From Acidisphaera sp. L21 (GTDB taxonomy: Bacteria; Pseudomonadota; Alphaproteobacteria; Acetobacterales; Acetobacteraceae): 64,000 nt of DNA. Shown here piece by piece: positions 1 to 64,000 of the stretch. Within the stretch, counting starts at the first letter, position 1; each line of letters opens with the position of its first letter. The stretch spans positions 58,778-122,777 of the forward strand of contig NZ_LMUY01000020.1 in assembly GCF_009765685.1 (NCBI RefSeq). The letters are read 5' to 3'. A program made the position numbers and the translations under genes. The notes beneath the pieces were generated by a model. That model saw nothing but the letters and a program-made list of their open reading frames with translations, had not been told where the DNA came from and searched no databases.

Positions 1-1
1 T

Positions 2-343
2 TTGGAGGAGATCGGCCACGCCTCCGTCACCCAGGACGGCAACCGCAAGCTCTACACCATCACCGAGGCCGGCCGCGCCCATTTCGACGCCAATCGCGAG
101 CAGGGCATGATGATCCTGGAAACCCTCGCCCGTATCGGCGCCCGCATGGGCCAGGTGCGGGAGGCATTTGCCGGCGTTGACAGCGCCGACCCCAAGGCCG
201 CCGACGAGCTGCACCAGGCCCGCCACGCCCTGAAGCACGCGCTGATGCGCAAGCAGGATTGCACCCCCGACGAAGCACGCCGCATCGCCGCGATCCTGGA
301 CCAGGCGACGGCCGAAATTCTGAAGCGGAAGGACAACGCATGA
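2..343 (+). CDS. PadR-family transcriptional regulator, C-terminal part
   Basis: This is the 3' part of a gene whose start lies before the window. The first visible residues (LEEIGHASV, then NRKLYTITEAGRAHF) match the wing of the PadR winged helix, where a 'KxYxLTxAG' signature is typical. The rest is the helical, coiled-coil-prone C-terminal dimerisation segment. The stop codon overlaps the start of the siderophore-interacting protein gene (ATGA), so the two are co-transcribed. PadR plus SIP-type flavoprotein is a recurrent pairing, and the regulator probably controls the pair in response to iron or flavin status; that role is inferred. The leucine codon TTG at position 2 is internal sequence, not a true start. 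Confidence 0.8.
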   Translation: MEEIGHASVTQDGNRKLYTITEAGRAHFDANREQGMMILETLARIGARMGQVREAFAGVDSADPKAADELHQARHALKHALMRKQDCTPDEARRIAAILDQATAEILKRKDNA

Positions 344-1161
344 ACATGCACACCCCGCTCCGCGTGCCCCTGCGCGTCCGCCACACTCTACGCCGCCGCC
401 TGGTGCAGGTCGTGCGTGTGGAACAGCTCTCCCCCCGCATGCGCCGAATCACCTTTGGCGGGGCGGAGTTGGACGGCTTCACCACCCTCGCCCCCGACGA
501 CCACGTCAAGCTGTTCTTCCCCGCCCCTGGCCAGGACAAGCCCGACCTGCCGGTTTTCGGTCCCGACGGCCCCGTCTATGCCGAAGGCGCCACCCGCCCC
601 GCGGTCCGCGACTACACCCCCCGCCGCTTCGACCCCGAAACACGGGAACTCGCGATCGAATTCGTCCTGCACGGCGACGGCCCGGCGGCCAGTTGGGCGG
701 CCCAGGCTGCCCCCGGCCAATGGATCGGCATCGGCGGCCCCAAGGGATCGATCCTCTCGCCCGAAGGCTTCGGCACCTATCTGCTCGCCGGTGACGAAAC
801 CGCCCTCCCCGCCATCGCCCGCGCCCTGGAGGAAATGCCAGCCGGCCAGCGCGTCCACGCCCTCATCGAGGTCGCCGACCGCGAGGAGGAACGTCACCTC
901 CCCACCGCCGCCAACGCCCGCATCACCTGGCTGCACCGCGGCGAAACCCCCGCCGAAGCCTCACCACTGCTGGAACAGGCCTTGCGCGCACTGGCCCTGC
1001 CGCCGGACGACACCTACGCCTGGCTCGCCGGCGAAATCGGCGTAATGCGCCAGCTTCGCACCTACCTGGTGGAGCAGGCCGGGCTCGCCCGCAGCCAGGT
1101 GCGCGCCGCCGGGTATTGGCGGGCAGGCGAAGCGGACTCCGGCGGCCGGCTGGACGGCTGA
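340..1161 (+). CDS. Siderophore-interacting protein (FAD-dependent ferric-siderophore reductase)
   Basis: A 273-residue cytoplasmic flavoprotein of the SIP/ViuB family, which reduces ferric siderophores with NAD(P)H so that iron is released. An N-terminal FAD-binding beta barrel carries the family signature around residues 85-130 (DYTPRRFD, then EFVLHGDGPAASWA and GIGGPKGS). A C-terminal SIP domain follows, starting at YLLAGDETALPAIARALE. Length is normal for the family. The ATG at 340 was chosen because it overlaps the upstream PadR stop and leaves a typical N terminus (MNMHTPLRVP); the frame stays open further upstream inside the regulator gene. No siderophore receptor or biosynthesis gene is visible nearby. 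Confidence 0.88.
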   Translation: MNMHTPLRVPLRVRHTLRRRLVQVVRVEQLSPRMRRITFGGAELDGFTTLAPDDHVKLFFPAPGQDKPDLPVFGPDGPVYAEGATRPAVRDYTPRRFDPETRELAIEFVLHGDGPAASWAAQAAPGQWIGIGGPKGSILSPEGFGTYLLAGDETALPAIARALEEMPAGQRVHALIEVADREEERHLPTAANARITWLHRGETPAEASPLLEQALRALALPPDDTYAWLAGEIGVMRQLRTYLVEQAGLARSQVRAAGYWRAGEADSGGRLDG

Positions 1162-1258
1162 CCGGCCCATTGTCGCCAAGGCCGATTTGGCGGATGCAGG
1201 ACGATCAGTGTCGCCCGAGAGAACCCCGCATGTCGCGCCCCGCCCGCTCGCGCCACTC

Positions 1259-2023
1259 ATGACCGGCAGCCTTCCCAGCCCCGGCCTCCTCGCCCTCGGC
1301 CTGGCCTTCGTCTTCATCGCCGCCCTCATTCGCGGCTTCACCGGCTTCGGCTTCAGCATCGCCGCCGTCCCCCTGCTGAGCCTCATCGTGCCACCCGCCC
1401 AAGCCGTGCCCATCGTGCTGGTCCTGCAATTGCTGGTCAGCGTGAACGGGTTCGTCCCGGCGGTCCGCATCTGCGACTGGCGCTCGGTCGGCTGGCTGGC
1501 CCTGGGCGCCGCGGTGGCAACGCCGCTGGGCGTGTGGAGCCTAGCCCATTTGCCCGCCTCCCCCGTCCGGTTGTGCATCGCCGCCATCGTGCTGCTGGCA
1601 GTCCTGGTGCTGGCCCGCGGCACCCGGGTCGGCCTGGTGGCGGGCCGCGGCATCCTCCCGTTCGGCATTGTGTCCGGCCTGTTCAACGGCCTGGCCGGAA
1701 TGCCGGGTCCGCCGGTCATCGCATTCTACCTCGCCTCGCCAATCACCACCGGCGTGGCCCGAGCATCCATGATCGTGTTCTTCCTGGCGACCTCGATCTT
1801 CGCGCTCATCCCGCTCGCCACCCTGGGCATGCTCGGCTGGCCGATCGCGATCATGGCCCTGGCCGGTTTCCCCGCCGTCTGGGCTGGGTCATGGCTCGGC
1901 GCCCGGATGTACCGGGGCAGTTCGGACCAGCGCTACCGCATGGTGGCACTCGCCCTCCTCATCGTCACCGCCATCCTGGCCGCCGCCCGGGCCGTGCTGG
2001 ACCTTATCGCTGCATCTGCATGA
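1259..2023 (+). CDS. TauE/SafE-family membrane permease
   Basis: A roughly 254-residue, very hydrophobic protein with about eight membrane segments and the family-typical glycine- and phenylalanine-rich first helix (ALIRGFTGFGFSIAAVPLL). A second half-repeat begins near GIVSGLFNGLAGMPGPPVIAFYL. TauE/SafE proteins export sulfite or organosulfonates across the inner membrane; the substrate cannot be read from the sequence. The ATG at 1259 lies just before the first helix. A GTG at 1208, preceded by AGGA, is an alternative that would add 17 residues. The gene converges on cyoD and their 3' ends overlap by 20 bp, so no terminator fits between them. Confidence 0.8.
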   Translation: MTGSLPSPGLLALGLAFVFIAALIRGFTGFGFSIAAVPLLSLIVPPAQAVPIVLVLQLLVSVNGFVPAVRICDWRSVGWLALGAAVATPLGVWSLAHLPASPVRLCIAAIVLLAVLVLARGTRVGLVAGRGILPFGIVSGLFNGLAGMPGPPVIAFYLASPITTGVARASMIVFFLATSIFALIPLATLGMLGWPIAIMALAGFPAVWAGSWLGARMYRGSSDQRYRMVALALLIVTAILAAARAVLDLIAASA

Positions 2024-2390
2024 TCTGATCCATCGGCAGCATGTTCTGGTTCAGATGCGACACGATCCACAGCGACCCGGCGATCACCAGGAACACGATC
2101 AACACGCCGAACGCCAGCGCCATCACGTTGTTGACATTGTCCGGCCCAGTCGTGATGTGCAGGAAAAACACCAAATGAACGCCCATCTGCGCCACGGCCA
2201 GCACCGCCAGCGCGATCGGAATGCTGGGCGCCCAAACCCAGCCCGTGCCGGCCACGACGAACGACACGACGGTCAGCAGCGTCGCAAGGCCCAACCCGAT
2301 CAGATAGCCGCGAACCCCCTTGGCAATCTCCCGGTCATCGATCGGCTCGTCACCCGGCGCGATATCGGCTTGACGCGCATGCTCACTCAT
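2004..2390 (-). CDS. cyoD: Cytochrome bo3 ubiquinol oxidase subunit IV
   Basis: A 128-residue small membrane subunit with three hydrophobic helices. It carries the conserved 'AQMGVHLVFFLHI' helix and a C-terminal helix ending in SLWIVSHLNQNM, both hallmarks of CyoD/COX4-pro proteins. It helps assemble and stabilise the oxidase and has no redox centre. The start ATG overlaps the cyoC stop by 4 bp. It is the last gene of the cyoABCD operon and its 3' end runs 20 bp into the convergent TauE gene. Confidence 0.93.
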   Translation of the reverse strand: MSEHARQADIAPGDEPIDDREIAKGVRGYLIGLGLATLLTVVSFVVAGTGWVWAPSIPIALAVLAVAQMGVHLVFFLHITTGPDNVNNVMALAFGVLIVFLVIAGSLWIVSHLNQNMLPMDQIMQMQR

Positions 2391-3043
2391 CGACCGGCTC
2401 CCATCAGATACACGACCGAGAACAACGCCACCCACACGATATCCAACGCATGCCAGAACAGGCTGAAGCATAGGACCCGCCTCAGAATGTCCGGCCGGAA
2501 GCCCTTGGCCCAAACCTGCGCCATCATCGTCAGCAGCCACAGCAGCCCGGCGGTCACGTGCAGCCCATGGCAGCCAACCAGCGTGAAGAATGCGGACAGG
2601 AATGCACTCCGGCTCGGCCCGGCGTCCCGCGCCACCAGCGACGTGAACTCCCGCAGCTCCAGCCCCAGGAACGTGGCGCCCAACACGAAGGTCACCGCCA
2701 TCCCGCCATAGAACCAGGATTTCCGCCGCGCCCAAACGCCGATCGTGGCAATGCCGGAGGTGAAGCTGGACAACAGCAGGCACGCCGTCTCCCATGCCAC
2801 GCCATGCAGGTCGAACAGATCGCGCCCGCTCGGCCCCTTCGCCGTGGCGTCCGTCAGCACCGCGTAGCTGGCGAAGAACGCCGCAAACATGATGATATCG
2901 CTCAGCAGGAAGATCCAGAACCCATACCCGGCGATAACCCGCTTGGACCCTGCCGCACGCGCCGCATGGCTCGGCGGCCCACTTCCCCCGGCGTGCCCAA
3001 TATGGTTCGGATCCATCCCGGCGGTCGAGTGATGCCCGCTCAT
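2387..3043 (-). CDS. cyoC: Cytochrome bo3 ubiquinol oxidase subunit III
   Basis: A 218-residue polytopic protein with five predicted membrane helices and a hydrophilic, His-rich N terminus. Family signatures include the first helix around [17 protein letters not shown], the acidic-residue helix GLELREF and the C-terminal helix [15 protein letters not shown]. Subunit III of heme-copper oxidases supports the proton-pumping catalytic subunit. Overlaps of 4 bp with both cyoB and cyoD indicate translational coupling. Confidence 0.95.
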
Positions 3044-5043
3044 GACGAGGCCAACGCGGCATCTGAATGGGCCCGTATCGCCCTGCGATGAGCGCGATCG
3101 ATCTTCGCCACCTCATCCGCGTCGATTTTGTATTCGGTCTCGTTCCGCCAGGCGAACACCACGAAGGTGGCATAGGCGCCGATCCCGCCCACGATGACCA
3201 GCCACCAGATATGCCAGATCAGCGCGAAGCCCATGAAGGTGGCGAAGAACGCACAGATCACGCCGGTCGGCGTATTGGCCGGCATCTCGATATCCTCGTA
3301 CTCCGGCTCCTCGTTCGAATGCGCCTGATCACGCGCGTGCTGCTTGATGCCCCAATACGCGTCCTCGCCCTCTACATTCGGCAGAATGGCGAAGTTGAAC
3401 GCCGGCGGTGGCGACGACGTCGCCCATTCCAGCGAACGGCCGTTCCACGGATCGCCCGTCTCGTCCCGCAACGACTCACGATGCCGGATGCTGACCACGA
3501 GCTGAGCGACTTGCAGCATGATGCCGCATAGGATCAGCGCCGCCCCGGCTGCCGCAGCGATCAGCCACGGATGCCATTCCGGCACGTCGTAATGCTGCAT
3601 CCGCCGGGTCATCCCCATCAGCCCCAACACATAGAGCGGCATGAAGGCCAGATAGAACCCGACGATCCAGAACCAGAACGCTGCCCGGCCCAGCCGGTCA
3701 TGCAGGCGAAAGCCGAACGCCTTCGGGAACCAGTACGTATATCCCGCGAACGACCCGAACAGCACGCCGCCGATGATGACGTTGTGGAAATGCGCCACCA
3801 GGAACAGGCTGTTATGCAGCACGAAATCCGCCGGAGGCACCGCCAGTAGCACGCCCGTCATCCCGCCGATCACGAAGGTGACGATGAACCCCAGCGACCA
3901 CAACATCGGCACCGAATACACGATCCGGCCGCCGAACATCGTGAACAACCAATTGAACACCTTCACCCCTGTCGGCACGGCGATGATCATCGTCGTCACC
4001 GCGAAGATCCCGTTCACATCCGCCCCGGCGCCCATGGTGAAGAAGTGGTGCAGCCACACCATGAATGCCAGAATGCAGATCACCATCGTCGCCGCCACCA
4101 TCGAACGATATCCGAACAGCGGCTTGCCGGAGAAGGTCGGGATGATTTCGGAGAAAATGCCGAATGCCGGCAAAATAAGGATGTAGACCTCCGGATGGCC
4201 CCAGGCCCAGATCAGGTTCATGAACATCATCACGTTCCCACCGGCCTCGTTGGTGAAGAAGTGGAACCCCAGATACCGGTCCAGCAACAGCATCGCCAGC
4301 GTCGCCGTCAAAATCGGGAACGCCGCCACGATCAGCAGATTGGACGCCAGCGTTGTCCAGCAGAACATCGGCATGCGCATATACGTCATGCCCGGCGCAT
4401 GGATCTTCAGCACCGTCGTCACCAGGTTAACGCCCGACAGCAACGTGCCGACACCGGAGATCTGCAACGCCCACAGATAATAGTCGACGCCAACGCCGGG
4501 CGAATACGCGATCTCCGACAGTGGCGGATACGGCAACCACCCCGTGCGCGCGAATTCCCCCACCACCAGCGAAATATTCACCAGCAACGCCCCAGTCGCC
4601 GTCAGCCAGAAACTCACGGAGTTCAGTGTCGGAAACGCCACATCCCGCGCGCCAAGCTGCAGCGGCACGACGAAATTCATCAGCCCGATCACGAACGGCA
4701 TGGCGACAAAGAAGATCATCAGCGTGCCATGCGCGGAGAAGATCTGGTCGTAATGCTCCGGCGGCAAATAACCCGGCGATTGAAACGCCAGCGCCTGCTG
4801 CGACCGCATCAGGATCGCATCGGAGAACCCGCGCAACAGCATCACCATCGCCAGCAAAGTGTACATCACGCCGATCCGCTTGTGATCGACGCTGGTGATC
4901 CACTCCCGCCACAGATACGGCAGCCATCCCTTTAGCACCACGAGGGCCATGACCCCGAAAATCCCCAGCGCCACCACGCCCGAGGCGATCATTGGGATCG
5001 GCTGGTCCAGTGGAACGGCAGCCCAGCTTAGTTTTCCGAACAT
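3040..5043 (-). CDS. cyoB: Cytochrome bo3 ubiquinol oxidase subunit I
   Basis: The 667-residue catalytic subunit that oxidises ubiquinol, reduces O2 to water and pumps protons. The heme and copper ligands are present: the His of SAHGTLM (about residue 105), the His-Tyr pair of [12 protein letters not shown], the double His of WLHHFF and the histidines of [12 protein letters not shown]. The ubiquinol-site residues known from E. coli CyoB are kept: Arg71 and Asp75 in RGFSD, and His97 and Gln100 in HYDQ. Length matches E. coli CyoB. It starts one base after the cyoA stop and overlaps cyoC by 4 bp. Confidence 0.97.
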
Positions 5044-5044
5044 G

Positions 5045-5917
5045 CTATTGCTCCGCCCTTGGTCCGGGCCCCGGTGGCAGTTCCTGCGACACGATCTTGT
5101 GGAACAGCGCCGGATCGATATCCCGATACAGCGAAGGCTTTACGTTGGTGCTTTGTTTCGCAAGGTCGGCATATCCTGCCGCGTCCAGCACCGGCCCAGT
5201 CCTGCGCGTGGCGTCGACCCAGCTTTGGAACTCCGCCGCCGGCACCGCGCGCATTTCAAAATGCATGTCGGAAAAACCGTCACCGCTGTAATGCGACGAC
5301 ATTCCAGCGAAATGACCCGGTGCATCCGCCTGCAGGTTCAACTGCGTCGTCATGCCGTTCATGGTGTAGATCATGCTGCCCAGTTGCGGCACGAAGAACG
5401 CGTTCATCACGCTGCCCGACGTCAATGCGAAATGCACCGGCGCCCCGGCCGGCACCACCAATTGATTGACGCTGGCGATATGCTGGTCCGGGTAGATGAA
5501 CAGCCATTTCCAATCCAACGACACCGCCTGGATCTCGAGGGCAGGCTTGTCCGAGGCCAATTTCTGCGCCGGGTCCAACTCATGCGACGCGACCCAGGCG
5601 ACACCGCCCAGCAACATGATCGTCAACAGCGGGATCGCCCAAACGATCAGCTCCAACTGCCCGGAATACGCCCATGTCGGCAGGTAGCGCGCCCGCGTGT
5701 TCGACGTTCGGAACCACCAGGCGACGCCCATCGTGGCAAGCAACGTCGGAACGACGATCGCCAGCATGATGGCCAGCGAGTCGATCAGGATCGTCCGTTC
5801 CGCGGTGCCAATTGGTCCCTTCGGGTCCAGCACGCCTCCGCAGGCCGTCAGCAGTATGGGACTCGCGCCAACCAGCGCGCGCCAAGCCCATCTACGACAT
5901 CGCGTCGAAACGCCCAT
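5045..5917 (-). CDS. cyoA: Cytochrome bo3 ubiquinol oxidase subunit II (lipoprotein)
   Basis: A 290-residue subunit with a lipoprotein signal (lipobox LTAC near residue 26), two membrane helices and a periplasmic cupredoxin-like domain. The CuA ligands of cytochrome c oxidases are missing: the region corresponding to the CuA loop reads [15 protein letters not shown], as in quinol oxidases, so electrons come from ubiquinol. It is the first gene of cyoABCD. The promoter must lie in the 136 bp between 5918 and 6053 or upstream with the preceding same-strand operon; no clear -35/-10 pair was recognised there. Confidence 0.95.
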
Positions 5918-6053
5918 CCCTCGCCCCTATCTGGAAATCCACTGGAAGCGACCGATCCGACGTGGCTTCTTGCGTCCCCGAACGTGACGGGATGGGGGCA
6001 GTTTCAGCCGGGTTGCATGATGATTGGAATAACCCGCTACGTGGCTCGGTGCC

Positions 6054-7340
6054 TCATGCGAACGACACCGGCGGCGGCATGGCGGCGGGATCTAGGATGG
6101 CACCCTGCCCCCGCAAAATCGCCCGCACCGCCGCCGCGCGAGCCTCGCCCCCCCAGCCTTCGCCCGCCCGGGCATGGCAGGCCGCCGCCACCCCCGCCGC
6201 CTGCCCGGTGGCAAACGCCGTGCCCATCACCCGCAGCGACGCCCCCGCCTCCCGGTCCGCATCCGCCGTGCGCCCGGCCGCGAACAGATTGGGCGTATCC
6301 ACCGACATCAGGCACGACAGCGGAATATCATAGGCGCCCTTACCCGGCGGATACGCGAACGAACTCTCGAAGCTCGTCCGGTCATGCCACTCCACCCCCC
6401 ACGCGCCCAGCCCGATGCAATCCTCCGCCCGCTTTCCCGCCATCACATCCGCCCAGCGCAACTGCCCCTTGCTGTCGATGTGCCGGCTCTCCCGCGTGCC
6501 GAATTGCGGACCGGTGGAGGCGAGATACGCGCGCTCCCACCCCTTCAGCCCGCGCAGAATGTCCAGATAGATCCAGGCCTGCCGCCGGCCCTCCCGCTCC
6601 GCCCGCGCCATGCTGGCCGCGTCGCGCGGGTCGTAATCGGCCGAGGCCAGGTAGGCGACCACATCCCCCGACATCGGCAGCCGCGTGATGACGCTGCGGG
6701 TTTTCGTCACCGCCGCCCCCGCCAGCTTCGCCGCCTCGATCGCCTGGCTGACGGCAGCCGCCGACACATCCGCATCCGGCGCCACCCCGCCGAACCGCGT
6801 GCCCAGCGTGCCCAAATTCACCGCCCCACCATTGCCATACCGTGTCGCGGCCCCAGCATGCCAGGCCAGGTCACAATCGCCACTGGCATCGACGAACGCC
6901 GCCGCTGCCACCACGTGATCGCCGCCATGGTCGGTAAACCGGACCCGCCGCAGCACGCCACCCTCCCGCTCCGCGCCCGACACGAAGGCGTGCAACAGCA
7001 CCTCGACCCCCGCTTCCGCGCACACTTCGTCATAGGCCCGCTTGGCCCCCTCCGGGTCGAACACCAGAAACACGCCGCGATGCCGCTGCGGCGGCGTCAC
7101 CGCTCCCATCCCGCGCAATTTCGCCAGCACCAGGTCGGCAACCCCGCCCACCGCCTGCTGCGGCGCCTCACCCAGCGTATAGAGGCCGCAATAGGTCAGC
7201 ACGTTGCGCATCGTGCCGGCGCCACCCAGGCAGCCCGCGGCCTCGATCAGCCCAACCCGCGCGCCGGCCTGCGCCGCCCCAACCGCGGCCCCAATCCCAG
7301 CCGCCCCGCCGCCAACCACCAGCACATCGAACGTCGGCAC
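6054..7340 (-). CDS. FAD-dependent oxidoreductase (FAD_oxidored type)
   Basis: A 428-residue flavoprotein. The N terminus has the Rossmann dinucleotide-binding motif (VVGGGAAGIGAAVGAAQAG, residues 8-26), followed by GCLGGAGTMRNVLTYCG, characteristic of the FAD_oxidored group. The C terminus holds the second FAD contact (NLFAAGRTADAD and GTAFATGQAAGVAAA). The substrate is unknown. The GTG start lies 3 bp after the upstream reductase stop, making it third in a dehydratase-reductase-oxidoreductase operon. That context suggests oxidation of a hydroxy acid or sugar-acid derivative. There is no signal peptide. Confidence 0.8.
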   Translation of the reverse strand: MPTFDVLVVGGGAAGIGAAVGAAQAGARVGLIEAAGCLGGAGTMRNVLTYCGLYTLGEAPQQAVGGVADLVLAKLRGMGAVTPPQRHRGVFLVFDPEGAKRAYDEVCAEAGVEVLLHAFVSGAEREGGVLRRVRFTDHGGDHVVAAAAFVDASGDCDLAWHAGAATRYGNGGAVNLGTLGTRFGGVAPDADVSAAAVSQAIEAAKLAGAAVTKTRSVITRLPMSGDVVAYLASADYDPRDAASMARAEREGRRQAWIYLDILRGLKGWERAYLASTGPQFGTRESRHIDSKGQLRWADVMAGKRAEDCIGLGAWGVEWHDRTSFESSFAYPPGKGAYDIPLSCLMSVDTPNLFAAGRTADADREAGASLRVMGTAFATGQAAGVAAACHARAGEGWGGEARAAAVRAILRGQGAILDPAAMPPPVSFA

Positions 7341-7343
7341 GGC

Positions 7344-8213
7344 TTAGGATTGGCCTTTGGCAATGACCTTGCTGACCACCGGCCAATATTGCGCGCCATA
7401 CCCGGCGCCGATGGCCTCCTGCAGCAGCCCATCCGCCAGTTCCGCGCCCCGCAGCGTCAACCCGGCGTCGCGCGCCAACTCCAGCGCATACAGCAAATCC
7501 TTCCGCGCGTAGTCGGTCGAAAACGCCCGTTCCGGAAACGCGCCTGGGATGATCGCCTTCAGCCCGTGATTGCGCAGTGCGAAGCTGTCGGCAGACCCTT
7601 TGGACAGCGTTTCCAGCAGCACCCTGCCATCCATCCCCGCCCGCTCCGCCACCGCGACCGCCTCGGACAGCGCGATGACGGTCTGGATCAGCACCATGTT
7701 GTTCATGATCTTCGCGATCTGCCCGCTCCCCACCGCCCCGCAATGCGTGATGTCGGACGCCATGCAGGCCAGCAATGGCCGGATCGCCTCGAACAACGCC
7801 GGGTCGGCCCCGACCATGATGCTGAGCGTCCCCGCCTCCGCCGCCTGCCGGGTGCGGGCGATCGGCGAATCAGCATACGCCACGCCCTTCGCCGCAAACG
7901 CCACCGCCAGTTCCCGCGACAACGCCACCGGCGAGGTGCCCAGGTCCACCAGCGTTTGCCCGGCCCGCGCATGGGCCAGCAGATCCGCACACACCGCCTG
8001 CACATGCTTGCCACTCGGCAGCGCCATGAAGATCACGTCGCACGCCGCCGCCAAAGCCGCCAAACTCTCCGCCGCCGTCACGCCATGCGCCGCCAACCGT
8101 TGCAACGGCGCAGATGATTGGTCGAACGCAAACACCGGCTCGGCCTGCTTGGTCGCCAGGTTACGGCACATCGGCTCGCCCATGACGCCCAGGCCGATGA
8201 AGCCGATGCTCAC
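7344..8213 (-). CDS. NAD(P)-dependent 3-hydroxyisobutyrate / tartronate-semialdehyde reductase-like dehydrogenase
   Basis: A 289-residue beta-hydroxyacid dehydrogenase. The N terminus has GFIGLGVMGEPMCRNL, the standard NAD(P)-binding fingerprint. The substrate-binding segment reads DSPIARTRQAAEAGTLSIMVG, where most family members have DAPVSGG; the SGG is replaced here by ARTRQ, so the substrate may differ. The catalytic lysine helix is GQIAKIMNNM. The GTG start overlaps the upstream dehydratase stop (GTGA). With the dehydratase it could convert a sugar-acid-derived oxo acid to a hydroxy acid; this is inference. Confidence 0.83.
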   Translation of the reverse strand: MSIGFIGLGVMGEPMCRNLATKQAEPVFAFDQSSAPLQRLAAHGVTAAESLAALAAACDVIFMALPSGKHVQAVCADLLAHARAGQTLVDLGTSPVALSRELAVAFAAKGVAYADSPIARTRQAAEAGTLSIMVGADPALFEAIRPLLACMASDITHCGAVGSGQIAKIMNNMVLIQTVIALSEAVAVAERAGMDGRVLLETLSKGSADSFALRNHGLKAIIPGAFPERAFSTDYARKDLLYALELARDAGLTLRGAELADGLLQEAIGAGYGAQYWPVVSKVIAKGQS

Positions 8214-9913
8214 GCCTCTTCCTCCTCCGCCTCGCCGATCAAGAAGTCGAAGTCACATCCCTGGTCGGCTTGCGTGACAGTGTCGTGGAATAGCTTGGCA
8301 TAGCCCCGCTTCGGCGCCTTGCGCGCCTCGATCGGCGTCCGCAACGCCAACTCCGCCGCATCGACCAACAAATCGATCCGCCGTCCCTCCACATCCAGCT
8401 TGATCATATCCCCCGTCCGCACCAGCCCCAGCGGCCCACCGACGGCGGATTCCGGCGTGATGTGCAGCACGATCGTGCCGAACGCCGTGCCCGACATCCG
8501 AGCATCCGAAATGCGCACCATGTCCTTCACCCCGGCCTGTGCCAGCTTGCGCGGGATCGGCAGATACCCCGCCTCCGGCATGCCCGGCGCCCCCTTCGGC
8601 CCGGCGTTCAGCAGCACCAGAACATCCTCCGCCGCCACGTCCAGCTCCGGGTCGTCGATGCGGTTGGTCATGTCCTCCACACTGTCGAACACCACGGCCC
8701 GCCCGGTGTGCTGCAACAACCCCGCCGTCGCCGCCGCGTGCTTGATCACCGCCCCGCCCGGCGCCAAATTGCCATGCAGCACCGCCATCCCGCCGGTCGA
8801 TTTCAACGGCGCGTTGCGCGACCGGATCACCGTCTGCCCCGGCACATCCTCCGCCGCATCCGCATAGTCGCGCAGCGTGCCGCCAATCACGGTTGGCGCA
8901 TCCAAATCCAGGAACGGCGCCAATTCCTGCAGCAGCCGCGGCACGCCGCCGGCATGGTGCAGATGCTCCATGTAGTGATCGCCGGACGGCTTCAGATCCA
9001 CCAGCACCGGCACCTCGCGCCCGATCTGGTCGAACGCGGCCAGATCCAGCTTGATCCCGACCCGCCCGGCAATCGCCGCCAGATGCACCAGCCCATTGGT
9101 CGACCCGCCAATCGCCTGCAACACCACCATGGCATTGCGCAACGACGCCGCCGTTATCAGCGAGCGTGGCGCCGGGCCATGCCGTGTCGCCATCGCCACC
9201 GCCGCCTTGCCGGATGCCTCGCCGCACCGCAGCCGCTCCGCATGCGGCGCGGGGATCGCCGCACTCATCGGCAGCGACAACCCCATCGCCTCGATCATGC
9301 ACGCCATGGTGGAGGCAGTACCCATCACCATGCAGGTCCCCACCGAAGGCGCCAGCCGGCCGCTGATGATCTCGATCTCCGCCTCATCGATCTTGCCTGC
9401 GCGGTGCTGGCCCCACATGCGCCGGCAATCCGTACACGCGCCCAGCACCTCGCCCCGGTGATGCCCCACCACCATCGGTCCCACCGGCAGCACGATCGCC
9501 GGGATTCCCGCCGACGCCGCGCCCATGATCTGCGCCGGCAGCGTCTTGTCGCAGCCGCCCAACAGCACCACCGCATCCATCGGCTGCGCGCGAACCATCT
9601 CCTCGGTGTCCATCGCCATCAAATTGCGCAGGTACATGCTGGTCGGGTGCGCGAAGGATTCATGGATGGAAATGGTCGGGAAGTTCATCGGCAAGCCGCC
9701 CGCCAGCATCACCCCGCGCCGCACCGCCTCGATCAATTGCGGCGCGTTACCATGGCACGGATTGAAGTCGCTCGCGGTGTCGGTAATCCCGATGATCGGC
9801 CGGTCCAGCGCATCATCCGAATACCCGGCGGCCTTGATGAACGCCTTGCGCAGGAACAGCGAAAACCCTGCATCGCCGTAGCTGGTGAGACCTTTGCGTA
9901 GACCGCTGGCCAT
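8210..9913 (-). CDS. IlvD/Edd-family dehydratase (dihydroxy-acid or sugar-acid dehydratase)
   Basis: A 567-residue iron-sulfur dehydratase that removes water from a 2,3-dihydroxy acid. The three cluster cysteines are recognisable in DFNPCHGN, GGCDKTLPAQIMG and GACTDCRRMWG. The FNPCH and CTDC contexts look more like the pentonate/aldonate dehydratase branch than valine-pathway IlvD, so sugar-acid catabolism is likelier. The start at 9913 (MASGLRKGLTS) was chosen because GAGGGG lies 8-9 bases upstream; a longer open frame adds a non-homologous 27-residue leader. It is first in a three-gene operon and divergent from the RutA-like gene. Confidence 0.85.
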   Translation of the reverse strand: MASGLRKGLTSYGDAGFSLFLRKAFIKAAGYSDDALDRPIIGITDTASDFNPCHGNAPQLIEAVRRGVMLAGGLPMNFPTISIHESFAHPTSMYLRNLMAMDTEEMVRAQPMDAVVLLGGCDKTLPAQIMGAASAGIPAIVLPVGPMVVGHHRGEVLGACTDCRRMWGQHRAGKIDEAEIEIISGRLAPSVGTCMVMGTASTMACMIEAMGLSLPMSAAIPAPHAERLRCGEASGKAAVAMATRHGPAPRSLITAASLRNAMVVLQAIGGSTNGLVHLAAIAGRVGIKLDLAAFDQIGREVPVLVDLKPSGDHYMEHLHHAGGVPRLLQELAPFLDLDAPTVIGGTLRDYADAAEDVPGQTVIRSRNAPLKSTGGMAVLHGNLAPGGAVIKHAAATAGLLQHTGRAVVFDSVEDMTNRIDDPELDVAAEDVLVLLNAGPKGAPGMPEAGYLPIPRKLAQAGVKDMVRISDARMSGTAFGTIVLHITPESAVGGPLGLVRTGDMIKLDVEGRRIDLLVDAAELALRTPIEARKAPKRGYAKLFHDTVTQADQGCDFDFLIGEAEEEEA

Positions 9914-9999
9914 GCCGTTTTCCCCTCGAACACCCCATCCATAGGACCGGCGCCCCCAGGCCTTGTCAACAAAACGGCCCATACTGCAAGGCAACGGCT

Positions 10000-10016
10000 G
10001 TGCTGCATCGCAGCAC
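10000..10016. promoter_or_regulatory. Inverted repeat, possible operator between the dehydratase operon and rutA-like gene
   Basis: Perfect palindrome GTGCTGC-ATC-GCAGCAC with 7-bp arms and a 3-bp centre, in the 146-bp divergent intergenic region. A TATACT hexamer at 10024-10029 just downstream could be the -10 box of the RutA-like gene, although no good -35 box was found. Its placement suits a repressor or activator site controlling one or both divergent units. Confidence 0.45.
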
Positions 10017-10059
10017 CTGTGCCTATACTCACCCCGCAGCAGGAAGGACCGGACCAGAC

Positions 10060-11145
10060 ATGATCAAGATCGGCGTGTTCATCCCCATCGGCAGCCGCGG
10101 CTGGCTGATCTCCACCACCTCTCCCAAGACCATGCCCAGCTTCGACCTCAACCGCACCGTCGTGCAGCGGGCGGAGCATTATGGGATGGATTTCGCCCTC
10201 GCCATGATCAAGCTGCGCGGCTTTGGCGGCCCCAGTGAGTATTGGGACCATAACCTCGAAGCCTTCACCCTCATGGCCGGCATCGCCGCCGTCACCCACC
10301 GCATCCAACTCTTCGCCAGCGTCGCCGTGCTCACCATGCCGCCCGCGCTCACCGCCCGCATGGCCAGCACCATCGACTCCATCGCGCCGGGCCGCATCGG
10401 CGTGAACATCGTCACCGGCTGGCAGCCCAAGGAATACCAGCAAATGGGCCTTTGGCCTGGCGAGCAACACTTCGCCCGCCGCTACGACTACGTGTCCGAA
10501 TACGTCACAATCATGCGCGACCTGATGGACACGGGGCGCTCCGACTTCAAAGGCGAATTCTTCCAGATGGACGACTGCCGCCTCAGCCCGCAACCTTCCC
10601 AGCGGGTCGAAATCGTCGGCGCCAACTCCAGCGACCGCGGCATGCGCTTCGTGGCCGAGCATTGCGACTACAACTTCGTCGGCTCCGGCGGCCTAAACGA
10701 GCCGGAGCGCGTCACCGAACCCGTCGGTCGCCTGATGACCGCCGTCGCCAAGACCGGCCGCGACGTCGGGGCCTTTGCCCTGATGATGGTGATCGCGGAC
10801 GTAACCGACGAAGCCGCCTTCGCCAAATGGGATCGTTACAAGGACGGCACCGACCTGGAAGCGCTCGCCTGGCAATACACCCAGGCAACCGCAGACGTGA
10901 ACGCCCCCGCCAACTCCACCGTCGCGCGCATGACGGCGAACCAGAAAACCCCGCAACCAACCGGGATGCTGAAGCTCATCGGCTCCTACGCCAGCGTGGC
11001 CGCCATGCTGGACCAGGTCGCCGAAATCCCCGGCCTCAAGGGCATCATGCTCACGTTCGACGACTTCATCATCGGGATGGAACAGTTCGGCCAATACATC
11101 CAGCCACTGATGAAAAGCCGCACCAAACTCTCCGCCGTCGCCTGA
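10060..11145 (+). CDS. RutA-like FMN-dependent monooxygenase (LLM class)
   Basis: A 361-residue luciferase-like flavin monooxygenase that closely resembles E. coli RutA, the enzyme that opens the uracil ring in the Rut pyrimidine pathway. Shared signatures run throughout: IGVFIPIG at the N terminus, GWLISTTSP, FDFAL-type AMIKLRGFGG, WDHNLEAFTLMAG, IVTGWQ, GLWPG, and the C-terminal GSYASVAAMLD and LTFDDF. The ATG at 10060 follows AGGAAGGA. No rutBCDEFG genes are near, and the divergent dehydratase operon is unrelated to Rut, so it may act on another amide or cyclic imide. It converges on parB. Confidence 0.82.
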   Translation: MIKIGVFIPIGSRGWLISTTSPKTMPSFDLNRTVVQRAEHYGMDFALAMIKLRGFGGPSEYWDHNLEAFTLMAGIAAVTHRIQLFASVAVLTMPPALTARMASTIDSIAPGRIGVNIVTGWQPKEYQQMGLWPGEQHFARRYDYVSEYVTIMRDLMDTGRSDFKGEFFQMDDCRLSPQPSQRVEIVGANSSDRGMRFVAEHCDYNFVGSGGLNEPERVTEPVGRLMTAVAKTGRDVGAFALMMVIADVTDEAAFAKWDRYKDGTDLEALAWQYTQATADVNAPANSTVARMTANQKTPQPTGMLKLIGSYASVAAMLDQVAEIPGLKGIMLTFDDFIIGMEQFGQYIQPLMKSRTKLSAVA

Positions 11146-11151
11146 GCCAAA

Positions 11152-11190
11152 AGCCTCCGCTCCAGCGAAATGACTGGGGCGGACGAGGCT
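11152..11190. terminator. Strong hairpin between convergent rutA-like and parB genes
   Basis: The arms AGCCTCCGCTCCAG and CTGGGGCGGACGAGGCT pair with small bulges around an 8-base loop. It begins 6 bp after the rutA-like stop and lies between two convergent genes. There is no T tract, so it is either a weak or factor-assisted terminator or a mRNA-stabilising structure. Confidence 0.4.
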
Positions 11191-11208
11191 AACGCAAGGT
11201 AACCGACC

Positions 11209-11225
11209 GTACCCTTATCATCGGT
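11209..11225. repeat. Isolated copy of the 17-bp iteron-like repeat
   Basis: GTACCCTTATCATCGGT, differing at one base from the copy at 15058-15074. It lies in the 85-bp gap downstream of parB, so the repeats bracket the parB-parA-rep cassette. It may be a partition (parS-like) or replication-control site. Confidence 0.6.
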
Positions 11226-11230
11226 CCTGC

Positions 11231-12202
11231 CTAGCCAATTTTCTCCAGCAACTCGGCCAACGCCGCCAACACGTCCGGCCGTGCCCGGACGCCAAATCCC
11301 GGCACCGTGATGCTAAGCGCGCCCCCCGAACTGCGCAGCGCCTTTGCGACCACCGCGCCCGCCGCATCCCTCACCTCGACCTCCTTGGCGCGCCGCTTGG
11401 CCGGCTTGCCCGCCGCCGCCCCAACCAACCGTCGCACCACCGCCGCCGGCGCACCCCCCCGCCCGTCTCGGGCCAGCAACTCCGCCTCGGCCAAAACCCG
11501 CTCCCGCGTTTTCGGCGCCCGCAGCAACGGCGCCAGCGCGGCCGCGTGGCTAATCCCGATCTGGTGCGGCGACCCGAAACTGCGGATCACCTGATCCGGC
11601 AACCGCGCCAACTCCAAATACCGGCTCAGCCAGCTTTTGCTGACGTCCAACCGCTCCACCATCTTCTGCTGGCTGCCGCCGTAATACCGCTCGATCGCCC
11701 GGGCGTAGTCGGTGGCACGCTCGTAATCCGACAGATCCTTGCGGCTGCGGTTCTCCAGATCGGCAAGGCGAAACGCCTCCTCGTCGGTCAATTCCCGCGG
11801 CTCGATCAGGAACTTGAAATCCGGGTAGGTATTCGCGCGCAGCCAGGACACAGTCCAATGCCGCCGCGCGCCGCAAATCACCTCGAACTCGTGCGCCGGA
11901 TCACCACTTACCCGGCGAACGATCGCCGGCACTTCCTGGCGTCCCTGCGCGCGAAAACTCTCGATCAGATCGGCGCAAACCGTCTCGCTCAGCGCGGCAT
12001 AATCCCGGTTATGCCCGTCCCAAATCCGGCACCGCGCCGGGTCGATCGACTCGTGCACCCGGGCCACCGCGGCGCCCGAGGCAATCTCCGCCAACCGGTT
12101 CTCCCGCGCACCCAAGATGCCGGTGCGCGGCGGCAACCGCGCCGCCGGCCGAGCCATCCCGCCCGACACCAGGTCCGCAAACCCCTTATTACCCGATGCC
12201 AT
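11231..12202 (-). CDS. parB: ParB/RepB-type partition protein
   Basis: A 323-residue plasmid partition protein. The N-terminal ParB/sulfiredoxin-like domain contains the ARRHW box (VICGARRHWTVSWLRA, about residues 105-120). A central helix-turn-helix region follows, with LTDEEAFRLADLENRSRKDLSDYERA and QQKMVERLDVSKSWLSRYLELARLPDQV, which should bind centromere-like repeats. The start at 12202 is preceded by GGGGGAAAC; an in-frame ATG at 12238 would add 12 residues. It follows parA after 57 bp. The nearby 17-bp repeats are candidate binding sites. Confidence 0.9.
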   Translation of the reverse strand: MASGNKGFADLVSGGMARPAARLPPRTGILGARENRLAEIASGAAVARVHESIDPARCRIWDGHNRDYAALSETVCADLIESFRAQGRQEVPAIVRRVSGDPAHEFEVICGARRHWTVSWLRANTYPDFKFLIEPRELTDEEAFRLADLENRSRKDLSDYERATDYARAIERYYGGSQQKMVERLDVSKSWLSRYLELARLPDQVIRSFGSPHQIGISHAAALAPLLRAPKTRERVLAEAELLARDGRGGAPAAVVRRLVGAAAGKPAKRRAKEVEVRDAAGAVVAKALRSSGGALSITVPGFGVRARPDVLAALAELLEKIG

Positions 12203-12259
12203 GCCAGTTTCCCCCGCAATTACAGCGACTTGAAGCAAAGTTGCAGACCTGCAACCCGC

Positions 12260-13438
12260 CTAGATCACCCCATCCGACCGCAATCGCTCCGCGTGGCTCG
12301 GCCAGGTCAGCCGGATCAGCGTTTCCACCTCGGCATTGGCCGCATTCAGGTAGGTGAGCCCGCGCTGGTAGGTCTCGCGCGATGTCACCGGCCCTTCCAA
12401 CTCATACACCGTCATCAACCTGGCCGATGCATTGTCGATCTCCGCACTATCCTTCAGCACCGTGCGCAGCAGCGTGTCGCCGAACAGGTTGCGCATCACG
12501 CCCAGCAACTCCCGTTGCATGGATTTCTGCTCGTCTGCCCGCGTCGCCAGCATCCGCATCCAGGTGAGGTTGATCGGCATCCCCTGCTCCTCCAGCACGC
12601 CCATCGTCTCGTACAGCATGGCGAGAAATGTCGTGGTCGAGGTGAAATCCACCACCGTCGGCGGGATCGGCACCAACAGCGCATTCGCCGCCCGCATCAC
12701 CGACAACGAGATCGTCCCCAGCGCCGGCGGCGGGTCCAGGATGATGACGTCGAAATGCTCCTCGATCGAGGCAATGCCCTCCGACAACCGGTTCAGCAGC
12801 TTGCGATCCGCGCGCGCGATCCGCGCCGCCAGCTCATACTCCGCCGAGTAGAGCTTCAAATTGGCCGGCACCAAGTACAGCCCATCCCAGTGCGTTGCCC
12901 GCACCGCATACGCCAGGCTCGACATCTCCGCATTCCGGATGAACGGATACAGCGTGTCATCCTCGGTGATATCCAGATCCGGCACATACCCGAACATCGT
13001 CGTCGACGACCCCTGGCTGTCGCAGTCGATCAGGCAAACCCGATACCCCTTGATCGCCAGGTATTGCGCCAGATGCGTCGATACGGTCGACTTTCCCACG
13101 CCGCCCTTGAAGTTCTGCACCGCGATGATCGACACCGGATCACCCGGCGCCCGCCACGGCCGCGTGCCGAACACCGCCCGCATCTGGTTGATCTCCGCCA
13201 GCGTGTAGCCCACCCGGCGGCCCGACGCCGTCCGTTCCACCGTCGGCAGCCGCCCGTCCTTCTCCGCCTCGCGAATGGCGGCGCCGCTTCGCCCCACCAG
13301 TTCCGCCGTGCGCGTGATCGAAAACCGCGGCGCCTGGCGCTCCGTCGTTCCCGCCGCATCACCCCGTGCCCGCAGCGAGGCAAGGATATCCAGCGAACGG
13401 CTATACAGGTCGGCAATCGTTTCGGTGGTCGGGTCCAA
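12260..13438 (-). CDS. parA: ParA-family partition ATPase with N-terminal winged-helix region
   Basis: A 392-residue Walker-type ATPase for plasmid segregation. The N-terminal 90 residues resemble a MerR/winged helix (SITRTAELVGRSGAAIREAEKDG then GYTLAEINQMR), as in ParA proteins that also repress their own operon. The deviant Walker A motif is NFKGGVGKSTVSTHLAQYLA (about residues 109-128), switch I is LIDCDSQGSS and switch II is IILDPPPALG. Translation probably begins at TTG (13438), which has GGAG 8 bases upstream. It sits between rep and parB, all transcribed leftward. Confidence 0.9.
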   Translation of the reverse strand: MDPTTETIADLYSRSLDILASLRARGDAAGTTERQAPRFSITRTAELVGRSGAAIREAEKDGRLPTVERTASGRRVGYTLAEINQMRAVFGTRPWRAPGDPVSIIAVQNFKGGVGKSTVSTHLAQYLAIKGYRVCLIDCDSQGSSTTMFGYVPDLDITEDDTLYPFIRNAEMSSLAYAVRATHWDGLYLVPANLKLYSAEYELAARIARADRKLLNRLSEGIASIEEHFDVIILDPPPALGTISLSVMRAANALLVPIPPTVVDFTSTTTFLAMLYETMGVLEEQGMPINLTWMRMLATRADEQKSMQRELLGVMRNLFGDTLLRTVLKDSAEIDNASARLMTVYELEGPVTSRETYQRGLTYLNAANAEVETLIRLTWPSHAERLRSDGVI

Positions 13439-13482
13439 AGGACATGCTCCGAAGCCAGGAAATCAGGGGAAGGGGGCAACCC

Positions 13483-14769
13483 TCAGGCGCGACGAACGAC
13501 GATCTCCGGCACCTGGTCCAGCCCGGCGGCCACCCGGCCCGCCTCCAACGCCACCGGGTAACGCCCACGGATCCAGTCCGCTTTGAACGCCGTCGGCACC
13601 ACCAACTGCCAGCCTGGCTCCACCGCCTCCAACTTGGCATCACGGAACCAGGCGCGGAAATCCACGGGCCCGAGCGCGACCGACAACGCGGCAAAGAACC
13701 GTGTACCCGCGTCTGGCTCGACAAATACAGCAGGCGGGGAGGGCGGCACCATCGCCAGATGCGCACCCGGCACCAGCTTGCGCTGCAACGGGGCAGGGGA
13801 GGCGTGCAGACGGATGATCGTCGTGTCGAAATCCGCCCGCGCCTCCGGATACACCGCCGACACATGCCGCTCCCAGGCATCCCGCACCGTCTGGCGAAAC
13901 TTGCGGATATGCGTGCCCTCATTGCCGAAATGCACTGCCAATTGCTGCCAATTCAGCGTCGCCGGCCGACCCGGCGTAATCCGCGGCAGCCGATACGCCA
14001 GCCAAGTATACAGGTCCAACGCCGTCGCCGAATCCCGCAACTGGCGGATCGCATGCTCGTTCAGCGGCACGGCATGCTTGCGCAAATGCTCGAAGAACCC
14101 CTCCGTCAGAAAAATCTCCCGCCGGAACGCCCCACCCTTGCCATCCGTGCCGGTATACTCGTTCGCCAACTTGATCTCGCGCACCGCGAACTCGGTATTG
14201 CCCTGCGCGTCCTCTTTGTCCCACCGGATCATCCATTCGCAGGCGAGCAGCCGGTCCAGTTGCTGGCGAATCAGCGTGGCCGACCCCCGCGGCCCATAGC
14301 TGATCGTCTTGAACCCCATCCGTCGCATCCAGTCGGTGAACGAATGTCCCAGCATCACATGGCGCGACTTGCTGCGAACTGCCTCGGTCATGATGTGGAT
14401 CAGGACCAGCCGGGGCAGGGACCCATACGGCACCCCCAGCACCTGCAATGCCTGCTGCCCATCGACCATCTGCACTGTCGCCTTGGGCGTGATCACCAGC
14501 GTGTACTGGCCGTCCTGGCGAATGATCGGCTGCTGGTCATCCACCGGCCGCCGCACTGGCAGCGACATGGCGCACAACGCGGAATGGAGGAAACTCGGCG
14601 CCGGCTCCTCATGCGCCACCGCCCGCACACGCTCGAACAAATCCGGCTGCCCGGCGCCCACCGCCAAATCGATGGCCGCCTGGTGCCCCTGCGTCACCAG
14701 GGCAGCGTGAACCTGTTGGCCGATCGGGGGTCTTGGCACGTGCTGTCGATCCATTCCGACTCGCATCAT
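13483..14769 (-). CDS. Plasmid replication initiator (RepA-like), with DnaA-domain-I-like C terminus
   Basis: A 428-residue initiator. The central part resembles plasmid RepA proteins of alphaproteobacteria: GVPYGSLPRLVLIHIMTEAV, RMGFKTISYGPRGSATLIRQQLDRLLAC and ALDLYTWLAYRLPRI, consistent with tandem winged helices that bind iterons. The last roughly 50 residues (FRAWFRDAKLEAVE, then LVVPTAFKADWIRGRY) fit the DnaA domain I consensus, which recruits helicase. The start at 14769 has AAAAGG 5 bases upstream. It is first in rep-parA-parB. The 300 bp upstream carry iteron-like repeats, as expected for an origin. Confidence 0.85.
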   Translation of the reverse strand: MMRVGMDRQHVPRPPIGQQVHAALVTQGHQAAIDLAVGAGQPDLFERVRAVAHEEPAPSFLHSALCAMSLPVRRPVDDQQPIIRQDGQYTLVITPKATVQMVDGQQALQVLGVPYGSLPRLVLIHIMTEAVRSKSRHVMLGHSFTDWMRRMGFKTISYGPRGSATLIRQQLDRLLACEWMIRWDKEDAQGNTEFAVREIKLANEYTGTDGKGGAFRREIFLTEGFFEHLRKHAVPLNEHAIRQLRDSATALDLYTWLAYRLPRITPGRPATLNWQQLAVHFGNEGTHIRKFRQTVRDAWERHVSAVYPEARADFDTTIIRLHASPAPLQRKLVPGAHLAMVPPSPPAVFVEPDAGTRFFAALSVALGPVDFRAWFRDAKLEAVEPGWQLVVPTAFKADWIRGRYPVALEAGRVAAGLDQVPEIVVRRA

Positions 14770-14941
14770 GCGAGCCTTTTCCCTGCGCTATCACAAGAAG
14801 AGGCGATCCCCAATGACTTTCACAATATCCCGTTTCAAGCTGCCGAATGTGCAAGTTGACCGATGATATGCCGTCACCGCTGAAAGCGATCGACCAAGGC
14901 TCCCCCTCAGGACTCTCTAACGGAAGAGAGCCTTAGGTATA

Positions 14942-15074
14942 GTACCTCTCTCATCGGTTTAACGCCGGAGTCGCATACCGGAATCATCGGTGCGACTCCG
15001 GCTCCCCGTACTACCGGCATCGCCCGGCCGTACCCTTCGCATCGGGCACGGCCAAGCGTACCGTTATCATCGGT
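14942..15074. repeat. Iteron-like direct repeats (17 bp, four copies)
   Basis: The copies are GTACCTCTCTCATCGGT (14942-14958), ATACCGGAATCATCGGT (14975-14991), GTACCCTTCGCATCGGG (15030-15046) and GTACCGTTATCATCGGT (15058-15074). The consensus is roughly GTACCNTTATCATCGGT. Spacings between starts are 33, 55 and 28 bp. A more degenerate match starts near 15011. All are in the same orientation, as iterons usually are. The ACCG...CGGT ends make each copy partly symmetric, so ParB binding is also possible. Confidence 0.65.
14966..15000. repeat. Inverted repeat enclosing an iteron-like copy
   Basis: CGGAGTCGCA (14966-14975) and TGCGACTCCG (14991-15000) are perfect 10-bp inverted arms separated by 15 bp. 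The second 17-bp repeat fills the loop exactly. Such a cruciform-capable site in an origin may regulate rep transcription or initiator access. Confidence 0.55.
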
Positions 15075-15082
15075 CCCCAAGG

Positions 15083-16318
15083 CTAGGTCTGCACCAACGG
15101 GCACTTGCCCTCATTCAGCGGTCGAAAGGCTTCATCCGTCGGGGTCGTCTGGATGATCTTCAGCAGATCCCACTCTCCACGGCTTTCCGCCGGCGTCTTC
15201 ACCTGCATCAGGAACGCCGGGTGAATATGCCGACCATCCACCCGCACCGTGCCCGGCCCGTAGGCATCGTCGTCCGTCGGCATCGCCTTCATCGCCTGCA
15301 CCGCCTCCACACCGGACGTTTTGGCCTTAGTGACCCCAATCTGGTTGACCACCTTCAGGTAATGCAGCGTCGCCGCGTAATCGCCGGCATGGATCTGGTT
15401 CGGGTAGTTGTTCGGCGACCGTTTCTTCACCCGCTCGGTGAACGCGCGCGTCCGGTCATCCCGGTCCCAATAGAAACACTCGGTATAGGTCAGCCCCTGC
15501 GCCGTGGTCAGCCCTAGTGAGTGGATGTCGGTCAGGAACACCGCCGTCCCCGCCAGCCGCACCGCGGGGGGCAGCAGCCCGAACTCATGCGCTTGCTTCA
15601 CGCAATTAATGAAGTCGGCCCCGGCATTCAGGAAGCCCACGATGTTGGCCCCGCTCGCCTGCGCCTGCACCATGTAGGACGAGAAATCTGCCGTCCCGGG
15701 AAACGGATAGAACACCGTGCCCAACACGTCCCCGCCCGCGGACTTCACCCACCGCGTCAGGTCCGACTGCATGGCGTGGCCGAACGCATAATCCGCGGCC
15801 ACCAGGAACCACTTGCCGCCGCCGGATTTCACCGTGGCGACGCCGGTGGAATGGGCGATCTCCCAGGTGTCGTAGGTCCAATGCACCAAATTCGGGCTGC
15901 AATTCGGCCCGGTCAAATCCACCGTTGCCGCGCCAGTGTTCAAATGCACCTTGTTGCGCTCCCTTGCGAGACCACCGATCGCCAGGGCAATGGCGCTGTT
16001 GTTGCAGTTGGTGATGACGTCCACCCCCTCCTGATCGAACCACCGCCGCCCGATGGTCAGCGCCACATCCGGCTTGTTCAGATGGTCGCCCTGCACCACC
16101 TCCACGTTCAGCCCCGGCGCGGCCGCCATCGCCTCCTGCACCGCCTGCTGGGTGCAGGCCACGCTCGTCGGCCCGGCGCTGTCGCGATACGGGCCGGACA
16201 AATCGGTCAGCACCCCGATCTTGATGGTGGGTTTGGCTCCCTGCGCCCGCGCCCCCACCAATGGCACCGCACTCGCGGCCAAAGCGGTCTGCAGCAGCCG
16301 TCGACGCATCGTCAGCAT
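15083..16318 (-). CDS. Branched-chain amino acid-type ABC transporter substrate-binding protein
   Basis: A 411-residue periplasmic binding protein of the LivK/Peripla_BP_6 family. It has an N-terminal signal with twin arginines (MRRRLLQTALAASAVPLVGARA), then IKIGVLTDLSGPYRDSAGP, the family's opening signature, and later HSTGVATVKSGGGKWFLVAADYAFG and HAGDYAATLHYLK. The ligand is unknown; in this family aromatic acids, amides and amino acids are all possible. No LivHMGF-type permease or ATPase genes adjoin, so it is an orphan here. GGGGGG lies upstream of the ATG. Its stop lies 8 bp from the last iteron-like repeat. Confidence 0.88.
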   Translation of the reverse strand: MLTMRRRLLQTALAASAVPLVGARAQGAKPTIKIGVLTDLSGPYRDSAGPTSVACTQQAVQEAMAAAPGLNVEVVQGDHLNKPDVALTIGRRWFDQEGVDVITNCNNSAIALAIGGLARERNKVHLNTGAATVDLTGPNCSPNLVHWTYDTWEIAHSTGVATVKSGGGKWFLVAADYAFGHAMQSDLTRWVKSAGGDVLGTVFYPFPGTADFSSYMVQAQASGANIVGFLNAGADFINCVKQAHEFGLLPPAVRLAGTAVFLTDIHSLGLTTAQGLTYTECFYWDRDDRTRAFTERVKKRSPNNYPNQIHAGDYAATLHYLKVVNQIGVTKAKTSGVEAVQAMKAMPTDDDAYGPGTVRVDGRHIHPAFLMQVKTPAESRGEWDLLKIIQTTPTDEAFRPLNEGKCPLVQT

Positions 16319-16405
16319 GGCATGTCCCCCCCAACACCGGCCTTATGCTGGCCGTGTGTCAGATGGACGCTACGAGGTCGCAGCGGACCCGGCAACGACG
16401 ATCGG

Positions 16406-16882
16406 TCAGCGCCACCGCCCATGCGACAGCAGCCACCAGCCCAGCAGGCAGGCTAGCGGGATCACCAACACCCGCTCCCGCAGCGACCCTGTGGGGCAGA
16501 TTGGCAGCCCCCAATGCCACCGCGCCGGCCATGCCAGCCGCAGCCCCGCCGGCGTCAGCATATCCGCCGCCAGATGCGACAAATACCCCACCGCCAACGC
16601 GCTGGCCGCCGGCTGCCGAACCCCCGCATGCGCCAGCGCCCACACCAGCCCCACCACTGCCAGGGCGGAGTGGGTGACGCCCCGATGGCCCAAAACCGCC
16701 GCGACCCCGGTCGAAATCGGCCGCACCCGCCGCCCCACCCAGGATTGCGGGTGGTCCACATCCGGCAGCAACGCCCCCGCCATCGCCAGCCCCAACAGCA
16801 GCGGATCGGCCGCCGGCAAATGCAGCAGCGGCGCCGCGGCAATCCACGCCACCACGCCGATCGCCACATGTGAATGCGCCAT
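16406..16882 (-). CDS. YdjM-like membrane-bound metal-dependent hydrolase family protein
   Basis: A 158-residue hydrophobic protein with about four membrane segments and the conserved metal-site motifs of the YdjM/DUF457 family: an N-terminal HSHVAIG, LPDVDHPQSWVG, GHRGVTHSAL and HLAADMLTPAG. The phosphatase or hydrolase activity of the family is not well established, so the role is open. The ATG at 16882 was chosen because the family usually begins just before the first histidine; the frame extends to 16912. It is divergent from the NtaA-type monooxygenase with a 78-bp gap. Confidence 0.75.
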   Translation of the reverse strand: MAHSHVAIGVVAWIAAAPLLHLPAADPLLLGLAMAGALLPDVDHPQSWVGRRVRPISTGVAAVLGHRGVTHSALAVVGLVWALAHAGVRQPAASALAVGYLSHLAADMLTPAGLRLAWPARWHWGLPICPTGSLRERVLVIPLACLLGWWLLSHGRWR

Positions 16883-16960
16883 CACCGGCCCAGCCCACCC
16901 GGGTTGGACCAAACTTTGCTAGAACAGGGAATGCGCACGACCCGATCGGAGTCCCAAGCC

Positions 16961-18310
16961 ATGATGAGCCTGTTTACCATACCAAACCTGGGTGGCGCAC
17001 ATTTGGGCGGCTGGCGGCATCCCGCAGCCTACGCCAACACGGTCATGAACCTGGACCAGGCGATCGAAGTCGCCAAGCTGGCCGAGCGCGGTAAGTTCGA
17101 CGGCGTGTTCCTCGCCGACGGCAACGGCGTGCGCGACATGGACAAACCGGCCCTGTTCGCCGCCAACCATCCCTCCGCCCGCCCCGGCGTGTTCGACCCG
17201 GTCGTGCTGATGACCGCCCTGGCCACTCACACCACTCGCCTGGGCCTGGTCTCCACCGCCACCACCACCTTCGACGAGCCGTTCCACATCGCCCGCCGCT
17301 TCGCCTCCCTCGACCACATCAGCCACGGCCGCGCCGGGTGGAACCTCGTCACCGCCTCCAACCCAGGCGATGCGCTCAACTTCAACCATTCCGAATTCGT
17401 CAGCCGCGAAGACCGCTACGGCCGGGCGGAGGAGTTCATCGAGGTCGTGCGCGGCCTATGGGATAGCTGGGCCGAGGACGCATTCGTCCAGGACCAAGGC
17501 GCCGGCCAGTATCTGGACCCGGCCCGCGTCCGCAAACTCAACCACCAGGGCAAATATTTCAGGGTCGCCGGCCCGCTCAACGTGCCCCGCACGCCGCAAG
17601 GCCACCCCGTTGTGTTCATGGCCGGGCAGTCCGCCCGCGGCAAGGATTTGGCCGCCCGCCAGGCCGACGCGATGTTCGGTGCCGGCGATTCGAAGGAATC
17701 GTGCCAGGCCGACTACGCCGACATCAAGTCCCGCATGGTCCGCCTCGGCCGCAACCCCGACACCCTCCGCTTCATCCCCGGCGTCAGCATCTTCGTCGCC
17801 GAAACCAGCGGCGAGGCCGACGATCTCTACGGCGAACTGAACGAACTGATCTCACCCGCCCTCGGCGTCGCCTATCTGTCCAAGATCGTCACCCGCGACC
17901 TCACCGAATTCCCGGTTGACGGCCCGTTGCCCGAGGTACCCGACACCGTCATCGGCGGCAGCAGCGTGCGCAGCTTCGTGTTGAAAATGGCCCGGCGCGA
18001 GAACCTGACCATCCGGCAAACCTACCAGCGCGTCGTCCCCGGTTTCGGCAGCCCGGTCATCAAGGGCAACCCGGCGCAAGTCGCCGACGCGTTGGAGGAC
18101 TGGTACGCCGGAAAGGCCTGCGACGGGTTCATGATCTCGAACCCCATCATGCCGGTCGCCCTGCGCAATGTGGTCGATCTGGTGGTGCCGGAACTGCAGC
18201 GCCGCGGCCTGTTCCGCAAGGAATATGACGGCCCGACCTTGCGCGACCATATGGGCTTGCCCAAGCCGGACAACGCCTATTTCAGCAACACCGGGCTAGC
18301 GGCGGAATAG
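16961..18310 (+). CDS. NtaA/DmoA-family FMN-dependent monooxygenase
   Basis: A 449-residue LLM-class flavin monooxygenase of the NtaA/SnaA/DszA/DmoA group, whose members oxidise nitrilotriacetate, dimethyl sulfide, dibenzothiophene sulfone and similar compounds using a separate FMNH2 supply. Signatures are FDGVFLADGN, LGLVSTATTTFDEPFHIARRFASLDHIS, GRAGWNLVTASNPGDALNFN and RAEEFIEVVRGLWDSW. The C terminus NVVDLVVPELQRRGLFR is typical. The start at 16961 has CGGAG 9-10 bases upstream; an in-frame ATG at 16931 is the alternative. No flavin reductase gene is adjacent. A paralogue lies at 26124. Confidence 0.85.
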   Translation: MMSLFTIPNLGGAHLGGWRHPAAYANTVMNLDQAIEVAKLAERGKFDGVFLADGNGVRDMDKPALFAANHPSARPGVFDPVVLMTALATHTTRLGLVSTATTTFDEPFHIARRFASLDHISHGRAGWNLVTASNPGDALNFNHSEFVSREDRYGRAEEFIEVVRGLWDSWAEDAFVQDQGAGQYLDPARVRKLNHQGKYFRVAGPLNVPRTPQGHPVVFMAGQSARGKDLAARQADAMFGAGDSKESCQADYADIKSRMVRLGRNPDTLRFIPGVSIFVAETSGEADDLYGELNELISPALGVAYLSKIVTRDLTEFPVDGPLPEVPDTVIGGSSVRSFVLKMARRENLTIRQTYQRVVPGFGSPVIKGNPAQVADALEDWYAGKACDGFMISNPIMPVALRNVVDLVVPELQRRGLFRKEYDGPTLRDHMGLPKPDNAYFSNTGLAAE

Positions 18311-18333
18311 CATCCTGCCCCGGTCCCGCGGCC

Positions 18334-18582
18334 CTAGCGTCGCCGGGCGGGGGCTGGCTGCATGGCAGCGTACATCCGCGGCGGAACCGGTTCGTTCGCC
18401 AGCGAATTATTGCTCACCGGATTCTGCTCGGCACCAGTGTCGATGGCGGCGGCGTCGATCCGAACGGTCTGCAGCGTCGTGCGCACCGGGAATGGATCGC
18501 CCGAACCCTCGCTCTCCGCCATGGCGGTGCTGGCAAAGCCGAACGCAAGAATGGCCAAGGCTGCCAGGATCATCGTGTTCAT
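18334..18582 (-). CDS. Small secreted protein of unknown function
   Basis: An 82-residue protein with a clear Sec signal peptide (MNTMILAALAILAFGFASTAMA, cleavage after about residue 22). The mature part is Pro/Asn/Ala-rich, with no recognised domain and no cysteines. The ATG at 18582 is preceded by GAGGA at 8 bases; an earlier in-frame ATG at 18597 lacks one. It converges on the monooxygenase gene. It may be a small periplasmic protein; no function can be assigned. Confidence 0.55.
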   Translation of the reverse strand: MNTMILAALAILAFGFASTAMAESEGSGDPFPVRTTLQTVRIDAAAIDTGAEQNPVSNNSLANEPVPPRMYAAMQPAPARRR

Positions 18583-18778
18583 TAGGAATGTCCTCATTAT
18601 CGAGGGCCCGTTTCTTGGGCGGACCGCGCGGCCGCCACGTGGCCTGCCGATGAACATTCGTTTATGCCTCGCCGCCCCAGCAGCCTACGTTCGCTGTCGG
18701 CTGATGACATATACGCAAAACGTTGAACTGGAGCGGGGAAGGGACGACAACACGCACCGGGCGACGTAGGGGTCTGGG

Positions 18779-20272
18779 ATGCAAGCATACGAACTCATCA
18801 TTCACGGCGGCCGCGTGATGGACCCGGAAACCGGCTTCGATGTCATTGCCGACGTGGCAATCACCGCCGGCCGGATCGCCGCCATCGGCACCAACCTCGG
18901 CACCGCCGCCCACACCATCGATGCCACGGGCCTCGTGGTGGCGCCCGGTTTCATCGACCTGCACGCCCACGGCCAATCCATCCCGGCGGACCGCATGCAG
19001 GCCTTCGACGGCGTCACGACCGCCCTGGAATTGGAACTCGGCGTCTTCCCCGTCGCGCGCTGGTATGACGAACAGGCCCATGCCGGCCGCCTGCTCAACT
19101 ACGGCGCCTCCACCGGCTGGGTCTTCGCCCGCATCGCCGCCATGACCGCCCAGCAGGTCGACCCGACGATCGAGGGCATGGGCCAAGCCACACGCGACCC
19201 GCGTTGGGTAAACGAAGTCGCGAACTCCAGCGAAATGGCCGACATCCTGGACCGTGTCCGCACCGGATTAGGGCAGGGCGGCCTCGGCATCGGCTTCCCC
19301 AACGCCTACGCCCCCGGCACCGGGGTGAAGGAAATGTCCGAACTCTGCAGTCTGGCTGCCGACGCCAACGCCCCAACCTTCACCCACGTCGCCTACATGT
19401 CCAATGTCGATCCCCGTAGCTCGGTCGAGGCCTACACCCGTCTCATCGGCTACGCCGGCTCCACCGGCGCCCATATGCACATCTGCCACTTCAACAGCAC
19501 CAGCCTCACGGATGTGGAGCGCGCCGCCCAGCTCGTCCAAACCGCGCAGCGCCAGGGCCTGAAGGTCACGGTGGAGGCCTACCCCTACGGCACCGGCTCC
19601 ACCGTCGTCGGCGCCAACTTCTTCTCCGACCCGGATTTCCCCATCCGCTTCGGCACCGGCTATCAGGCGATCGAGATGGTCAACACCGGCCACCGCTTCG
19701 CCGACCGCGCGGACGTCCTCGCCGCCCAGGCCGAAGACCCCGGCGCCCTGGTCCTCATCCACTTCCTGGACGTCGAAGTGAACGCCCGCCACCGCGACCT
19801 GCTGGACGTCTCCGTCCTGTTCCCCGGCGGCGCCATCGCGTCCGACGCCGTGCCCTGGACCCGCGACGGCGTCACCTATAACGGCGATGCCTGGCCGCTT
19901 CCGGACGACGCCGTGTCCCACCCAAGATCCTCCGGCACCTTCACCCGCTTCCTCAGCCGCTGGGTGCGCGAACGCCAGGCCGTGTCGCTGATGGAGGGTC
20001 TGCGCAAATGCACCCTCATCCCCGCGCAGATCCTGCAGGACAGCACGCCCGGCATCCGCAAGAAGGGCCGGGTGCAAGTCGGTTGCGACGCCGACCTGGT
20101 GGTGTTCGACTACGAAGCGCTGGCCGACCGCGCCGACTTCAAGGCGATGAACCGCGTGGCCGACGGCATGCGCCACGTCCTGGTCAACGGCCAACCCATC
20201 ATCACCGCCGGCGTGCTGGACCTGGCCGCCCGCCCCGGCCGCCCCGTGCGCCGTCCGGTAACGCCGGCCTAG
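18779..20272 (+). CDS. D-aminoacylase-like amidohydrolase
   Basis: A 497-residue metal-dependent amidohydrolase. It starts with the beta-sandwich strand YELIIHGGRVMDPETG and the metal-site motif GFIDLHAHGQ, where most D-aminoacylases have FIDxHTHxD. Downstream come the metal-binding HVAYMS and HICHFNS, and the C-terminal sandwich GCDADLVVFDYEALADRADF. Related enzymes hydrolyse N-acyl-D-amino acids or cyclic amides. It is first in an eight-gene plus-strand operon (18779-29008). The 196-bp upstream gap should hold the promoter; no clear boxes were recognised. Confidence 0.8.
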   Translation: MQAYELIIHGGRVMDPETGFDVIADVAITAGRIAAIGTNLGTAAHTIDATGLVVAPGFIDLHAHGQSIPADRMQAFDGVTTALELELGVFPVARWYDEQAHAGRLLNYGASTGWVFARIAAMTAQQVDPTIEGMGQATRDPRWVNEVANSSEMADILDRVRTGLGQGGLGIGFPNAYAPGTGVKEMSELCSLAADANAPTFTHVAYMSNVDPRSSVEAYTRLIGYAGSTGAHMHICHFNSTSLTDVERAAQLVQTAQRQGLKVTVEAYPYGTGSTVVGANFFSDPDFPIRFGTGYQAIEMVNTGHRFADRADVLAAQAEDPGALVLIHFLDVEVNARHRDLLDVSVLFPGGAIASDAVPWTRDGVTYNGDAWPLPDDAVSHPRSSGTFTRFLSRWVRERQAVSLMEGLRKCTLIPAQILQDSTPGIRKKGRVQVGCDADLVVFDYEALADRADFKAMNRVADGMRHVLVNGQPIITAGVLDLAARPGRPVRRPVTPA

Positions 20273-20276
20273 GCCA

Positions 20277-21248
20277 GTGCCCGCCCCGATCCTGCCCGTT
20301 CCCATTCTACTGGTCACCGGATTCCTCGGCGCCGGCAAGACCACGCTCATCAACCATTTGCTGACCCATGCCGCCGGCCGCCGCCTGGCCGCCGTGGTGA
20401 ACGATTTCGGCGCCATCGACATCGATGCCGAATTGCTGGGCGGCGTCGCCGACGACATCGTCAGCCTGAAGAACGGCTGCATCTGCTGCAGCCTGCAGGG
20501 CGACCTGCTGCAAACCCTCAGCAAGATCCTCCGCCGCACACCCGCCCCGGACGCGATCGTCATCGAGACCAGCGGCATATCCGACCCGGCGGAAATCGTC
20601 CGCGCCCTCCTCGACCCGGTGATCTGGCGCGAGGCCGCCTTGGACACCGTGCTGTGCCTCGCCGACGCAAAACACCTGACCGACGACCCGGCGCTGTTGG
20701 ACGACCCGATCTGCCGGGCCCAAATCAAGGCCGCCGATTTTGTGGCGCTGAACAAGACCGACCTGGCGGACCCCGCGGCCATGCGCGAACGTCTGCGATC
20801 GCTGAAGCCCGACAACGCCATCTTCGACATCCAGCACGGCCAATTCCCCCTGGATCTGCTGTTCGACAACGCCCTGCACCAGCCTTGGCCGGCGCCACGG
20901 GCCGCCCCCCGCTTCTCCACGCCGGGCTTCGAGTCCACGACCTGGACATCGCCCGTCGCCCTCGACCTCGGGCGGTTTCAGACGGTCATCGGCCACATGG
21001 CCGGCCGGCTGATCCGGGCCAAGGGCTTCGTCCAATTCGCCAGCCACCCCGGCCAACCGATGCTGTTCCAATATGTCGGCGAACGCGCCACCATCGGCCC
21101 CGCGCCACCCCAAACCGCCACCGGCGAGATGGTGCGCCTGGTCCTGATCGCCCGCCTCGGCCGCCTGGATGCGGAGCGCTTCGCAAGCCGGCTGGTCGCC
21201 TGTAGAGTTCATCCAGAGCAACCCCGTACCCACGAAGTGGCACGATGA
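20277..21248 (+). CDS. CobW/COG0523-family metallochaperone GTPase
   Basis: A 323-residue G3E GTPase. Walker A is GFLGAGKTT (residues 15-23), the metal-binding CxCC motif is GCICC (67-71), with IVIETSGISDPAEI and the guanine-specificity motif NKTD. The C-terminal CobW domain starts around residue 225 (TWTSPVALDL) and includes GFVQFASHPG. Family members deliver zinc, cobalt or iron to client enzymes. The GTG start lies 4 bp after the amidohydrolase gene and the stop overlaps the next gene. The client is therefore plausibly the upstream metallo-amidohydrolase or the later class II aldolase. Confidence 0.88.
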   Translation: MPAPILPVPILLVTGFLGAGKTTLINHLLTHAAGRRLAAVVNDFGAIDIDAELLGGVADDIVSLKNGCICCSLQGDLLQTLSKILRRTPAPDAIVIETSGISDPAEIVRALLDPVIWREAALDTVLCLADAKHLTDDPALLDDPICRAQIKAADFVALNKTDLADPAAMRERLRSLKPDNAIFDIQHGQFPLDLLFDNALHQPWPAPRAAPRFSTPGFESTTWTSPVALDLGRFQTVIGHMAGRLIRAKGFVQFASHPGQPMLFQYVGERATIGPAPPQTATGEMVRLVLIARLGRLDAERFASRLVACRVHPEQPRTHEVAR

Positions 21249-22846
21249 TGCATCATCCAACCCGCCGAACCCTTTTGGGGGGCGCGTTCGGCGCCGCCAT
21301 CGCGGGGCTGCCCGGCCACGGCCATGCCGCCGACGCTGCCGGCACGCCGGGCAACACGCTGAAGATCGGCATGGCCGCGCCCTTCACCACACTGGACCCG
21401 CATCTGCAGAGCAACGCGCCGAACAACGCCATGGCCAACCACATCTTCGATGCGCTCATCACCAACGACGAAACATCCCGCTCCACGCCCGGCCTGGCGC
21501 AGTCCTGGCGCCTGATCGACGACACGCATTGGGAGCTGACACTGCGTCCCAACGTGACATTCACCGACGGCACGCCCTTCACAGCGCAGGACGCCATCGT
21601 CTCGCTGAACCGGGCGACGACGCTGCCCAGCATGGCGTCGTTCCGCACCTACACCCGCAGCATCAAGGCCATGACCGCCCCCGATCCGCACACGCTGGTG
21701 ATCGAGACGACGCGCCCCGACCCGCTGCTGCTGAACTCGCTCAGCCGCATCCACATCATCGCCGCCAAGTTCAAGGACGCCCCGACCGAGGATTTCAACA
21801 GCGGCCGCGCCGCCATCGGCACCGGCCCGTTCGTGTTCCAAACCTACGTCCCCGGCTCCCACCTTATCCTGACGCGCAACGACGCCTGGTGGGGCGCCAA
21901 GCAGCCCTGGGCCACCGTGCACCTGCAGATCGCGACCGACCGCGGCGCACGCCTCGCCTCCCTCCTGTCGGGCGACCGCGACATTATCGAGGCAGTGCCG
22001 ACCGAGGCGGAGGCGCGGGTGCGGACCGACCCGAAGCTGAACTTGATCAGCGGCGTATCCAGCCGCCTGGTCTATCTCGCCATGGACCAGCACAACGACA
22101 TCGCCCAATACGTGACCGGCCGCGACGGCAAACCGCTGGACCGCAATCCGCTGAAGGACCTGCGCGTGCGCCAGGCGCTGGACATGGCAATCAACCGCCA
22201 GGCCATCGTCGACCGCGTGATGCAGGGCAACGCCGTCGCCGCCTCCCAATTCCTGCCGCCAGGTGGCCGCGGCAATGCGCCGGACGTGCAGCCCACACGC
22301 TACGATCCGGAAAAGGCCAAGGCGCTGCTGGCCCAGGCCGGCTACCCCAATGGCTTCGGCATTACCCTGCACGGCCCGAACGACCGCTACATCAACGACG
22401 GCAAGATCGTGCAGGCCGTGGCGCAGATGTTCTCCCGCATCGGCATCGAAACCCGGGCCGAGGTGATGCCCTGGTCGGTCTACGCCTCCAAAAGCGGCAC
22501 CAACAATTTCAGCGTCATGCTGTCGAGCTGGGGCGTGAACACCGGCGAGACCTCCAATCCGCTATCCTCCCTGGTCGCGACGCAGGACCGGTCTGCCGGC
22601 TTCGGCGAGGCCAACGAAGGCCGCTATACCAACCCGGCCTTGGACACCAAGCTGAAGCAGGCACTGGGGATCATGGACGACGACAAGCGTAACCAGATGC
22701 TGGGCCAGGCGTGCAGCCTGGCCTTCCACGACACCGCCATCCTGCCGCTGCATCACGAGAAGTCGGTCCTGGCGGCGCGCAAAGGGCTGACCTACGCGAC
22801 CCGGGCCGACCAATATACCCTGGCCATGGGCGTCGGCCGCGCCTGA
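21245..22846 (+). CDS. ABC transporter substrate-binding protein, family 5 (peptide/nickel type)
   Basis: A 533-residue periplasmic protein of the SBP_bac_5 family. An N-terminal Tat-like leader (RRTLLGGAFGAAIAG) is followed by LKIGMAAPFTTLDPHLQSN and the classical domain pattern: LRPNVTFTDGTPFTAQDAI, GTGPFVFQTYVPG, DLRVRQALDMAINRQAIVDRV and AKALLAQAGYPNGF. Ligands are usually oligopeptides, opines, glutathione or nickel chelates. It overlaps the CobW gene by 4 bp. No cognate DppBCDF-type permease or ATPase is in the window. Confidence 0.9.
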   Translation: MMHHPTRRTLLGGAFGAAIAGLPGHGHAADAAGTPGNTLKIGMAAPFTTLDPHLQSNAPNNAMANHIFDALITNDETSRSTPGLAQSWRLIDDTHWELTLRPNVTFTDGTPFTAQDAIVSLNRATTLPSMASFRTYTRSIKAMTAPDPHTLVIETTRPDPLLLNSLSRIHIIAAKFKDAPTEDFNSGRAAIGTGPFVFQTYVPGSHLILTRNDAWWGAKQPWATVHLQIATDRGARLASLLSGDRDIIEAVPTEAEARVRTDPKLNLISGVSSRLVYLAMDQHNDIAQYVTGRDGKPLDRNPLKDLRVRQALDMAINRQAIVDRVMQGNAVAASQFLPPGGRGNAPDVQPTRYDPEKAKALLAQAGYPNGFGITLHGPNDRYINDGKIVQAVAQMFSRIGIETRAEVMPWSVYASKSGTNNFSVMLSSWGVNTGETSNPLSSLVATQDRSAGFGEANEGRYTNPALDTKLKQALGIMDDDKRNQMLGQACSLAFHDTAILPLHHEKSVLAARKGLTYATRADQYTLAMGVGRA

Positions 22847-22880
22847 CCCAATCCGAACACCTAGAACGAGGCACCCCACC

Positions 22881-23726
22881 ATGAACCAGATTGCGCCCGC
22901 CGACCGCGCCAAAGCGATCTACGACCTCGGCGCCACCGCGATGTTCGCCAGCAAGGCCGACCCACGGTTCCACTACTGCCTGTACGTGCCCCCTGCCGTG
23001 GGCAAGGGCACCAAGGTCGACCTGCTGGTCGCCGTGCACGGCACCAGCCGCACCTCGTTCCTGGAGTTCCGCGACGGCTTCGCCGCCTTCGGCCGCTGGA
23101 ACGATGTCGCCATCCTGTGCCCGATCTTCCCGATGGGCGTGCGCGGCGACGGTGCCCGCAGCGGCTACAAATACATGATCGAGGGCGACATCCGTTACGA
23201 CCAGGTGATGCTGGATATGGTCGCCGAAGTCGCGGAGAAATACGGCCAGGATTGGTCGACATTTGCCATGTTCGGCTTCTCCGGCGGCGGCCACTTCACC
23301 CACCGCTTCGCCATCCTGCACCCGGAAAAACTATGGGCCGCCTGCATCGGCGCCTCCGGCTCCGTCACCCTGCTGGACCAAACCCGCAACTATTGGGTCG
23401 GCATCCGTGACCTCGAGGCGACTTTCGGCATCAAGTTCGACCAAACCGCCCTGGCCCGGGTCCCCGTGCAGATGGTGGTGGGCGAGGCCGACCTCGAAAC
23501 CTGGGAGATCACCCACAAACCCGGCGGCACCTACTGGATGGAGGGCGCCAACGACGCCGGCACCACAAGGCCAGAGCGCCTGCGCACCCTGGCCAAATCG
23601 TTCGAGCAGGCGGGCGTGAAAGTCCGCTTCGACCTGGTGCCCGGCATGGCGCATGACCGCATGAAGGCGCTCCCCTACGTCGAATCCTTCCTGGCCGAAG
23701 TCCTCGCCGCCAAGCGGAAGGGATAA
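22881..23726 (+). CDS. Alpha/beta hydrolase
   Basis: A 281-residue serine hydrolase. The nucleophile elbow is GFSGGGHF (around residue 132), preceded by LLVAVHGTSRTSF for the oxyanion strand. A likely acid sits in VVGEADLETWE, and the catalytic His is in VPGMAHDRMK. There is no signal peptide. The physiological substrate is unknown; amide or ester cleavage within the operon's pathway is plausible. It lies between the family-5 binding protein (34-bp gap) and the gamma-glutamyltransferase (4-bp gap). Confidence 0.78.
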   Translation: MNQIAPADRAKAIYDLGATAMFASKADPRFHYCLYVPPAVGKGTKVDLLVAVHGTSRTSFLEFRDGFAAFGRWNDVAILCPIFPMGVRGDGARSGYKYMIEGDIRYDQVMLDMVAEVAEKYGQDWSTFAMFGFSGGGHFTHRFAILHPEKLWAACIGASGSVTLLDQTRNYWVGIRDLEATFGIKFDQTALARVPVQMVVGEADLETWEITHKPGGTYWMEGANDAGTTRPERLRTLAKSFEQAGVKVRFDLVPGMAHDRMKALPYVESFLAEVLAAKRKG

Positions 23727-23730
23727 CGCC

Positions 23731-25335
23731 ATGCCCGGCATGATCGTCGCCCCGCAGCCAGAAGCCGCAGAAGCCGGCGCGGAGGTACTCGCGCGCGGCG
23801 GCAACGCCATCGATGCCGCCATCGCCGCCGCCTTCGTGCAGGGCGTGGCCGACCCGCAAATGTGCGGCATCGGCGGCTTCGGCTCCATGCACGTCTACAT
23901 GCCGCAACGCGGTGTGCACGAGGTACTGGAGTTCTATGCCAAAGCCCCGCTCGCCGCCCGCCCCGACATGTGGACCGACCTGCTGCTCGGCCAATCCCGC
24001 GACGGCTTCGCCTTCCTGCTGCAGGGCGGCATCAGTGAGGCCGGTTACCTCGCCGCCTGCACACCCGGCAGCGTCAAGGGCTATGCCGAGGCCCTGCGCC
24101 GCTACGGCACATTCGACTGGGCCGACGCCATGGCCCCCGCCATCACGCTCGCCAACCGCGGCGTCATGGTTCGCCCGCACATGCACTGGATGTGGACGCA
24201 GGACCAAAGCGGCAGCGGCCAGGTGAACACGCAGGACAAGCTGCGCATGAGCCGCACCGGGCGCGACATCTACTTCCGCCCCGACGGTCAGGTAAAACGG
24301 CCCGGCGACCTCCTGCACAACCCCGACATGGCCACCACGCTGCAGCGCCTGGCCCAGGGCGGCCCCGAGCTGTTCTACCACGGCGAGTTGGCGGAGGAAT
24401 TCGGCGCCGACTTCCAAAAGAACGGCGGCTTGCTCACCGCGGCGGATTTCGCAGCCTACGAACTCTCCGTCGTGCAACCGGTCTGGGGCACCTACCGCGG
24501 CCACCGCGTCGCCACCACGCCGCCCCCCGCCAGCGGCATGCTGATGCTGCAATTGCTGCAGATCCTGGACCATTTCGACCTTCGCGCCATGGGCCACGGC
24601 AGCACCGAGCACATCCGGACCCTCGCCGAGGCGATGAAGCGGATGACCATCGACAAGGATCGCTTTATGGGCGATCCGGCCTATGTCGATGTGCCCGTCG
24701 CCAAGCTCACCTCTCGCGACTACGCCGGCGAATTGGCCGCTTCGATCCGCCGCGGCGAACGCGCCACCGTCAAGCGCCTCGACCGCTCCCAACGCGAAAC
24801 CACCCACATCTCCGTCACCGACAAGCACGGCAATGCGGTGGCACTCACCCACACCCTGGGCAGCCCCTCCGGCGCCATCACCGACGGCATGGGCTTCATG
24901 TGGAACGGCACGATGAGCCGGTTCGACCCACGCCCCGGCCGCGCCGGCTCCATCGCGCCGGGCAAGCGTCGCGCGAGTTCGGCCGCCCCCACCATCGTGT
25001 TCCGCGACGACAAGCCCTTCATCGTCCTTGGCGCACCCGGCGGCAGCTACATCGCCCCCGCCGTGGCGCAGGGCATCATGAACGTCATCGATTTCGACAT
25101 GGGCATGCTGGAGGCCGTGGCCGCCCCCCGCATCGTCGCCGTATCCGACTCGATCGACGTGTCGAACCGCGTGCTGCGCCGGGTCACCGACGAACTGGCT
25201 GCCGACGGCTACGACATCAAACGCTCCTGGCAAAGCTACGCCTTCGCCGCCCTGCACGGCATCCGCGTCGAGAACGGCGTCCCCCAAGGCGGCGCCGACC
25301 CACAGCGCGACGGCATGGCGCTCCTGGTCGATTAG
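23731..25335 (+). CDS. Gamma-glutamyltransferase-family Ntn hydrolase, no signal peptide
   Basis: A 534-residue proenzyme. The large-subunit signature AAEAGAEVLARGGNAIDAAIAAAF lies near the N terminus. The autocatalytic cleavage and nucleophile site is ETTHISVTDKHGNAVALTHT, where the Thr before HIS becomes the N-terminal nucleophile. The small subunit contains RRASSAAPTIVFRDDKP and the oxyanion-loop GAPGGSYI. Classical GGTs are periplasmic, but this one begins directly at the catalytic domain and should be cytoplasmic, which suits an intracellular catabolic role such as cleaving a gamma-glutamylated or cephalosporin-like amide. Confidence 0.87.
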   Translation: MPGMIVAPQPEAAEAGAEVLARGGNAIDAAIAAAFVQGVADPQMCGIGGFGSMHVYMPQRGVHEVLEFYAKAPLAARPDMWTDLLLGQSRDGFAFLLQGGISEAGYLAACTPGSVKGYAEALRRYGTFDWADAMAPAITLANRGVMVRPHMHWMWTQDQSGSGQVNTQDKLRMSRTGRDIYFRPDGQVKRPGDLLHNPDMATTLQRLAQGGPELFYHGELAEEFGADFQKNGGLLTAADFAAYELSVVQPVWGTYRGHRVATTPPPASGMLMLQLLQILDHFDLRAMGHGSTEHIRTLAEAMKRMTIDKDRFMGDPAYVDVPVAKLTSRDYAGELAASIRRGERATVKRLDRSQRETTHISVTDKHGNAVALTHTLGSPSGAITDGMGFMWNGTMSRFDPRPGRAGSIAPGKRRASSAAPTIVFRDDKPFIVLGAPGGSYIAPAVAQGIMNVIDFDMGMLEAVAAPRIVAVSDSIDVSNRVLRRVTDELAADGYDIKRSWQSYAFAALHGIRVENGVPQGGADPQRDGMALLVD

Positions 25336-25362
25336 CCCCATCCTATTGAAGCGAGAACTCTC

Positions 25363-26127
25363 ATGAGCACAGCCATCGAAGGGCTAACCCGGACCGAAGC
25401 GGAGGAGCGGGAGTGGCAACTCCGCTGCGACCTGGCCGCGGTGTTCCGCGTGTTCGCCAAGCACGATTGGAACGAGCAGATCGGCAACCACATCAGCGTC
25501 ATGCTGCCGGGTGAGGGGCCGCCACGCTTCCTCATCAACCCGCGCGGCTATTTGTTCCAGGAACTCCGCGCCTCCGACCTCATCATCTGCGACCTGCAGG
25601 GCAAGGTGCTGCAGGGCGACGGCGAACTCCGCCTGGTCGCCTTCAACATCCACGTGCCCATCCACATGAAACACCCGGACGCCGCCTGCGTGGTCCACAT
25701 CCACCCCCCGAACCTCACCGCGCTCTCCCTGCTGCAATCCGAAATGACGCTCTCCCACCACAACAACCTGCTGCTGAACGACCGCACCATCTACGACCCG
25801 GCGGGTGACGCCCCCGCCCATGCCAGCGAGGAGGGCGAGCGCATCGCCGGCCTGCTCGGCCCCGGCAAGACGGTCATGATCATGCGCGGGCACGGCGTCA
25901 CCGTCGTCGGACCCACCATCGCCGACGCCTTCGACGAATGCTTCATCGCCGAGCGCACCGCGATGTACCAGGTCACCGCCATGTCCACCGGCCGCCCCAT
26001 CCATGTCCTGCCCGACTCTGCCCGGCGCCACTGGCACGGCCCCTGGGGCGATCGCATCGACGCAAGGCTACACCTAAACGCCTGGCGCCGGGTTCTGGAC
26101 CGCGAAGGCTCCGACTACGCCGGATGA
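25363..26127 (+). CDS. Class II aldolase/adducin-family protein
   Basis: A 254-residue protein of the class II aldolase fold (fuculose-phosphate aldolase, RhaD, adducin head). Zinc ligands are visible as HIHPPN (about residues 115-120) and a later HGVTVVG (from about 176). The N-terminal NHISVMLPG is characteristic. Family members cleave phosphorylated ketoses or act as decarboxylases; the substrate is not evident. Its stop overlaps the start of the following monooxygenase (ATGA), showing translational coupling. Confidence 0.85.
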   Translation: MSTAIEGLTRTEAEEREWQLRCDLAAVFRVFAKHDWNEQIGNHISVMLPGEGPPRFLINPRGYLFQELRASDLIICDLQGKVLQGDGELRLVAFNIHVPIHMKHPDAACVVHIHPPNLTALSLLQSEMTLSHHNNLLLNDRTIYDPAGDAPAHASEEGERIAGLLGPGKTVMIMRGHGVTVVGPTIADAFDECFIAERTAMYQVTAMSTGRPIHVLPDSARRHWHGPWGDRIDARLHLNAWRRVLDREGSDYAG

Positions 26128-27446
26128 TGAAGCTCGGCCTGTCGATCCGCCAACTCGGCTACCACGCCGGCGCCTGGCGCCACGAAGACGTCCCCGCCGC
26201 CGGCGCCATGGACATCGACCACTACGTCCGCGTGGCGCAAATCGCCGAGCGCGGCCTGCTGGACATGGTCTTCCTGGCCGACGGCGTCGCCCTGCGTCAA
26301 CGCGACGAGCCGCCGGGTTCGCTCAGCCGTTCCAACCAGAACGTGGAACTGGAACCACTAACCCTACTCTCCGCCGTGGCGATGATGACCCGGCATGTCG
26401 GCCTGGTCGCCACCGCCAGCACCACGTACAACGAACCCTACCACGTCGCTCGCAAATTCGCCTCGCTGGACCACATCAGCCGCGGCCGCGCCGGTTGGAA
26501 CGTCGTCACCTCCTGGTCCCAGGCGGAGGCGCGCAACTTCAACCGCGAAGAGCACCTGGACTACGACGCCCGCTACGACCGCGCGTCCGAGTTCGTGGAG
26601 GTGGTGAAGGGCCTGTGGGATAGCTGGGACGCCGACGCCTTCGCGCATGACAAGGCAACCGGCCTGTTCTTCCACCCGGACCGCATGCACGAATTGGCGC
26701 ATAAGGGCGACCACTTCCAGGTCCGCGGCCCGCTGACGGTCGCGCGTAGTATCCAGGGCCGCCCGATCATCGTCCAGGCCGGCACCTCCGAACAGGGCCA
26801 GGACATCGCCGCCGCCAGCGCCGATATCGTCTTCACCGCCATGATCGATCTGCAACCCGCGCAGGCTTATTATGCCTCCGTCAAAGGCAGGCTCGAACGC
26901 CACGGCCGCGCCGCCGCCGACTTGCTGATCCTGCCCGGCCTATTACCCGTCATCGGCCGCACCCAGGCCGAGGCGGAGGATAAATTCGCCCATCTGCAAA
27001 ACCTGACCCACCCGCTGGTTGGCCTACAGAACCTCTACGGCCCGATGGGTGACCTGTCCGAATACGATCTGGATGGCCCCGTGCCGGAACCGAAGGACCC
27101 GGAACTGCGCAGCCGGGCCAAGGTGCTGCTGGACCTGGCGCGCCGCGACAACCTCACCATCCGCCAACTCTACATGCAGGCCAGCGTCGGCCGCGGCCAC
27201 CGCAGCGTCATCGGCACCCCGGGCCAAATCGCCGACACCATGCAGGAATGGGTCGAGGCGAAGGCGGCCGACGGCTTCAACATCATCCCCGCCCATCTCC
27301 CCGGCGGAGCCGAGGATTTCGTCACCGAAGTGGTCCCGGAATTGCAACGCCGTGGTGCGTTCCGTACGGCCTATGAGGGCCGGACATTGCGCGAAAACCT
27401 CGGTCTGCCGCCGCCGACCAGCCGGTACGCCGCCACGGAGGCCTGA
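26124..27446 (+). CDS. NtaA/DmoA-family FMN-dependent monooxygenase (second copy)
   Basis: A 440-residue LLM flavin monooxygenase, paralogous to the one at 16961. Signatures are LDMVFLADGVALRQ, GLVATASTTYNEPYHVARKFASLDHIS, RGRAGWNVVTSWSQAEARNFN and FVEVVKGLWDSWDADAF, with the C-terminal VTEVVPELQRRGAFRTAYEG. It is expected to need FMNH2 from a separate reductase and to oxidise a small N-, S- or chelator-type substrate. It overlaps the genes on both sides by 4 and 1 bp, placing it firmly inside the operon. The frame is open upstream, but the ATG at 26124 gives the family-typical start MMKLGLSI. Confidence 0.87.
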   Translation: MMKLGLSIRQLGYHAGAWRHEDVPAAGAMDIDHYVRVAQIAERGLLDMVFLADGVALRQRDEPPGSLSRSNQNVELEPLTLLSAVAMMTRHVGLVATASTTYNEPYHVARKFASLDHISRGRAGWNVVTSWSQAEARNFNREEHLDYDARYDRASEFVEVVKGLWDSWDADAFAHDKATGLFFHPDRMHELAHKGDHFQVRGPLTVARSIQGRPIIVQAGTSEQGQDIAAASADIVFTAMIDLQPAQAYYASVKGRLERHGRAAADLLILPGLLPVIGRTQAEAEDKFAHLQNLTHPLVGLQNLYGPMGDLSEYDLDGPVPEPKDPELRSRAKVLLDLARRDNLTIRQLYMQASVGRGHRSVIGTPGQIADTMQEWVEAKAADGFNIIPAHLPGGAEDFVTEVVPELQRRGAFRTAYEGRTLRENLGLPPPTSRYAATEA

Positions 27447-29008
27447 TGATGCGTTGGTTCGCCCTATTGCTGCTACTGGCCCTCCCGGCGCGGGCGGAGT
27501 CCGTGCTGCAGATCGCCGCCTCCGCCGACCTCACCGGGCTGGACCCGATGGGCCCGGCTGCCACCGGCACCTACATTCACGGCATGCTGGTCTACGACAC
27601 GCTGTTCGCGCAGACCGAAAAACTCACCATCCGCCCGCAAATGGTCGGTGAGGAAATTGTCGCCCCCGACAAACTCACCTACACGATGACGCTGCGCCCC
27701 GGCCTGCTATTCCAGGACAACACGCCCGTCACCACGAAGGACGTCATCGCCTCGCTCAAGCGCTGGATGACGTTGGACATCGTCGGCCGCACCCTGGCCA
27801 TCGACGTCGCCAGCATGGAGGCGGTGAACGAGCGTACCTTTATCATCCACATGAAGCGCCCCTTCCCGGTCGAGCAGGCGCTGGCCAATAGTGGCAGCGG
27901 CCTCGCCGTCATCATGCGGGAAAAGGAGGCGACGGGCGGCGTCTTCACCCGCAATACAGCGATCATCGGCTCCGGCCCGTTCCGTTTCCTGCCCGATGAA
28001 TGGGTGCCCGGCGACAAATTCGTCTACGCCAAATTCGCCGGCTACGTCCCCCGGGCCGAGCCGCCGGACGGCCTGGCCGGTGGCAAGATCCCGAAGCTGG
28101 ACAAGATCGTCTTTCACGTCATGCCCGACGCCTCGGTCAAATCCTCCGCCCTGCAAACCGGCGAAATCGACTTCATCGACGCGCTCGCGTTCGACCAGGC
28201 GGAGGTGCTGTCCAAACGCCGCGGCATCACCGTCGGCCGCCTGTCCGACACCTACAACACCTTCTTCATGCGCCCGAATGCGCTATTCCCGCCGTTCAAC
28301 AACCCCAAGGCGCGCCAAGCGTTGATGCTCGCCATCAACCAACCCGACTACATGGCCGTCTCCTTCGTGAAGCCCGATTGGGGCCAGCCCTGCCTTTCCT
28401 TCTTCGTCTGCGGCAGCCCCAACGGCATCACCACCGGGTCCGCCCCCTACGCCCACCAGGATTTCGCCCGCGCCAAGCAATTGCTGGCCGACGCCGGCTA
28501 CAAGGGCGAGAAGGTGACGCTGATCAACTCCCACGAAACCCTGTTCGTCGGCATGGCCGGCGATTTCGCCGCCGATAACCTCAAGCAGATCGGCCTCAAC
28601 GTCGACACGATCGAGAGCGACTGGGGCACCTTCATGACCCGGCGCAACAACAAGGCCGAGCCGGACCATGGCGGCTGGAACATCTTCATCACCAGCGTTT
28701 CCGGCAGCGGCACGTTCTCCCCGCTCAGCAACTCCATCGCCGACACCACCTGCGGCGCCCGCAACTTCGCCGGTTGGACCTGCGACGAGGAAGCCGCCAA
28801 GCTTCGCGACGAATGGATCCACGAACCCGACCTGGACAAGCAGCGCGCCGTGCTGGAAAAGCTCAGCGCCCGACTGTGGGAGGTCATGCCCGCCATCATG
28901 CTCGGCCAGCGCGCACAACTCTACGCCTGGCGCAACAACATCACCGGCTTCGTCCACCCGCCATCGCTGGTCACGGTGTTCTGGAACATCGAGAAGGCGG
29001 CGTCGTAG
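27446..29008 (+). CDS. ABC transporter substrate-binding protein, family 5
   Basis: A 520-residue periplasmic binding protein with a short Sec signal (MMRWFALLLLLALPARA). It shows the SBP_bac_5 pattern: LTGLDPMGPAATGT, LRPGLLFQDNTPVTTKDVI, GSGPFRFLPDEWVPGD, ARQALMLAINQPDYM and AKQLLADAGYKGE. It is clearly related to the minus-strand neighbour at 29017 (both have KFAGYVPR and ESDWGT motifs), suggesting an old duplication. It is last in the eight-gene operon. Its 3' end converges on that neighbour with only 8 bp between stops. Confidence 0.9.
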   Translation: MMRWFALLLLLALPARAESVLQIAASADLTGLDPMGPAATGTYIHGMLVYDTLFAQTEKLTIRPQMVGEEIVAPDKLTYTMTLRPGLLFQDNTPVTTKDVIASLKRWMTLDIVGRTLAIDVASMEAVNERTFIIHMKRPFPVEQALANSGSGLAVIMREKEATGGVFTRNTAIIGSGPFRFLPDEWVPGDKFVYAKFAGYVPRAEPPDGLAGGKIPKLDKIVFHVMPDASVKSSALQTGEIDFIDALAFDQAEVLSKRRGITVGRLSDTYNTFFMRPNALFPPFNNPKARQALMLAINQPDYMAVSFVKPDWGQPCLSFFVCGSPNGITTGSAPYAHQDFARAKQLLADAGYKGEKVTLINSHETLFVGMAGDFAADNLKQIGLNVDTIESDWGTFMTRRNNKAEPDHGGWNIFITSVSGSGTFSPLSNSIADTTCGARNFAGWTCDEEAAKLRDEWIHEPDLDKQRAVLEKLSARLWEVMPAIMLGQRAQLYAWRNNITGFVHPPSLVTVFWNIEKAAS

Positions 29009-29016
29009 GTCCAGCC

Positions 29017-30585
29017 TCAAACGCGGCGCGCGCCCCAGGGGTAGGGCGCCAATCCTTCCACCAATCCGGTGACGGAACGCCGGACCGCGGTGCGAAGGGT
29101 GAATTGGCCGAGCGGCAGGGTCGGCGCTTGCTCCAGCCCCAGCCGGCCGAGTTCGGCCGCCGCTTTCTTCTGCGTCGCCTCGTCCGGCGCGTACAGCCAT
29201 GTGTCGGTCAGTGCCTCCGCCCGGTCGTTCTTCCACCAGCCGAACCACCCCGCCGCCCCTTGTCCGCGGATCAACGGGGACATCGCCGGGTTGCCGTAGG
29301 TGGTGGCACCGCCGGTGGTGTGGAAGATGCTCCAGCCGCCCTTCTCCACGGGTTCGCGGGAATTGCGGCGTTGGATCACCGTGCCCCAATCGCTCTCGTT
29401 CAGGTCGACATTCATGCCCGCCTGCTTCAGTGCATCCGCCGTCACCTGGCCAAGCGCGCCGATATCGGGGAAGTCGGTCGGATTGATGATGACGACGCGC
29501 TGCCCGCCATACCCGGCTTCCTTCAGCATGGCGCGGGCGCGGGCGATGTCGCCGGGCATCAGGTCGGCATTGTCGGCATAGTATGGGGTGTATTTCGGCC
29601 ACAGGCTGCGCGTCTCGGTCCAGGCGCTGGTGTCGTCGCCCTCGGCAGCGCGCATGTAGTTTTCCTGGATGACGGTCACGCAGGCGGCCCGGCGCAGCTT
29701 CACGTCATCGAACGGCGCCTGCAGGCAGTTAAACCGCGCCAGGGATAGCCGCCCCGTCTTGTCCAGCACCTGCAACCGCACGTTCGGGCTGCGTGCCAGC
29801 ATCGGCAGCAGATCGACCTGCGGGCGCTCCCACCAATCCACCTCGCCATTGATCAGTGCGGCGGAGGCGGTGGCGGCGTCGGGAATGATCACCCATTCGA
29901 CGCGCTGGAAATTGGCGATCTTGCCGCCCGTGGCATAATCGGCGGGCTCCGGCCGCGGCACGTAGCCGGCGAATTTCTCGTAAACGACCTTGCTGCCGGA
30001 ATTGTATTCGCTGGCCACGAAACGGTACGGCCCGGAGCCGACCATTTCGCCGATCTGCTTGTTCGGGTCGGTCTTGGCCAGGCGCTCCGGCATGATGAAC
30101 GCCGCGTTCTCCGGCTTGCCGATCGCCGCCAGCAGCAGCGGGAACGGCCGCTTGAGCTGAATTTCGAAGCTGCCGTCATCGACGACCCGCCACTCCTCCA
30201 CCACGGCGGCGAGCAACTGGCCGAATGGGTCACGCGCCGCCCAGCGCTTCAAGCTCTGCACGCAATCGGCGGCCCGCACCGGTTCGTTGTCGTGGAACTT
30301 CAAACCGGGGCGCAGGCGGATGCGCCACAATGTCCCATCGGCCGACACCTCATGCCCTTCTGCCATCTGCGGCAAAGGCTGCCCGAGCCGATTGGTCGAA
30401 TACAGCGTGTCGAACACGTAGTAGCCGTGATTGCCGGTCACCGTCGCAGTGGTCCAGATCGGGTCCAGCGACGTGAGGTTGGCCTGCGGCACGAAGCGCA
30501 GCGTGCTCGCCCTCGTATCCTGCGCCAGGGCAGGGGCCGCCAACAGCCCCGCGCTCGCCACCAAGAAACTGCGTCGTTTCATCAT
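29017..30585 (-). CDS. ABC transporter substrate-binding protein, family 5, in a polyamine-type transporter operon
   Basis: A 522-residue periplasmic protein with a signal peptide (MMKRRSFLVASAGLLAAPALA) and the SBP_bac_5 pattern: LTSLDPIWTTATV, LRPGLKFHDNEPVRAADCV, GSGPYRFVASEYNSGS and ARAMLKEAGYGGQ. Its start overlaps the stop of a PotC-like permease, so it is last in the operon 35700-29017. The operon already contains a PotD-like binding protein, and family-5 proteins normally work with DppBC-type permeases, so the association is unusual. It is similar to the binding protein at 27446. Confidence 0.9.
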   Translation of the reverse strand: MMKRRSFLVASAGLLAAPALAQDTRASTLRFVPQANLTSLDPIWTTATVTGNHGYYVFDTLYSTNRLGQPLPQMAEGHEVSADGTLWRIRLRPGLKFHDNEPVRAADCVQSLKRWAARDPFGQLLAAVVEEWRVVDDGSFEIQLKRPFPLLLAAIGKPENAAFIMPERLAKTDPNKQIGEMVGSGPYRFVASEYNSGSKVVYEKFAGYVPRPEPADYATGGKIANFQRVEWVIIPDAATASAALINGEVDWWERPQVDLLPMLARSPNVRLQVLDKTGRLSLARFNCLQAPFDDVKLRRAACVTVIQENYMRAAEGDDTSAWTETRSLWPKYTPYYADNADLMPGDIARARAMLKEAGYGGQRVVIINPTDFPDIGALGQVTADALKQAGMNVDLNESDWGTVIQRRNSREPVEKGGWSIFHTTGGATTYGNPAMSPLIRGQGAAGWFGWWKNDRAEALTDTWLYAPDEATQKKAAAELGRLGLEQAPTLPLGQFTLRTAVRRSVTGLVEGLAPYPWGARRV

Positions 30586-31430
30586 TCTGCGCCTCCCGAT
30601 GGCTGGCCGACCATATCATGCCCCGTCATCGCAACAAGTTGGCCCTCCTTGGCCTGCCGCCGCCGCGCCACCGAGGACCGCAGCCAGACATCCAGCAGCA
30701 ACACCACCACCGTCACCGCGATCAGCAGCGTGCTCACGGCAGCGATGGTCGGCTCCAACTCCAGCGTCAGGCTGTTCCAAATCCGCACCGGCAGCGTCTG
30801 CCCCTGGATCCCCGACACGAACAGCGCAATCACCAACTCGTCGAACGAGGCCAGGAACGCGAACAGCGCCGCCGACACGATGCCCGGCGCCGCCAGCGGG
30901 ATCACCACCCGCCGGAACACGCCCCACCGGCTACAGCCATGCACCATCGCCGCCCGCTCCAACGCCGGGTCGACGGCATGCAGCGCCGATTGCGTCATGA
31001 TCAGCACCACCGGCAGCGCAATCACCGCATGGGTCACCGCCAGCCAAACCCGGTTACCGATCAGCCCCAGCCGCACCGATAGAAAATAGATCGCGATCGC
31101 CGTCACGATGCTCGGCACGATCAACGGGATCAGCGTCAGCGACATCAGCACCGACCGCGCCGCAAATCGCCCCCGCACGAACGCATACGCCGCCAGGAAC
31201 CCCGTGCCGGTCGCCAACACCGCGCACATGCTGGCCACCTCCAGCGAGTTATACAGCGCCGACCGCCACCGCCCATCGCCAAAGAACCGCACGTACCACC
31301 GCAACGACAAACTCTGCGGCGGAAAACTGAGATACGCATCCCCGCTGAACGAGGCGATCACCACCACCGCAATCGGCCCCAACAACAACAGGCACAGCAA
31401 GCAAACCGCCGCCCACCCAACCCGCCTCAC
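30582..31430 (-). CDS. ABC transporter permease, PotC-like
   Basis: A 282-residue inner-membrane permease with about six helices. The cytoplasmic EAA loop, which contacts the ATPase, reads LERAAMVHGCSRWGVFRRVVIPLAAPGIV. The N-terminal helix is followed by SFSGDAYLSFPPQSLSLRWYVRFF, typical of PotC-type subunits. The GTG start overlaps the upstream permease stop. With the neighbouring permease, ATPase and binding protein it forms a complete importer of the spermidine/putrescine/iron type. Confidence 0.9.
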   Translation of the reverse strand: MRRVGWAAVCLLCLLLLGPIAVVVIASFSGDAYLSFPPQSLSLRWYVRFFGDGRWRSALYNSLEVASMCAVLATGTGFLAAYAFVRGRFAARSVLMSLTLIPLIVPSIVTAIAIYFLSVRLGLIGNRVWLAVTHAVIALPVVLIMTQSALHAVDPALERAAMVHGCSRWGVFRRVVIPLAAPGIVSAALFAFLASFDELVIALFVSGIQGQTLPVRIWNSLTLELEPTIAAVSTLLIAVTVVVLLLDVWLRSSVARRRQAKEGQLVAMTGHDMVGQPSGGAE

Positions 31431-32266
31431 GCCGGGTTGGCCCGGCGGATGTCGGCGAACCGACTGTACACCGCGTACACCACCATCGTCACCGCCAGCA
31501 GCACCAGCGACATCACGGCCGCGACCGGCCAGTTATTCGCCTGTTCCACCTGCCGTTCGATCAGCATACCAACCATCATGTCCTCCGGCGCGCCCATCAG
31601 CGCCGGGGTGATGAAGAAGCCGATCGCCAGGATGAACACCAGCAGCGACCCGGCGATCACCCCATGCAGTGTCAACGGCAGGAACACGCGCAGGAAGATC
31701 CGCGCGCCCGACGCCCCCATCCCCGCCGCGGCCTGCAGCAGCCGCATATCCACACTGCGCATGGCACTAAACAGCGTCAGCACCATATAGGGCAGCAGCA
31801 CGTAGGTCATGCCTAATATGACCGAGCCGCGATTATACAACAGCGACAACGGCCCCTGCGTCACCCCAATGGCCTGCAGCGCATTGTTCACCACCCCCGT
31901 CCGCCCCAGCAGCACCATCCAGGCATAGGTGCGCACGATGACGCTGGTGAAATACGGCAGCAGCACACTGGCGATCACCAGCCGAAACATCAGCCCCTTC
32001 GCTCGCGTCAACGCGAACGCCAGCGGATACCCGATCGCCAGGCAACACAACGTCGTCGCCAACGAGATCTCCCCCGTCACCAGCATCGACCGCTGCATCG
32101 CCCGCGACCCGGCAATGGCCAGCGCCTCCGACAGGATCTCACTGCCCGAGCCCAATTCCCCCAATGCGTTCCCCAGAAACCATCCTAGCGGCAGCAGGAA
32201 CACCAGCCCCAACAACAGCGCGCTCGGCAGCAGCAGCAGCCACGCCAGCAACCGCGGCAGTGGCAT
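31427..32266 (-). CDS. ABC transporter permease, PotB-like
   Basis: A 279-residue membrane permease with six predicted helices. The segment RTYAWMVLLGRTGVVNNAL is strongly typical of PotB/PotH-type subunits. The EAA loop is LLQAAAGMGASGARIFLRVFLPLTLHGVIAG. The ATG overlaps the ATPase stop by one base, and its stop overlaps the next permease by 4 bp. It pairs with the PotC-like subunit to make the membrane channel. Confidence 0.9.
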   Translation of the reverse strand: MPLPRLLAWLLLLPSALLLGLVFLLPLGWFLGNALGELGSGSEILSEALAIAGSRAMQRSMLVTGEISLATTLCCLAIGYPLAFALTRAKGLMFRLVIASVLLPYFTSVIVRTYAWMVLLGRTGVVNNALQAIGVTQGPLSLLYNRGSVILGMTYVLLPYMVLTLFSAMRSVDMRLLQAAAGMGASGARIFLRVFLPLTLHGVIAGSLLVFILAIGFFITPALMGAPEDMMVGMLIERQVEQANNWPVAAVMSLVLLAVTMVVYAVYSRFADIRRANPA

Positions 32267-33306
32267 CAGGCAGCCAGCAGCCGGCTATCCGCCGCGGCCC
32301 AACTCACGATGGCCGCCGCACCCGGCACCAACGCCTGCATGCCGGGCCCGTTGGTGGCGTCCACGGTCATCACCTGGTCGCCACCCACGTCGATTTCCGT
32401 GCGGATCAGCGTTCCCAGGAACGAGCTGCGCAACACCCGCCCGCTCAAACTATTCTCGCTACCCGCGCCCAGGCGAACTTTCTCGGGCCGCACAAACAGG
32501 CTCGCCGCCCCCGGCGTCCCCACATTCGCGGCAGCCAGATACGTGCCATCCGCCCGCCGCAACGCTGCGCCCTCCGCCACCCCGGCGATCAAATTCGACT
32601 CCCCCAGGAACCGCGCCACGAACGCATTCACCGGCCGCTCGTAAACCTCCCGCGGCGCCCCCGCCTGGATCATCCGGCCGCCTTCCATGATGGCGATGCG
32701 GTCGGACAAATTCATCGCTTCCTCCTGGTCGTGGGTGACGAAGATCACCGTCATCCCCAGCCGGCGCTGAATATCCGCGATCTCGGTCTGCATGTGATAC
32801 CGCAGATTCTTGTCCAGCGCCCCCAGCGGCTCGTCCATCAGCACGATGGCGGACCGTGCCACGATCGCCCGCGCCAACGCCACGCGCTGCTGCTGCCCGC
32901 CCGAGAGTTGGCGGCCATACCGCCGCTCCATCCCCTGCAGCCGCACCGTCGCCAGCGCCTCCATCACCCGCGCCGTAACATCTTTCTGCCCCCGCGCGCG
33001 CAGCGGAAACGCCACGTTCTCGAACACGTCCAGATGCGGGAAGATAGCGTAATTCTGGAACACCATCCCCAAGCCACGCGCCCGCGGCGCCGCTCGCGTC
33101 ATGTCCTGCCCACCCAGCAGAATGCGCCCGCTATCCGGCACCTCGAACCCGGCGATCATCGACAGCGTCGTGCTCTTCCCGCTGCCCGACGGCCCCAGGA
33201 TCGTAAAAAACTCACCCGGCGCGACCGCGATGGACAAATCCTCCACCGCCGCCACCCCGCCAAACCGCTTGCTGACCCGTTCCAGCGCCACCGCGCCTGC
33301 GGTCAT
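32266..33306 (-). CDS. ABC transporter ATP-binding protein, PotA-like
   Basis: A 346-residue ATPase. Walker A is GPSGSGKST (about residues 39-47), the Q-loop is GMVFQNYAIFPHLDVFENV, the signature motif is LSGGQQQRVALARAI, Walker B is IVLMDEPLGALD and the H-loop is VTHDQ. A C-terminal TOBE-type regulatory domain (from about residue 240) is present, as in PotA/FbpC importers. It energises the polyamine-type importer encoded by the flanking genes, all with overlapping ends. Confidence 0.94.
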   Translation of the reverse strand: MTAGAVALERVSKRFGGVAAVEDLSIAVAPGEFFTILGPSGSGKSTTLSMIAGFEVPDSGRILLGGQDMTRAAPRARGLGMVFQNYAIFPHLDVFENVAFPLRARGQKDVTARVMEALATVRLQGMERRYGRQLSGGQQQRVALARAIVARSAIVLMDEPLGALDKNLRYHMQTEIADIQRRLGMTVIFVTHDQEEAMNLSDRIAIMEGGRMIQAGAPREVYERPVNAFVARFLGESNLIAGVAEGAALRRADGTYLAAANVGTPGAASLFVRPEKVRLGAGSENSLSGRVLRSSFLGTLIRTEIDVGGDQVMTVDATNGPGMQALVPGAAAIVSWAAADSRLLAA

Positions 33307-34355
33307 CCCAGAACCCAGTTGGACCAGGCCTTGGTCACCCGATCACGGTTATCCTCCCACCAATCGATCTTCTGGTAGAACCCCAGATCGCGGTATTTCG
33401 GTCCACCCGGCATGATGTCCAACAAATCCTGCGGCAGCATCGCGTACGCCTTGGTGTTGGACGGGCCGTAGCGCAATTCCTTCGCATACCCCACCTGCGC
33501 GGATGCCTGGCTGGCATAATCCACGAACAATTGGGCGCCTTTCGGGTTGCTGGACAGTTTGGGCACGCCATAGGCCTGAACCTGGATCATGTTCTGGTTC
33601 CACTCGATTGCCAGCGGCGCGCCCTTGTCGATCAGCGTCTGCACCCGGCCATTCCACACGGCGCTCAACACCACTTCCTTGTCCGACAGCATCTGCGCCG
33701 ACAGCGCCCCCGTATCCCAGAATTTCGGCACCGCCGGCCGAATGCGCGTCAGCGATTTGAACGCGCGATCCAGGTCGATCGGGTATAATTTGTCCGGCGC
33801 CACGCCATCGGCAATCAACGCCAATTCCAGTGGCGGCTGCCCGCTGCCCATATCCGGCAGGCTGCGTGGCCCGGGAAATGCTTTGATGTCCCAAAATTCC
33901 GCCCAGTTGGACGGATGCTTATCCGGAAACGCCTGCTTGTTGTAAGTACTGACGGTCGCATAGACATAGCTGCCAACCCGATACGGGAATTTCAACTCCT
34001 TGATGATCTCGTCCGGATTGCCGTATTTCCACGACGCATAATCGATCGGCAGCAGCGCCCCCAGCCGCTCCAAATTCAGCAGCCCGCTATCCCCGGTGTC
34101 GATGATGTCGAACTCGGCCCCGCCCGCCTTATACATCGCGATCAGCTTGCTCATGGTCGCCGCGGCGGTAACGACCTCGATCCCCGTCGCCTTGGTAAAC
34201 CCGTCATAGACGCTACGCCGCATGATGTCGTCGTACACGCCGCCGGTCGTGCGGATCACCAATTGCTGCGCCGCCCGCGCCGGCCGCCAGATGAACGGCG
34301 TCGCCAACGCCCCCGCAATCACGGCCCGGCGTCCAGTCACGATCGGCTTCGTCAT
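33303..34355 (-). CDS. ABC transporter substrate-binding protein, PotD-like (family 1/8)
   Basis: A 350-residue periplasmic protein with an N-terminal signal (RRAVIAGALATPFIWRPARA). The mature domain matches spermidine/putrescine or iron(III) binding proteins: VIRTTGGVYDDIMRRSVYDGFTKATGIEVV, FDIIDTGDSGLLNLERLGAL and LRYGPSNTKAY near the C terminus. The ligand is probably a small cation, polyamine or amino acid. The start at 34355 follows AGGAAG; the frame extends upstream without a ribosome site. It lies between the amine-oxidase-like gene and the ATPase. Confidence 0.88.
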   Translation of the reverse strand: MTKPIVTGRRAVIAGALATPFIWRPARAAQQLVIRTTGGVYDDIMRRSVYDGFTKATGIEVVTAAATMSKLIAMYKAGGAEFDIIDTGDSGLLNLERLGALLPIDYASWKYGNPDEIIKELKFPYRVGSYVYATVSTYNKQAFPDKHPSNWAEFWDIKAFPGPRSLPDMGSGQPPLELALIADGVAPDKLYPIDLDRAFKSLTRIRPAVPKFWDTGALSAQMLSDKEVVLSAVWNGRVQTLIDKGAPLAIEWNQNMIQVQAYGVPKLSSNPKGAQLFVDYASQASAQVGYAKELRYGPSNTKAYAMLPQDLLDIMPGGPKYRDLGFYQKIDWWEDNRDRVTKAWSNWVLG

Positions 34356-34377
34356 GAGGTGCTTCCTTATTCGATAT

Positions 34378-35700
34378 TTATGGCCAACCCGGCTCGCGCC
34401 ACCCATCCAAGCGATCACGCAACCTGTACAACCCACCAACGACAGGCATGAACCAAGGATTCCCGCGATACCCCCGCATCGTCGGAAAGGGCAGGCGGGA
34501 GAACGCGGACGGACGATTACCCCGCCCCAGAATCTGCCGCGCCGCCTGCCGCCCCAAATGCGTCATCGTCACCACCCCGCTGCCATTGCAACCCAGCGCG
34601 TAATGCACCCCATCCTGGACCCCCACATGCGGTAGAAAGTCGAACGAGAACGCGACATTGCCCTTCCAGGCATGGGTAATCCGCGTACCAGCCAGCGCCG
34701 GAATCAGATGCAGCAGAAACCGGTGCAGCCGCGCCCCCGCCCGCCGTACATCGCTATCCACGAAACTCGCCCGACCCCCGAACAAAATCCGGTCGCCAGC
34801 AGGCGAGGGCCGGAAATAGTACAACACCTTCTTCGTATCGCCATACACCCGCAGCTTCGGCAGCAACTGCGCCACCCGCTCCCGCCCCAACACCTCGGTC
34901 GCAATCATATAGCTGCCCACCGGGATCAGCCGCCGCTGCTGCCACGGCGTCACCCCGCCAGTATAGCCATTGGTCGCCACCATCAGCGCCCCAGCCTTGA
35001 TCTCCCCAGCGGAGGTGCGAACCCGGAATCCACTGCCCTCGGCACCATACCCATCCACCGACACGCCCCCGTGCAGCGAGGCCCCAGCCTCCTCGGCCAC
35101 GCGCGCCAGTTCCTGCACGTATTTGCCGGGATGCAGCGACCCGGCGCGCTGCACCAGCAAACCCCCGTAATAACGCTCGGTCGCCAACTCACTGCCGACG
35201 TCCCCGCGCGGCACCAACTGCGCCTCCCCGGGCCGCGCCCGGTTCAGCATGTCGCCCCGAACCGCCAGCGTTTGCATCGCCTTGGCGGAGTGCGCCCCGG
35301 TAAACCGCCCCGTCCGCCGATAATCGCAATCCAGACCCTCACGCTCGATCAGCTGCTCGAAATCGTCGAAGGATTGCTCGCCTTCCTCCACCATCGCGGC
35401 AAGGATCTCGGGGTCCACCGCCTCCTGCAAATTGCTGCGGGACCGCCCCAGCCCGGACGCCCCCGCCAGCGCGCCGCCATTGCGGGACGACGCACCCCAC
35501 CCGATCGGCTCCCGGTCCAGCACCACTGGGCGCAACCCACCGCGCGCCAACTCCAACGCCGTCGACAACCCCGCAATCCCGCCGCCAATCACCGCAACAT
35601 CCGCCTCGGCCGGAATCGCGTCGGATCGCCGGGTCGGCGGCGCCGCCTCCCACCAGAACGGGCGCTCGACGAAGTCCGGGGCAAAGATCGTATCGCTCAT
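34378..35700 (-). CDS. FAD-dependent amine/amino-acid oxidase (DadA/PuuB-like)
   Basis: A 440-residue DAO-family flavoprotein. It has the Rossmann motif VIGGGIAGLSTALELARGG (about residues 36-54), then GWGASSRNGGALAG, the covalent or tight FAD-binding arginine region seen in PuuB and related oxidases. The C terminus holds YALGCNGSGVVTMTHLGRQAA. It would oxidatively deaminate an amine or gamma-glutamylated amine. It heads the operon and lies 22 bp before a PotD-like binding protein, so import and oxidation of the same polyamine-like substrate is the simplest reading. Confidence 0.85.
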   Translation of the reverse strand: MSDTIFAPDFVERPFWWEAAPPTRRSDAIPAEADVAVIGGGIAGLSTALELARGGLRPVVLDREPIGWGASSRNGGALAGASGLGRSRSNLQEAVDPEILAAMVEEGEQSFDDFEQLIEREGLDCDYRRTGRFTGAHSAKAMQTLAVRGDMLNRARPGEAQLVPRGDVGSELATERYYGGLLVQRAGSLHPGKYVQELARVAEEAGASLHGGVSVDGYGAEGSGFRVRTSAGEIKAGALMVATNGYTGGVTPWQQRRLIPVGSYMIATEVLGRERVAQLLPKLRVYGDTKKVLYYFRPSPAGDRILFGGRASFVDSDVRRAGARLHRFLLHLIPALAGTRITHAWKGNVAFSFDFLPHVGVQDGVHYALGCNGSGVVTMTHLGRQAARQILGRGNRPSAFSRLPFPTMRGYRGNPWFMPVVGGLYRLRDRLDGWREPGWP

Positions 35701-35776
35701 GCCGCCAGCATTCCCGGTTGGGCGTCCCCTGCCAAGTCTAATCTCGGCACCGCATCATTCCTGGCCCCAAAATTGC

Positions 35777-35788
35777 TTGTCCGGACAA
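35777..35788. promoter_or_regulatory. Palindromic operator candidate TTGTCCGGACAA
   Basis: A perfect 12-bp palindrome in the 164-bp divergent region between the amine-oxidase operon (minus) and the family-5 binding protein gene (plus). A copy with one mismatch lies before 41789 (41743-41754). Two matching sites in front of metabolic operons suggest a shared regulator, possibly of the GntR type, which often binds TTGT...ACAA sites; that is inference. Confidence 0.5.
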
Positions 35789-35864
35789 CAGGGCAGGAAC
35801 CGCAACCGATCGACAGAGCGCTGCGACCCCAAACCGGGCGCGGCCATGCTGGGAGCCGTCCGTC

Positions 35865-37439
35865 ATGTTCGCATTACGAGTTCTCGCCGCCGCCGGCGCC
35901 CTTGCCCTGGGCATCGCAACCGCGCGGGCGGAGGCCGTCGTCACCGTCGCCATGACCGCCGGCGACATCCCCATCACCAACGGCATCCCCGACCAAGGCT
36001 CGGAGGGCATCCGCTTCGTCGGCTATTCGCTCTACGACGCGCTCGTCGGCTGGGATTTGTCCCACAGCGACAAACCGGCCGACATCGTGCCCGGCCTCGC
36101 CACCAAATGGGAAATCGATCCCGCCAACCCGAAGCGCTGGGTCTTCACCATCCGCGAGGGCGTGAAGTTCCACGACGGCTGCGGCTTCGACCCCGATGCC
36201 GTGGTGTGGAATTTCGACCGCCTCACCAACCCGAAAATCCCGCAATTCGACCCGCTGCAATTCGCCCTGGCCCGCACCAGCCTCACCAACCTCGAAAAAT
36301 ATTCCAAGCTGGACGATCACCACGTCGCCTTCGACATGAAAATCAAGGACAGCCTGTTTCCCTACGAAATCGCCACGATGTTCATGGTCAGCCCATGCCG
36401 GGTGAAGGAGACGAACTACAGCCCCGCCGCCTACGCCGCCAATCCCGCCGGCACCGGCCCCTACAAGTTCGACAAGATCGTCCCGCACGAACGCCTCGAA
36501 CTGGTTGCCAACAAGGATTACTGGAACAAGGCCCGCATCCCCAAGCACGACCGCCTGGTGCTGCTGCCGATGGCCGAACCCGGCACCCGCGTCGCCGCCC
36601 TGCTCAGCGGCCAGGTGAACTTTGCCGAAGCGCCCCCGCCCGACGCCATCCCGCGGCTCAAAAGCGCCGGCATGAACGTCATCACCCTCATCTATCCGCA
36701 TAACTGGGGCTACCAGCTCGACTTCACCAAGAAGCCGTTCAACGACATCCGCATCCGCCGCGCCGCCAACTACGCCATCAACCGCGCCGACATGGTGGAC
36801 CTGATGGGCGGCACCGCCATCGCCGGCTACTCCACCGCCCCGCCGGGCCACCCGTTCTACGGCAACCCGATCAAATACGAATACGACCCGGCCATGGCGA
36901 CCAAGCTGCTGAAGGAGGCCGGCTGCTACCCCTGCGCCATCAACTTCGCCATCTCCAGCAGCGGCTCCGGCCAGATGCAGCCACTGCCGATGAACGAGCT
37001 GGTGAAAAGCAATCTGGACGCCGTCGGCTTCAAGACTACCATCACCGTGATGGACTGGAACGCCCTGCTGGACGTCTCCCGCCAGGGTCCGGAGAAATTC
37101 CCGCAATACGCCGGCATCAACGTCAGCCGCAGCCTGCCGGACGCGTTCATGGGCCTTATCCGCCACGTTTGGACCCCGCAATGGTCGCCCGTCGGCGGCA
37201 ATTGGGGCCATTACTCCAACCCGAAGATGGACACCCTGATCGAGCAGGTGCTCGGCGAATTCGACGACGCCAAGCGCGCCACGCTCATCAAGCAATTGCA
37301 CGACTACATGAACGAGGAAGCGGTGATGATCTGGGTCGCCCACGACCTGAACCCGCGCGCTCTGTCGCCCAAACTGCACGGCTTCGTGCAGGCGCAGAGT
37401 TGGTACCAGGACCTCACCCCCATCACCGTCTCACCGTAG
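35865..37439 (+). CDS. ABC transporter substrate-binding protein, family 5
   Basis: A 524-residue periplasmic binding protein with a Sec signal (LAAAGALALGIATARA). The SBP_bac_5 pattern is clear: IREGVKFHDGCGFDPDAVVWNFDR, GTGPYKFDKIVPHE, IRIRRAANYAINRADMVDLM and ATKLLKEAGCYPC. Pairs of cysteines in GCGF and GCYPC may form disulfides. It is the fourth family-5 binding protein in 16 kb, again without a cognate permease. GGGAG precedes the ATG, and the gene is followed 11 bp later by an amidase. Confidence 0.9.
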   Translation: MFALRVLAAAGALALGIATARAEAVVTVAMTAGDIPITNGIPDQGSEGIRFVGYSLYDALVGWDLSHSDKPADIVPGLATKWEIDPANPKRWVFTIREGVKFHDGCGFDPDAVVWNFDRLTNPKIPQFDPLQFALARTSLTNLEKYSKLDDHHVAFDMKIKDSLFPYEIATMFMVSPCRVKETNYSPAAYAANPAGTGPYKFDKIVPHERLELVANKDYWNKARIPKHDRLVLLPMAEPGTRVAALLSGQVNFAEAPPPDAIPRLKSAGMNVITLIYPHNWGYQLDFTKKPFNDIRIRRAANYAINRADMVDLMGGTAIAGYSTAPPGHPFYGNPIKYEYDPAMATKLLKEAGCYPCAINFAISSSGSGQMQPLPMNELVKSNLDAVGFKTTITVMDWNALLDVSRQGPEKFPQYAGINVSRSLPDAFMGLIRHVWTPQWSPVGGNWGHYSNPKMDTLIEQVLGEFDDAKRATLIKQLHDYMNEEAVMIWVAHDLNPRALSPKLHGFVQAQSWYQDLTPITVSP

Positions 37440-37450
37440 GAGCTGCGGCC

Positions 37451-38791
37451 ATGAACTACTCACCATCCCGCATGTCAGCCGACCCGGCGACCTTCTCCGC
37501 CTCGCAAGCCGCCGCGTTGCTGAAGACCAAGCAACTCTCCTGCGAGGAATTGGTCCGCGCCTGCCTCGCCCGCATCGCCGCGCGCGACCCGGTGGTGAAG
37601 GCCTGGCTGTCGCTCGACCCCGATTATGTCATCGCCCGCGCCCGCGCCCTGGACAAACTCCCGCCCACCGGCGCACTGCACGGCTTGCCCTGGGGCGTGA
37701 AGGACGTGATCGACACGTTCGACTACCCCACCACGCAGAACTCGCCGATCTACGACCAGCTCAAGATCGGCCGCGATGCCGCCTGCGTGGGCGTCGTGCG
37801 CGGCTCCGGTGCCCTCATCCTGGGCAAGACCGACACAGTCGAATTCGCCTCCAGCGGCCGCAAGGCCCTGTCCACCAACCCGTACAACCCGGCGCACACA
37901 CCCGGCGGCTCGTCCTCCGGCTCCGGCGCCGCAGTCGGCGACTACCAGGTGCCATTGGCCTTCGGCACGCAGACCGGCGGCTCCCACATCCGCCCCGCCT
38001 CGTTCAACGGCATCTACGGCCACAAGCCGACCTGGGGCCGGGTCAGCCGCGAAGGCGTGCGCATGTCGTCCATGACGCTCGACACCATCGGCTGGTACGG
38101 CCGCAGCGTGGACGACCTCATCCTCGTCGGCATCGTCTTCCGCATCGCAGAGGACACGACCCCCATCACCGTGCGCGGCCTGCGGATCGGCCTGTGCCGC
38201 AGCCCCGTCTGGCATGCCATCGAACCCGGCGGTGTCGCCGCCCTGGACAGCGCCGCCGCCAAACTCTCCGCCGCCGGCGCCATCATCGAAGAGTTGGTGC
38301 TGCCCGAACCCTTTACCCGCATGCACGCCGCCCACGCCGCCATCATGGCCGGGGAGGGCGCTGCCTCCTTCCTGCCCGAATACGTCAACGCCTACGAAAA
38401 ACTGGCCCAGCCCCTGCGCGACCGCGTCGAAAACAGCACCGGCAGCACACCCGAACAATGGCTGCAGGGTTACGCTCTGGCCGACCGCTGCCGGGTCGAG
38501 TTCGACGCCCTGTTCGGCCCCGCGCTCGACGTCGTGCTCACCCCCAGCTCCCCCGGCGAGGCGCCCGAGGGCCTGCACACCACCGGCAACGCGATCTTCA
38601 ACTCGATGTGGACGCTGCTGCACGGCCCGAATGTCGGCATCCCTTCCGGCCGCGGCCCCAAGAACCTGCCAGTCGGCGTCACCCTGGTCGGCCCCCGCAT
38701 GTCCGACTCCCGCCTGCTGGCCATCGCCAAGGCCCTCGCCCCGATCATCGACACCGACGAGGCCGGGCGGCTCAGCCAACTTTGGGGATGA
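37451..38791 (+). CDS. Amidase (amidase-signature family)
   Basis: A 446-residue cytoplasmic amidase. The Ser-cisSer-Lys triad is visible: Lys in GLPWGVKDVID, the cis-Ser in HTPGGSSSGSGAAV and the nucleophile Ser in FGTQTGGSHIRPASF. Most relatives have TGGSIRxPA, so the inserted His is a small variation. It hydrolyses an amide to acid and ammonia; the substrate is unknown. GGAG lies 8 bases before the ATG, and 11 bp separate it from the family-5 binding protein, suggesting that the imported compound is an amide or small peptide. Confidence 0.87.
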   Translation: MNYSPSRMSADPATFSASQAAALLKTKQLSCEELVRACLARIAARDPVVKAWLSLDPDYVIARARALDKLPPTGALHGLPWGVKDVIDTFDYPTTQNSPIYDQLKIGRDAACVGVVRGSGALILGKTDTVEFASSGRKALSTNPYNPAHTPGGSSSGSGAAVGDYQVPLAFGTQTGGSHIRPASFNGIYGHKPTWGRVSREGVRMSSMTLDTIGWYGRSVDDLILVGIVFRIAEDTTPITVRGLRIGLCRSPVWHAIEPGGVAALDSAAAKLSAAGAIIEELVLPEPFTRMHAAHAAIMAGEGAASFLPEYVNAYEKLAQPLRDRVENSTGSTPEQWLQGYALADRCRVEFDALFGPALDVVLTPSSPGEAPEGLHTTGNAIFNSMWTLLHGPNVGIPSGRGPKNLPVGVTLVGPRMSDSRLLAIAKALAPIIDTDEAGRLSQLWG

Positions 38792-38883
38792 CCTTACCGG
38801 CCACCGATCAATCGTAACTTGCAACGAAATCCGAAAACCCTCACCATCATGGCCTCAGGACCCTGACGGCCGAGGGCGATCGG

Positions 38884-40728
38884 ATGATGTTGCCTCCGTT
38901 GTTCCACGTAACCCAGGCGCTCGGCGCCACGCAGTCCGATGGCGACGAGGCATCCGGCAGGATCAAGTTCCGCCTGTTCTTCCCTGCCGGTTTTGACCCC
39001 AACATCACCGAGATCCGCGCCGCGGGCGATTTCCAGCCCCAACTCGGCGGAGTTGTCTGGGACTTTGCCAATGGGTTCGCCCTCACCAAGACCACGCAGG
39101 CGGAGGGGGATTTCTGGGAATTCGTCTCCGCCACGCCGATCCCCAGCGGTTTCTATCAATACAAATACCAGGTCACCTTCACCGATGGCACGGTGCGCAA
39201 GGTCACCGACCCCTATGCGCGTTACAGCGGCACCGACAGCCAGAACGCGGGCGTCGTCATCGGCGGCAGCCGTGCGTCGGATAACACGGTCTCGCCGCTG
39301 CCGCTGCGCAAGCCCTTGCGCGACCTGGTGGTCTACGAGATGCACCCCGGCGACTTCACCGACGAATATCGCGGCCTGCGCGCACCGTTCGATGCCGTGC
39401 GCGACAAGCTGCAATACCTGGTCGCTCTCGGGGTCGAGGCGATCCTGTTCATGCCTTGGACAGCCTGGCACAACAAAGACTACGATTGGGGCTACGCGCC
39501 GTTCCAGTATTTCGCCGTCGAATACGCCTACGCCAACGACCTTGCCCGGCCAAATGAAAAGCTATCCCTGCTCAAGCAGCTGATCGACGAGTGCCACAAG
39601 GCCAATATCCATGTCATCATGGACGGTGTGTTCAACCACTGCAGTGAGGATTTTCCTTATAAGCAGCTTTACCGGAACGACGCGGACTGCCCCTACACCG
39701 CAGGCCCTTTCGGCGGCACGTTTCCTGGCCTGCAAGACCTCGACTTCAACAACGACTGCACGCAGGCCTTCATCCGCGACGTGTGCCTCTACTGGATCAG
39801 CCAATTCGGGATCGACGGCATTCGGTTCGACAACACAGTGAACTACTATGTCGCCGGCAATCCGCGCGGCATTCCCCAATTGCTGTCCGACATCCAGTCC
39901 TACGTGACCGCGAACGGGCAATCCAACTTCTCCATGACCCTGGAACATTTGGATTTGAGCGCCGCCGCGCTGGTCAACAGTTCGGACGCCACCAGCTATT
40001 GGGACAATCAGCTTTACGGCGAATGCTTCTTTCAGCTCTATAACGGCGCCATCAATCCCGTCTATCTGGCGGCGCTCAACAACTCGCAATACGTCAACGG
40101 CCCCGGCAAGATCGCGACCAGCTATCTCAGCAATCACGACCACTCGGCCGTCGCCTGGCAGGCCGGCGCGAAATTCAGCGAGGGCGCGTTCCGGTGGTAT
40201 CGGACGCAACCGCATGCCATCGCGCTGTTTACCAGTTCAGCCGCACCGCTCATCGCCAACGGTCAGGAATTCGCCGAGGATCACTGGATACCCGAGGACG
40301 ACCACGGGACCGGCCGCCGCATCCGTCCGCGTCCGCTGCGGTGGGCGGAGGTCACGGACGGCTACGGCGCGCCACTCCTCGCGCTCTACACGCAGCTATT
40401 CCAGATCCGCAAGGCGCATCCCGCGCTACGGTCGCAAAACTTCTACCCGCCGACCTGGAACCAGCCGCAACGCGACGCGGACGGCTTCGGCGTTGATGTG
40501 GCGCAGCAGGTCGTCGTGTTCCACCGCTGGGGCACCGGCACGGCCGGCACGCTCGAGCGTTTCATCATCGCCCTGAACTTCTCCGACCAGGCGCAGCCGG
40601 TGGAACTGCAATTCCCGGCGAATGGCGCCTGGGCCGATCTGTTGGCTGCCACGTCGGTGACCGTCGCGAACTTCCGCCTCACGCTGACGCTAGAGCCGAA
40701 TTGGGGCCATATCTTCTTCTTGGGCTAG
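38884..40728 (+). CDS. GH13 alpha-amylase-family enzyme with N-terminal CBM48-like domain
   Basis: A 614-residue glycoside hydrolase or glucan-modifying enzyme. An N-terminal beta-sandwich (residues about 25-110, with AGDFQPQ and GFYQYKYQVTF) resembles CBM48/E-set domains. The (beta/alpha)8 barrel follows, with VIMDGVFNHC, the nucleophile Asp in GIDGIRFDNTV, the general acid Glu in TLEHLD and the transition-state Asp in YLSNHDHSA. There is no signal peptide, so it probably acts on intracellular alpha-glucan such as glycogen or maltooligosaccharides. No glycogen genes are adjacent, so its partners are elsewhere. Confidence 0.85.
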   Translation: MMLPPLFHVTQALGATQSDGDEASGRIKFRLFFPAGFDPNITEIRAAGDFQPQLGGVVWDFANGFALTKTTQAEGDFWEFVSATPIPSGFYQYKYQVTFTDGTVRKVTDPYARYSGTDSQNAGVVIGGSRASDNTVSPLPLRKPLRDLVVYEMHPGDFTDEYRGLRAPFDAVRDKLQYLVALGVEAILFMPWTAWHNKDYDWGYAPFQYFAVEYAYANDLARPNEKLSLLKQLIDECHKANIHVIMDGVFNHCSEDFPYKQLYRNDADCPYTAGPFGGTFPGLQDLDFNNDCTQAFIRDVCLYWISQFGIDGIRFDNTVNYYVAGNPRGIPQLLSDIQSYVTANGQSNFSMTLEHLDLSAAALVNSSDATSYWDNQLYGECFFQLYNGAINPVYLAALNNSQYVNGPGKIATSYLSNHDHSAVAWQAGAKFSEGAFRWYRTQPHAIALFTSSAAPLIANGQEFAEDHWIPEDDHGTGRRIRPRPLRWAEVTDGYGAPLLALYTQLFQIRKAHPALRSQNFYPPTWNQPQRDADGFGVDVAQQVVVFHRWGTGTAGTLERFIIALNFSDQAQPVELQFPANGAWADLLAATSVTVANFRLTLTLEPNWGHIFFLG

Positions 40729-40757
40729 GTCCCTGGGCTAGGTCATTGGGCTAGGTC
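40721..40757. repeat. Three tandem 13-bp repeats at the GH13/LysR convergent junction
   Basis: TGGGCTAGGTC recurs at 40721-40731, 40734-40744 and 40747-40757 with an exact 13-bp period and variable last two bases. The first copy contains the GH13 stop codon, and the last touches the LysR stop. It is probably a local slippage duplication of the GH13 gene end. Confidence 0.7.
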
Positions 40758-41664
40758 ACTCTCTCGCCGCGTCCACCGTCGACAGCCGCGTGGCCAGCAG
40801 GGCGTAGAGTGCCGCGGCCGGCGGCGTCAGCGTCTGGTTGCGCCGCCGCACCAGCCCGATGGACCGATGGATCACCGGGTCCACGATCGGGATCTCCACC
40901 AGCCCCGTCGCCACGCGGGTCGCCTTCATCGTCGCCGGCAGAATCGCCGCGCCCACCCCGGCCGCCGCCAGCGCTACCGCCGTCGGCGTCGTTTCCACCA
41001 CGAAGCGCCCGCGCGTCTCCAACCCGGCGCGCGCCAGCTGCGCCTCCACGATCCGGCGGTTCCCGCTCGCCCCACCCAGCGTAATCAGGTCGACGCCCAC
41101 CAGATCCGGCCAGGCGAGCGTGCTGGCCGTCGCCAGCGCGTGGTCCCGGCTGCATACCAGCACGAACGGGTCCCGCATCAGCAGATCCTCCACCAGATCC
41201 GATTGCGGCTCCTGCTGGATGTGAATGCCGAAATCCGCCTGGTTCTGCCGCACCGCCTCCGTCACCATCCCGCCCGAGCGTTCCAGCACCTGCACCCGGT
41301 TGTCGGGATAGGCCTGCGCATAGATCCGCAACACCTGCGGCAGTTGGTGGAACGCCACCGATTGCAGGGTCGCCACGGTAACCTCGCCCACCGCCAGCCG
41401 GGCCGTCGCACGCAGCCGATCCAGCCCGTAGGTCAAATCCACCACCAGCCGCGCCGCCAGCGGCAGGAATTCCCGCCCCACATGCGTCAGCTGCGTCGCC
41501 CGCGTCGTGCGGTCCAGCAGCTTCACGCCGATGAACGCCTCCAGCCGCTGGATACGCCGGGTCAACGCCGTCTGCGTGATCCCCAGCTTCTCGGCGGCCC
41601 GGCTGAACGTGCCGAATTCAGCGATCTCCACGAAGGCATGGATGCCGTCCATCGGCAGTTTCAT
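40756..41664 (-). CDS. LysR-family transcriptional regulator
   Basis: A 302-residue regulator. The N-terminal winged helix-turn-helix (residues 1-60) includes HAFVEIAEFGTFSRAAEKLGITQTALTRRIQRLE. The LysR substrate-binding domain follows, starting near VGEVTVATLQSVAFHQLP and with GVGAAILPATM. It is divergent from the CitE-like operon at 41789 with a 124-bp gap, the standard arrangement for an activator of the neighbouring operon that senses a pathway intermediate, here probably a dicarboxylate or CoA-pathway acid. Confidence 0.9.
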   Translation of the reverse strand: MKLPMDGIHAFVEIAEFGTFSRAAEKLGITQTALTRRIQRLEAFIGVKLLDRTTRATQLTHVGREFLPLAARLVVDLTYGLDRLRATARLAVGEVTVATLQSVAFHQLPQVLRIYAQAYPDNRVQVLERSGGMVTEAVRQNQADFGIHIQQEPQSDLVEDLLMRDPFVLVCSRDHALATASTLAWPDLVGVDLITLGGASGNRRIVEAQLARAGLETRGRFVVETTPTAVALAAAGVGAAILPATMKATRVATGLVEIPIVDPVIHRSIGLVRRRNQTLTPPAAALYALLATRLSTVDAARE

Positions 41665-41742
41665 GCGCTTTTGTCATCAACTCTTGCCATTTATGCATTT
41701 TACGCCCCATTGGATTTGGGACACAAACAAGGACCGGATATC

Positions 41743-41754
41743 CTGTCCGGACAA
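41743..41754. promoter_or_regulatory. Second copy of the TTGTCCGGACAA-type palindrome
   Basis: CTGTCCGGACAA, identical to the site at 35777-35788 except for the first base, with a perfect TGTCCGGACA core. It lies between the LysR gene and the CitE-like operon, 35 bp before the operon start. It could be the LysR site or the site of another regulator shared with the amidase operon. Confidence 0.5.
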
Positions 41755-41788
41755 CAACAAGACCAGCCATGGGAAGAATTCCAGAGCG

Positions 41789-42646
41789 ATGCTGATGCGC
41801 AGCAAGTTGTTTGTCCCGGGGTCGCGCCCCGAGTTGTTCGCCAAGGCCGCCGCCTCGGCCGCCGACGCCTTGTCCTTCGACCTGGAGGACGCCGTCGCGC
41901 CCGGCCGCAAGGCAGAAGCCCGCGCCGCGCTGTCCCACTTCCTGCAGGATGGCGCAGTCGCACCCGGTAAGCTCATCGTGGTGCGCGTCAACGCGGTCGG
42001 AACGCCGCATTTCGCCGACGACATGGCGGCCGTGGCCACCCCACGCCTCGACCTCATAAACCTGCCCATGGTGGAGGACGCGGCCGCCGTCACCCAGGCC
42101 GCCGCCCTGCTGGACCGCATCGACCCGGCGCAACGCATCCGCTTGCTCGTCAACATCGAAACCCCGATGGGCTTGCGCAAGGCCGCCGAACTCGCCGCCG
42201 CCCACCCCCGGGTCGCCGGCCTGCAGATCGGATACGCCGATTTGTTCGAGCCGACCGGCATCGACCGCCACGACCCGGCAGCACTCGCGCATATCCGCAT
42301 CGCCATCCGCCTCGCTGCCGCCGAGGCCGGGGTCGCCGCCTATGACGGCGCCTATGCCGTCGTGAAAAACCCCGACGGTTATCGCGAGGAGTGCGAGGCC
42401 GCCCGCCGCCACGGTTTCGCCGGCAAAAGCTGCATCCACCCGACGCAGATCGCCATCGCCAACGCCGCCTTCATGCCCACGGCGCCGGAAATCGAACGCG
42501 CCCGCCGCATCATCGCCGCGGCGCACGACGCGGAGGCAAAGGGCATCGGCGCCTACCTCGTCGACGGCCAGATGATCGACGCCCCCTTTCTCGCAAGCGC
42601 GCGCGCCGTCGTCGCCCTGGCGGAAAGCCTCGGAGTGGGGGCCTAA
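41789..42646 (+). CDS. CitE-like CoA-ester lyase (HpcH/HpaI aldolase family)
   Basis: A 285-residue lyase of the CitE/malyl-CoA/citramalyl-CoA lyase group. Motifs are RSKLFVPGSRPELFAKA, DALSFDLEDAVAPGRKAEAR (Mg-binding Glu and Asp), VNIETPMGLRKAAEL and GKSCIHPTQI. It cleaves a 3-hydroxyacyl-CoA into acetyl-CoA plus a 2-oxo acid or glyoxylate. It is first in a five-gene operon with a permease, a PrpD-like protein and a CoA-transferase, which together suit activation and cleavage of a C5 or C6 dicarboxylate. Two in-frame ATGs (41789, 41795) are possible starts. Confidence 0.85.
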   Translation: MLMRSKLFVPGSRPELFAKAAASAADALSFDLEDAVAPGRKAEARAALSHFLQDGAVAPGKLIVVRVNAVGTPHFADDMAAVATPRLDLINLPMVEDAAAVTQAAALLDRIDPAQRIRLLVNIETPMGLRKAAELAAAHPRVAGLQIGYADLFEPTGIDRHDPAALAHIRIAIRLAAAEAGVAAYDGAYAVVKNPDGYREECEAARRHGFAGKSCIHPTQIAIANAAFMPTAPEIERARRIIAAAHDAEAKGIGAYLVDGQMIDAPFLASARAVVALAESLGVGA

Positions 42647-42724
42647 TCCCACCAATCGCCATCAAACGAAGATCGTGAGGAACATCATGCCAAACCGGGG
42701 AAACGCCTGCCGGGGAGCCACATA

Positions 42725-44083
42725 ATGGACCAGCAAGTAGCGCCGCCCCGCACCTCCCGCGGCTTCAGCGCCATGTCCACCTACGTGTTCGAACGGCTGA
42801 TGCCGGACGCGTTCGTGCTGGCCATCGGCCTCACCGCGCTGGTCGCCGTGGTCGCGATGATCTTCGCCCCGCACGGCACGCTGCCGGTCATTCTGTCATC
42901 TTGGTATGGCGGCATCTTCGGCATCCTCGGCTTCGCGTTCCAGATGATCCTGGTCCTGGTCACCGGCCACGTGCTCGCCCATGCCCCCATCATCCAGCGC
43001 CTGCTGCGCGCGATGGTGTCGTACGTGAAGACGCCCAACCAGGCCGTCGCGATGACCTTCCTGGTCGCCGCCTGCGCCTCCTGGCTCAACTGGGGCTTCG
43101 GCCTGGTCATCGGCGCCGTCCTGGCGCGGGAAATCGCGCGCCAGGTGCGTGTGGACTTCGCCTGGCTCGTCGCCGCGGCCTATTCCGGCTGGGTCATCTG
43201 GGGCAGCGGCCCCTCCGGCTCCATCCCGCTCTCCCAGGCCTCGCACGGCAGCCCGCTGAACATCGTCGAGAAGATCACCGGGCACATCCTGCCCTTCAGC
43301 GACTCGATCTTCACCACGCTCAACCTGGTCCCGACGCTCATCATCGTCGTGGTGATGCCGTTCGTGTTCATGCTCATTCGCCCCCGCGACGACGAGATGC
43401 AGGTCTTCACGCCCCCACCGGACGAACCCGCGCCGCCGCATATTCCCTGGTCCGACCTGCCTTTCGCCCGCAAAATGGAACAATCGCCCGTCGGTAGCCT
43501 CCTCCTGGTTGCCGCCGGGCTCGGCGTCCTCGGCATGGGCTGGTGGACCGGCACCGCATCGCTCGACATCAACACGGTCATCTTCATCTTCCTCATCGCC
43601 GGCCTGGCGCTGCACGGCTCCCCGGTGAACTACGTCAACGCGGTGAAGAACGCGGCCCGCCAAACCGGCGCGATGATGCTGCAATACCCGATCTACGGCG
43701 GCATCATGGGCATCATGACGGCCACGGGACTGGCCGAACAAATATCCCGTTCCGTCGCGGCGATGGCCTCGGCGCACACCCTGCCATTCCTCGGCTACAT
43801 CGCCTCGCTCTGCATCACCTTCGTCGTCCCCAGCGGCGGCGGCCACTGGGCGGTGCAGGGGCCGTTCACCATCCCCGCAGCCCTCGCCCTGCACGCCTCC
43901 ATCCCCGCCACCACCATGGGCGTGGCGATGGGCGAGGAAGTCGCCAACATGCTGCAGCCATTCTGGGCGCTGCCCGTGGTCGCCATCGCCGGCATCGGCA
44001 TCCAACGCGTGCTCGGCTTCACCGTGGTGACCTTCCTGGTCGCCGGCATCGTCTACGGCGCCGCCCTGCTTCTCCTGGTCTGA
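42725..44083 (+). CDS. AtoE-like short-chain fatty acid transporter family permease
   Basis: A 452-residue polytopic protein with about eleven hydrophobic segments. Family signatures are TFLVAACASWLNWGFGLVIGAVLARE, WGSGPSGSIPLSQASHG, YPIYGGIMGIM and FVVPSGGGHWAVQGPF, all typical of the AtoE/TIGR00366 group. It probably imports the short carboxylic acid used by the surrounding operon. GGGGAG precedes the ATG. The gene lies 78 bp after the CitE-like gene and 39 bp before the PrpD-like gene. Confidence 0.85.
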   Translation: MDQQVAPPRTSRGFSAMSTYVFERLMPDAFVLAIGLTALVAVVAMIFAPHGTLPVILSSWYGGIFGILGFAFQMILVLVTGHVLAHAPIIQRLLRAMVSYVKTPNQAVAMTFLVAACASWLNWGFGLVIGAVLAREIARQVRVDFAWLVAAAYSGWVIWGSGPSGSIPLSQASHGSPLNIVEKITGHILPFSDSIFTTLNLVPTLIIVVVMPFVFMLIRPRDDEMQVFTPPPDEPAPPHIPWSDLPFARKMEQSPVGSLLLVAAGLGVLGMGWWTGTASLDINTVIFIFLIAGLALHGSPVNYVNAVKNAARQTGAMMLQYPIYGGIMGIMTATGLAEQISRSVAAMASAHTLPFLGYIASLCITFVVPSGGGHWAVQGPFTIPAALALHASIPATTMGVAMGEEVANMLQPFWALPVVAIAGIGIQRVLGFTVVTFLVAGIVYGAALLLLV

Positions 44084-44122
44084 GCCAGGAACATCGGACC
44101 AAGAAACATTGGGAAACCCGCC

Positions 44123-45577
44123 ATGACACCGCTCCTGCCACGCCGCACTCTGTTGGCCGCGCTCGCCGGCACCGCGGCCCTCCCCGCCTTCGCCCAAACC
44201 GCCGCACCCGGCACCATCGCCGAGCACCTGGCCGCCTACGCCGACGCGCTCCACTACAGCGACCTCGGCCCCGCCATCGTGGAACTCGCAAAAGCCCACT
44301 TCATCGACGCGATCGGCTGCGGCATCGGCGCCTTCAACGAGCCCCCGGTTCGGGCGATCCGCGACATTGCCCTCGCCACGTCCGAGGGCAAATCCACCGT
44401 GATGGGCACCACTCGCCGCACTGCCATGGACTGGGCCAGCTTCGCCAACGGCGCCGCGGTGCGCAATTTCGACCTGAACGACGTCTACGCCGGGCGCGAA
44501 GTCGGCCACCCCAGCGACAACATCACCCCCTGCCTGGCCGTGGCGGAGTCAGAGGGCCGGTCCGGCCAAGACCTCATCCTGGCGATGGTATTGGCCTACG
44601 AAATCAATTGCCGCCTGCTCGACGCCGCGCAGATCACCATCCACGGCTGGGACCATCCCAATTACAGCCTGCCCGCCGCATCCCTGGCCGCCGGCAAGCT
44701 GATGCACCTGACGCCAGCGCAGTTGGCGCAGGCGGTTAATCTGTCCTTCGCCGGGCACCTCGCGTTCAACCAAACCCGCCTCGGCGTCATTTCCAACTGG
44801 AAGGGCCTGGCGGATGCCGATTCCGGCCGCAGCGCAGTGTTCGCCGCCCAACTCGCGCGCGGCGGGATCACCGGCCCGGCACCGGTGTTCGAGGGCAAGG
44901 CCGGGTTCTTCGCCGATGTCTCCGGTCCATTCACCCTGGATGTCGGCCAATTTGGCGGCCGGGGAGGGACCTTTAAGATCACCGAATGCGCGGTGAAACT
45001 GTATCCCGCGCAAGCCCTGCTCCAAACCGCCATCGTCGCCGCCGCAAAAATCGGCGCATCCGTGCCGGACCTGGCGAAGGTGAAATCCATCGTCGTCGGA
45101 ACCACCCTCGTGGGCAAACAATACTCGGCCGACTCGCCGGAGAAATGGGCGCCGAAAACCAGCGAAACCGCGGATCACAGCCTACCCTACGCCGTCGCCC
45201 GGTCCCTGCTGGACCGCGAGATCACCAGTGCCAGCTACTCGCCCCAGGCCCTGAACGACCCCAAGGTTCTCGCCCTGCTGGCCAAACTGACGGTCGAGGA
45301 AGACCCTGCCTTGACCAAGATCTATCCGCAGAAGCTCCCGACCCGCGTCACGGTGACGCTGGACGACGGGCGCGTGCTGGCCGAACAGGTGGACGACCTC
45401 CCCGGCTTCGGCGGCCGGCCCATGACCCGCGATGACGTCGAAGCCAAATTCCGCCGCAACGTGAAGGCATTCTGGCCGGAGCAGCAGATCCACGATTTCC
45501 TCGGCTACGCCTGGGATCTGGACCACCAGGACAGCATCACCGGCTTGTTCCCCCGCATGGTGGTGACCGCAGGATGA
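44123..45577 (+). CDS. MmgE/PrpD-family protein with a Tat-like signal peptide
   Basis: A 484-residue member of the family that includes 2-methylcitrate dehydratase, cis-aconitate decarboxylase and iminodisuccinate epimerase. Signatures are AHFIDAIGCGIGAF, FANGAAVRNFDLNDVY, GHPSDNITPCLAVAE and NLSFAGHLAFNQTR. Unlike usual cytoplasmic members it begins with a signal-like leader (LLPRRTLLAALAGTAALPAFA, about 24 residues, with a twin arginine at 7-8). It may therefore act in the periplasm on the operon's acid before import. Its stop overlaps the CoA-transferase start (ATGA). Confidence 0.87.
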   Translation: MTPLLPRRTLLAALAGTAALPAFAQTAAPGTIAEHLAAYADALHYSDLGPAIVELAKAHFIDAIGCGIGAFNEPPVRAIRDIALATSEGKSTVMGTTRRTAMDWASFANGAAVRNFDLNDVYAGREVGHPSDNITPCLAVAESEGRSGQDLILAMVLAYEINCRLLDAAQITIHGWDHPNYSLPAASLAAGKLMHLTPAQLAQAVNLSFAGHLAFNQTRLGVISNWKGLADADSGRSAVFAAQLARGGITGPAPVFEGKAGFFADVSGPFTLDVGQFGGRGGTFKITECAVKLYPAQALLQTAIVAAAKIGASVPDLAKVKSIVVGTTLVGKQYSADSPEKWAPKTSETADHSLPYAVARSLLDREITSASYSPQALNDPKVLALLAKLTVEEDPALTKIYPQKLPTRVTVTLDDGRVLAEQVDDLPGFGGRPMTRDDVEAKFRRNVKAFWPEQQIHDFLGYAWDLDHQDSITGLFPRMVVTAG

Positions 45578-46815
45578 CCGAACTGCACAAACGCGACTAC
45601 GAACCCGGCCGCCGCGGCGCGCTGGACGGCGTGCGCATCCTGGACCTCTCCCGTCTCTTCGCCGGCAACGCGCTCACCCAGGTGCTCGGCGATTTCGGCG
45701 CCGAAGTGATCAAGGTCGAACCACCCGAAGGCGACACACTGCGAGCCTGGAAGACCGAGGGCGTCGGCACGCATTGGAAAATCTACGCCCGCAACAAGAA
45801 AAGCCTCTGCCTCAACCTACGCGACCCCAAGGCAATCGAGATCATCCGCAAGCTGGTCCCCTCGGCCAAGATCTTCATCGAAAGCTTTCGACCCGGCGTC
45901 CTGGAGAAGATGGGCCTCGGCCCGGACGTCCTCCTGGCCATCAACCCGGCGCTCGTCATCATCCGCATCTCCGGCTGGGGCCAGACCGGCCCGTACTCGC
46001 AGCGCCCCGGCTTCGGCACGGTCATCGAAGGTGTGTCCGGTTTCGCCGCCATCAACGGCTTCGCCGACCGCGAACCCGTGCTGCCGCCCATGTATCTCGC
46101 CGATGGTATCGCCGGCCTCTACGGCGCCTCCGCCGCCATGATCGCGCTGCGCGAGGTCGAAATGAATGGCGGCCAGGGTCAGGTCATCGACCTTCCCTTG
46201 CTGGACCCGCTCTTTTCCATCCTCAGCCCGCAGGCCGCCAATTACCGGCTCAGCGGCAAGATCAAACCCCGCACCGGCAGCCGCTCCACCAACTCCGCCC
46301 CACGCAACGCCTACATCTGCAAGGACGGCGCCTATGTCGGCCTCTCCGGCTCGATCCAGAAAATGGCCGAACGCCTGTTCCGCTCCATCGGTCGTCCCGA
46401 CCTGGTGGACGACCCCCGCTTCCGCACCAACGCCGACCGCCTGAAGAACGTCGCGGCGCTGGACGCCATCATCGGCGACTTCATCGCCCAGCGCACCCAG
46501 GACGAGAACGTTGCCTTCTTCGAGGCGGCCGAGGTCACCATCGGACCGATCTACGACACCGCGCAGATCCTGCAAGACCCGCACGTGATCGACCGCGAAC
46601 TGGTCGCCGATTACCCCGATCCCGACATGGGCCAACTCCCCATGCATCACGTCGTGCCGCGGCTGCTGGGCACGCCGGGCTCCATCCGCACCCCGGCGCC
46701 CGAACTCGGCCAGCACAACCGCGAGCTTCTGGCCGAAATCGGCATCACCGGCGCCCAGGTCGACGCCCTCGCCGACGCCGCAATCCTTTGCGGCGTCACC
46801 ACGAAGGGCGCGTAG
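45574..46815 (+). CDS. Class III (CaiB/BaiF) CoA-transferase
   Basis: A 413-residue family III CoA-transferase that moves CoA between acids through an aspartyl-CoA thioester. Signatures are GVRILDLSRLFAGNALTQVLGDFGAEVIKVE at the N terminus, RISGWGQTGPY, and the catalytic Asp of MYLADGIAGLYGA (about residue 177). Near the C terminus are GPIYDTAQILQDPH and GSIRTPAPELGQHN. In this operon it would activate the imported acid before cleavage by the CitE-like lyase. It overlaps the PrpD-like gene by 4 bp. Confidence 0.9.
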   Translation: MTELHKRDYEPGRRGALDGVRILDLSRLFAGNALTQVLGDFGAEVIKVEPPEGDTLRAWKTEGVGTHWKIYARNKKSLCLNLRDPKAIEIIRKLVPSAKIFIESFRPGVLEKMGLGPDVLLAINPALVIIRISGWGQTGPYSQRPGFGTVIEGVSGFAAINGFADREPVLPPMYLADGIAGLYGASAAMIALREVEMNGGQGQVIDLPLLDPLFSILSPQAANYRLSGKIKPRTGSRSTNSAPRNAYICKDGAYVGLSGSIQKMAERLFRSIGRPDLVDDPRFRTNADRLKNVAALDAIIGDFIAQRTQDENVAFFEAAEVTIGPIYDTAQILQDPHVIDRELVADYPDPDMGQLPMHHVVPRLLGTPGSIRTPAPELGQHNRELLAEIGITGAQVDALADAAILCGVTTKGA

Positions 46816-46816
46816 C

Positions 46817-47659
46817 ATGGTCCCCAACTCCTCCGGCTCCCAGCCGCCCCAGTCCCCCGCCCCGGCAAACGCCTGCGACGCGCATTTCCACATCCTGGAT
46901 GCCAGCTTCCCCACGCCGGAGGCCACCACGCCGCCCGGCATGGACGTACCCGCCTACCGCAGCCTGCAGCGCCGCATCGGCACGAAGCGCGGCGTGATCG
47001 TGCAGGCAAAACACTATCGCACCGACAACACCTGCCTGCTGGACGCGATTGCCCAATTCGCCGGCGACGCCGTGGGCATCGCCGTGGTGCACCCCGACGT
47101 ATCGGACGCCGAATTGGCCCGGCTGAATGCCGGCGGTGTGCGCGGCCTACGCTTCAGCCTGTGGAACCCCGCCGACACCGTCACCACGGTCGCCATGATC
47201 GAGCCGCTGGCCCGGCGTATCGCGCCGCTCGGCTGGCACGTGCAACTGCACATGTCGGGCGACCAACTCGTCGACGCCGCCGCCCTCATCGCCCGCCTGC
47301 CATGCCCGATCGTCATCGACCACATGGGCCGCTTGCCACCCGGCCAGGGCCCAGCCCACCCCGCCTTCCGCATCATTGCCGGGCTGCTGGAGCGCGGGCA
47401 AACCTGGCTGAAACTCTCGGGCGCCTACCTGAACACCGAAATCGGCGCGCCTGGCTACGCCGATGCCACCCGTATCGCCCAGGCCTTCGTTGCCGCGGCG
47501 CCCGAGCGCCTGGTCTGGGGCAGCGACTGGCCCCACATCACCGAGCGCCACAAGCCCGACGACGCCGTCTTGCTGGACCTGCTGCCGGTCTGGGCCGGCG
47601 ATGAGCCCACGCGCAACCGCATTCTGGTCGACAATCCCGCCGCCCTTTACGGCTTCTGA
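46817..47659 (+). CDS. Amidohydrolase family 2 / PDC-lactonase-like hydrolase
   Basis: A 280-residue TIM-barrel hydrolase. The N terminus has the metal motif CDAHFHILD. Later come HPDVSDAELARL, GVRGLRFSL, the active-site HVQLHMSG, PIVIDHMGRLPP and the C-terminal metal Asp in VWGSDWPHIT. This order matches 2-pyrone-4,6-dicarboxylate lactonase relatives, which hydrolyse lactones of dicarboxylic acids. It starts 1 bp after the CoA-transferase stop and is last in the five-gene operon, so it may open a lactone feeding the pathway. Confidence 0.84.
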   Translation: MVPNSSGSQPPQSPAPANACDAHFHILDASFPTPEATTPPGMDVPAYRSLQRRIGTKRGVIVQAKHYRTDNTCLLDAIAQFAGDAVGIAVVHPDVSDAELARLNAGGVRGLRFSLWNPADTVTTVAMIEPLARRIAPLGWHVQLHMSGDQLVDAAALIARLPCPIVIDHMGRLPPGQGPAHPAFRIIAGLLERGQTWLKLSGAYLNTEIGAPGYADATRIAQAFVAAAPERLVWGSDWPHITERHKPDDAVLLDLLPVWAGDEPTRNRILVDNPAALYGF

Positions 47660-48134
47660 GTCACTCAAGCGTCTGCAACGCCTGCCAATCGCCGCCGGGG
47701 TGCTGCGCCCGGCAAAATGGCATGATCCAAATCGCGTAGCAGCGGCTGATGCACCGCCAGAGCAAATCTCGCCGCCGTGATGAAGAAAGCATGGGCACCC
47801 ACATCGGGCCCACGCCGCTGCGTTGCGCTGGTAACGCCGGGTAACAAATTCTTCCCGCCTTCCGCCACGCGCGCCGAGACTCATGAGTATTTCCCGAATT
47901 TCAGCCGCCTGTTTGTAGGTAGTTTCCGAAGCTGAGAAAGAGCGTTTGCGCGACGTATTGTTTAGATAACGATTAATATGGTTGGTGTAATTAGCAATTA
48001 CACAGCTTTTATCTACTCTTGCCGGAAAGTAGAGATAAAGCCTTGTTCCATTAGTTTGGCCCGGGGTAAATGGCTTGCGCCCAAAGTATAATGTGATTGT
48101 TTGAGAAAGCCTCCATGACCTGAGGAGCGCAGCA
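47660..48134. other. 475-bp noncoding leader before the polysaccharide locus
   Basis: No convincing gene was found. The second half is far richer in A+T than the rest of the window. It contains a perfect inverted repeat (47985-48003), a bulged hairpin at about 48010-48036 (TTATCTACT against AGTAGAGATAA), a TATAAT at 48087-48092 without a convincing -35 box, and the ribosome site GAGGAG before the ATG at 48135. It probably holds the promoter of the glycosyltransferase operon and marks a boundary between two gene blocks. Confidence 0.55.
47985..48003. promoter_or_regulatory. Inverted repeat upstream of the glycosyltransferase operon
   Basis: GTGTAATT-AGC-AATTACAC: perfect 8-bp arms with a 3-bp centre, about 85 bp before the TATAAT hexamer. 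Its size and symmetry suit a dimeric transcription factor site. The binding protein is unknown; the OmpR-type regulator at 61157 normally prefers direct repeats. Confidence 0.5.
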
Positions 48135-51100
48135 ATGTCATCGATGACTCGACCTCAGAAGCGATACGCTGTCGACCAACTCTACTTCACCCATCGCTCC
48201 GCTCGCATTGAAACGAGCGTGTCATCACTCGAGGACTACCTCAAAAGCAGCTTCGTCGAAACGCGCATCATCCATGCCAATGCCAGCCAATCCCTATCTC
48301 AATCCGTGTTACGTCACGCGCCGGGCGTAGTACCGACCCACAACGATGGCGTGGTCATCGCTCACGTCGCCGGGTCGGAGCCGGTGGAGAACCTGGCCGT
48401 TCTGGCGACCCTCTCCGCCCCGATCATCCTGTTCTACCACTCTTCTGCATCGCTCGACTGCACATCGGCTCTCCGCTTTCTCAAGCCGCTCGTCGCCGCC
48501 GCCATCGGGTGCGATCTGCTGGCGACATTGCGACTGCGCACCGCCGGATTTCCGGTCGCCGCCACCTGGCCACTGCGCACGCAACTTCGCGCCACACGGA
48601 CGGCCATGCCAGCCGAGGCATCGCCATTCACCATACTTGTGCCCGGCGACGTCACGTCGGCCCGACAGATCTGCCTGATCATCGATGCGTTCGCCGATTT
48701 CCTGCATCTCTGGCAACAGCCCGCCAAACTCGTCCTCCTGGGACGAACGCTGGAGCCAAAGGCCGCCAAGGATCTGCAGCAGCGGATCACGACGCACGGG
48801 CTGACCGAAAGCGTCACCGTCACCGGCAGCCTTGATGCCGCCCACCGGGAAACCTGTCTCGTCAACGCGAACCTAGGTCTTTTCCTGGAAGACCCGGCGT
48901 CGTTCCCGGACTTCCTGCTCGAAGCGGTGGAGGCTGGTCTGGCGGTGCTGGCGCGTCCCGTTCCGTCCATCACGTTCCTTCTGCAGCCCGCCGGCCTGCC
49001 CCAATCCGCTGCCGACACCACGCCGAACGCTGCGGAGATCGCGCTGCTGCTGCACCATTTCGCCTGCAGCCCCCAAGGCATCGACGATCTGGCGCAGGCA
49101 CAACAGGACAATTTTATCATCGACCCGGCGGTGCGTCCCGAGAGCCTGATCTGGAATGCGCTCGGCCAATGCGGGCTAGCGCTGCCGGCGACGCCAACCG
49201 AGCATGCTGCCATCGTCGCCAAAGCCAGCTTCCTGGTCGCCGGGCATTTCTCCGGCAGCTATAGCCTATCGGCCATAAACCGGCTTCTCGCCTCCTCGAT
49301 CGAGCAGCATTTGCCCGGCCGGGTCGGCGTGCTGCCCGTGCAATTCGAACCGCTCACCACACTCGGCACGATCCCGGCCAACGATGCTGCCTTGATGGAC
49401 GAATTGTTCAAGCGCCCGGGTCGCCTGGGCATCCCGAGGATCGTCATCAGCCAGCATTACCCGCCCTGGCTACCGACGATCGACCATGACTTCGCGATCG
49501 CCCTCTTCGCCTGGGAAGAAAGCCTGATCCCCGCAAACCTCATCCGCAGCCTCAACAAATTCACCGGCGTGATGGCTGCATCGGCCATGGTGGCAAAGGC
49601 GCTGGTCGATTCCGGCCTGCGCGTTCCACTCCGGATCACCGGCCTTGCCATCGAATTGGGTGCCTTTCTGCGGATTGGGGATGAACGCCTGGCCAATGCC
49701 GCGCACGGCATCACTCCCCGGGCGCCGATGGTCTTCCTGCACATCTCGTCCTGCTTCCCGCGCAAAGGCGTGGACCTGCTGCTCGCAGCCTGGGCACGGG
49801 CCTTCACCAGTGCCGACCCTGTGCGGCTGGTCATCAAGGGATTCCACAACGAGCACAATCAAACGGCGGAACAGATCGCAACCCTGTCACTCAGCGACGA
49901 CACTCTTGCACCGATCGAACTGATCAACGAGGAGTTGTCTGCGTTCCAGCTCGCCGATCTCTATCGTGACGCCGACTGCATGGTGCTCCCAACGCGAGGC
50001 GAGGGGTTCAACATGGTCGCCGCCGAGGCAATGGCCGCAAATCTGCCATTGATCGTTACCGGTCACGGCGGACACATGGATTTCGTCGACGCACGATCCG
50101 CCCGGCTTCTCGATTTCACCTTCCGCCCGTCGCGCAGCCACGTCACCAGTGCCCACTCGTTCTGGGTCGAGCCAAGCCTCGGTGATCTGACGCTGGCACT
50201 GCGCGAAGCGCTCGACGACCATTTGGCAGGCGGATCGCAGGCGCTTGAGCGCAGTTCGGCGGCACGGGCGATTGCGCGCCGCCAATTCGACACGCGGGCT
50301 TGGGCGGAACGAACGATCGATGCGTGTGCCGGTCTTATCCAGACACGATCCACGCCGGCTGCTCGTATTGCGTGGCTTTCAAGTTGGGGGATCAGGTGCG
50401 GCATCGCAGAGTATTCGAGATTTCTCCTCGATCATCGCCCGCTTCGCGGGCTGGCAAAAGTGCCAGAGCTCATAGTGCTCTGCGATATCAGAACTGGCTT
50501 CATGCCCTCTATCCCGAAGATCCATGGCGGACGTGTCGTTCCCGCCTGGCACGTCGCCTCCGGTTCAATCGCAAGACAGATTTCCGGCGAGCTCTTGCGC
50601 TCCGAGCCACAAATGCTGGTCATTCAGCACCAGCCTGGCCTTATTTCCTGGCTGGACCTCGTGGAAATCATCGATCTTACGCGGGTTATCTGCATTAAGA
50701 CGGTCGTCACCCTGCACTCGACGGCCAGCATTGCGCTGATCGAAACCGCCCTGCGGGCCTCCGTTCTCCTCGGCCTCGCGGCGGTCGAACGGGTCGTCGT
50801 GCATTCCCTGCATGACCTCGAAACGCTCCGCCGGTTCGGCATTATCCAGAACGTGGCACTCATCCCCCACGGGGCGGGCGTGACGGATATAACCGCTCGG
50901 CGCCCGACGCGAAATCTCACTGCCAGCCCAATCATCGGCTGCTACGGTTTTTTCCTGCCGCATAAGGGCATCGCGACCCTGATCGCAGCATTCGCCCAGA
51001 TCCTGGAGACATGGCCAAGCGCAACTCTCCGACTGGTGAATGCGGAATACCCCAGCCCACTTTCCGCCATCGAACGCAGCACCTGTCAAACTCTGGCACG

Positions 51101-51929
51101 GCAGCTTGCGATCTATGAGTCGATCGAATGGGAACAGGACTACCTGGCCGACACCGACGCGATCGCCCTGCTTGCCGGATGCGACCTGATCGTCATGCCA
51201 TACGGCGCCACCCCCGAATCTGCCAGCGGCGCAGTGCGTCTGGCGTTGGCAAGCGGCGTTCCCGTCGCTGTTTCCATGAGCCCGATATTCGACGATCTGG
51301 GCGGGTCGGTGCACCGGGTCGACGCCACCACGGCCAGTAGCCTCGGCGACGCTATCACGGGCCTCCTCGACAACGACGCCAAGCGTTTGTCTGTCGTGGC
51401 CGCCGCCGAGCAATGGCTGCGCGAACACGACTGGAATGTGGTCTCGGGCCAATTATTCGGCATGATCGAAGGTATCCATCAGCAACCATCCTCCTTCGGC
51501 CGGCAATGGCCGATGGTCTTTGCCGCCGATAGCCCGCTGCTCTTCAGCGTCGTCGGCCTCATGCAAGGCAAGTCGCGTTGGTTCAATGGCATTTCCGAGG
51601 GTTACGGGGTATCCGGCCCCTATATGCGATTGTCGCCGGGCCAGTACACCGTCGAATTCGCCTTCGACAAGCTCTCCGGACTGAGCGGATCTGCCCGGTT
51701 CGAAGTTGCGATGAATGGTGGCTTGGATCCTATCGCGTCTCGCGCCGTCGATTTCGGCCACGAAGCTTGCAATCACCATCGTATCCGTCTCGAGTTTTCG
51801 ATCGACGCCGCCGCGTTGGATGTCGAATTCCGGGTCTTCTGTGACATCGGATTTCGGGCAAAATTCATCGATATCACCGTCGATGTCGATCAGCCCGAAC
51901 GGTATATTAGCGAAGGCATTGACCTGTGA
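48135..51929 (+). CDS. Large multi-domain glycosyltransferase (GT-B / GT4 type)
   Basis: A 1264-residue cytoplasmic protein with at least two and probably three GT-B-like units. Residues about 150-330 look like a degenerate GT4 domain (FTILVPGDV, LVLLGR, VTVTGSLD). Residues about 430-720 hold a full GT4 region (MVFLHISSCFPRKGVDLLLAAW, VLPTRGEGFNMVAAEAMAANLP, with the E-x7-E motif). Residues about 735-1120 hold another (RIAWLSSWGIRCGIAEYSRFLL, CYGFFLPHKGIATLI, and PESASGAVRLALASGVPV, where the first Glu motif is altered). The last 130 residues form a beta-rich module (YGVSGPYMRLSPGQYTVEF). It heads the polysaccharide operon, with GAGGAG before the ATG. Confidence 0.85.
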   Translation: MSSMTRPQKRYAVDQLYFTHRSARIETSVSSLEDYLKSSFVETRIIHANASQSLSQSVLRHAPGVVPTHNDGVVIAHVAGSEPVENLAVLATLSAPIILFYHSSASLDCTSALRFLKPLVAAAIGCDLLATLRLRTAGFPVAATWPLRTQLRATRTAMPAEASPFTILVPGDVTSARQICLIIDAFADFLHLWQQPAKLVLLGRTLEPKAAKDLQQRITTHGLTESVTVTGSLDAAHRETCLVNANLGLFLEDPASFPDFLLEAVEAGLAVLARPVPSITFLLQPAGLPQSAADTTPNAAEIALLLHHFACSPQGIDDLAQAQQDNFIIDPAVRPESLIWNALGQCGLALPATPTEHAAIVAKASFLVAGHFSGSYSLSAINRLLASSIEQHLPGRVGVLPVQFEPLTTLGTIPANDAALMDELFKRPGRLGIPRIVISQHYPPWLPTIDHDFAIALFAWEESLIPANLIRSLNKFTGVMAASAMVAKALVDSGLRVPLRITGLAIELGAFLRIGDERLANAAHGITPRAPMVFLHISSCFPRKGVDLLLAAWARAFTSADPVRLVIKGFHNEHNQTAEQIATLSLSDDTLAPIELINEELSAFQLADLYRDADCMVLPTRGEGFNMVAAEAMAANLPLIVTGHGGHMDFVDARSARLLDFTFRPSRSHVTSAHSFWVEPSLGDLTLALREALDDHLAGGSQALERSSAARAIARRQFDTRAWAERTIDACAGLIQTRSTPAARIAWLSSWGIRCGIAEYSRFLLDHRPLRGLAKVPELIVLCDIRTGFMPSIPKIHGGRVVPAWHVASGSIARQISGELLRSEPQMLVIQHQPGLISWLDLVEIIDLTRVICIKTVVTLHSTASIALIETALRASVLLGLAAVERVVVHSLHDLETLRRFGIIQNVALIPHGAGVTDITARRPTRNLTASPIIGCYGFFLPHKGIATLIAAFAQILETWPSATLRLVNAEYPSPLSAIERSTCQTLARQLAIYESIEWEQDYLADTDAIALLAGCDLIVMPYGATPESASGAVRLALASGVPVAVSMSPIFDDLGGSVHRVDATTASSLGDAITGLLDNDAKRLSVVAAAEQWLREHDWNVVSGQLFGMIEGIHQQPSSFGRQWPMVFAADSPLLFSVVGLMQGKSRWFNGISEGYGVSGPYMRLSPGQYTVEFAFDKLSGLSGSARFEVAMNGGLDPIASRAVDFGHEACNHHRIRLEFSIDAAALDVEFRVFCDIGFRAKFIDITVDVDQPERYISEGIDL

Positions 51930-53746
51930 ATTTCATCCGAAGCCGTGCGCTCCCGGCGGTCTATTTCGACTATAGCGACCTGGTCGAATATTTTCGGCAC
52001 AACCGGTTTCCGACGGGAATCCAGCGTGTCCAGATCGAGTTCTTCAAGGCATCGCTGGAATGGAACAGCCCGACGCCGATCTGCGGCTGCACCTACTCCG
52101 CACGGGCCGGATTCTGGGTAGACATCGACACGATCGGCTTCAGCAAACTCTGCCGGCTTGCCTCGACGCCCGGCAGCCATCTCGACGACGAATGGCAGGA
52201 AACCTTCAACGGCTTCTTGCGCCGTATCGACCAGCGTTCCGCGTGCATCATGCCCGAGGGATCGGCCCTGGTGAACGTCGGTGCGTCTTGGTGGGCAGCA
52301 GATTACATGCCGCTGATCCGGGAAGCGAAGTCACGCTACGGCATTCGGTATATTCCGTTGATCTACGATCTCATCCCCATGATCACGCCAGAATATTGCG
52401 GGCAGGACCTGGTGGCGGCATTTGGCTACTGGATCAACAGCGTGTTCAGCCATGCCGACCTCATCCTGGCCATCTCGAAATCGACCCAACAGGACGTCAT
52501 CAAAGCGGCCGACGGCATCAAGCATCTCACCCGTCAACCGATCATCGTTCCGCTCGACGCCGAATTCGGCATGCAGGACGGCGCCGCCGGAACTGCCGAC
52601 CGTGCCGGCCTACTGGACGGCTTCGGCTTACGAAACGGCTTCTACGTGCTGGTCGTCGGCACATTGGAAATACGCAAGAACCAGATGCTCATCTTCCAGG
52701 CTTGGGCCAAGCTGATCGAACTGCATGGTGCCGCCGCCATGCCCACCCTGGTCTGCGTCGGCAAGATCGGCCACGGCTTCGAATTCGGCCAGAACTTCCT
52801 GCGGTCGCATCCCGAATTGCAAGACAAGGTCATCATGCTCTCCGGCCTATCGGACGTTGAGCTGAATGCGCTTTACGCCGATTGCTTGTTCACGGCCTTC
52901 GCGTCGACCTACGAGGGCTGGGGACTGCCGGTCACGGAAAGCCTCTGCCATGGCAAGGTCTGTCTCTCGGCGGATCACTCATCCCTTCCCGAAGCCGGCG
53001 GCGTGTTCGCCGACTACTTCGAGGCAAATTCAGTCAAAAGCTTCGTGCAGCACGCCGAGCGACTGCTTTTCGACCATGACTACCGGCAGGCGCGTGAACA
53101 CCAGATCGTCGCCGAGTTCCGGCCGCGCCCCTGGCATGACGTCCTGGCCGGCCTGGTCGACGGTATTGAGACCCATTGCGTGGGCTTGGTTCATGCCGAG
53201 CCATTGGTGGCCCCGATATCGTTCGGCGAAATCTATGACATCGGCCAAGATCACCGCGCCCGCCGCCCCGATAAGGAAGGTGCGATCGCAGAAATGCTCC
53301 GCTATGATGGAACCTGGCACCCCCTCGAATCATGGGGGGTCTGGGCGAACAAGAAATACGCAAAGCTGGCATTCCGGCTCCCGCCGCTGGAGGGCCCGGC
53401 CGATGACCTCATCCTCTACCTCAAGCTCTGTGCACCGAATAGCCGCGTCGCGGTCACCGTCAAAGTCGCCGGTCAAACCCAGCTTGTGACGATCGACCCC
53501 GATGAAAGCCTCGCGATACGGCTCCAAATCCCGTTCAAGATCGCGTCGAACCACCAGGATGGCGGCCCGATGATCGTCCATCTCGATATCGACGACCTGG
53601 TTGCGCCTGTCGATATCGCGGACACGCGACGGCTCGGCGTCGGGTTCCAATCCTTCGCGCTCTGCCGAACCGGTGACACCGCTGCAAGGCTCAGGATCAT
53701 CGAACGGAGTATCAAGATGTCCAGCAACCTCGTCGCCGCGGCCTAG
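51926..53746 (+). CDS. GT4-type glycosyltransferase with C-terminal beta-rich module
   Basis: A 606-residue glycosyltransferase. The N terminus carries a motif shared with the next two genes (YFDYSDLVEYFRHNRFPTG, then IQRVQIE). The catalytic GT4 half lies at about residues 240-420: VVGTLEIRKNQMLIFQAW, VIMLSGLSD and the E-x7-E motif in STYEGWGLPVTESLCHGK, then HSSLPEAGG. Residues about 450-600 form the shared module (AIAEMLRYDGTWHPLESWGVW, then LAFRLPPL). There are no TPRs, unlike its two paralogues. The GTG start overlaps the upstream stop (GTGA). Confidence 0.88.
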   Translation: MNFIRSRALPAVYFDYSDLVEYFRHNRFPTGIQRVQIEFFKASLEWNSPTPICGCTYSARAGFWVDIDTIGFSKLCRLASTPGSHLDDEWQETFNGFLRRIDQRSACIMPEGSALVNVGASWWAADYMPLIREAKSRYGIRYIPLIYDLIPMITPEYCGQDLVAAFGYWINSVFSHADLILAISKSTQQDVIKAADGIKHLTRQPIIVPLDAEFGMQDGAAGTADRAGLLDGFGLRNGFYVLVVGTLEIRKNQMLIFQAWAKLIELHGAAAMPTLVCVGKIGHGFEFGQNFLRSHPELQDKVIMLSGLSDVELNALYADCLFTAFASTYEGWGLPVTESLCHGKVCLSADHSSLPEAGGVFADYFEANSVKSFVQHAERLLFDHDYRQAREHQIVAEFRPRPWHDVLAGLVDGIETHCVGLVHAEPLVAPISFGEIYDIGQDHRARRPDKEGAIAEMLRYDGTWHPLESWGVWANKKYAKLAFRLPPLEGPADDLILYLKLCAPNSRVAVTVKVAGQTQLVTIDPDESLAIRLQIPFKIASNHQDGGPMIVHLDIDDLVAPVDIADTRRLGVGFQSFALCRTGDTAARLRIIERSIKMSSNLVAAA

Positions 53747-53756
53747 GGTCGCAATC

Positions 53757-55982
53757 ATGTCCATGCTGCAGGATGATGTCCGCGATCGGGCCGACCCCTC
53801 CCCCGGGTTCAACCATCTCGTCACGCTCGGCGATGCAAGCCGCGACGTCGGTCAATGGATGGAGGCGGCTCACTACTACGAACTGGCCGTCGGCATCCAG
53901 CCCGGCGTCGCCGGCATCTGGGAACAGTTAGGCCACGCCTACAAGGAGCATGGCAGCTTCTCCCAGGCCGGGGCGGCCTATTTGAAGGCGCATAGCCTCA
54001 ATCCCGGCGATGTGGGCCTGCTGGTTCAGCTCGGCCACTTCCACGCCCTTCGGGACGCGACGCCAAAGGCGCTGGATTACTACCAGCGCGCCGTGACCGC
54101 CGGGTCCCAGGACGAGCACGCACTGCGCTATATCGCCCAATCCGTTCATTGCCGGGCGGCGGACCCGGCCCGGCAGAGTGCCAGCACCGCAATCCCCGCA
54201 ATCTACTTCGAATACACCGATCTGCTCGATCATTGCCGGTCGAACCGGACGCCAACAGGAATACAGCGCGTCCAGATCGAACTGTTTCGGGCCTCCCTCC
54301 TATGGGATAGCCCAGTCCCGATCCGCGCCTGCGCCTATGCCGATCAAAAGCGGGGCTGGGTGGACGTCAATCCGGACGAACTTCTGGCTCTGCTCGATCT
54401 AGGCGCCCAGCGCGGCAATGTCGCCGACCCGGATTGGCAGGAAGCACTGGCCCGGTTCTTCACCGCGCTCGACACCCGCGCAGCCTGCGTCTTTCCCGTC
54501 GGCGCTGCCTTGATCAACCTCGGCACGTCCTGGGGCATCGAGAACTACATGGCCGCGATCCGGACCATGAAGGCGCGCTTCGGCCTCCGCTACGTCCCAT
54601 TCGTCCATGACCTCATTCCATTGATGACGCCGGAATATGTCGATCACGGTGTGACCGCGGCATTTAACGCCTGGCTCAGCAGCGCGATCCTACACGGCGA
54701 TCTCTTCGCGGTGACGTCCAGTTCCACCAGGAACGACCTGGTCAAGGCCGCGGCCCAGATCCGGCCGCTATCCCATGACCCCATCGCCATGCCGCTCGAC
54801 GCGGCACCCAGCGCGCCGCGCCAGGGCCATGGTGGCGCCCACACCGCGCAAACCCGTGAACGGCTTGGTCTGGCAAATACCGACTTCGTCCTCTTCGTCG
54901 GCACGATGGAGGCGCGCAAGAACCACTATCTCGTCTTCCAGGCCTGGGTAAAACTACTGGCAAGCCACGACCGCTCGGACGTGCCAGTGCTGGTTTGCGT
55001 CGGTAAGCGGGGCTGGAAATTCGAACGCGCCCAAAGCTACCTCGAGGCCCATCCGGAGCTCGATGGCAAGGTGATGATCCTATCCGGGATCTCCGACGCC
55101 GAATTGGCAACGCTTTATGCAGAATGCCAATTCACCCTCTACGCCTCGCTCTACGAGGGCTGGGGGCTGCCCGTGACGGAGAGCCTTCATCACGGCAAAG
55201 CGTGCCTCACCGCCGATCACTCCTCCCTACCCGAAGCCGGCGGCCAGTTTGCCGATTATTACGAGGGCGATTCCGTCAAAAGCCTGACGTCGCAGGCCGA
55301 ACGGCTGATCTTCGATCGCTCCTATCGTGAAAGCCGCGAACACCTGATTGCAACGCAGCGTCAATCCCAAGACTGGCAGACGGCCCTGCAAACGCTTGTG
55401 CTCGCGACCATCAGCCATTTCCCGACCCCTGCCGTGCCCGCCATCTTGGCAGCCCCGATCGTCCCGGCAACCATCTACCGTATAGGAAACCAGCCATTCT
55501 TCCGCCGGCTCGACCGAGGCGCCGCCATCGCCGAGATGCTTCGCGCGGGCGGTGGCTGGTACGGTGTCGATGCAGCAACGGCATGGTCGAAGGACCGTCG
55601 CGCCCGGCTGGCCTTCCAACTGCCACCGGTGGCCGATACCGACCACGTGGTCTTCCTGAAGCTACGCGCCCCGCCGGAGAAGACGTCGCTAACACTATCC
55701 CTGGCAGGCACCTTATCCGCCCGGCTAACCCTACGGCCCGGCGAGGCGCGTATCGTCCGGCTCGATCTCTCCCAGGCCCCGCTCGCCGGCCCATCCACAG
55801 GCGAGCGACCGATCGTTATCCTGCTGCAAGTGGACCAGCTGGTGTCCATGGCGAAATACGATCCAGCGAACACGCGACAGGTCGGCATCGGTGTCGAGAT
55901 GTTCATGGCCTGCGCCGTCGAGGATGACGACGCCCGGCTCGCCATCCTCGAATGCGCGCTGATGACGCTTGAAGATGCCTGA
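53757..55982 (+). CDS. TPR-GT4 glycosyltransferase with C-terminal beta-rich module
   Basis: A 741-residue protein. Residues about 20-125 hold three TPR units (WMEAAHYYELAVGIQPG, FSQAGAAYLKAHSLNPGD, PKALDYYQRAVTAGSQD). Next comes the shared IYFEYTDLLDHCRSNRTPTG motif. The GT4 domain includes FVGTMEARKNHYLVFQAW, VMILSGISD and SLYEGWGLPVTESLHHGK with E-x7-E, then HSSLPEAGGQFADYYEGDSVKS. The C-terminal module is AIAEMLRAGGGWYGVDAATAW, then LAFQLPPV. It starts 10 bp after the previous stop, at an ATG preceded by AGGG; the frame is open upstream inside the previous gene. Confidence 0.88.
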   Translation: MSMLQDDVRDRADPSPGFNHLVTLGDASRDVGQWMEAAHYYELAVGIQPGVAGIWEQLGHAYKEHGSFSQAGAAYLKAHSLNPGDVGLLVQLGHFHALRDATPKALDYYQRAVTAGSQDEHALRYIAQSVHCRAADPARQSASTAIPAIYFEYTDLLDHCRSNRTPTGIQRVQIELFRASLLWDSPVPIRACAYADQKRGWVDVNPDELLALLDLGAQRGNVADPDWQEALARFFTALDTRAACVFPVGAALINLGTSWGIENYMAAIRTMKARFGLRYVPFVHDLIPLMTPEYVDHGVTAAFNAWLSSAILHGDLFAVTSSSTRNDLVKAAAQIRPLSHDPIAMPLDAAPSAPRQGHGGAHTAQTRERLGLANTDFVLFVGTMEARKNHYLVFQAWVKLLASHDRSDVPVLVCVGKRGWKFERAQSYLEAHPELDGKVMILSGISDAELATLYAECQFTLYASLYEGWGLPVTESLHHGKACLTADHSSLPEAGGQFADYYEGDSVKSLTSQAERLIFDRSYRESREHLIATQRQSQDWQTALQTLVLATISHFPTPAVPAILAAPIVPATIYRIGNQPFFRRLDRGAAIAEMLRAGGGWYGVDAATAWSKDRRARLAFQLPPVADTDHVVFLKLRAPPEKTSLTLSLAGTLSARLTLRPGEARIVRLDLSQAPLAGPSTGERPIVILLQVDQLVSMAKYDPANTRQVGIGVEMFMACAVEDDDARLAILECALMTLEDA

Positions 55983-56003
55983 ACCCTCACGAGGCATTCT
56001 CCC

Positions 56004-58265
56004 ATGCCAGAGCTAACGATCAGCTTCCATCTGCCGGGCCGGAAAAGCAGGTTTGCATCGAGGGTCCGGTCGGGCAATGCCGCCCGCGATCTTGCCCTGT
56101 GGTACAAGGCTGCCGAACATTACGGCGAGGCCTTGCAGGTCAAGCCCGATGACGCCGGCATCCTCGTTCAACTGGGCCACGCCCTCAAAGAAGCCGGTGA
56201 TTTCCCCGATGCGGAGCGGGCCTATTTGAAGGCGCTGACGCTCACCCCGCATGACGCCGATCTCCTCGTGCAGCTCGGGCATTTCTACAAGGTCAGCGGA
56301 AACCTCCCCCACGCCCTGGCCCATTATCAATCCGCCATCGAGCATGGTTCGCACGATCCCAATGCCCAAGACTTCATCACAAAGGCCGCGGCCCCTGGCT
56401 CCCATCAGCCTCCTCCATTCCGGATCACTCACCGGCAAGTCCCAGAAGCGGACGCCCGATCAATGGCCGGCCTCGGCGATCAGGTCCCGGCCTTCTACCT
56501 GGACTTCTCCGACCTGGTCGCATATTTCCGCACTGGCCGGTATCCGACGGGCATCCAGCGCGTCGAGATTGAGCTCCTGAAGGCGGTGAAGGACTGGCGG
56601 GGATCAATCCCCCTGCAGCTGTGCACCTACTCTCCGTCGGTCAGCGCGTGGATCGAAGTAAACCCGGATGCGCTTCGCCAGGTTTGCGAACTTGCCGGTA
56701 GGGCAGGGGACCAGCCCGAAACGGTTTGGCTTGCGGCCATCAACCGCTTCCTCACCACGGTCGATGATGCGCCGCCGATGCAGATGGTACGCGGCGGGGT
56801 TCTAGTGAACCTCGCGCCATGGTGGAACATCGACTACATGCTCTACCTTCGCCACGCGAAGAACGTCTTCGGCATCCGTTACGTCCCCGTCATCTACGAC
56901 CTGGTTCCGCTCATCACGCCGGAGTTCTTGCCGGCGAAAATGCCCTCCGAATGCGCTCAATGGCTCGGCGGTGCGCTCATGCATGCCGACGCCGTGGCGG
57001 TCATCTCGTGTTCGACCCGGCGGGACGTCATCAAGGCGGCGCTCGCCGTCCGCCCCGTGGCACGAGAACCGGTCGTCATGGCGCTCGATGCCGATTTCAG
57101 CGCAGTGCAACTCGGCCTCTCCGTGACCGAGCATCGAAGCATTCTGGAACGGCTGCGGGTGGCCGGTCGTTTCGTTCTATTCGTCGCCACGCTGGAGGCC
57201 CGCAAGAACCACCTCGTGGTCCTTCAAGCCTGGGCCCGCTTGATCGCGCAAGAGGGTGCGGACGCCATCCCGTCCCTGGTCTGCGTCGGAAAGGCCGGAT
57301 GGCAGTTCGATCAAACCCAAGCCTTCTTGAACGCGCATCCCGACGTCGCGGACAAGGTCATCCTCCTGTCGAAGGTTTCGGATGGCGAGCTCAGCAGCCT
57401 ATATTCGAATTGCCTGTTTACAATCTACTCCTCGACCTACGAGGGCTGGGGCCTGCCAATCACCGAAAGCCTTTGCTACGGCAAGGCCTGCGTCACCTTG
57501 AGCCATTCCTCCCTGCCCGAAGCCGGCGGCAAATTCGCGGATTATTGTCCCGCGGACTCGGTCAAAGCCGTCGCGGAGACGGCTTGGAGGTTGATGTCCG
57601 ACGATCCTTACCGGGCGTCGCGGGAGGCGCTCATCCTCGCCGAATATCATCCGCGCACATGGCAGGACGTCCTCTCGGGCCTGGTCTCGGGCGTCGCTGC
57701 CCAACTATCCGGCGCGGCCGACCCGCAGCGAATGTTCGCCCCTGTGGCCTTTGGCGAAATCTACCCCCTACGCCTGAACTATGATTTACGCGCCGCCGAC
57801 CGTCGGTCCGCCGTGGCGGAAATGCTGCGGCATGAGCTCGGCTGGGGGCGGATGGAGAACTGGGGCACATGGACATCGATGCTCAACGCCTCGCTTGCCT
57901 TCCACGTGCCGGAGTTGGGTGGATCGACATCCGATCTCCTGCTCTACCTCGAAGTGCAATGCCCGCCCGAAACCGTCGTGCTGTCGGTCAAGATCGGATC
58001 CCACCGCCTGGTAAGCACGGTTTTGGAGGCTGGTGAGATGCGGCAATTCCGCCTCTTGCTGCCATTCGTCGCCGTCATGGCATCCATCGGCGCCGACCGC
58101 GCCATCGTATTGATGCTACAGGTCGACCGGTTGATCGACCTCAGCAGCCACGTCGCAGGCGAAGCCCGGCGCATCGGGATCGGCGTGAAATCATTCGCGG
58201 TCATGCAAAGATCCGACACGGCCGGCCGCCTCAGAATGATCGAACGATGCAGCATTCCGGCCTAG
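56004..58265 (+). CDS. TPR-GT4 glycosyltransferase with C-terminal beta-rich module (second TPR paralogue)
   Basis: A 753-residue protein of the same architecture as its upstream neighbour. The TPR units lie at about residues 28-125 (WYKAAEHYGEALQVKPDD, FPDAERAYLKALTLTPHD, LPHALAHYQSAIEHGSHD). The shared motif is FYLDFSDLVAYFRTGRYPTG, followed by IQRVEIELL. The GT4 domain includes FVATLEARKNHLVVLQAW, VILLSKVSD and STYEGWGLPITESLCYGK, then HSSLPEAGGKFADY. The module is AVAEMLRHELGWGRMENWGTW, then LAFHVPEL. GAGG lies 10 bases before the ATG. Likely acts on the same glycan as the other paralogues, with a different acceptor or linkage. Confidence 0.88.
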   Translation: MPELTISFHLPGRKSRFASRVRSGNAARDLALWYKAAEHYGEALQVKPDDAGILVQLGHALKEAGDFPDAERAYLKALTLTPHDADLLVQLGHFYKVSGNLPHALAHYQSAIEHGSHDPNAQDFITKAAAPGSHQPPPFRITHRQVPEADARSMAGLGDQVPAFYLDFSDLVAYFRTGRYPTGIQRVEIELLKAVKDWRGSIPLQLCTYSPSVSAWIEVNPDALRQVCELAGRAGDQPETVWLAAINRFLTTVDDAPPMQMVRGGVLVNLAPWWNIDYMLYLRHAKNVFGIRYVPVIYDLVPLITPEFLPAKMPSECAQWLGGALMHADAVAVISCSTRRDVIKAALAVRPVAREPVVMALDADFSAVQLGLSVTEHRSILERLRVAGRFVLFVATLEARKNHLVVLQAWARLIAQEGADAIPSLVCVGKAGWQFDQTQAFLNAHPDVADKVILLSKVSDGELSSLYSNCLFTIYSSTYEGWGLPITESLCYGKACVTLSHSSLPEAGGKFADYCPADSVKAVAETAWRLMSDDPYRASREALILAEYHPRTWQDVLSGLVSGVAAQLSGAADPQRMFAPVAFGEIYPLRLNYDLRAADRRSAVAEMLRHELGWGRMENWGTWTSMLNASLAFHVPELGGSTSDLLLYLEVQCPPETVVLSVKIGSHRLVSTVLEAGEMRQFRLLLPFVAVMASIGADRAIVLMLQVDRLIDLSSHVAGEARRIGIGVKSFAVMQRSDTAGRLRMIERCSIPA

Positions 58266-58291
58266 CCAGGCCGGTCGCGGGAGATGGCTGA

Positions 58292-59557
58292 GTGAATGAG
58301 ATGAGCGTGATCGACAAGCCTGCCTCCAAGATGCTCATCACCGCGGAGCATCTGGACGCCTTCGTCGCCCAAAGTGACGCCTTCGGTGGCCCCGGCAGCC
58401 CGGCGTGCGCTGTGTACTGGTCACGCTTCGAATACCGACCCGGCGTCACCGTCGATCAAACCATCGATCCCTACGGAGAAACCTACGTCCAAGCCCAGCT
58501 GGCGCTCTACGAGGAGATCGCCGGCCGCAGCTTCAACCAGGCAACCAACGAGCACACGCCGTTCGACGTCTCGCGCCATGTGGCGGCGGTCAATCCGTAT
58601 GATCATGCCGATCCATCAGCCCTCGCCGTCCATACCGAGCGGCTTTCGCGGGCATTTCGCCTGGCCAAACTGCCGCGCGACGGTCGGCTACTCGACCTCG
58701 GGTGTGGCTGGGGATTATCGTCCGAAATCGGCGCCTATCTCGGCCTGAAGGTCACGGCGGTCGACATCAACCCCCTGTTTGTCAACCTGGTAAACCAGCG
58801 GGCGGAACTCGGTCGCCGGGCTATCACCGCCACGACGTCCAGCTTCGATGATTTCGATGCGCCCGAAACCTACGACATGGTGCTATTTTACGAGTGTCTT
58901 CACCATGCGCTCAAACCATGGGACGTTATCGAGAAATTCCGTAAGATGTTGGCGCCGGGTGGCAAGATCGTGCTGACCGGGGAGCCGATCAACAAGCTCT
59001 GGTGGCGCCATTGGGGCATCCGGCTTGACCCGATTTCGGTATATTGCGTCCGCAAATTCGGATGGTTCGAAAGCGGCTGGTCGCTCGACTTCATCCGGGA
59101 GGTCTTCCGCCGGGCCGGCATGAAATGCATCGCAGACCGAGGCTCCGACGAGGAAATTGGGTACACACTCGTCGCGCAAATGTCGGACTTGAGCCAGATC
59201 CTGGCAACCGAGATGGCCGAATACTGGGACAGCCAAGGCTTCACGCCGGATGCGGAATATCTCGTTTTCTCCGGCCATGGTTGGCTCGAGATCCCCTTTG
59301 CGCCAGACACCGGAGGAATCCGACTGATCCTGCGGAGCTTTCGTCCGGCAAAGGGCCTGGCGACACTTATCCGCATAGGCCAGACAACCGTGTTCGAGGG
59401 AATGTTGCCACCCGGCGACACCGTAATCGATATCCAGGCCGAAGCGGAGGCGGCGCATGTAGAATTTGATAGCGAAGTATGGTGTCCAGACAAAGAAGTC
59501 TACAACGGAGACAAACGTCAAATAAGCTTCCATGTGGTGCGAGCCATCGTCGTGTAG
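58292..59557 (+). CDS. SAM-dependent methyltransferase with C-terminal beta-rich extension
   Basis: A 421-residue class I methyltransferase. The SAM-binding motif I is LLDLGCGWGLSSEIGAYLG (about residues 132-150), with the acidic VTAVDINPL, and DMVLFYECLHHALKPWDVIEKFRKML followed by GGKIVLTGEP. The last 100 residues (GHGWLEIPFAPDTGGIRLILRSF, DTVIDIQAEAEAAHVEF) look beta-rich and may be a sugar- or glycan-recognition extension. It probably methylates a sugar or caps the glycan made by the upstream transferases. GTG at 58292 has GGAG 8 bases upstream; ATG at 58301 is too far from it. Confidence 0.85.
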   Translation: MNEMSVIDKPASKMLITAEHLDAFVAQSDAFGGPGSPACAVYWSRFEYRPGVTVDQTIDPYGETYVQAQLALYEEIAGRSFNQATNEHTPFDVSRHVAAVNPYDHADPSALAVHTERLSRAFRLAKLPRDGRLLDLGCGWGLSSEIGAYLGLKVTAVDINPLFVNLVNQRAELGRRAITATTSSFDDFDAPETYDMVLFYECLHHALKPWDVIEKFRKMLAPGGKIVLTGEPINKLWWRHWGIRLDPISVYCVRKFGWFESGWSLDFIREVFRRAGMKCIADRGSDEEIGYTLVAQMSDLSQILATEMAEYWDSQGFTPDAEYLVFSGHGWLEIPFAPDTGGIRLILRSFRPAKGLATLIRIGQTTVFEGMLPPGDTVIDIQAEAEAAHVEFDSEVWCPDKEVYNGDKRQISFHVVRAIVV

Positions 59558-59582
59558 TCAGTTGTCGCGCGACGCCAGGGAA

Positions 59583-59611
59583 TGTTAGGTTTAACGAACG
59601 ATACCCTAACA
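59583..59611. promoter_or_regulatory. Inverted repeat upstream of the GH8 gene
   Basis: TGTTAGG (59583-59589) and CCTAACA (59605-59611): 7-bp arms separated by 15 bp, 26 bp after the methyltransferase stop. It is either a terminator stem without a T tract or an operator for the GH8 gene, whose 199-bp leader begins here. Confidence 0.35.
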
Positions 59612-59756
59612 AACGCAGCCATATGACAACGACTTCAGCCCGAACTTCCCAGAAGCTGCAATATACAAAGCTCTGCCGACAATAAACGCCAACGTCTGAC
59701 AGCATCGTCCCGTTTAGACATGCTTGTGTTTTGTGCTTCCACGGAGGCGCAGAGCA

Positions 59757-60965
59757 ATGATTTTCCAAAATACGATTGCCGCGATCGACCATGCGAGCCG
59801 GCCGGCTGAAGCAACCGCACCACAACGCAACACGGGCCGGCGCTTTGTCCTTGGTGCCGCCCTCGGTGGTGCCGCCCTCATCGCAGGCGCTCGCTTCGGC
59901 ATGCTCCCGGCCAAGCCGGTTCCGGCCACAGCGGCTCCGGCTCTGCCGACAGAAGCCGACCTCGGCAGCAACAGCGTGTCTGCCACGTTGGCTACCCACG
60001 TCGAACTCGTTGACTGGAAGGCGTTCCGCGCCAGGTTCATCCGCCCGGACGGTCGTGTTATCGACACTTTCAATCAGGGCGAATCCCACACCGAGTCGCA
60101 AGGGTTGGGAATGCTGTTCGCCGCGTCGTTTGACGACCGTCCAAGTTTCGACCGCATTTGGACCTGGACGAAAGCCACACTCAGCCGCCCGTCGGACGCG
60201 CTATCCGCCTGGCGCTACCTCCCCGGCAGCAGCAATCCGGTCCCAGACATGAACAATGCGACCGACGGCGATATCTACATAGCTGGAGCCTTGCTGCGAG
60301 CCAGCGCCCGGTGGAAGTCGCCCGAGTATCTGGATGCCGCACAGAAAATCGCGGGCGACATCCTGCGCTTGCTCGTGCGCGAGGTCGGCGGCAAGACCGT
60401 CCTACTGCCGGCGGCGGACGGGTTCGTGAAATCCGACTATACGGTCGTGAATCTATCGTACTATGTGCAGCCTCTCCTGGCGGAACTTCAAGAGGCGTAT
60501 CCCTCGCCGCTATGGGAAGCGCTGTTCCGCGACGGCGATCAGCTGCGTCAGTACGCCCGGTTCGGCAAATGGCAGCTTCCACCGGATTGGCTGCGCGTCT
60601 CGGCCGCCAACGGCGCGCTTTCCATCGACAGCGGTCACCCACCCCGCTTCTCCTTCGACGCGGTGCGCGTGCCCCTATTCGTTGCCTGGAGCCGGGGCGA
60701 TCCCCAAGCATTGCAGAGTTTTGTCAACTTCTGGGGTGCAACCCCATCTCGGGCGCCTGCCTGGATCGATCTGGATACGGGTTCATGCGCCCCATACCCG
60801 ATCTCCAAAGGCGTCATGGCGATTGCCCGGCTGAGCGGTTGCGGCCACCAGGTAGAACGCCAAGCAGATTTGCCAGCGATCTCCGGAGATGAACCCTATT
60901 ACTCCGCAGCGTTAATTCTTTTAAGCCGGATCGCCCTGCGGGAGATCAAGCCCAAATTGGTTTGA
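59757..60965 (+). CDS. Glycoside hydrolase family 8 protein (endoglucanase-like)
   Basis: A 402-residue GH8 enzyme; family members cleave beta-1,4 glucan, chitosan or xylan, and one (BcsZ/CMCax) belongs to bacterial cellulose operons. The catalytic acid Glu is in ESHTESQGLGML (about residue 113) and the base Asp in NNATDGDIYIAGALL (about residue 170). The C-terminal half has FSFDAVRVPLFVAW. The N terminus is unusual: about 30 polar residues, then a twin-arginine-like hydrophobic stretch (RRFVLGAALGGAALIAGA) that may be a Tat signal or anchor. GGAGG precedes the ATG. It follows the glycosyltransferases and probably trims or polishes the exopolysaccharide. Confidence 0.86.
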   Translation: MIFQNTIAAIDHASRPAEATAPQRNTGRRFVLGAALGGAALIAGARFGMLPAKPVPATAAPALPTEADLGSNSVSATLATHVELVDWKAFRARFIRPDGRVIDTFNQGESHTESQGLGMLFAASFDDRPSFDRIWTWTKATLSRPSDALSAWRYLPGSSNPVPDMNNATDGDIYIAGALLRASARWKSPEYLDAAQKIAGDILRLLVREVGGKTVLLPAADGFVKSDYTVVNLSYYVQPLLAELQEAYPSPLWEALFRDGDQLRQYARFGKWQLPPDWLRVSAANGALSIDSGHPPRFSFDAVRVPLFVAWSRGDPQALQSFVNFWGATPSRAPAWIDLDTGSCAPYPISKGVMAIARLSGCGHQVERQADLPAISGDEPYYSAALILLSRIALREIKPKLV

Positions 60966-61102
60966 CGGCCCGCTCGCCAATATTGACGAGGTTATCACTG
61001 ATGAGAGTGCTAGCCGCAACTGGCGCCCATCAAAATCCGGATTTGTCGCGTCGCGATAATTCATTTTGACATGTCTATTTATTTCCTGACACGTTAGTCT
61101 AA

Positions 61103-61130
61103 ACGTATTGACCAGACTTTCGGTCAATAC
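61103..61130. promoter_or_regulatory. Perfect inverted repeat before the response regulator gene
   Basis: CGTATTGACC-AGACTTTC-GGTCAATACG: 10-bp perfect arms with an 8-bp centre, ending 26 bp before the ATG at 61157. Upstream, TTGACA at 61066-61071 could be a -35 box, but no good -10 was found. It fits an operator or an attenuating hairpin in the leader. Confidence 0.5.
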
Positions 61131-61156
61131 GTAGAGCGTTTTGTCAGGAGCCGGGT

Positions 61157-61933
61157 ATGACCGAGCTTACTCAAATAGAAACAGATGGCTCAACGCTCAC
61201 CGATATCCTGTTGATCGAAGACGATCCAGCGGTGGCTGAATCGCTTCGCCGGGCAATCGAGCGGAGTGGAATGCAAATGTCCTGGGCGTCGACCGGCCTG
61301 GAAGCCATGACGCTGAAACGGGCAATCAAGCCCCAAATCGTCTTGCTCGACATGAGCCTGCCGGACACGAACGGCATCGTGCTCATCAAATGGCTGGTCG
61401 AGCAGGCGGATTGCGGCGTCATCGTCGTTTCGGGCTCGACCGAGGAAGCCGATCGGGTCGTCGCATTGGAACTCGGCGCGGACGATTACGTCTCAAAACC
61501 ACCAAATATGCGGGAATTAATCGCCCGTATGCGAGCGGTCCACCGTCGCACGCCCATGCGACGCTTGCCTGCGCCCGTTTCCAGCCCGGCGTCCACCGGT
61601 GGTCTGCACCTCGACAGCCATCGCCGTACCGTGCACGGCCCGGATGGGGCACGTATCACCCTCACTGCCGCAGAGTTTGATGTGTTGGAAGCACTGTCTT
61701 TAGCCCGCGGCCAGGTGGTGAGCCGGCATGACCTTTCGACCGGTGCATTGCGCCGGCCATGGCAACCGGACGATCGGAGCGTGGATCAGCTCATCCTCAA
61801 TTTGCGTCAGAAACTGCATCCGGACCCCGACGGAATCAGCTTGATCGAATCTATCCGGGGCAGGGGTTACCTATTGCGACTCACGGCAGATCTCCCCGGA
61901 TCGACCAAAAGTCAGCCCGATCGCAGATCATAA
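61157..61933 (+). CDS. OmpR/PhoB-family response regulator
   Basis: A 258-residue two-component regulator. The receiver domain (residues about 15-130) has the acidic pocket IEDD (20-23), phosphoacceptor Asp65 in LLDMSLPD, the switch Ser/Thr in VVSGS and Lys114 in VSKPP. The C-terminal winged-helix output domain (about 150-245) contains LTAAEFDVLEAL, SRHDLS and the recognition region DDRSVDQLILNLRQKL followed by IRGRGYLL. No histidine kinase lies immediately adjacent; the CheB-CheR fusion downstream may extend into a kinase beyond the window. It could control the polysaccharide genes. Confidence 0.9.
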   Translation: MTELTQIETDGSTLTDILLIEDDPAVAESLRRAIERSGMQMSWASTGLEAMTLKRAIKPQIVLLDMSLPDTNGIVLIKWLVEQADCGVIVVSGSTEEADRVVALELGADDYVSKPPNMRELIARMRAVHRRTPMRRLPAPVSSPASTGGLHLDSHRRTVHGPDGARITLTAAEFDVLEALSLARGQVVSRHDLSTGALRRPWQPDDRSVDQLILNLRQKLHPDPDGISLIESIRGRGYLLRLTADLPGSTKSQPDRRS

Positions 61934-62135
61934 ACCGCAGCTCCTCCATGTGCGCACAGAACGACAAGGGCGTCGCAGCTTGGTCACCCTATTTTCCGCA
62001 CCCCAACGTCTTATAGACAATAATATTTCGTGATTTAGCACGTATCGAACTGCAGAATAGTGTTTCCTACTTATATCCAATAGTATTGCCACCTAACAGT
62101 GGTGCCGTATTGTTAATGCCGTTATAGTCGAGACA

Positions 62136-64000
62136 ATGGCGGTAGATAAATTCCAACGAGAAAGCTCGATGTCGGAATATTCGACAACGCCAGCTGTCGG
62201 AACAAGTCAGCGCCTCGAAGAACTTCGACCAGATGCGGCAACACGCGATGATCGGGCACCGCCAATTGGCGTCGTCGGCATAAGCGTTGCGGATAGTGGG
62301 TTGGACGCCAGCATCCGACTTCTGGAAGAGATGCCACCACACACCGGATTGGCATTCATCCTTGTCCACCGGCGCGTTTCCGACGGCGACGCTCTCACGG
62401 CTGATGTCCTGGCCCGTCACACACGGATGATCGTCGCCGATGCTACGGACGGCGTCGTGCTTGAATCAGAGCATCTCTATTTCGTCTCGCCGACAAGTTA
62501 CCCAACCGTCTCGGGCGGTCGGTTGCGTCTGTTGATGCCACAGATCGGCCCCGTGCCCGCTCGACCATTCGACACCCTACTTGACTCGCTATCGCGTTCG
62601 TATGGCGCGGCCGCTGCTTGCGTGATTCTATCAGGAACCGGTGTCGATGGTTTTGCCGGCCTCGCGTCACTGCGCCGTGCCGGTGGATTCGTGGTGGTGC
62701 AGGATCCGGAGGACGCCCACCATGACGAGACACCCCTCGGCGCGATCCACACCGGCGGCGTCAGCGCGATACTGCCCGCGTCCCACATCGCCGGCGCACT
62801 GAGCGACTTCTTCAAGCACCCAGGGGACGACGGTGGGCCACCAGAACACCCGGTTGCATTGTCTCTGCCATTCCGCGAGGACGTCATAGAGTTGCTGCGA
62901 GCGCAGACGGCTCATGATTTTGGTTCATACGACCCAGGCGCCCTCGATCGGCGGCTCCAACACCGAATGGCGCTCACGCGGATCCCGGTCGAGGAAACCC
63001 GGCAATATTTGCAGATCCTGCATGATGACAAACGCGAGCTGGATCGTCTCGTCAACGATCTTCTGGTTGACGAGACGCCCTTCTTTCGGGACCCACTTGT
63101 CCTCGATGGACTTGCCAGGATGGCCATTCCCGGGCTGATCCAGGATCACTCCGGGGATCGGCCGCTCCGCATGCGGGTTGCCGGATGTCGTACGGGTGAA
63201 GACGCGTATTCGCTGGCAATCCTCGTTCTTGAGCAGATCGCGTCTGCTGGACGGACAATAAGGCTGCAGGTTTTCGCCGATGATTCCGACGTGCGCGCCA
63301 TCACATTCGCCCGCGACGGTCTATATCCAAATGATATCGCGGACCATGTCGGGGTGGAACGTCTGGCGCGTTTCTTTTCCCAGGAAGCCACTGGCTGGCG
63401 CGCCACTGCGGAATTGCGGTCGGCGATCGTGTTTGCGACCCAAGACGTCCAGCAGGATTCGGCGTTCTCCCGCTTCGACCTCATTTCCTACCGAGTCCAG
63501 CCGAACTATCTGAAACCAGCCATACAAGAGAAGCTCCTCTCACTGTTCCAATCCTCATTGAGCAAACAAGGTGTCTTATTGCTCGGGTCTCCCTGGACAT
63601 TCTCCGTCGAGCCGGTCGAGTTCGTCGCCATTTCGAAAGCATCTGGAATCTATCGCCAGGCCGAGCACGGGTCGTCTTCCCAGCAGGATAATCTGGCCCG
63701 TAGTGCAAACCGCTTGCCCGGCGACTCTGTGCGCATCCGCCCAATCCAGATGATGTCACGCGCGACGCGCTCGATAACACTTTCCGAACTCGGCCGCCGG
63801 GCGGTCATCAAGGCCTATGCGCCAGCCTCTGTTCTCGTCAATGCTGCCAACGAAAGTCTTTTCGTTATCGGTGCGACCGACCGATACCTTCGCCTTCCGC
63901 CGGGGCAGTCAAGTTCCGATCTGCTGACCATGGTGCGCCCTGGGCTCCGTCTCAAATTGCACCTCGCGATGAAAACCGCGCGGCAGACCATGGCGAAGGT
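62136..64000 (+). CDS. CheB-CheR fusion protein (chemotaxis-type methylesterase/methyltransferase), 5' part
   Basis: An open frame of 621 codons runs off the window end. Residues about 35-220 are CheB-like: GVVGISVADSG near the usual active-site Ser, ILVHRRVSDGDALTADVLARHT with the His, and LSGTGVDGFAGL with the Asp. Residues about 250-500 are CheR-like: DLLVDETPFFRDP, RVAGCRTGEDAYSLAILVLE, ARDGLYPNDIADHV and FDLISYRVQPNYL. The CheR motif usually read ISCRN is ISYRV here and ATDxD is ADDSD, so methyltransferase activity may be lost. A further region starts after that and may be PAS/kinase. ATG at 62169 is an alternative start. Confidence 0.8.
   Translation, partial: MAVDKFQRESSMSEYSTTPAVGTSQRLEELRPDAATRDDRAPPIGVVGISVADSGLDASIRLLEEMPPHTGLAFILVHRRVSDGDALTADVLARHTRMIVADATDGVVLESEHLYFVSPTSYPTVSGGRLRLLMPQIGPVPARPFDTLLDSLSRSYGAAAACVILSGTGVDGFAGLASLRRAGGFVVVQDPEDAHHDETPLGAIHTGGVSAILPASHIAGALSDFFKHPGDDGGPPEHPVALSLPFREDVIELLRAQTAHDFGSYDPGALDRRLQHRMALTRIPVEETRQYLQILHDDKRELDRLVNDLLVDETPFFRDPLVLDGLARMAIPGLIQDHSGDRPLRMRVAGCRTGEDAYSLAILVLEQIASAGRTIRLQVFADDSDVRAITFARDGLYPNDIADHVGVERLARFFSQEATGWRATAELRSAIVFATQDVQQDSAFSRFDLISYRVQPNYLKPAIQEKLLSLFQSSLSKQGVLLLGSPWTFSVEPVEFVAISKASGIYRQAEHGSSSQQDNLARSANRLPGDSVRIRPIQMMSRATRSITLSELGRRAVIKAYAPASVLVNAANESLFVIGATDRYLRLPPGQSSSDLLTMVRPGLRLKLHLAMKTARQTMAK

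What the first reader, a model, noticed from the sequence alone, without database searches (positions are those of the whole stretch)
51926..58265. Three tandem paralogous glycosyltransferases with a shared N-terminal motif and C-terminal module
The genes at 51926, 53757 and 56004 share a 'YFxxSDLVxYFRxxRxPTG-IQRV' entry motif, a GT4 core with EGWGLPxTE and HSSLPEAGG, and a C-terminal segment reading 'AIAEMLR...GW...WGTW...LAF.LP'. Two have an added N-terminal TPR block. Tandem duplication with gain or loss of the TPRs, plus a module that I cannot name, suggests a dedicated glycan-assembly line whose modules may recognise the growing glycan or an acceptor protein.
Basis: partly seen in the sequence, partly recalled or inferred. 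Interest (0 to 1): 0.75.

Follow-up and report, generated by a model that had tools for sequence, protein, structure and literature searches.

The report
Tandem glycosyltransferases with sugar-binding-like tails
Three neighbouring bacterial sugar-transferring enzymes are old duplicates that each end in an extra domain folded like a known sugar-gripping module, which may help them hold the polysaccharide chain they are building, although that binding has not been tested.

Summary
Genes 51926-53746, 53757-55982 and 56004-58265 are tandem paralogues (43-45% identity to the first; a 100* clade in a 113-row tree). All have a GT4 core. The second and third add TPRs. All end in one ~170-residue module. 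The 'entry motif' is no module: it is the first strand-loop-helix of the GT-B fold. The C-terminal segment is a real extra domain: it follows the GT-B fold in the model, a 9-row relative clade lacks it, and alone it is predicted as a beta-sandwich (pLDDT 87.5) like Cry-toxin and CBM29/22/6/35/36 domains (Z 8-10). It is a distant relative of DUF7024 (PF22895), below that family's cut-off but joined to it by bridging sequences, and occurs also on GT2, a methyltransferase, membrane proteins and giant multi-GT4 proteins. Relatives are mainly alphaproteobacterial; 42 of the 80 best loci carry at least one ABC-capsule-export-type gene. Best reading: cytoplasmic capsule/EPS glycosyltransferases whose module grips the nascent glycan or docks partners, and whose TPRs recruit assembly partners. 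Ligand binding is untested. An ordinary enzyme class in an under-described architecture; moderate interest.

The parts
51926..53746 (+). First paralogue, 606 aa (P0001): GT4 core + C-terminal module, no TPR found
53198..53707 (+). C-terminal DUF7024-like / CBM-like beta-sandwich module of the first paralogue (profile hit, residues ~425-594)
   Evidence: weak PF22895 E=0.024; follows the GT-B fold in the model
53757..55982 (+). Second paralogue, 741 aa (P0002): TPRs + GT4 core + module
53814..54131 (+). TPR block of the second paralogue (residues ~20-125)
55443..55964 (+). C-terminal module of the second paralogue
56004..58265 (+). Third paralogue, 753 aa (P0003): TPRs + GT4 core + module
56070..56366 (+). 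TPR block of the third paralogue (residues ~23-121)
57711..58253 (+). C-terminal module of the third paralogue (modelled alone as window 57699-58262)
48135..51929 (+). Upstream 1264-aa protein with three GT4-type stretches; its end overlaps the first paralogue by 4 bases; probable same operon
58292..59557 (+). SAM methyltransferase (421 aa), 26 bases downstream; probable same operon
59724..60965 (+). GH8 glycoside hydrolase (BcsZ-like, below the BcsZ model's cut-off), 166 bases further on; membership of the operon uncertain

Best explanation
A tandem family, private to this lineage in the sample, of cytoplasmic retaining GT4 glycosyltransferases for a capsule or exopolysaccharide. Shown: GT-B/GT4 core with conserved glutamates; TPRs on two of three; a separate C-terminal domain predicted as a beta-sandwich of galactose-binding/CBM-like fold, a distant relative of DUF7024, found on several kinds of glycan-assembly enzyme. 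Inferred: each enzyme adds one sugar or repeat to a lipid-linked chain at the inner face of the membrane. The C-terminal module grips the acceptor glycan beside the active site (substrate selection or processivity), and the TPRs hold the enzymes in a complex with the other GTs. The first copy lost its TPRs, perhaps because it relies on its partners. Within this statement the polysaccharide-GT role is the firmer half and glycan binding by the module the softer half.
For: GT4 core: Pfam above cut-off; full model of the first protein pLDDT 89.4, pTM 0.89, matching MshA Z 30.0, rmsd 4.0, 350 aligned, and BshA, HepE, TreT, PimB', WaaG; E330 and E338 in 113 of 113 rows (that these are the E-x7-E catalytic motif of GT4 is recalled). 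Module of the third protein: pLDDT 87.5, pTM 0.84; CBM29 Z 9.4 (rmsd 3.5, 128 aligned), CBM22 Z 9.1 (2.7, 122), CBM6 Z 8.8, CBM35 Z 8.6, CBM36 Z 8.3; BcsB and CBM36 among the Foldseek hits. Link to DUF7024: G005:C36 and G073:C108 are hit by the module profile (4.8e-12, 6.2e-10) and by PF22895 above its cut-off (1.3e-7, 1.6e-5); L131 by both too (3.2e-7; 30.3 bits). Glycan-enzyme company: module on GT4, GT2, a methyltransferase and membrane proteins and on two giant GT4 proteins of the same genome. Context: 42 of 80 relative loci carry at least one of five capsule-export gene clusters in the fetched flanks (up to 6 kb a side), 37 carry two or more. Own genome holds Capsule_synth genes and a KpsT-like ATPase beside a Poly_export gene. 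TPR precedent in capsule polymerases: PMC11666461, passages.
Against: No ligand data. The best structural hits are Cry11Aa (Z 10.0), and non-CBM proteins (a Klebsiella phage depolymerase Z 9.6, an astacin MAM domain Z 9.3, reelin Z 8.9) rank among the CBMs; Z 8-10 is only moderately above the tool's stated typical best of 7-8 for models without a clear match. The profile search of PDB sequences found no natural CBM. phmmer of the third protein lists TPR stretches alone, no GT4 chain, at E<=0.01. No homologue of ten neighbour clusters from relatives' loci (export, Capsule_synth, FkbM, dTDP-rhamnose) lies beside the trio (flippases and polymerases were not searched for). 38 of 80 relative loci show none of the five export clusters, and the 80 loci are not independent (some share a genome or are identical).
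Confidence: 0.55

Rival explanations
1. The C-terminal module is a structural or protein-docking beta-sandwich (dimerisation, or scaffold of the GT complex) and does not bind glycan; the enzymes are otherwise ordinary polysaccharide GTs.
For: The galactose-binding-like fold is also used for protein contacts (recalled), and non-CBM proteins rank among the structural matches. Elements flanking the DUF7024-like core are conserved in this GT subfamily (R459 in 100 of 113 rows, 8 gapped; R588 in 88, 19 gapped), and the full model is confident over core and module together (pTM 0.89; no PAE was given), as if the module were docked on the core.
Against: The same module recurs on different glycan enzymes (GT2, methyltransferase, membrane proteins) and in two or three significant copies on giant GTs, which is easier to explain by a shared ligand type (inference).
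Confidence: 0.3
2. TPR-GT4 proteins here are protein O-glycosyltransferases (surface-layer, flagellin or secreted protein), the TPRs reading the protein acceptor as in OGT/SPINDLY.
For: TPR blocks resemble those of OGT and SPINDLY in sequence.
Against: The best stretch shown for each OGT/SPINDLY chain lies in query residues 23-120, the TPR part; the catalytic core is GT4, and no GT41 model appears among the Pfam hits at E<=1. Many relatives lie beside ABC capsule-export, Capsule_synth and dTDP-rhamnose genes. The first copy has no TPR yet keeps the rest.
Confidence: 0.1
3. The C-terminal segment is the ordinary end of the GT-B fold, so that nothing beyond three tandem GT4 genes is present.
For: GT4 Pfam models stop early, so a tail is expected.
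Against: The model completes GT-B by about residue 421 and adds a separate, mainly beta domain at about 435-606; a 9-row 100* clade of relatives ends after the core; the module occurs on non-GT proteins.
Confidence: 0.02

Closest known systems
Pfam DUF7024 (PF22895)
   Same: Same core signature (GW..xE..G.W and a D.R.lG.g loop, aligned and read by eye); bridging sequences score with both models.
   Different: Window modules are below the curated cut-off (first paralogue 15.0 against 24.4 bits; only 3 of 58 modules match at E<=1, best 0.0023). They carry extra helices before and after the core. The library has no paper naming DUF7024.
GT4 retaining glycosyltransferases (MshA, BshA, HepE, WaaG type)
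   Same: GT-B fold and conserved glutamates and R/K pair.
   Different: Fused N-terminal TPRs (two of three) and C-terminal beta-sandwich; only 9-17% identity to the solved GT4s listed.
TPR-bearing capsule polymerases of ABC-dependent systems (Cps3D/Cps7D, PMC11666461, passages read)
   Same: TPR fused to GT-B-type glycan polymerases of an ABC-exported capsule; there the TPR is needed to extend the linker.
   Different: Those are TagF-like multi-domain polymerases; here a single GT4 core with a CBM-like tail, and capsule-export genes are not linked in this genome. No sequence relation was tested.
CBMs on O-antigen ABC transporters and on terminator ORF6-O7 (PMC11231755, passages read)
   Same: Binding modules attached to cytoplasmic glycan-assembly proteins; the transporter's module recognises the chain end.
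   Different: In the passages read they sit on the transporter ATPase or a terminator enzyme, not on GT4 chain-building enzymes; no sequence relation was tested here.

Membership tests
GT4 glycosyltransferase | GT-B fold with GT4 C-domain (Glycos_transf_1) | tested here: met
   Pfam above cut-off in all three; model of the first matches GT4 structures, Z 23-30 in the 50 rows shown
GT4 glycosyltransferase | E-x7-E and donor-binding R/K residues (motif recalled) | tested here: met
   E330, E338, K251 in 113 of 113 rows, R250 in 112 of 113
GT4 glycosyltransferase | retaining transfer from an NDP-sugar | not testable with these tools
   no assay; donor and acceptor unknown
DUF7024 (PF22895) | score above the curated cut-off | tested here: not met
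   15.0 bits against 24.4 in the first paralogue, no match at E<=1 in the other two; own genome has no match over the cut-off
DUF7024 (PF22895) | homology through intermediate sequences | tested here: met
   G005:C36 and G073:C108 hit by both profiles, over the Pfam cut-off; scanned as proteins, L168 (G005) 30.1 and L131 30.3 bits are over it, L165 (G073, methyltransferase) 23.7 is just under
Carbohydrate-binding module | beta-sandwich (galactose-binding-like) fold | tested here: met
   prediction only: (Z 8.3-9.4 to CBM29/22/6/35/36)
Carbohydrate-binding module | sequence membership of a catalogued CBM family | tested here: inconclusive
   no natural CBM in the profile search of PDB sequences; no CBM family among the Pfam hits of 58 modules; CAZy not available
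Carbohydrate-binding module | binds a glycan | not testable with these tools
   needs a binding assay
TPR protein | TPR repeats | tested here: met
   second and third paralogues; not found in the first. In the family TPR_2 hits 21 of 28 rows, and 87 of the 102 N-termini of 30 aa or more (113 rows in all) match a TPR-region profile built from eight of them
OGT/SPINDLY (GT41) protein glycosyltransferase | GT41 catalytic core | tested here: not met
   no GT41 model among Pfam hits at E<=1; best stretches to OGT/SPINDLY lie in the TPRs; core is GT4
ABC-dependent capsule locus | export genes (KpsM/T/E/D-like, KpsC/S) in the same locus | tested here: not met
   no homologue beside the trio in the window or on L136, which runs on to C75:130000; homologues on other contigs of the genome

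The most novel reading that the evidence does not exclude
The DUF7024-like module is a general 'nascent-glycan grip' of polysaccharide assembly: one fold reused on GT4, GT2, methyltransferases, membrane enzymes and, in two or three copies, on giant multi-GT proteins. Tandem copies such as this trio then form a relay in which each enzyme's module recognises the product of the one before.
Probability: 0.22. Interest if true: 0.65.

Novelty: new variant of a known kind. Interest (0 to 1): 0.42.

Why it matters
To my knowledge it is poorly understood how cytoplasmic glycosyltransferases of exported polysaccharides choose and hold the right chain. This architecture (TPR-GT4-CBM-like module), annotated where plasmid records have annotation as plain 'glycosyltransferase', gives a compact, testable case. 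The module is small, predicted confidently, and related to DUF7024, a family that no paper in the library searched names.

Tried and rejected
Considered and rejected: (1) ordinary GT-B end. (2) N-terminal motif as a recognition module: the model shows it as strand 12-15, helix 17-25, loop, helix 32-44 of the GT-B N-domain, and it is family-wide. (3) Assembly artefact or recent duplication: the copies are only 43-45% identical to the first. (4) The trio as part of a linked capsule locus: no homologue of the relatives' export genes beside it.

Led nowhere: profile search of PDB sequences with the module; its best hit (8bl6, E 4.5e-5) is a designed protein, and I give it no weight. Sequence searches with the tails of the upstream GT (no hit) and the downstream methyltransferase (ubiquitin chains, best stretch 22 residues, which I judge spurious). 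Paper searches returned nothing; the titles and abstract starts listed by 58, 80 and 84 did not describe this architecture. Only passages of PMC11231755, PMC11340318 and PMC11666461 were read; the passages of PMC11340318 describe Wzx/Wzy clusters. A phylum-wide search found 3 of 249 genomes, own included, with a module match, but scored at most 13 candidates a genome; the family search found 49 of 120, own included, scoring at most 28.

Limits of counts: the 80 loci are the best kept of 291. The 113 rows are the non-identical ORFs with a BLAST score over 190 bits, the three window proteins included. Tails under 130 aa were dropped (12 of 113 rows; L072 and L025 run off contig ends). A2 used 58 of the 101 remaining rows: the genome-search loci, short (144-151 aa) and some overlong tails, one minus-strand row and some near-duplicates were left out. 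A3 used 28 rows. Gene calling was a crude longest-ORF method, and some starts and fusions are wrong (one 'KpsT' query hit a TPR). Neighbour clusters were named from one to three scanned members. The cluster called KpsE/Wzz-like rests on one weak Wzz match (E 1.7e-4); two other scanned members had no informative hit. The comparison of 2 of 12 module-less loci with 40 of 68 others for export genes (the 12 chosen by hand and including L104, L117, L119) is confounded by taxonomy. The tree was a quick one (SH-aLRT only), and the branching inside the trio is open.
Full report
What is there. On the plus strand, 48135-59557 reads as a compact gene run: a 1264-aa protein with three GT4-type stretches, the three finding genes, then a SAM methyltransferase. 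Spacings are a 4-base overlap, then 10, 21 and 26 bases. A GH8 hydrolase follows after 166 bases, and then an OmpR-type regulator. The three proteins (606, 741 and 753 aa) are paralogues at 45% and 43% identity to the first. In a 113-row tree of GT cores they form a 100* clade (quick tree, SH-aLRT). No other genome of the genus is held. In the family search the best match outside this genome is 34% identical to the third copy over most of its length. The duplication is therefore old and, in this sample, private to this lineage.

N-terminus. The 'YFxxSDLVxYFR..PTGIQRV' motif lies in strand 12-15, helix 17-25, loop and helix 32-44 of the modelled GT-B N-domain. It is near-invariant across the family: D18 and R34 in 113 of 113 rows, G31, I32 and Q33 in 112. 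It is a GT-B element and not a separate module.

Core. Pfam places all three in GT4. The model of the first protein (28-row alignment, pLDDT 89.4, pTM 0.89) matches MshA, BshA, HepE, TreT, PimB' and WaaG at Z 24-30, mostly over model residues 6-421. Both glutamates of the E-x7-E motif (recalled as the GT4 motif) are present in 113 of 113 rows, so the cores look competent. A plain phmmer search of the third protein listed no GT4 chain of the PDB at E<=0.01, TPR matches alone.

TPRs. They are found in copies two and three and not in copy one. In the family, TPR_2 hits 21 of 28 rows scanned, and 87 of the 102 N-termini long enough to test, out of 113 rows, match a TPR-region profile. N-termini of 100 aa or more (a proxy for TPRs) change state at least 8 times on the tree. 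The trio lies among rows that mostly have long N-termini, so loss in copy one is the simpler reading; the branching inside the trio is open. A TPR-less copy next to a long one is also seen in Gluconacetobacter and Nguyenibacter loci L087-L089.

C-terminal module. The GT-B fold is complete by about residue 421, and a separate, mainly beta domain follows (about 435-606). A 9-row clade of relatives, 100* on the tree, ends without it. The third protein's module, modelled alone on 58 aligned modules, reaches pLDDT 87.5, pTM 0.84. VIA-align gives Cry11Aa Z 10.0 (rmsd 5.2, 154 aligned), CBM29 Z 9.4 (3.5, 128), CBM22 Z 9.1 (2.7, 122), CBM6 Z 8.8 (3.0-3.2, 118-119), CBM35 Z 8.6 (3.1, 113) and CBM36 Z 8.3 (3.4, 119); a phage depolymerase (Z 9.6), an astacin MAM domain (9.3) and reelin (8.9) stand among them. 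Foldseek adds the cellulose synthase subunit BcsB. The tool warns that models without a clear match typically have a best Z of 7-8, so this establishes a common CBM/galactose-binding-like sandwich and not a function.

Naming the module. The first copy alone matches DUF7024, and weakly (E 0.024, 15.0 bits against a cut-off of 24.4); only 3 of 58 family modules match at E<=1 (best 0.0023). The link is nevertheless real: G005:C36 and G073:C108 are hit by the module profile (4.8e-12, 6.2e-10) and by PF22895 above its cut-off (1.3e-7, 1.6e-5). Scanned as proteins, the first keeps its place over the cut-off (30.1 bits, L168) and the second falls just under it (23.7 bits, L165). A GT2 fusion in L131 is hit by the module profile (3.2e-7) and by PF22895 over its cut-off (30.3 bits). 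The module is therefore a distant DUF7024 relative.

Where else it occurs. In the same genome it is found in two giant GT4 proteins: the 1752-aa one has three significant copies and one insignificant stretch, the 1864-aa one two significant copies and two insignificant stretches. It is also in a polytopic membrane protein (membrane stretches by a crude hydropathy scan). In other genomes it is on GT4, GT2, a methyltransferase and further membrane proteins. A profile match at E<=0.001 occurs in 49 of 120 genomes of the bacterial family, own included. Of 82 aligned rows from the 80 named loci, 78 are alphaproteobacterial by their record titles, mainly Sphingomonadales, Acetobacterales and Caulobacterales. 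A beta-sandwich carried by glycan enzymes of different chemistry fits a shared glycan ligand better than an enzyme-specific structural role, but this is inference.

Context. Of the 80 relative loci (the best of 291), 42 carry at least one, and 37 at least two, of five clusters taken as ABC-capsule export genes (ABC2_membrane, ABC_tran, Capsule_synth, Poly_export and a Wzz/KpsE-like cluster); 20 carry dTDP-rhamnose genes and 29 have neither. The loci are not independent: some share a genome or are identical. Beside the trio no homologue of these genes was found (flippases and polymerases were not searched for). The genome does hold Capsule_synth genes on contig C118 and a KpsT-like ATPase beside a Poly_export gene on C155. 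The genes may thus feed a capsule or EPS pathway whose export machinery is unlinked.

Mechanism proposed. Cytoplasmic GT4 enzymes extend a lipid-linked glycan; the module grips the acceptor next to the cleft; TPRs tie the enzymes together. A precedent for the TPR part is the App3/App7 capsule polymerases, where TPR truncations no longer markedly extend the linker made by transition transferases (PMC11666461, passages). CBM modules on cytoplasmic O-antigen proteins are described in PMC11231755 (passages). Nothing in the passages read, nor in the titles and abstract starts listed by paper searches, describes this architecture; searches returned nothing. These cover only open-licence PMC papers.

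Verdict. Observation confirmed. An ordinary enzyme class in an under-described domain architecture.

Noticed in passing
48135-51929: 1264-aa protein with three GT4-type stretches and a C-terminal ~130-residue tail that reads beta-rich by eye; no PDB sequence match for the tail.
   Followed up: partly
58292-59557: Methyltransferase with a ~140-residue C-terminal extension beyond the Methyltransf match; only spurious-looking ubiquitin matches for its last 119 residues. All five genes of the run 48135-59557 thus carry an extra C-terminal part.
   Followed up: partly
L134:7267-12522 (-) and L133:6202-11793 (+), same genome: Two giant GT4 proteins (1752 and 1864 aa) with three GT4 stretches each and three and two significant copies of the DUF7024-like module, plus one and two insignificant stretches.
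   Followed up: partly
L135:3332-5527 (+), same genome: Polytopic membrane protein (7 hydrophobic stretches by a crude scan) ending in a DUF7024-like module.
   Followed up: no
61157-61933 and L136:8914-13347: OmpR-type response regulator followed by a large CheB-CheR-PAS-kinase-receiver-LuxR hybrid (1477 aa) right after the glycan genes; possible regulators.
   Followed up: no
59724-60965: GH8 hydrolase related to BcsZ but well under that model's cut-off (137.9 against 299 bits); no cellulose synthase subunit among the six proteins scanned with it.
   Followed up: no
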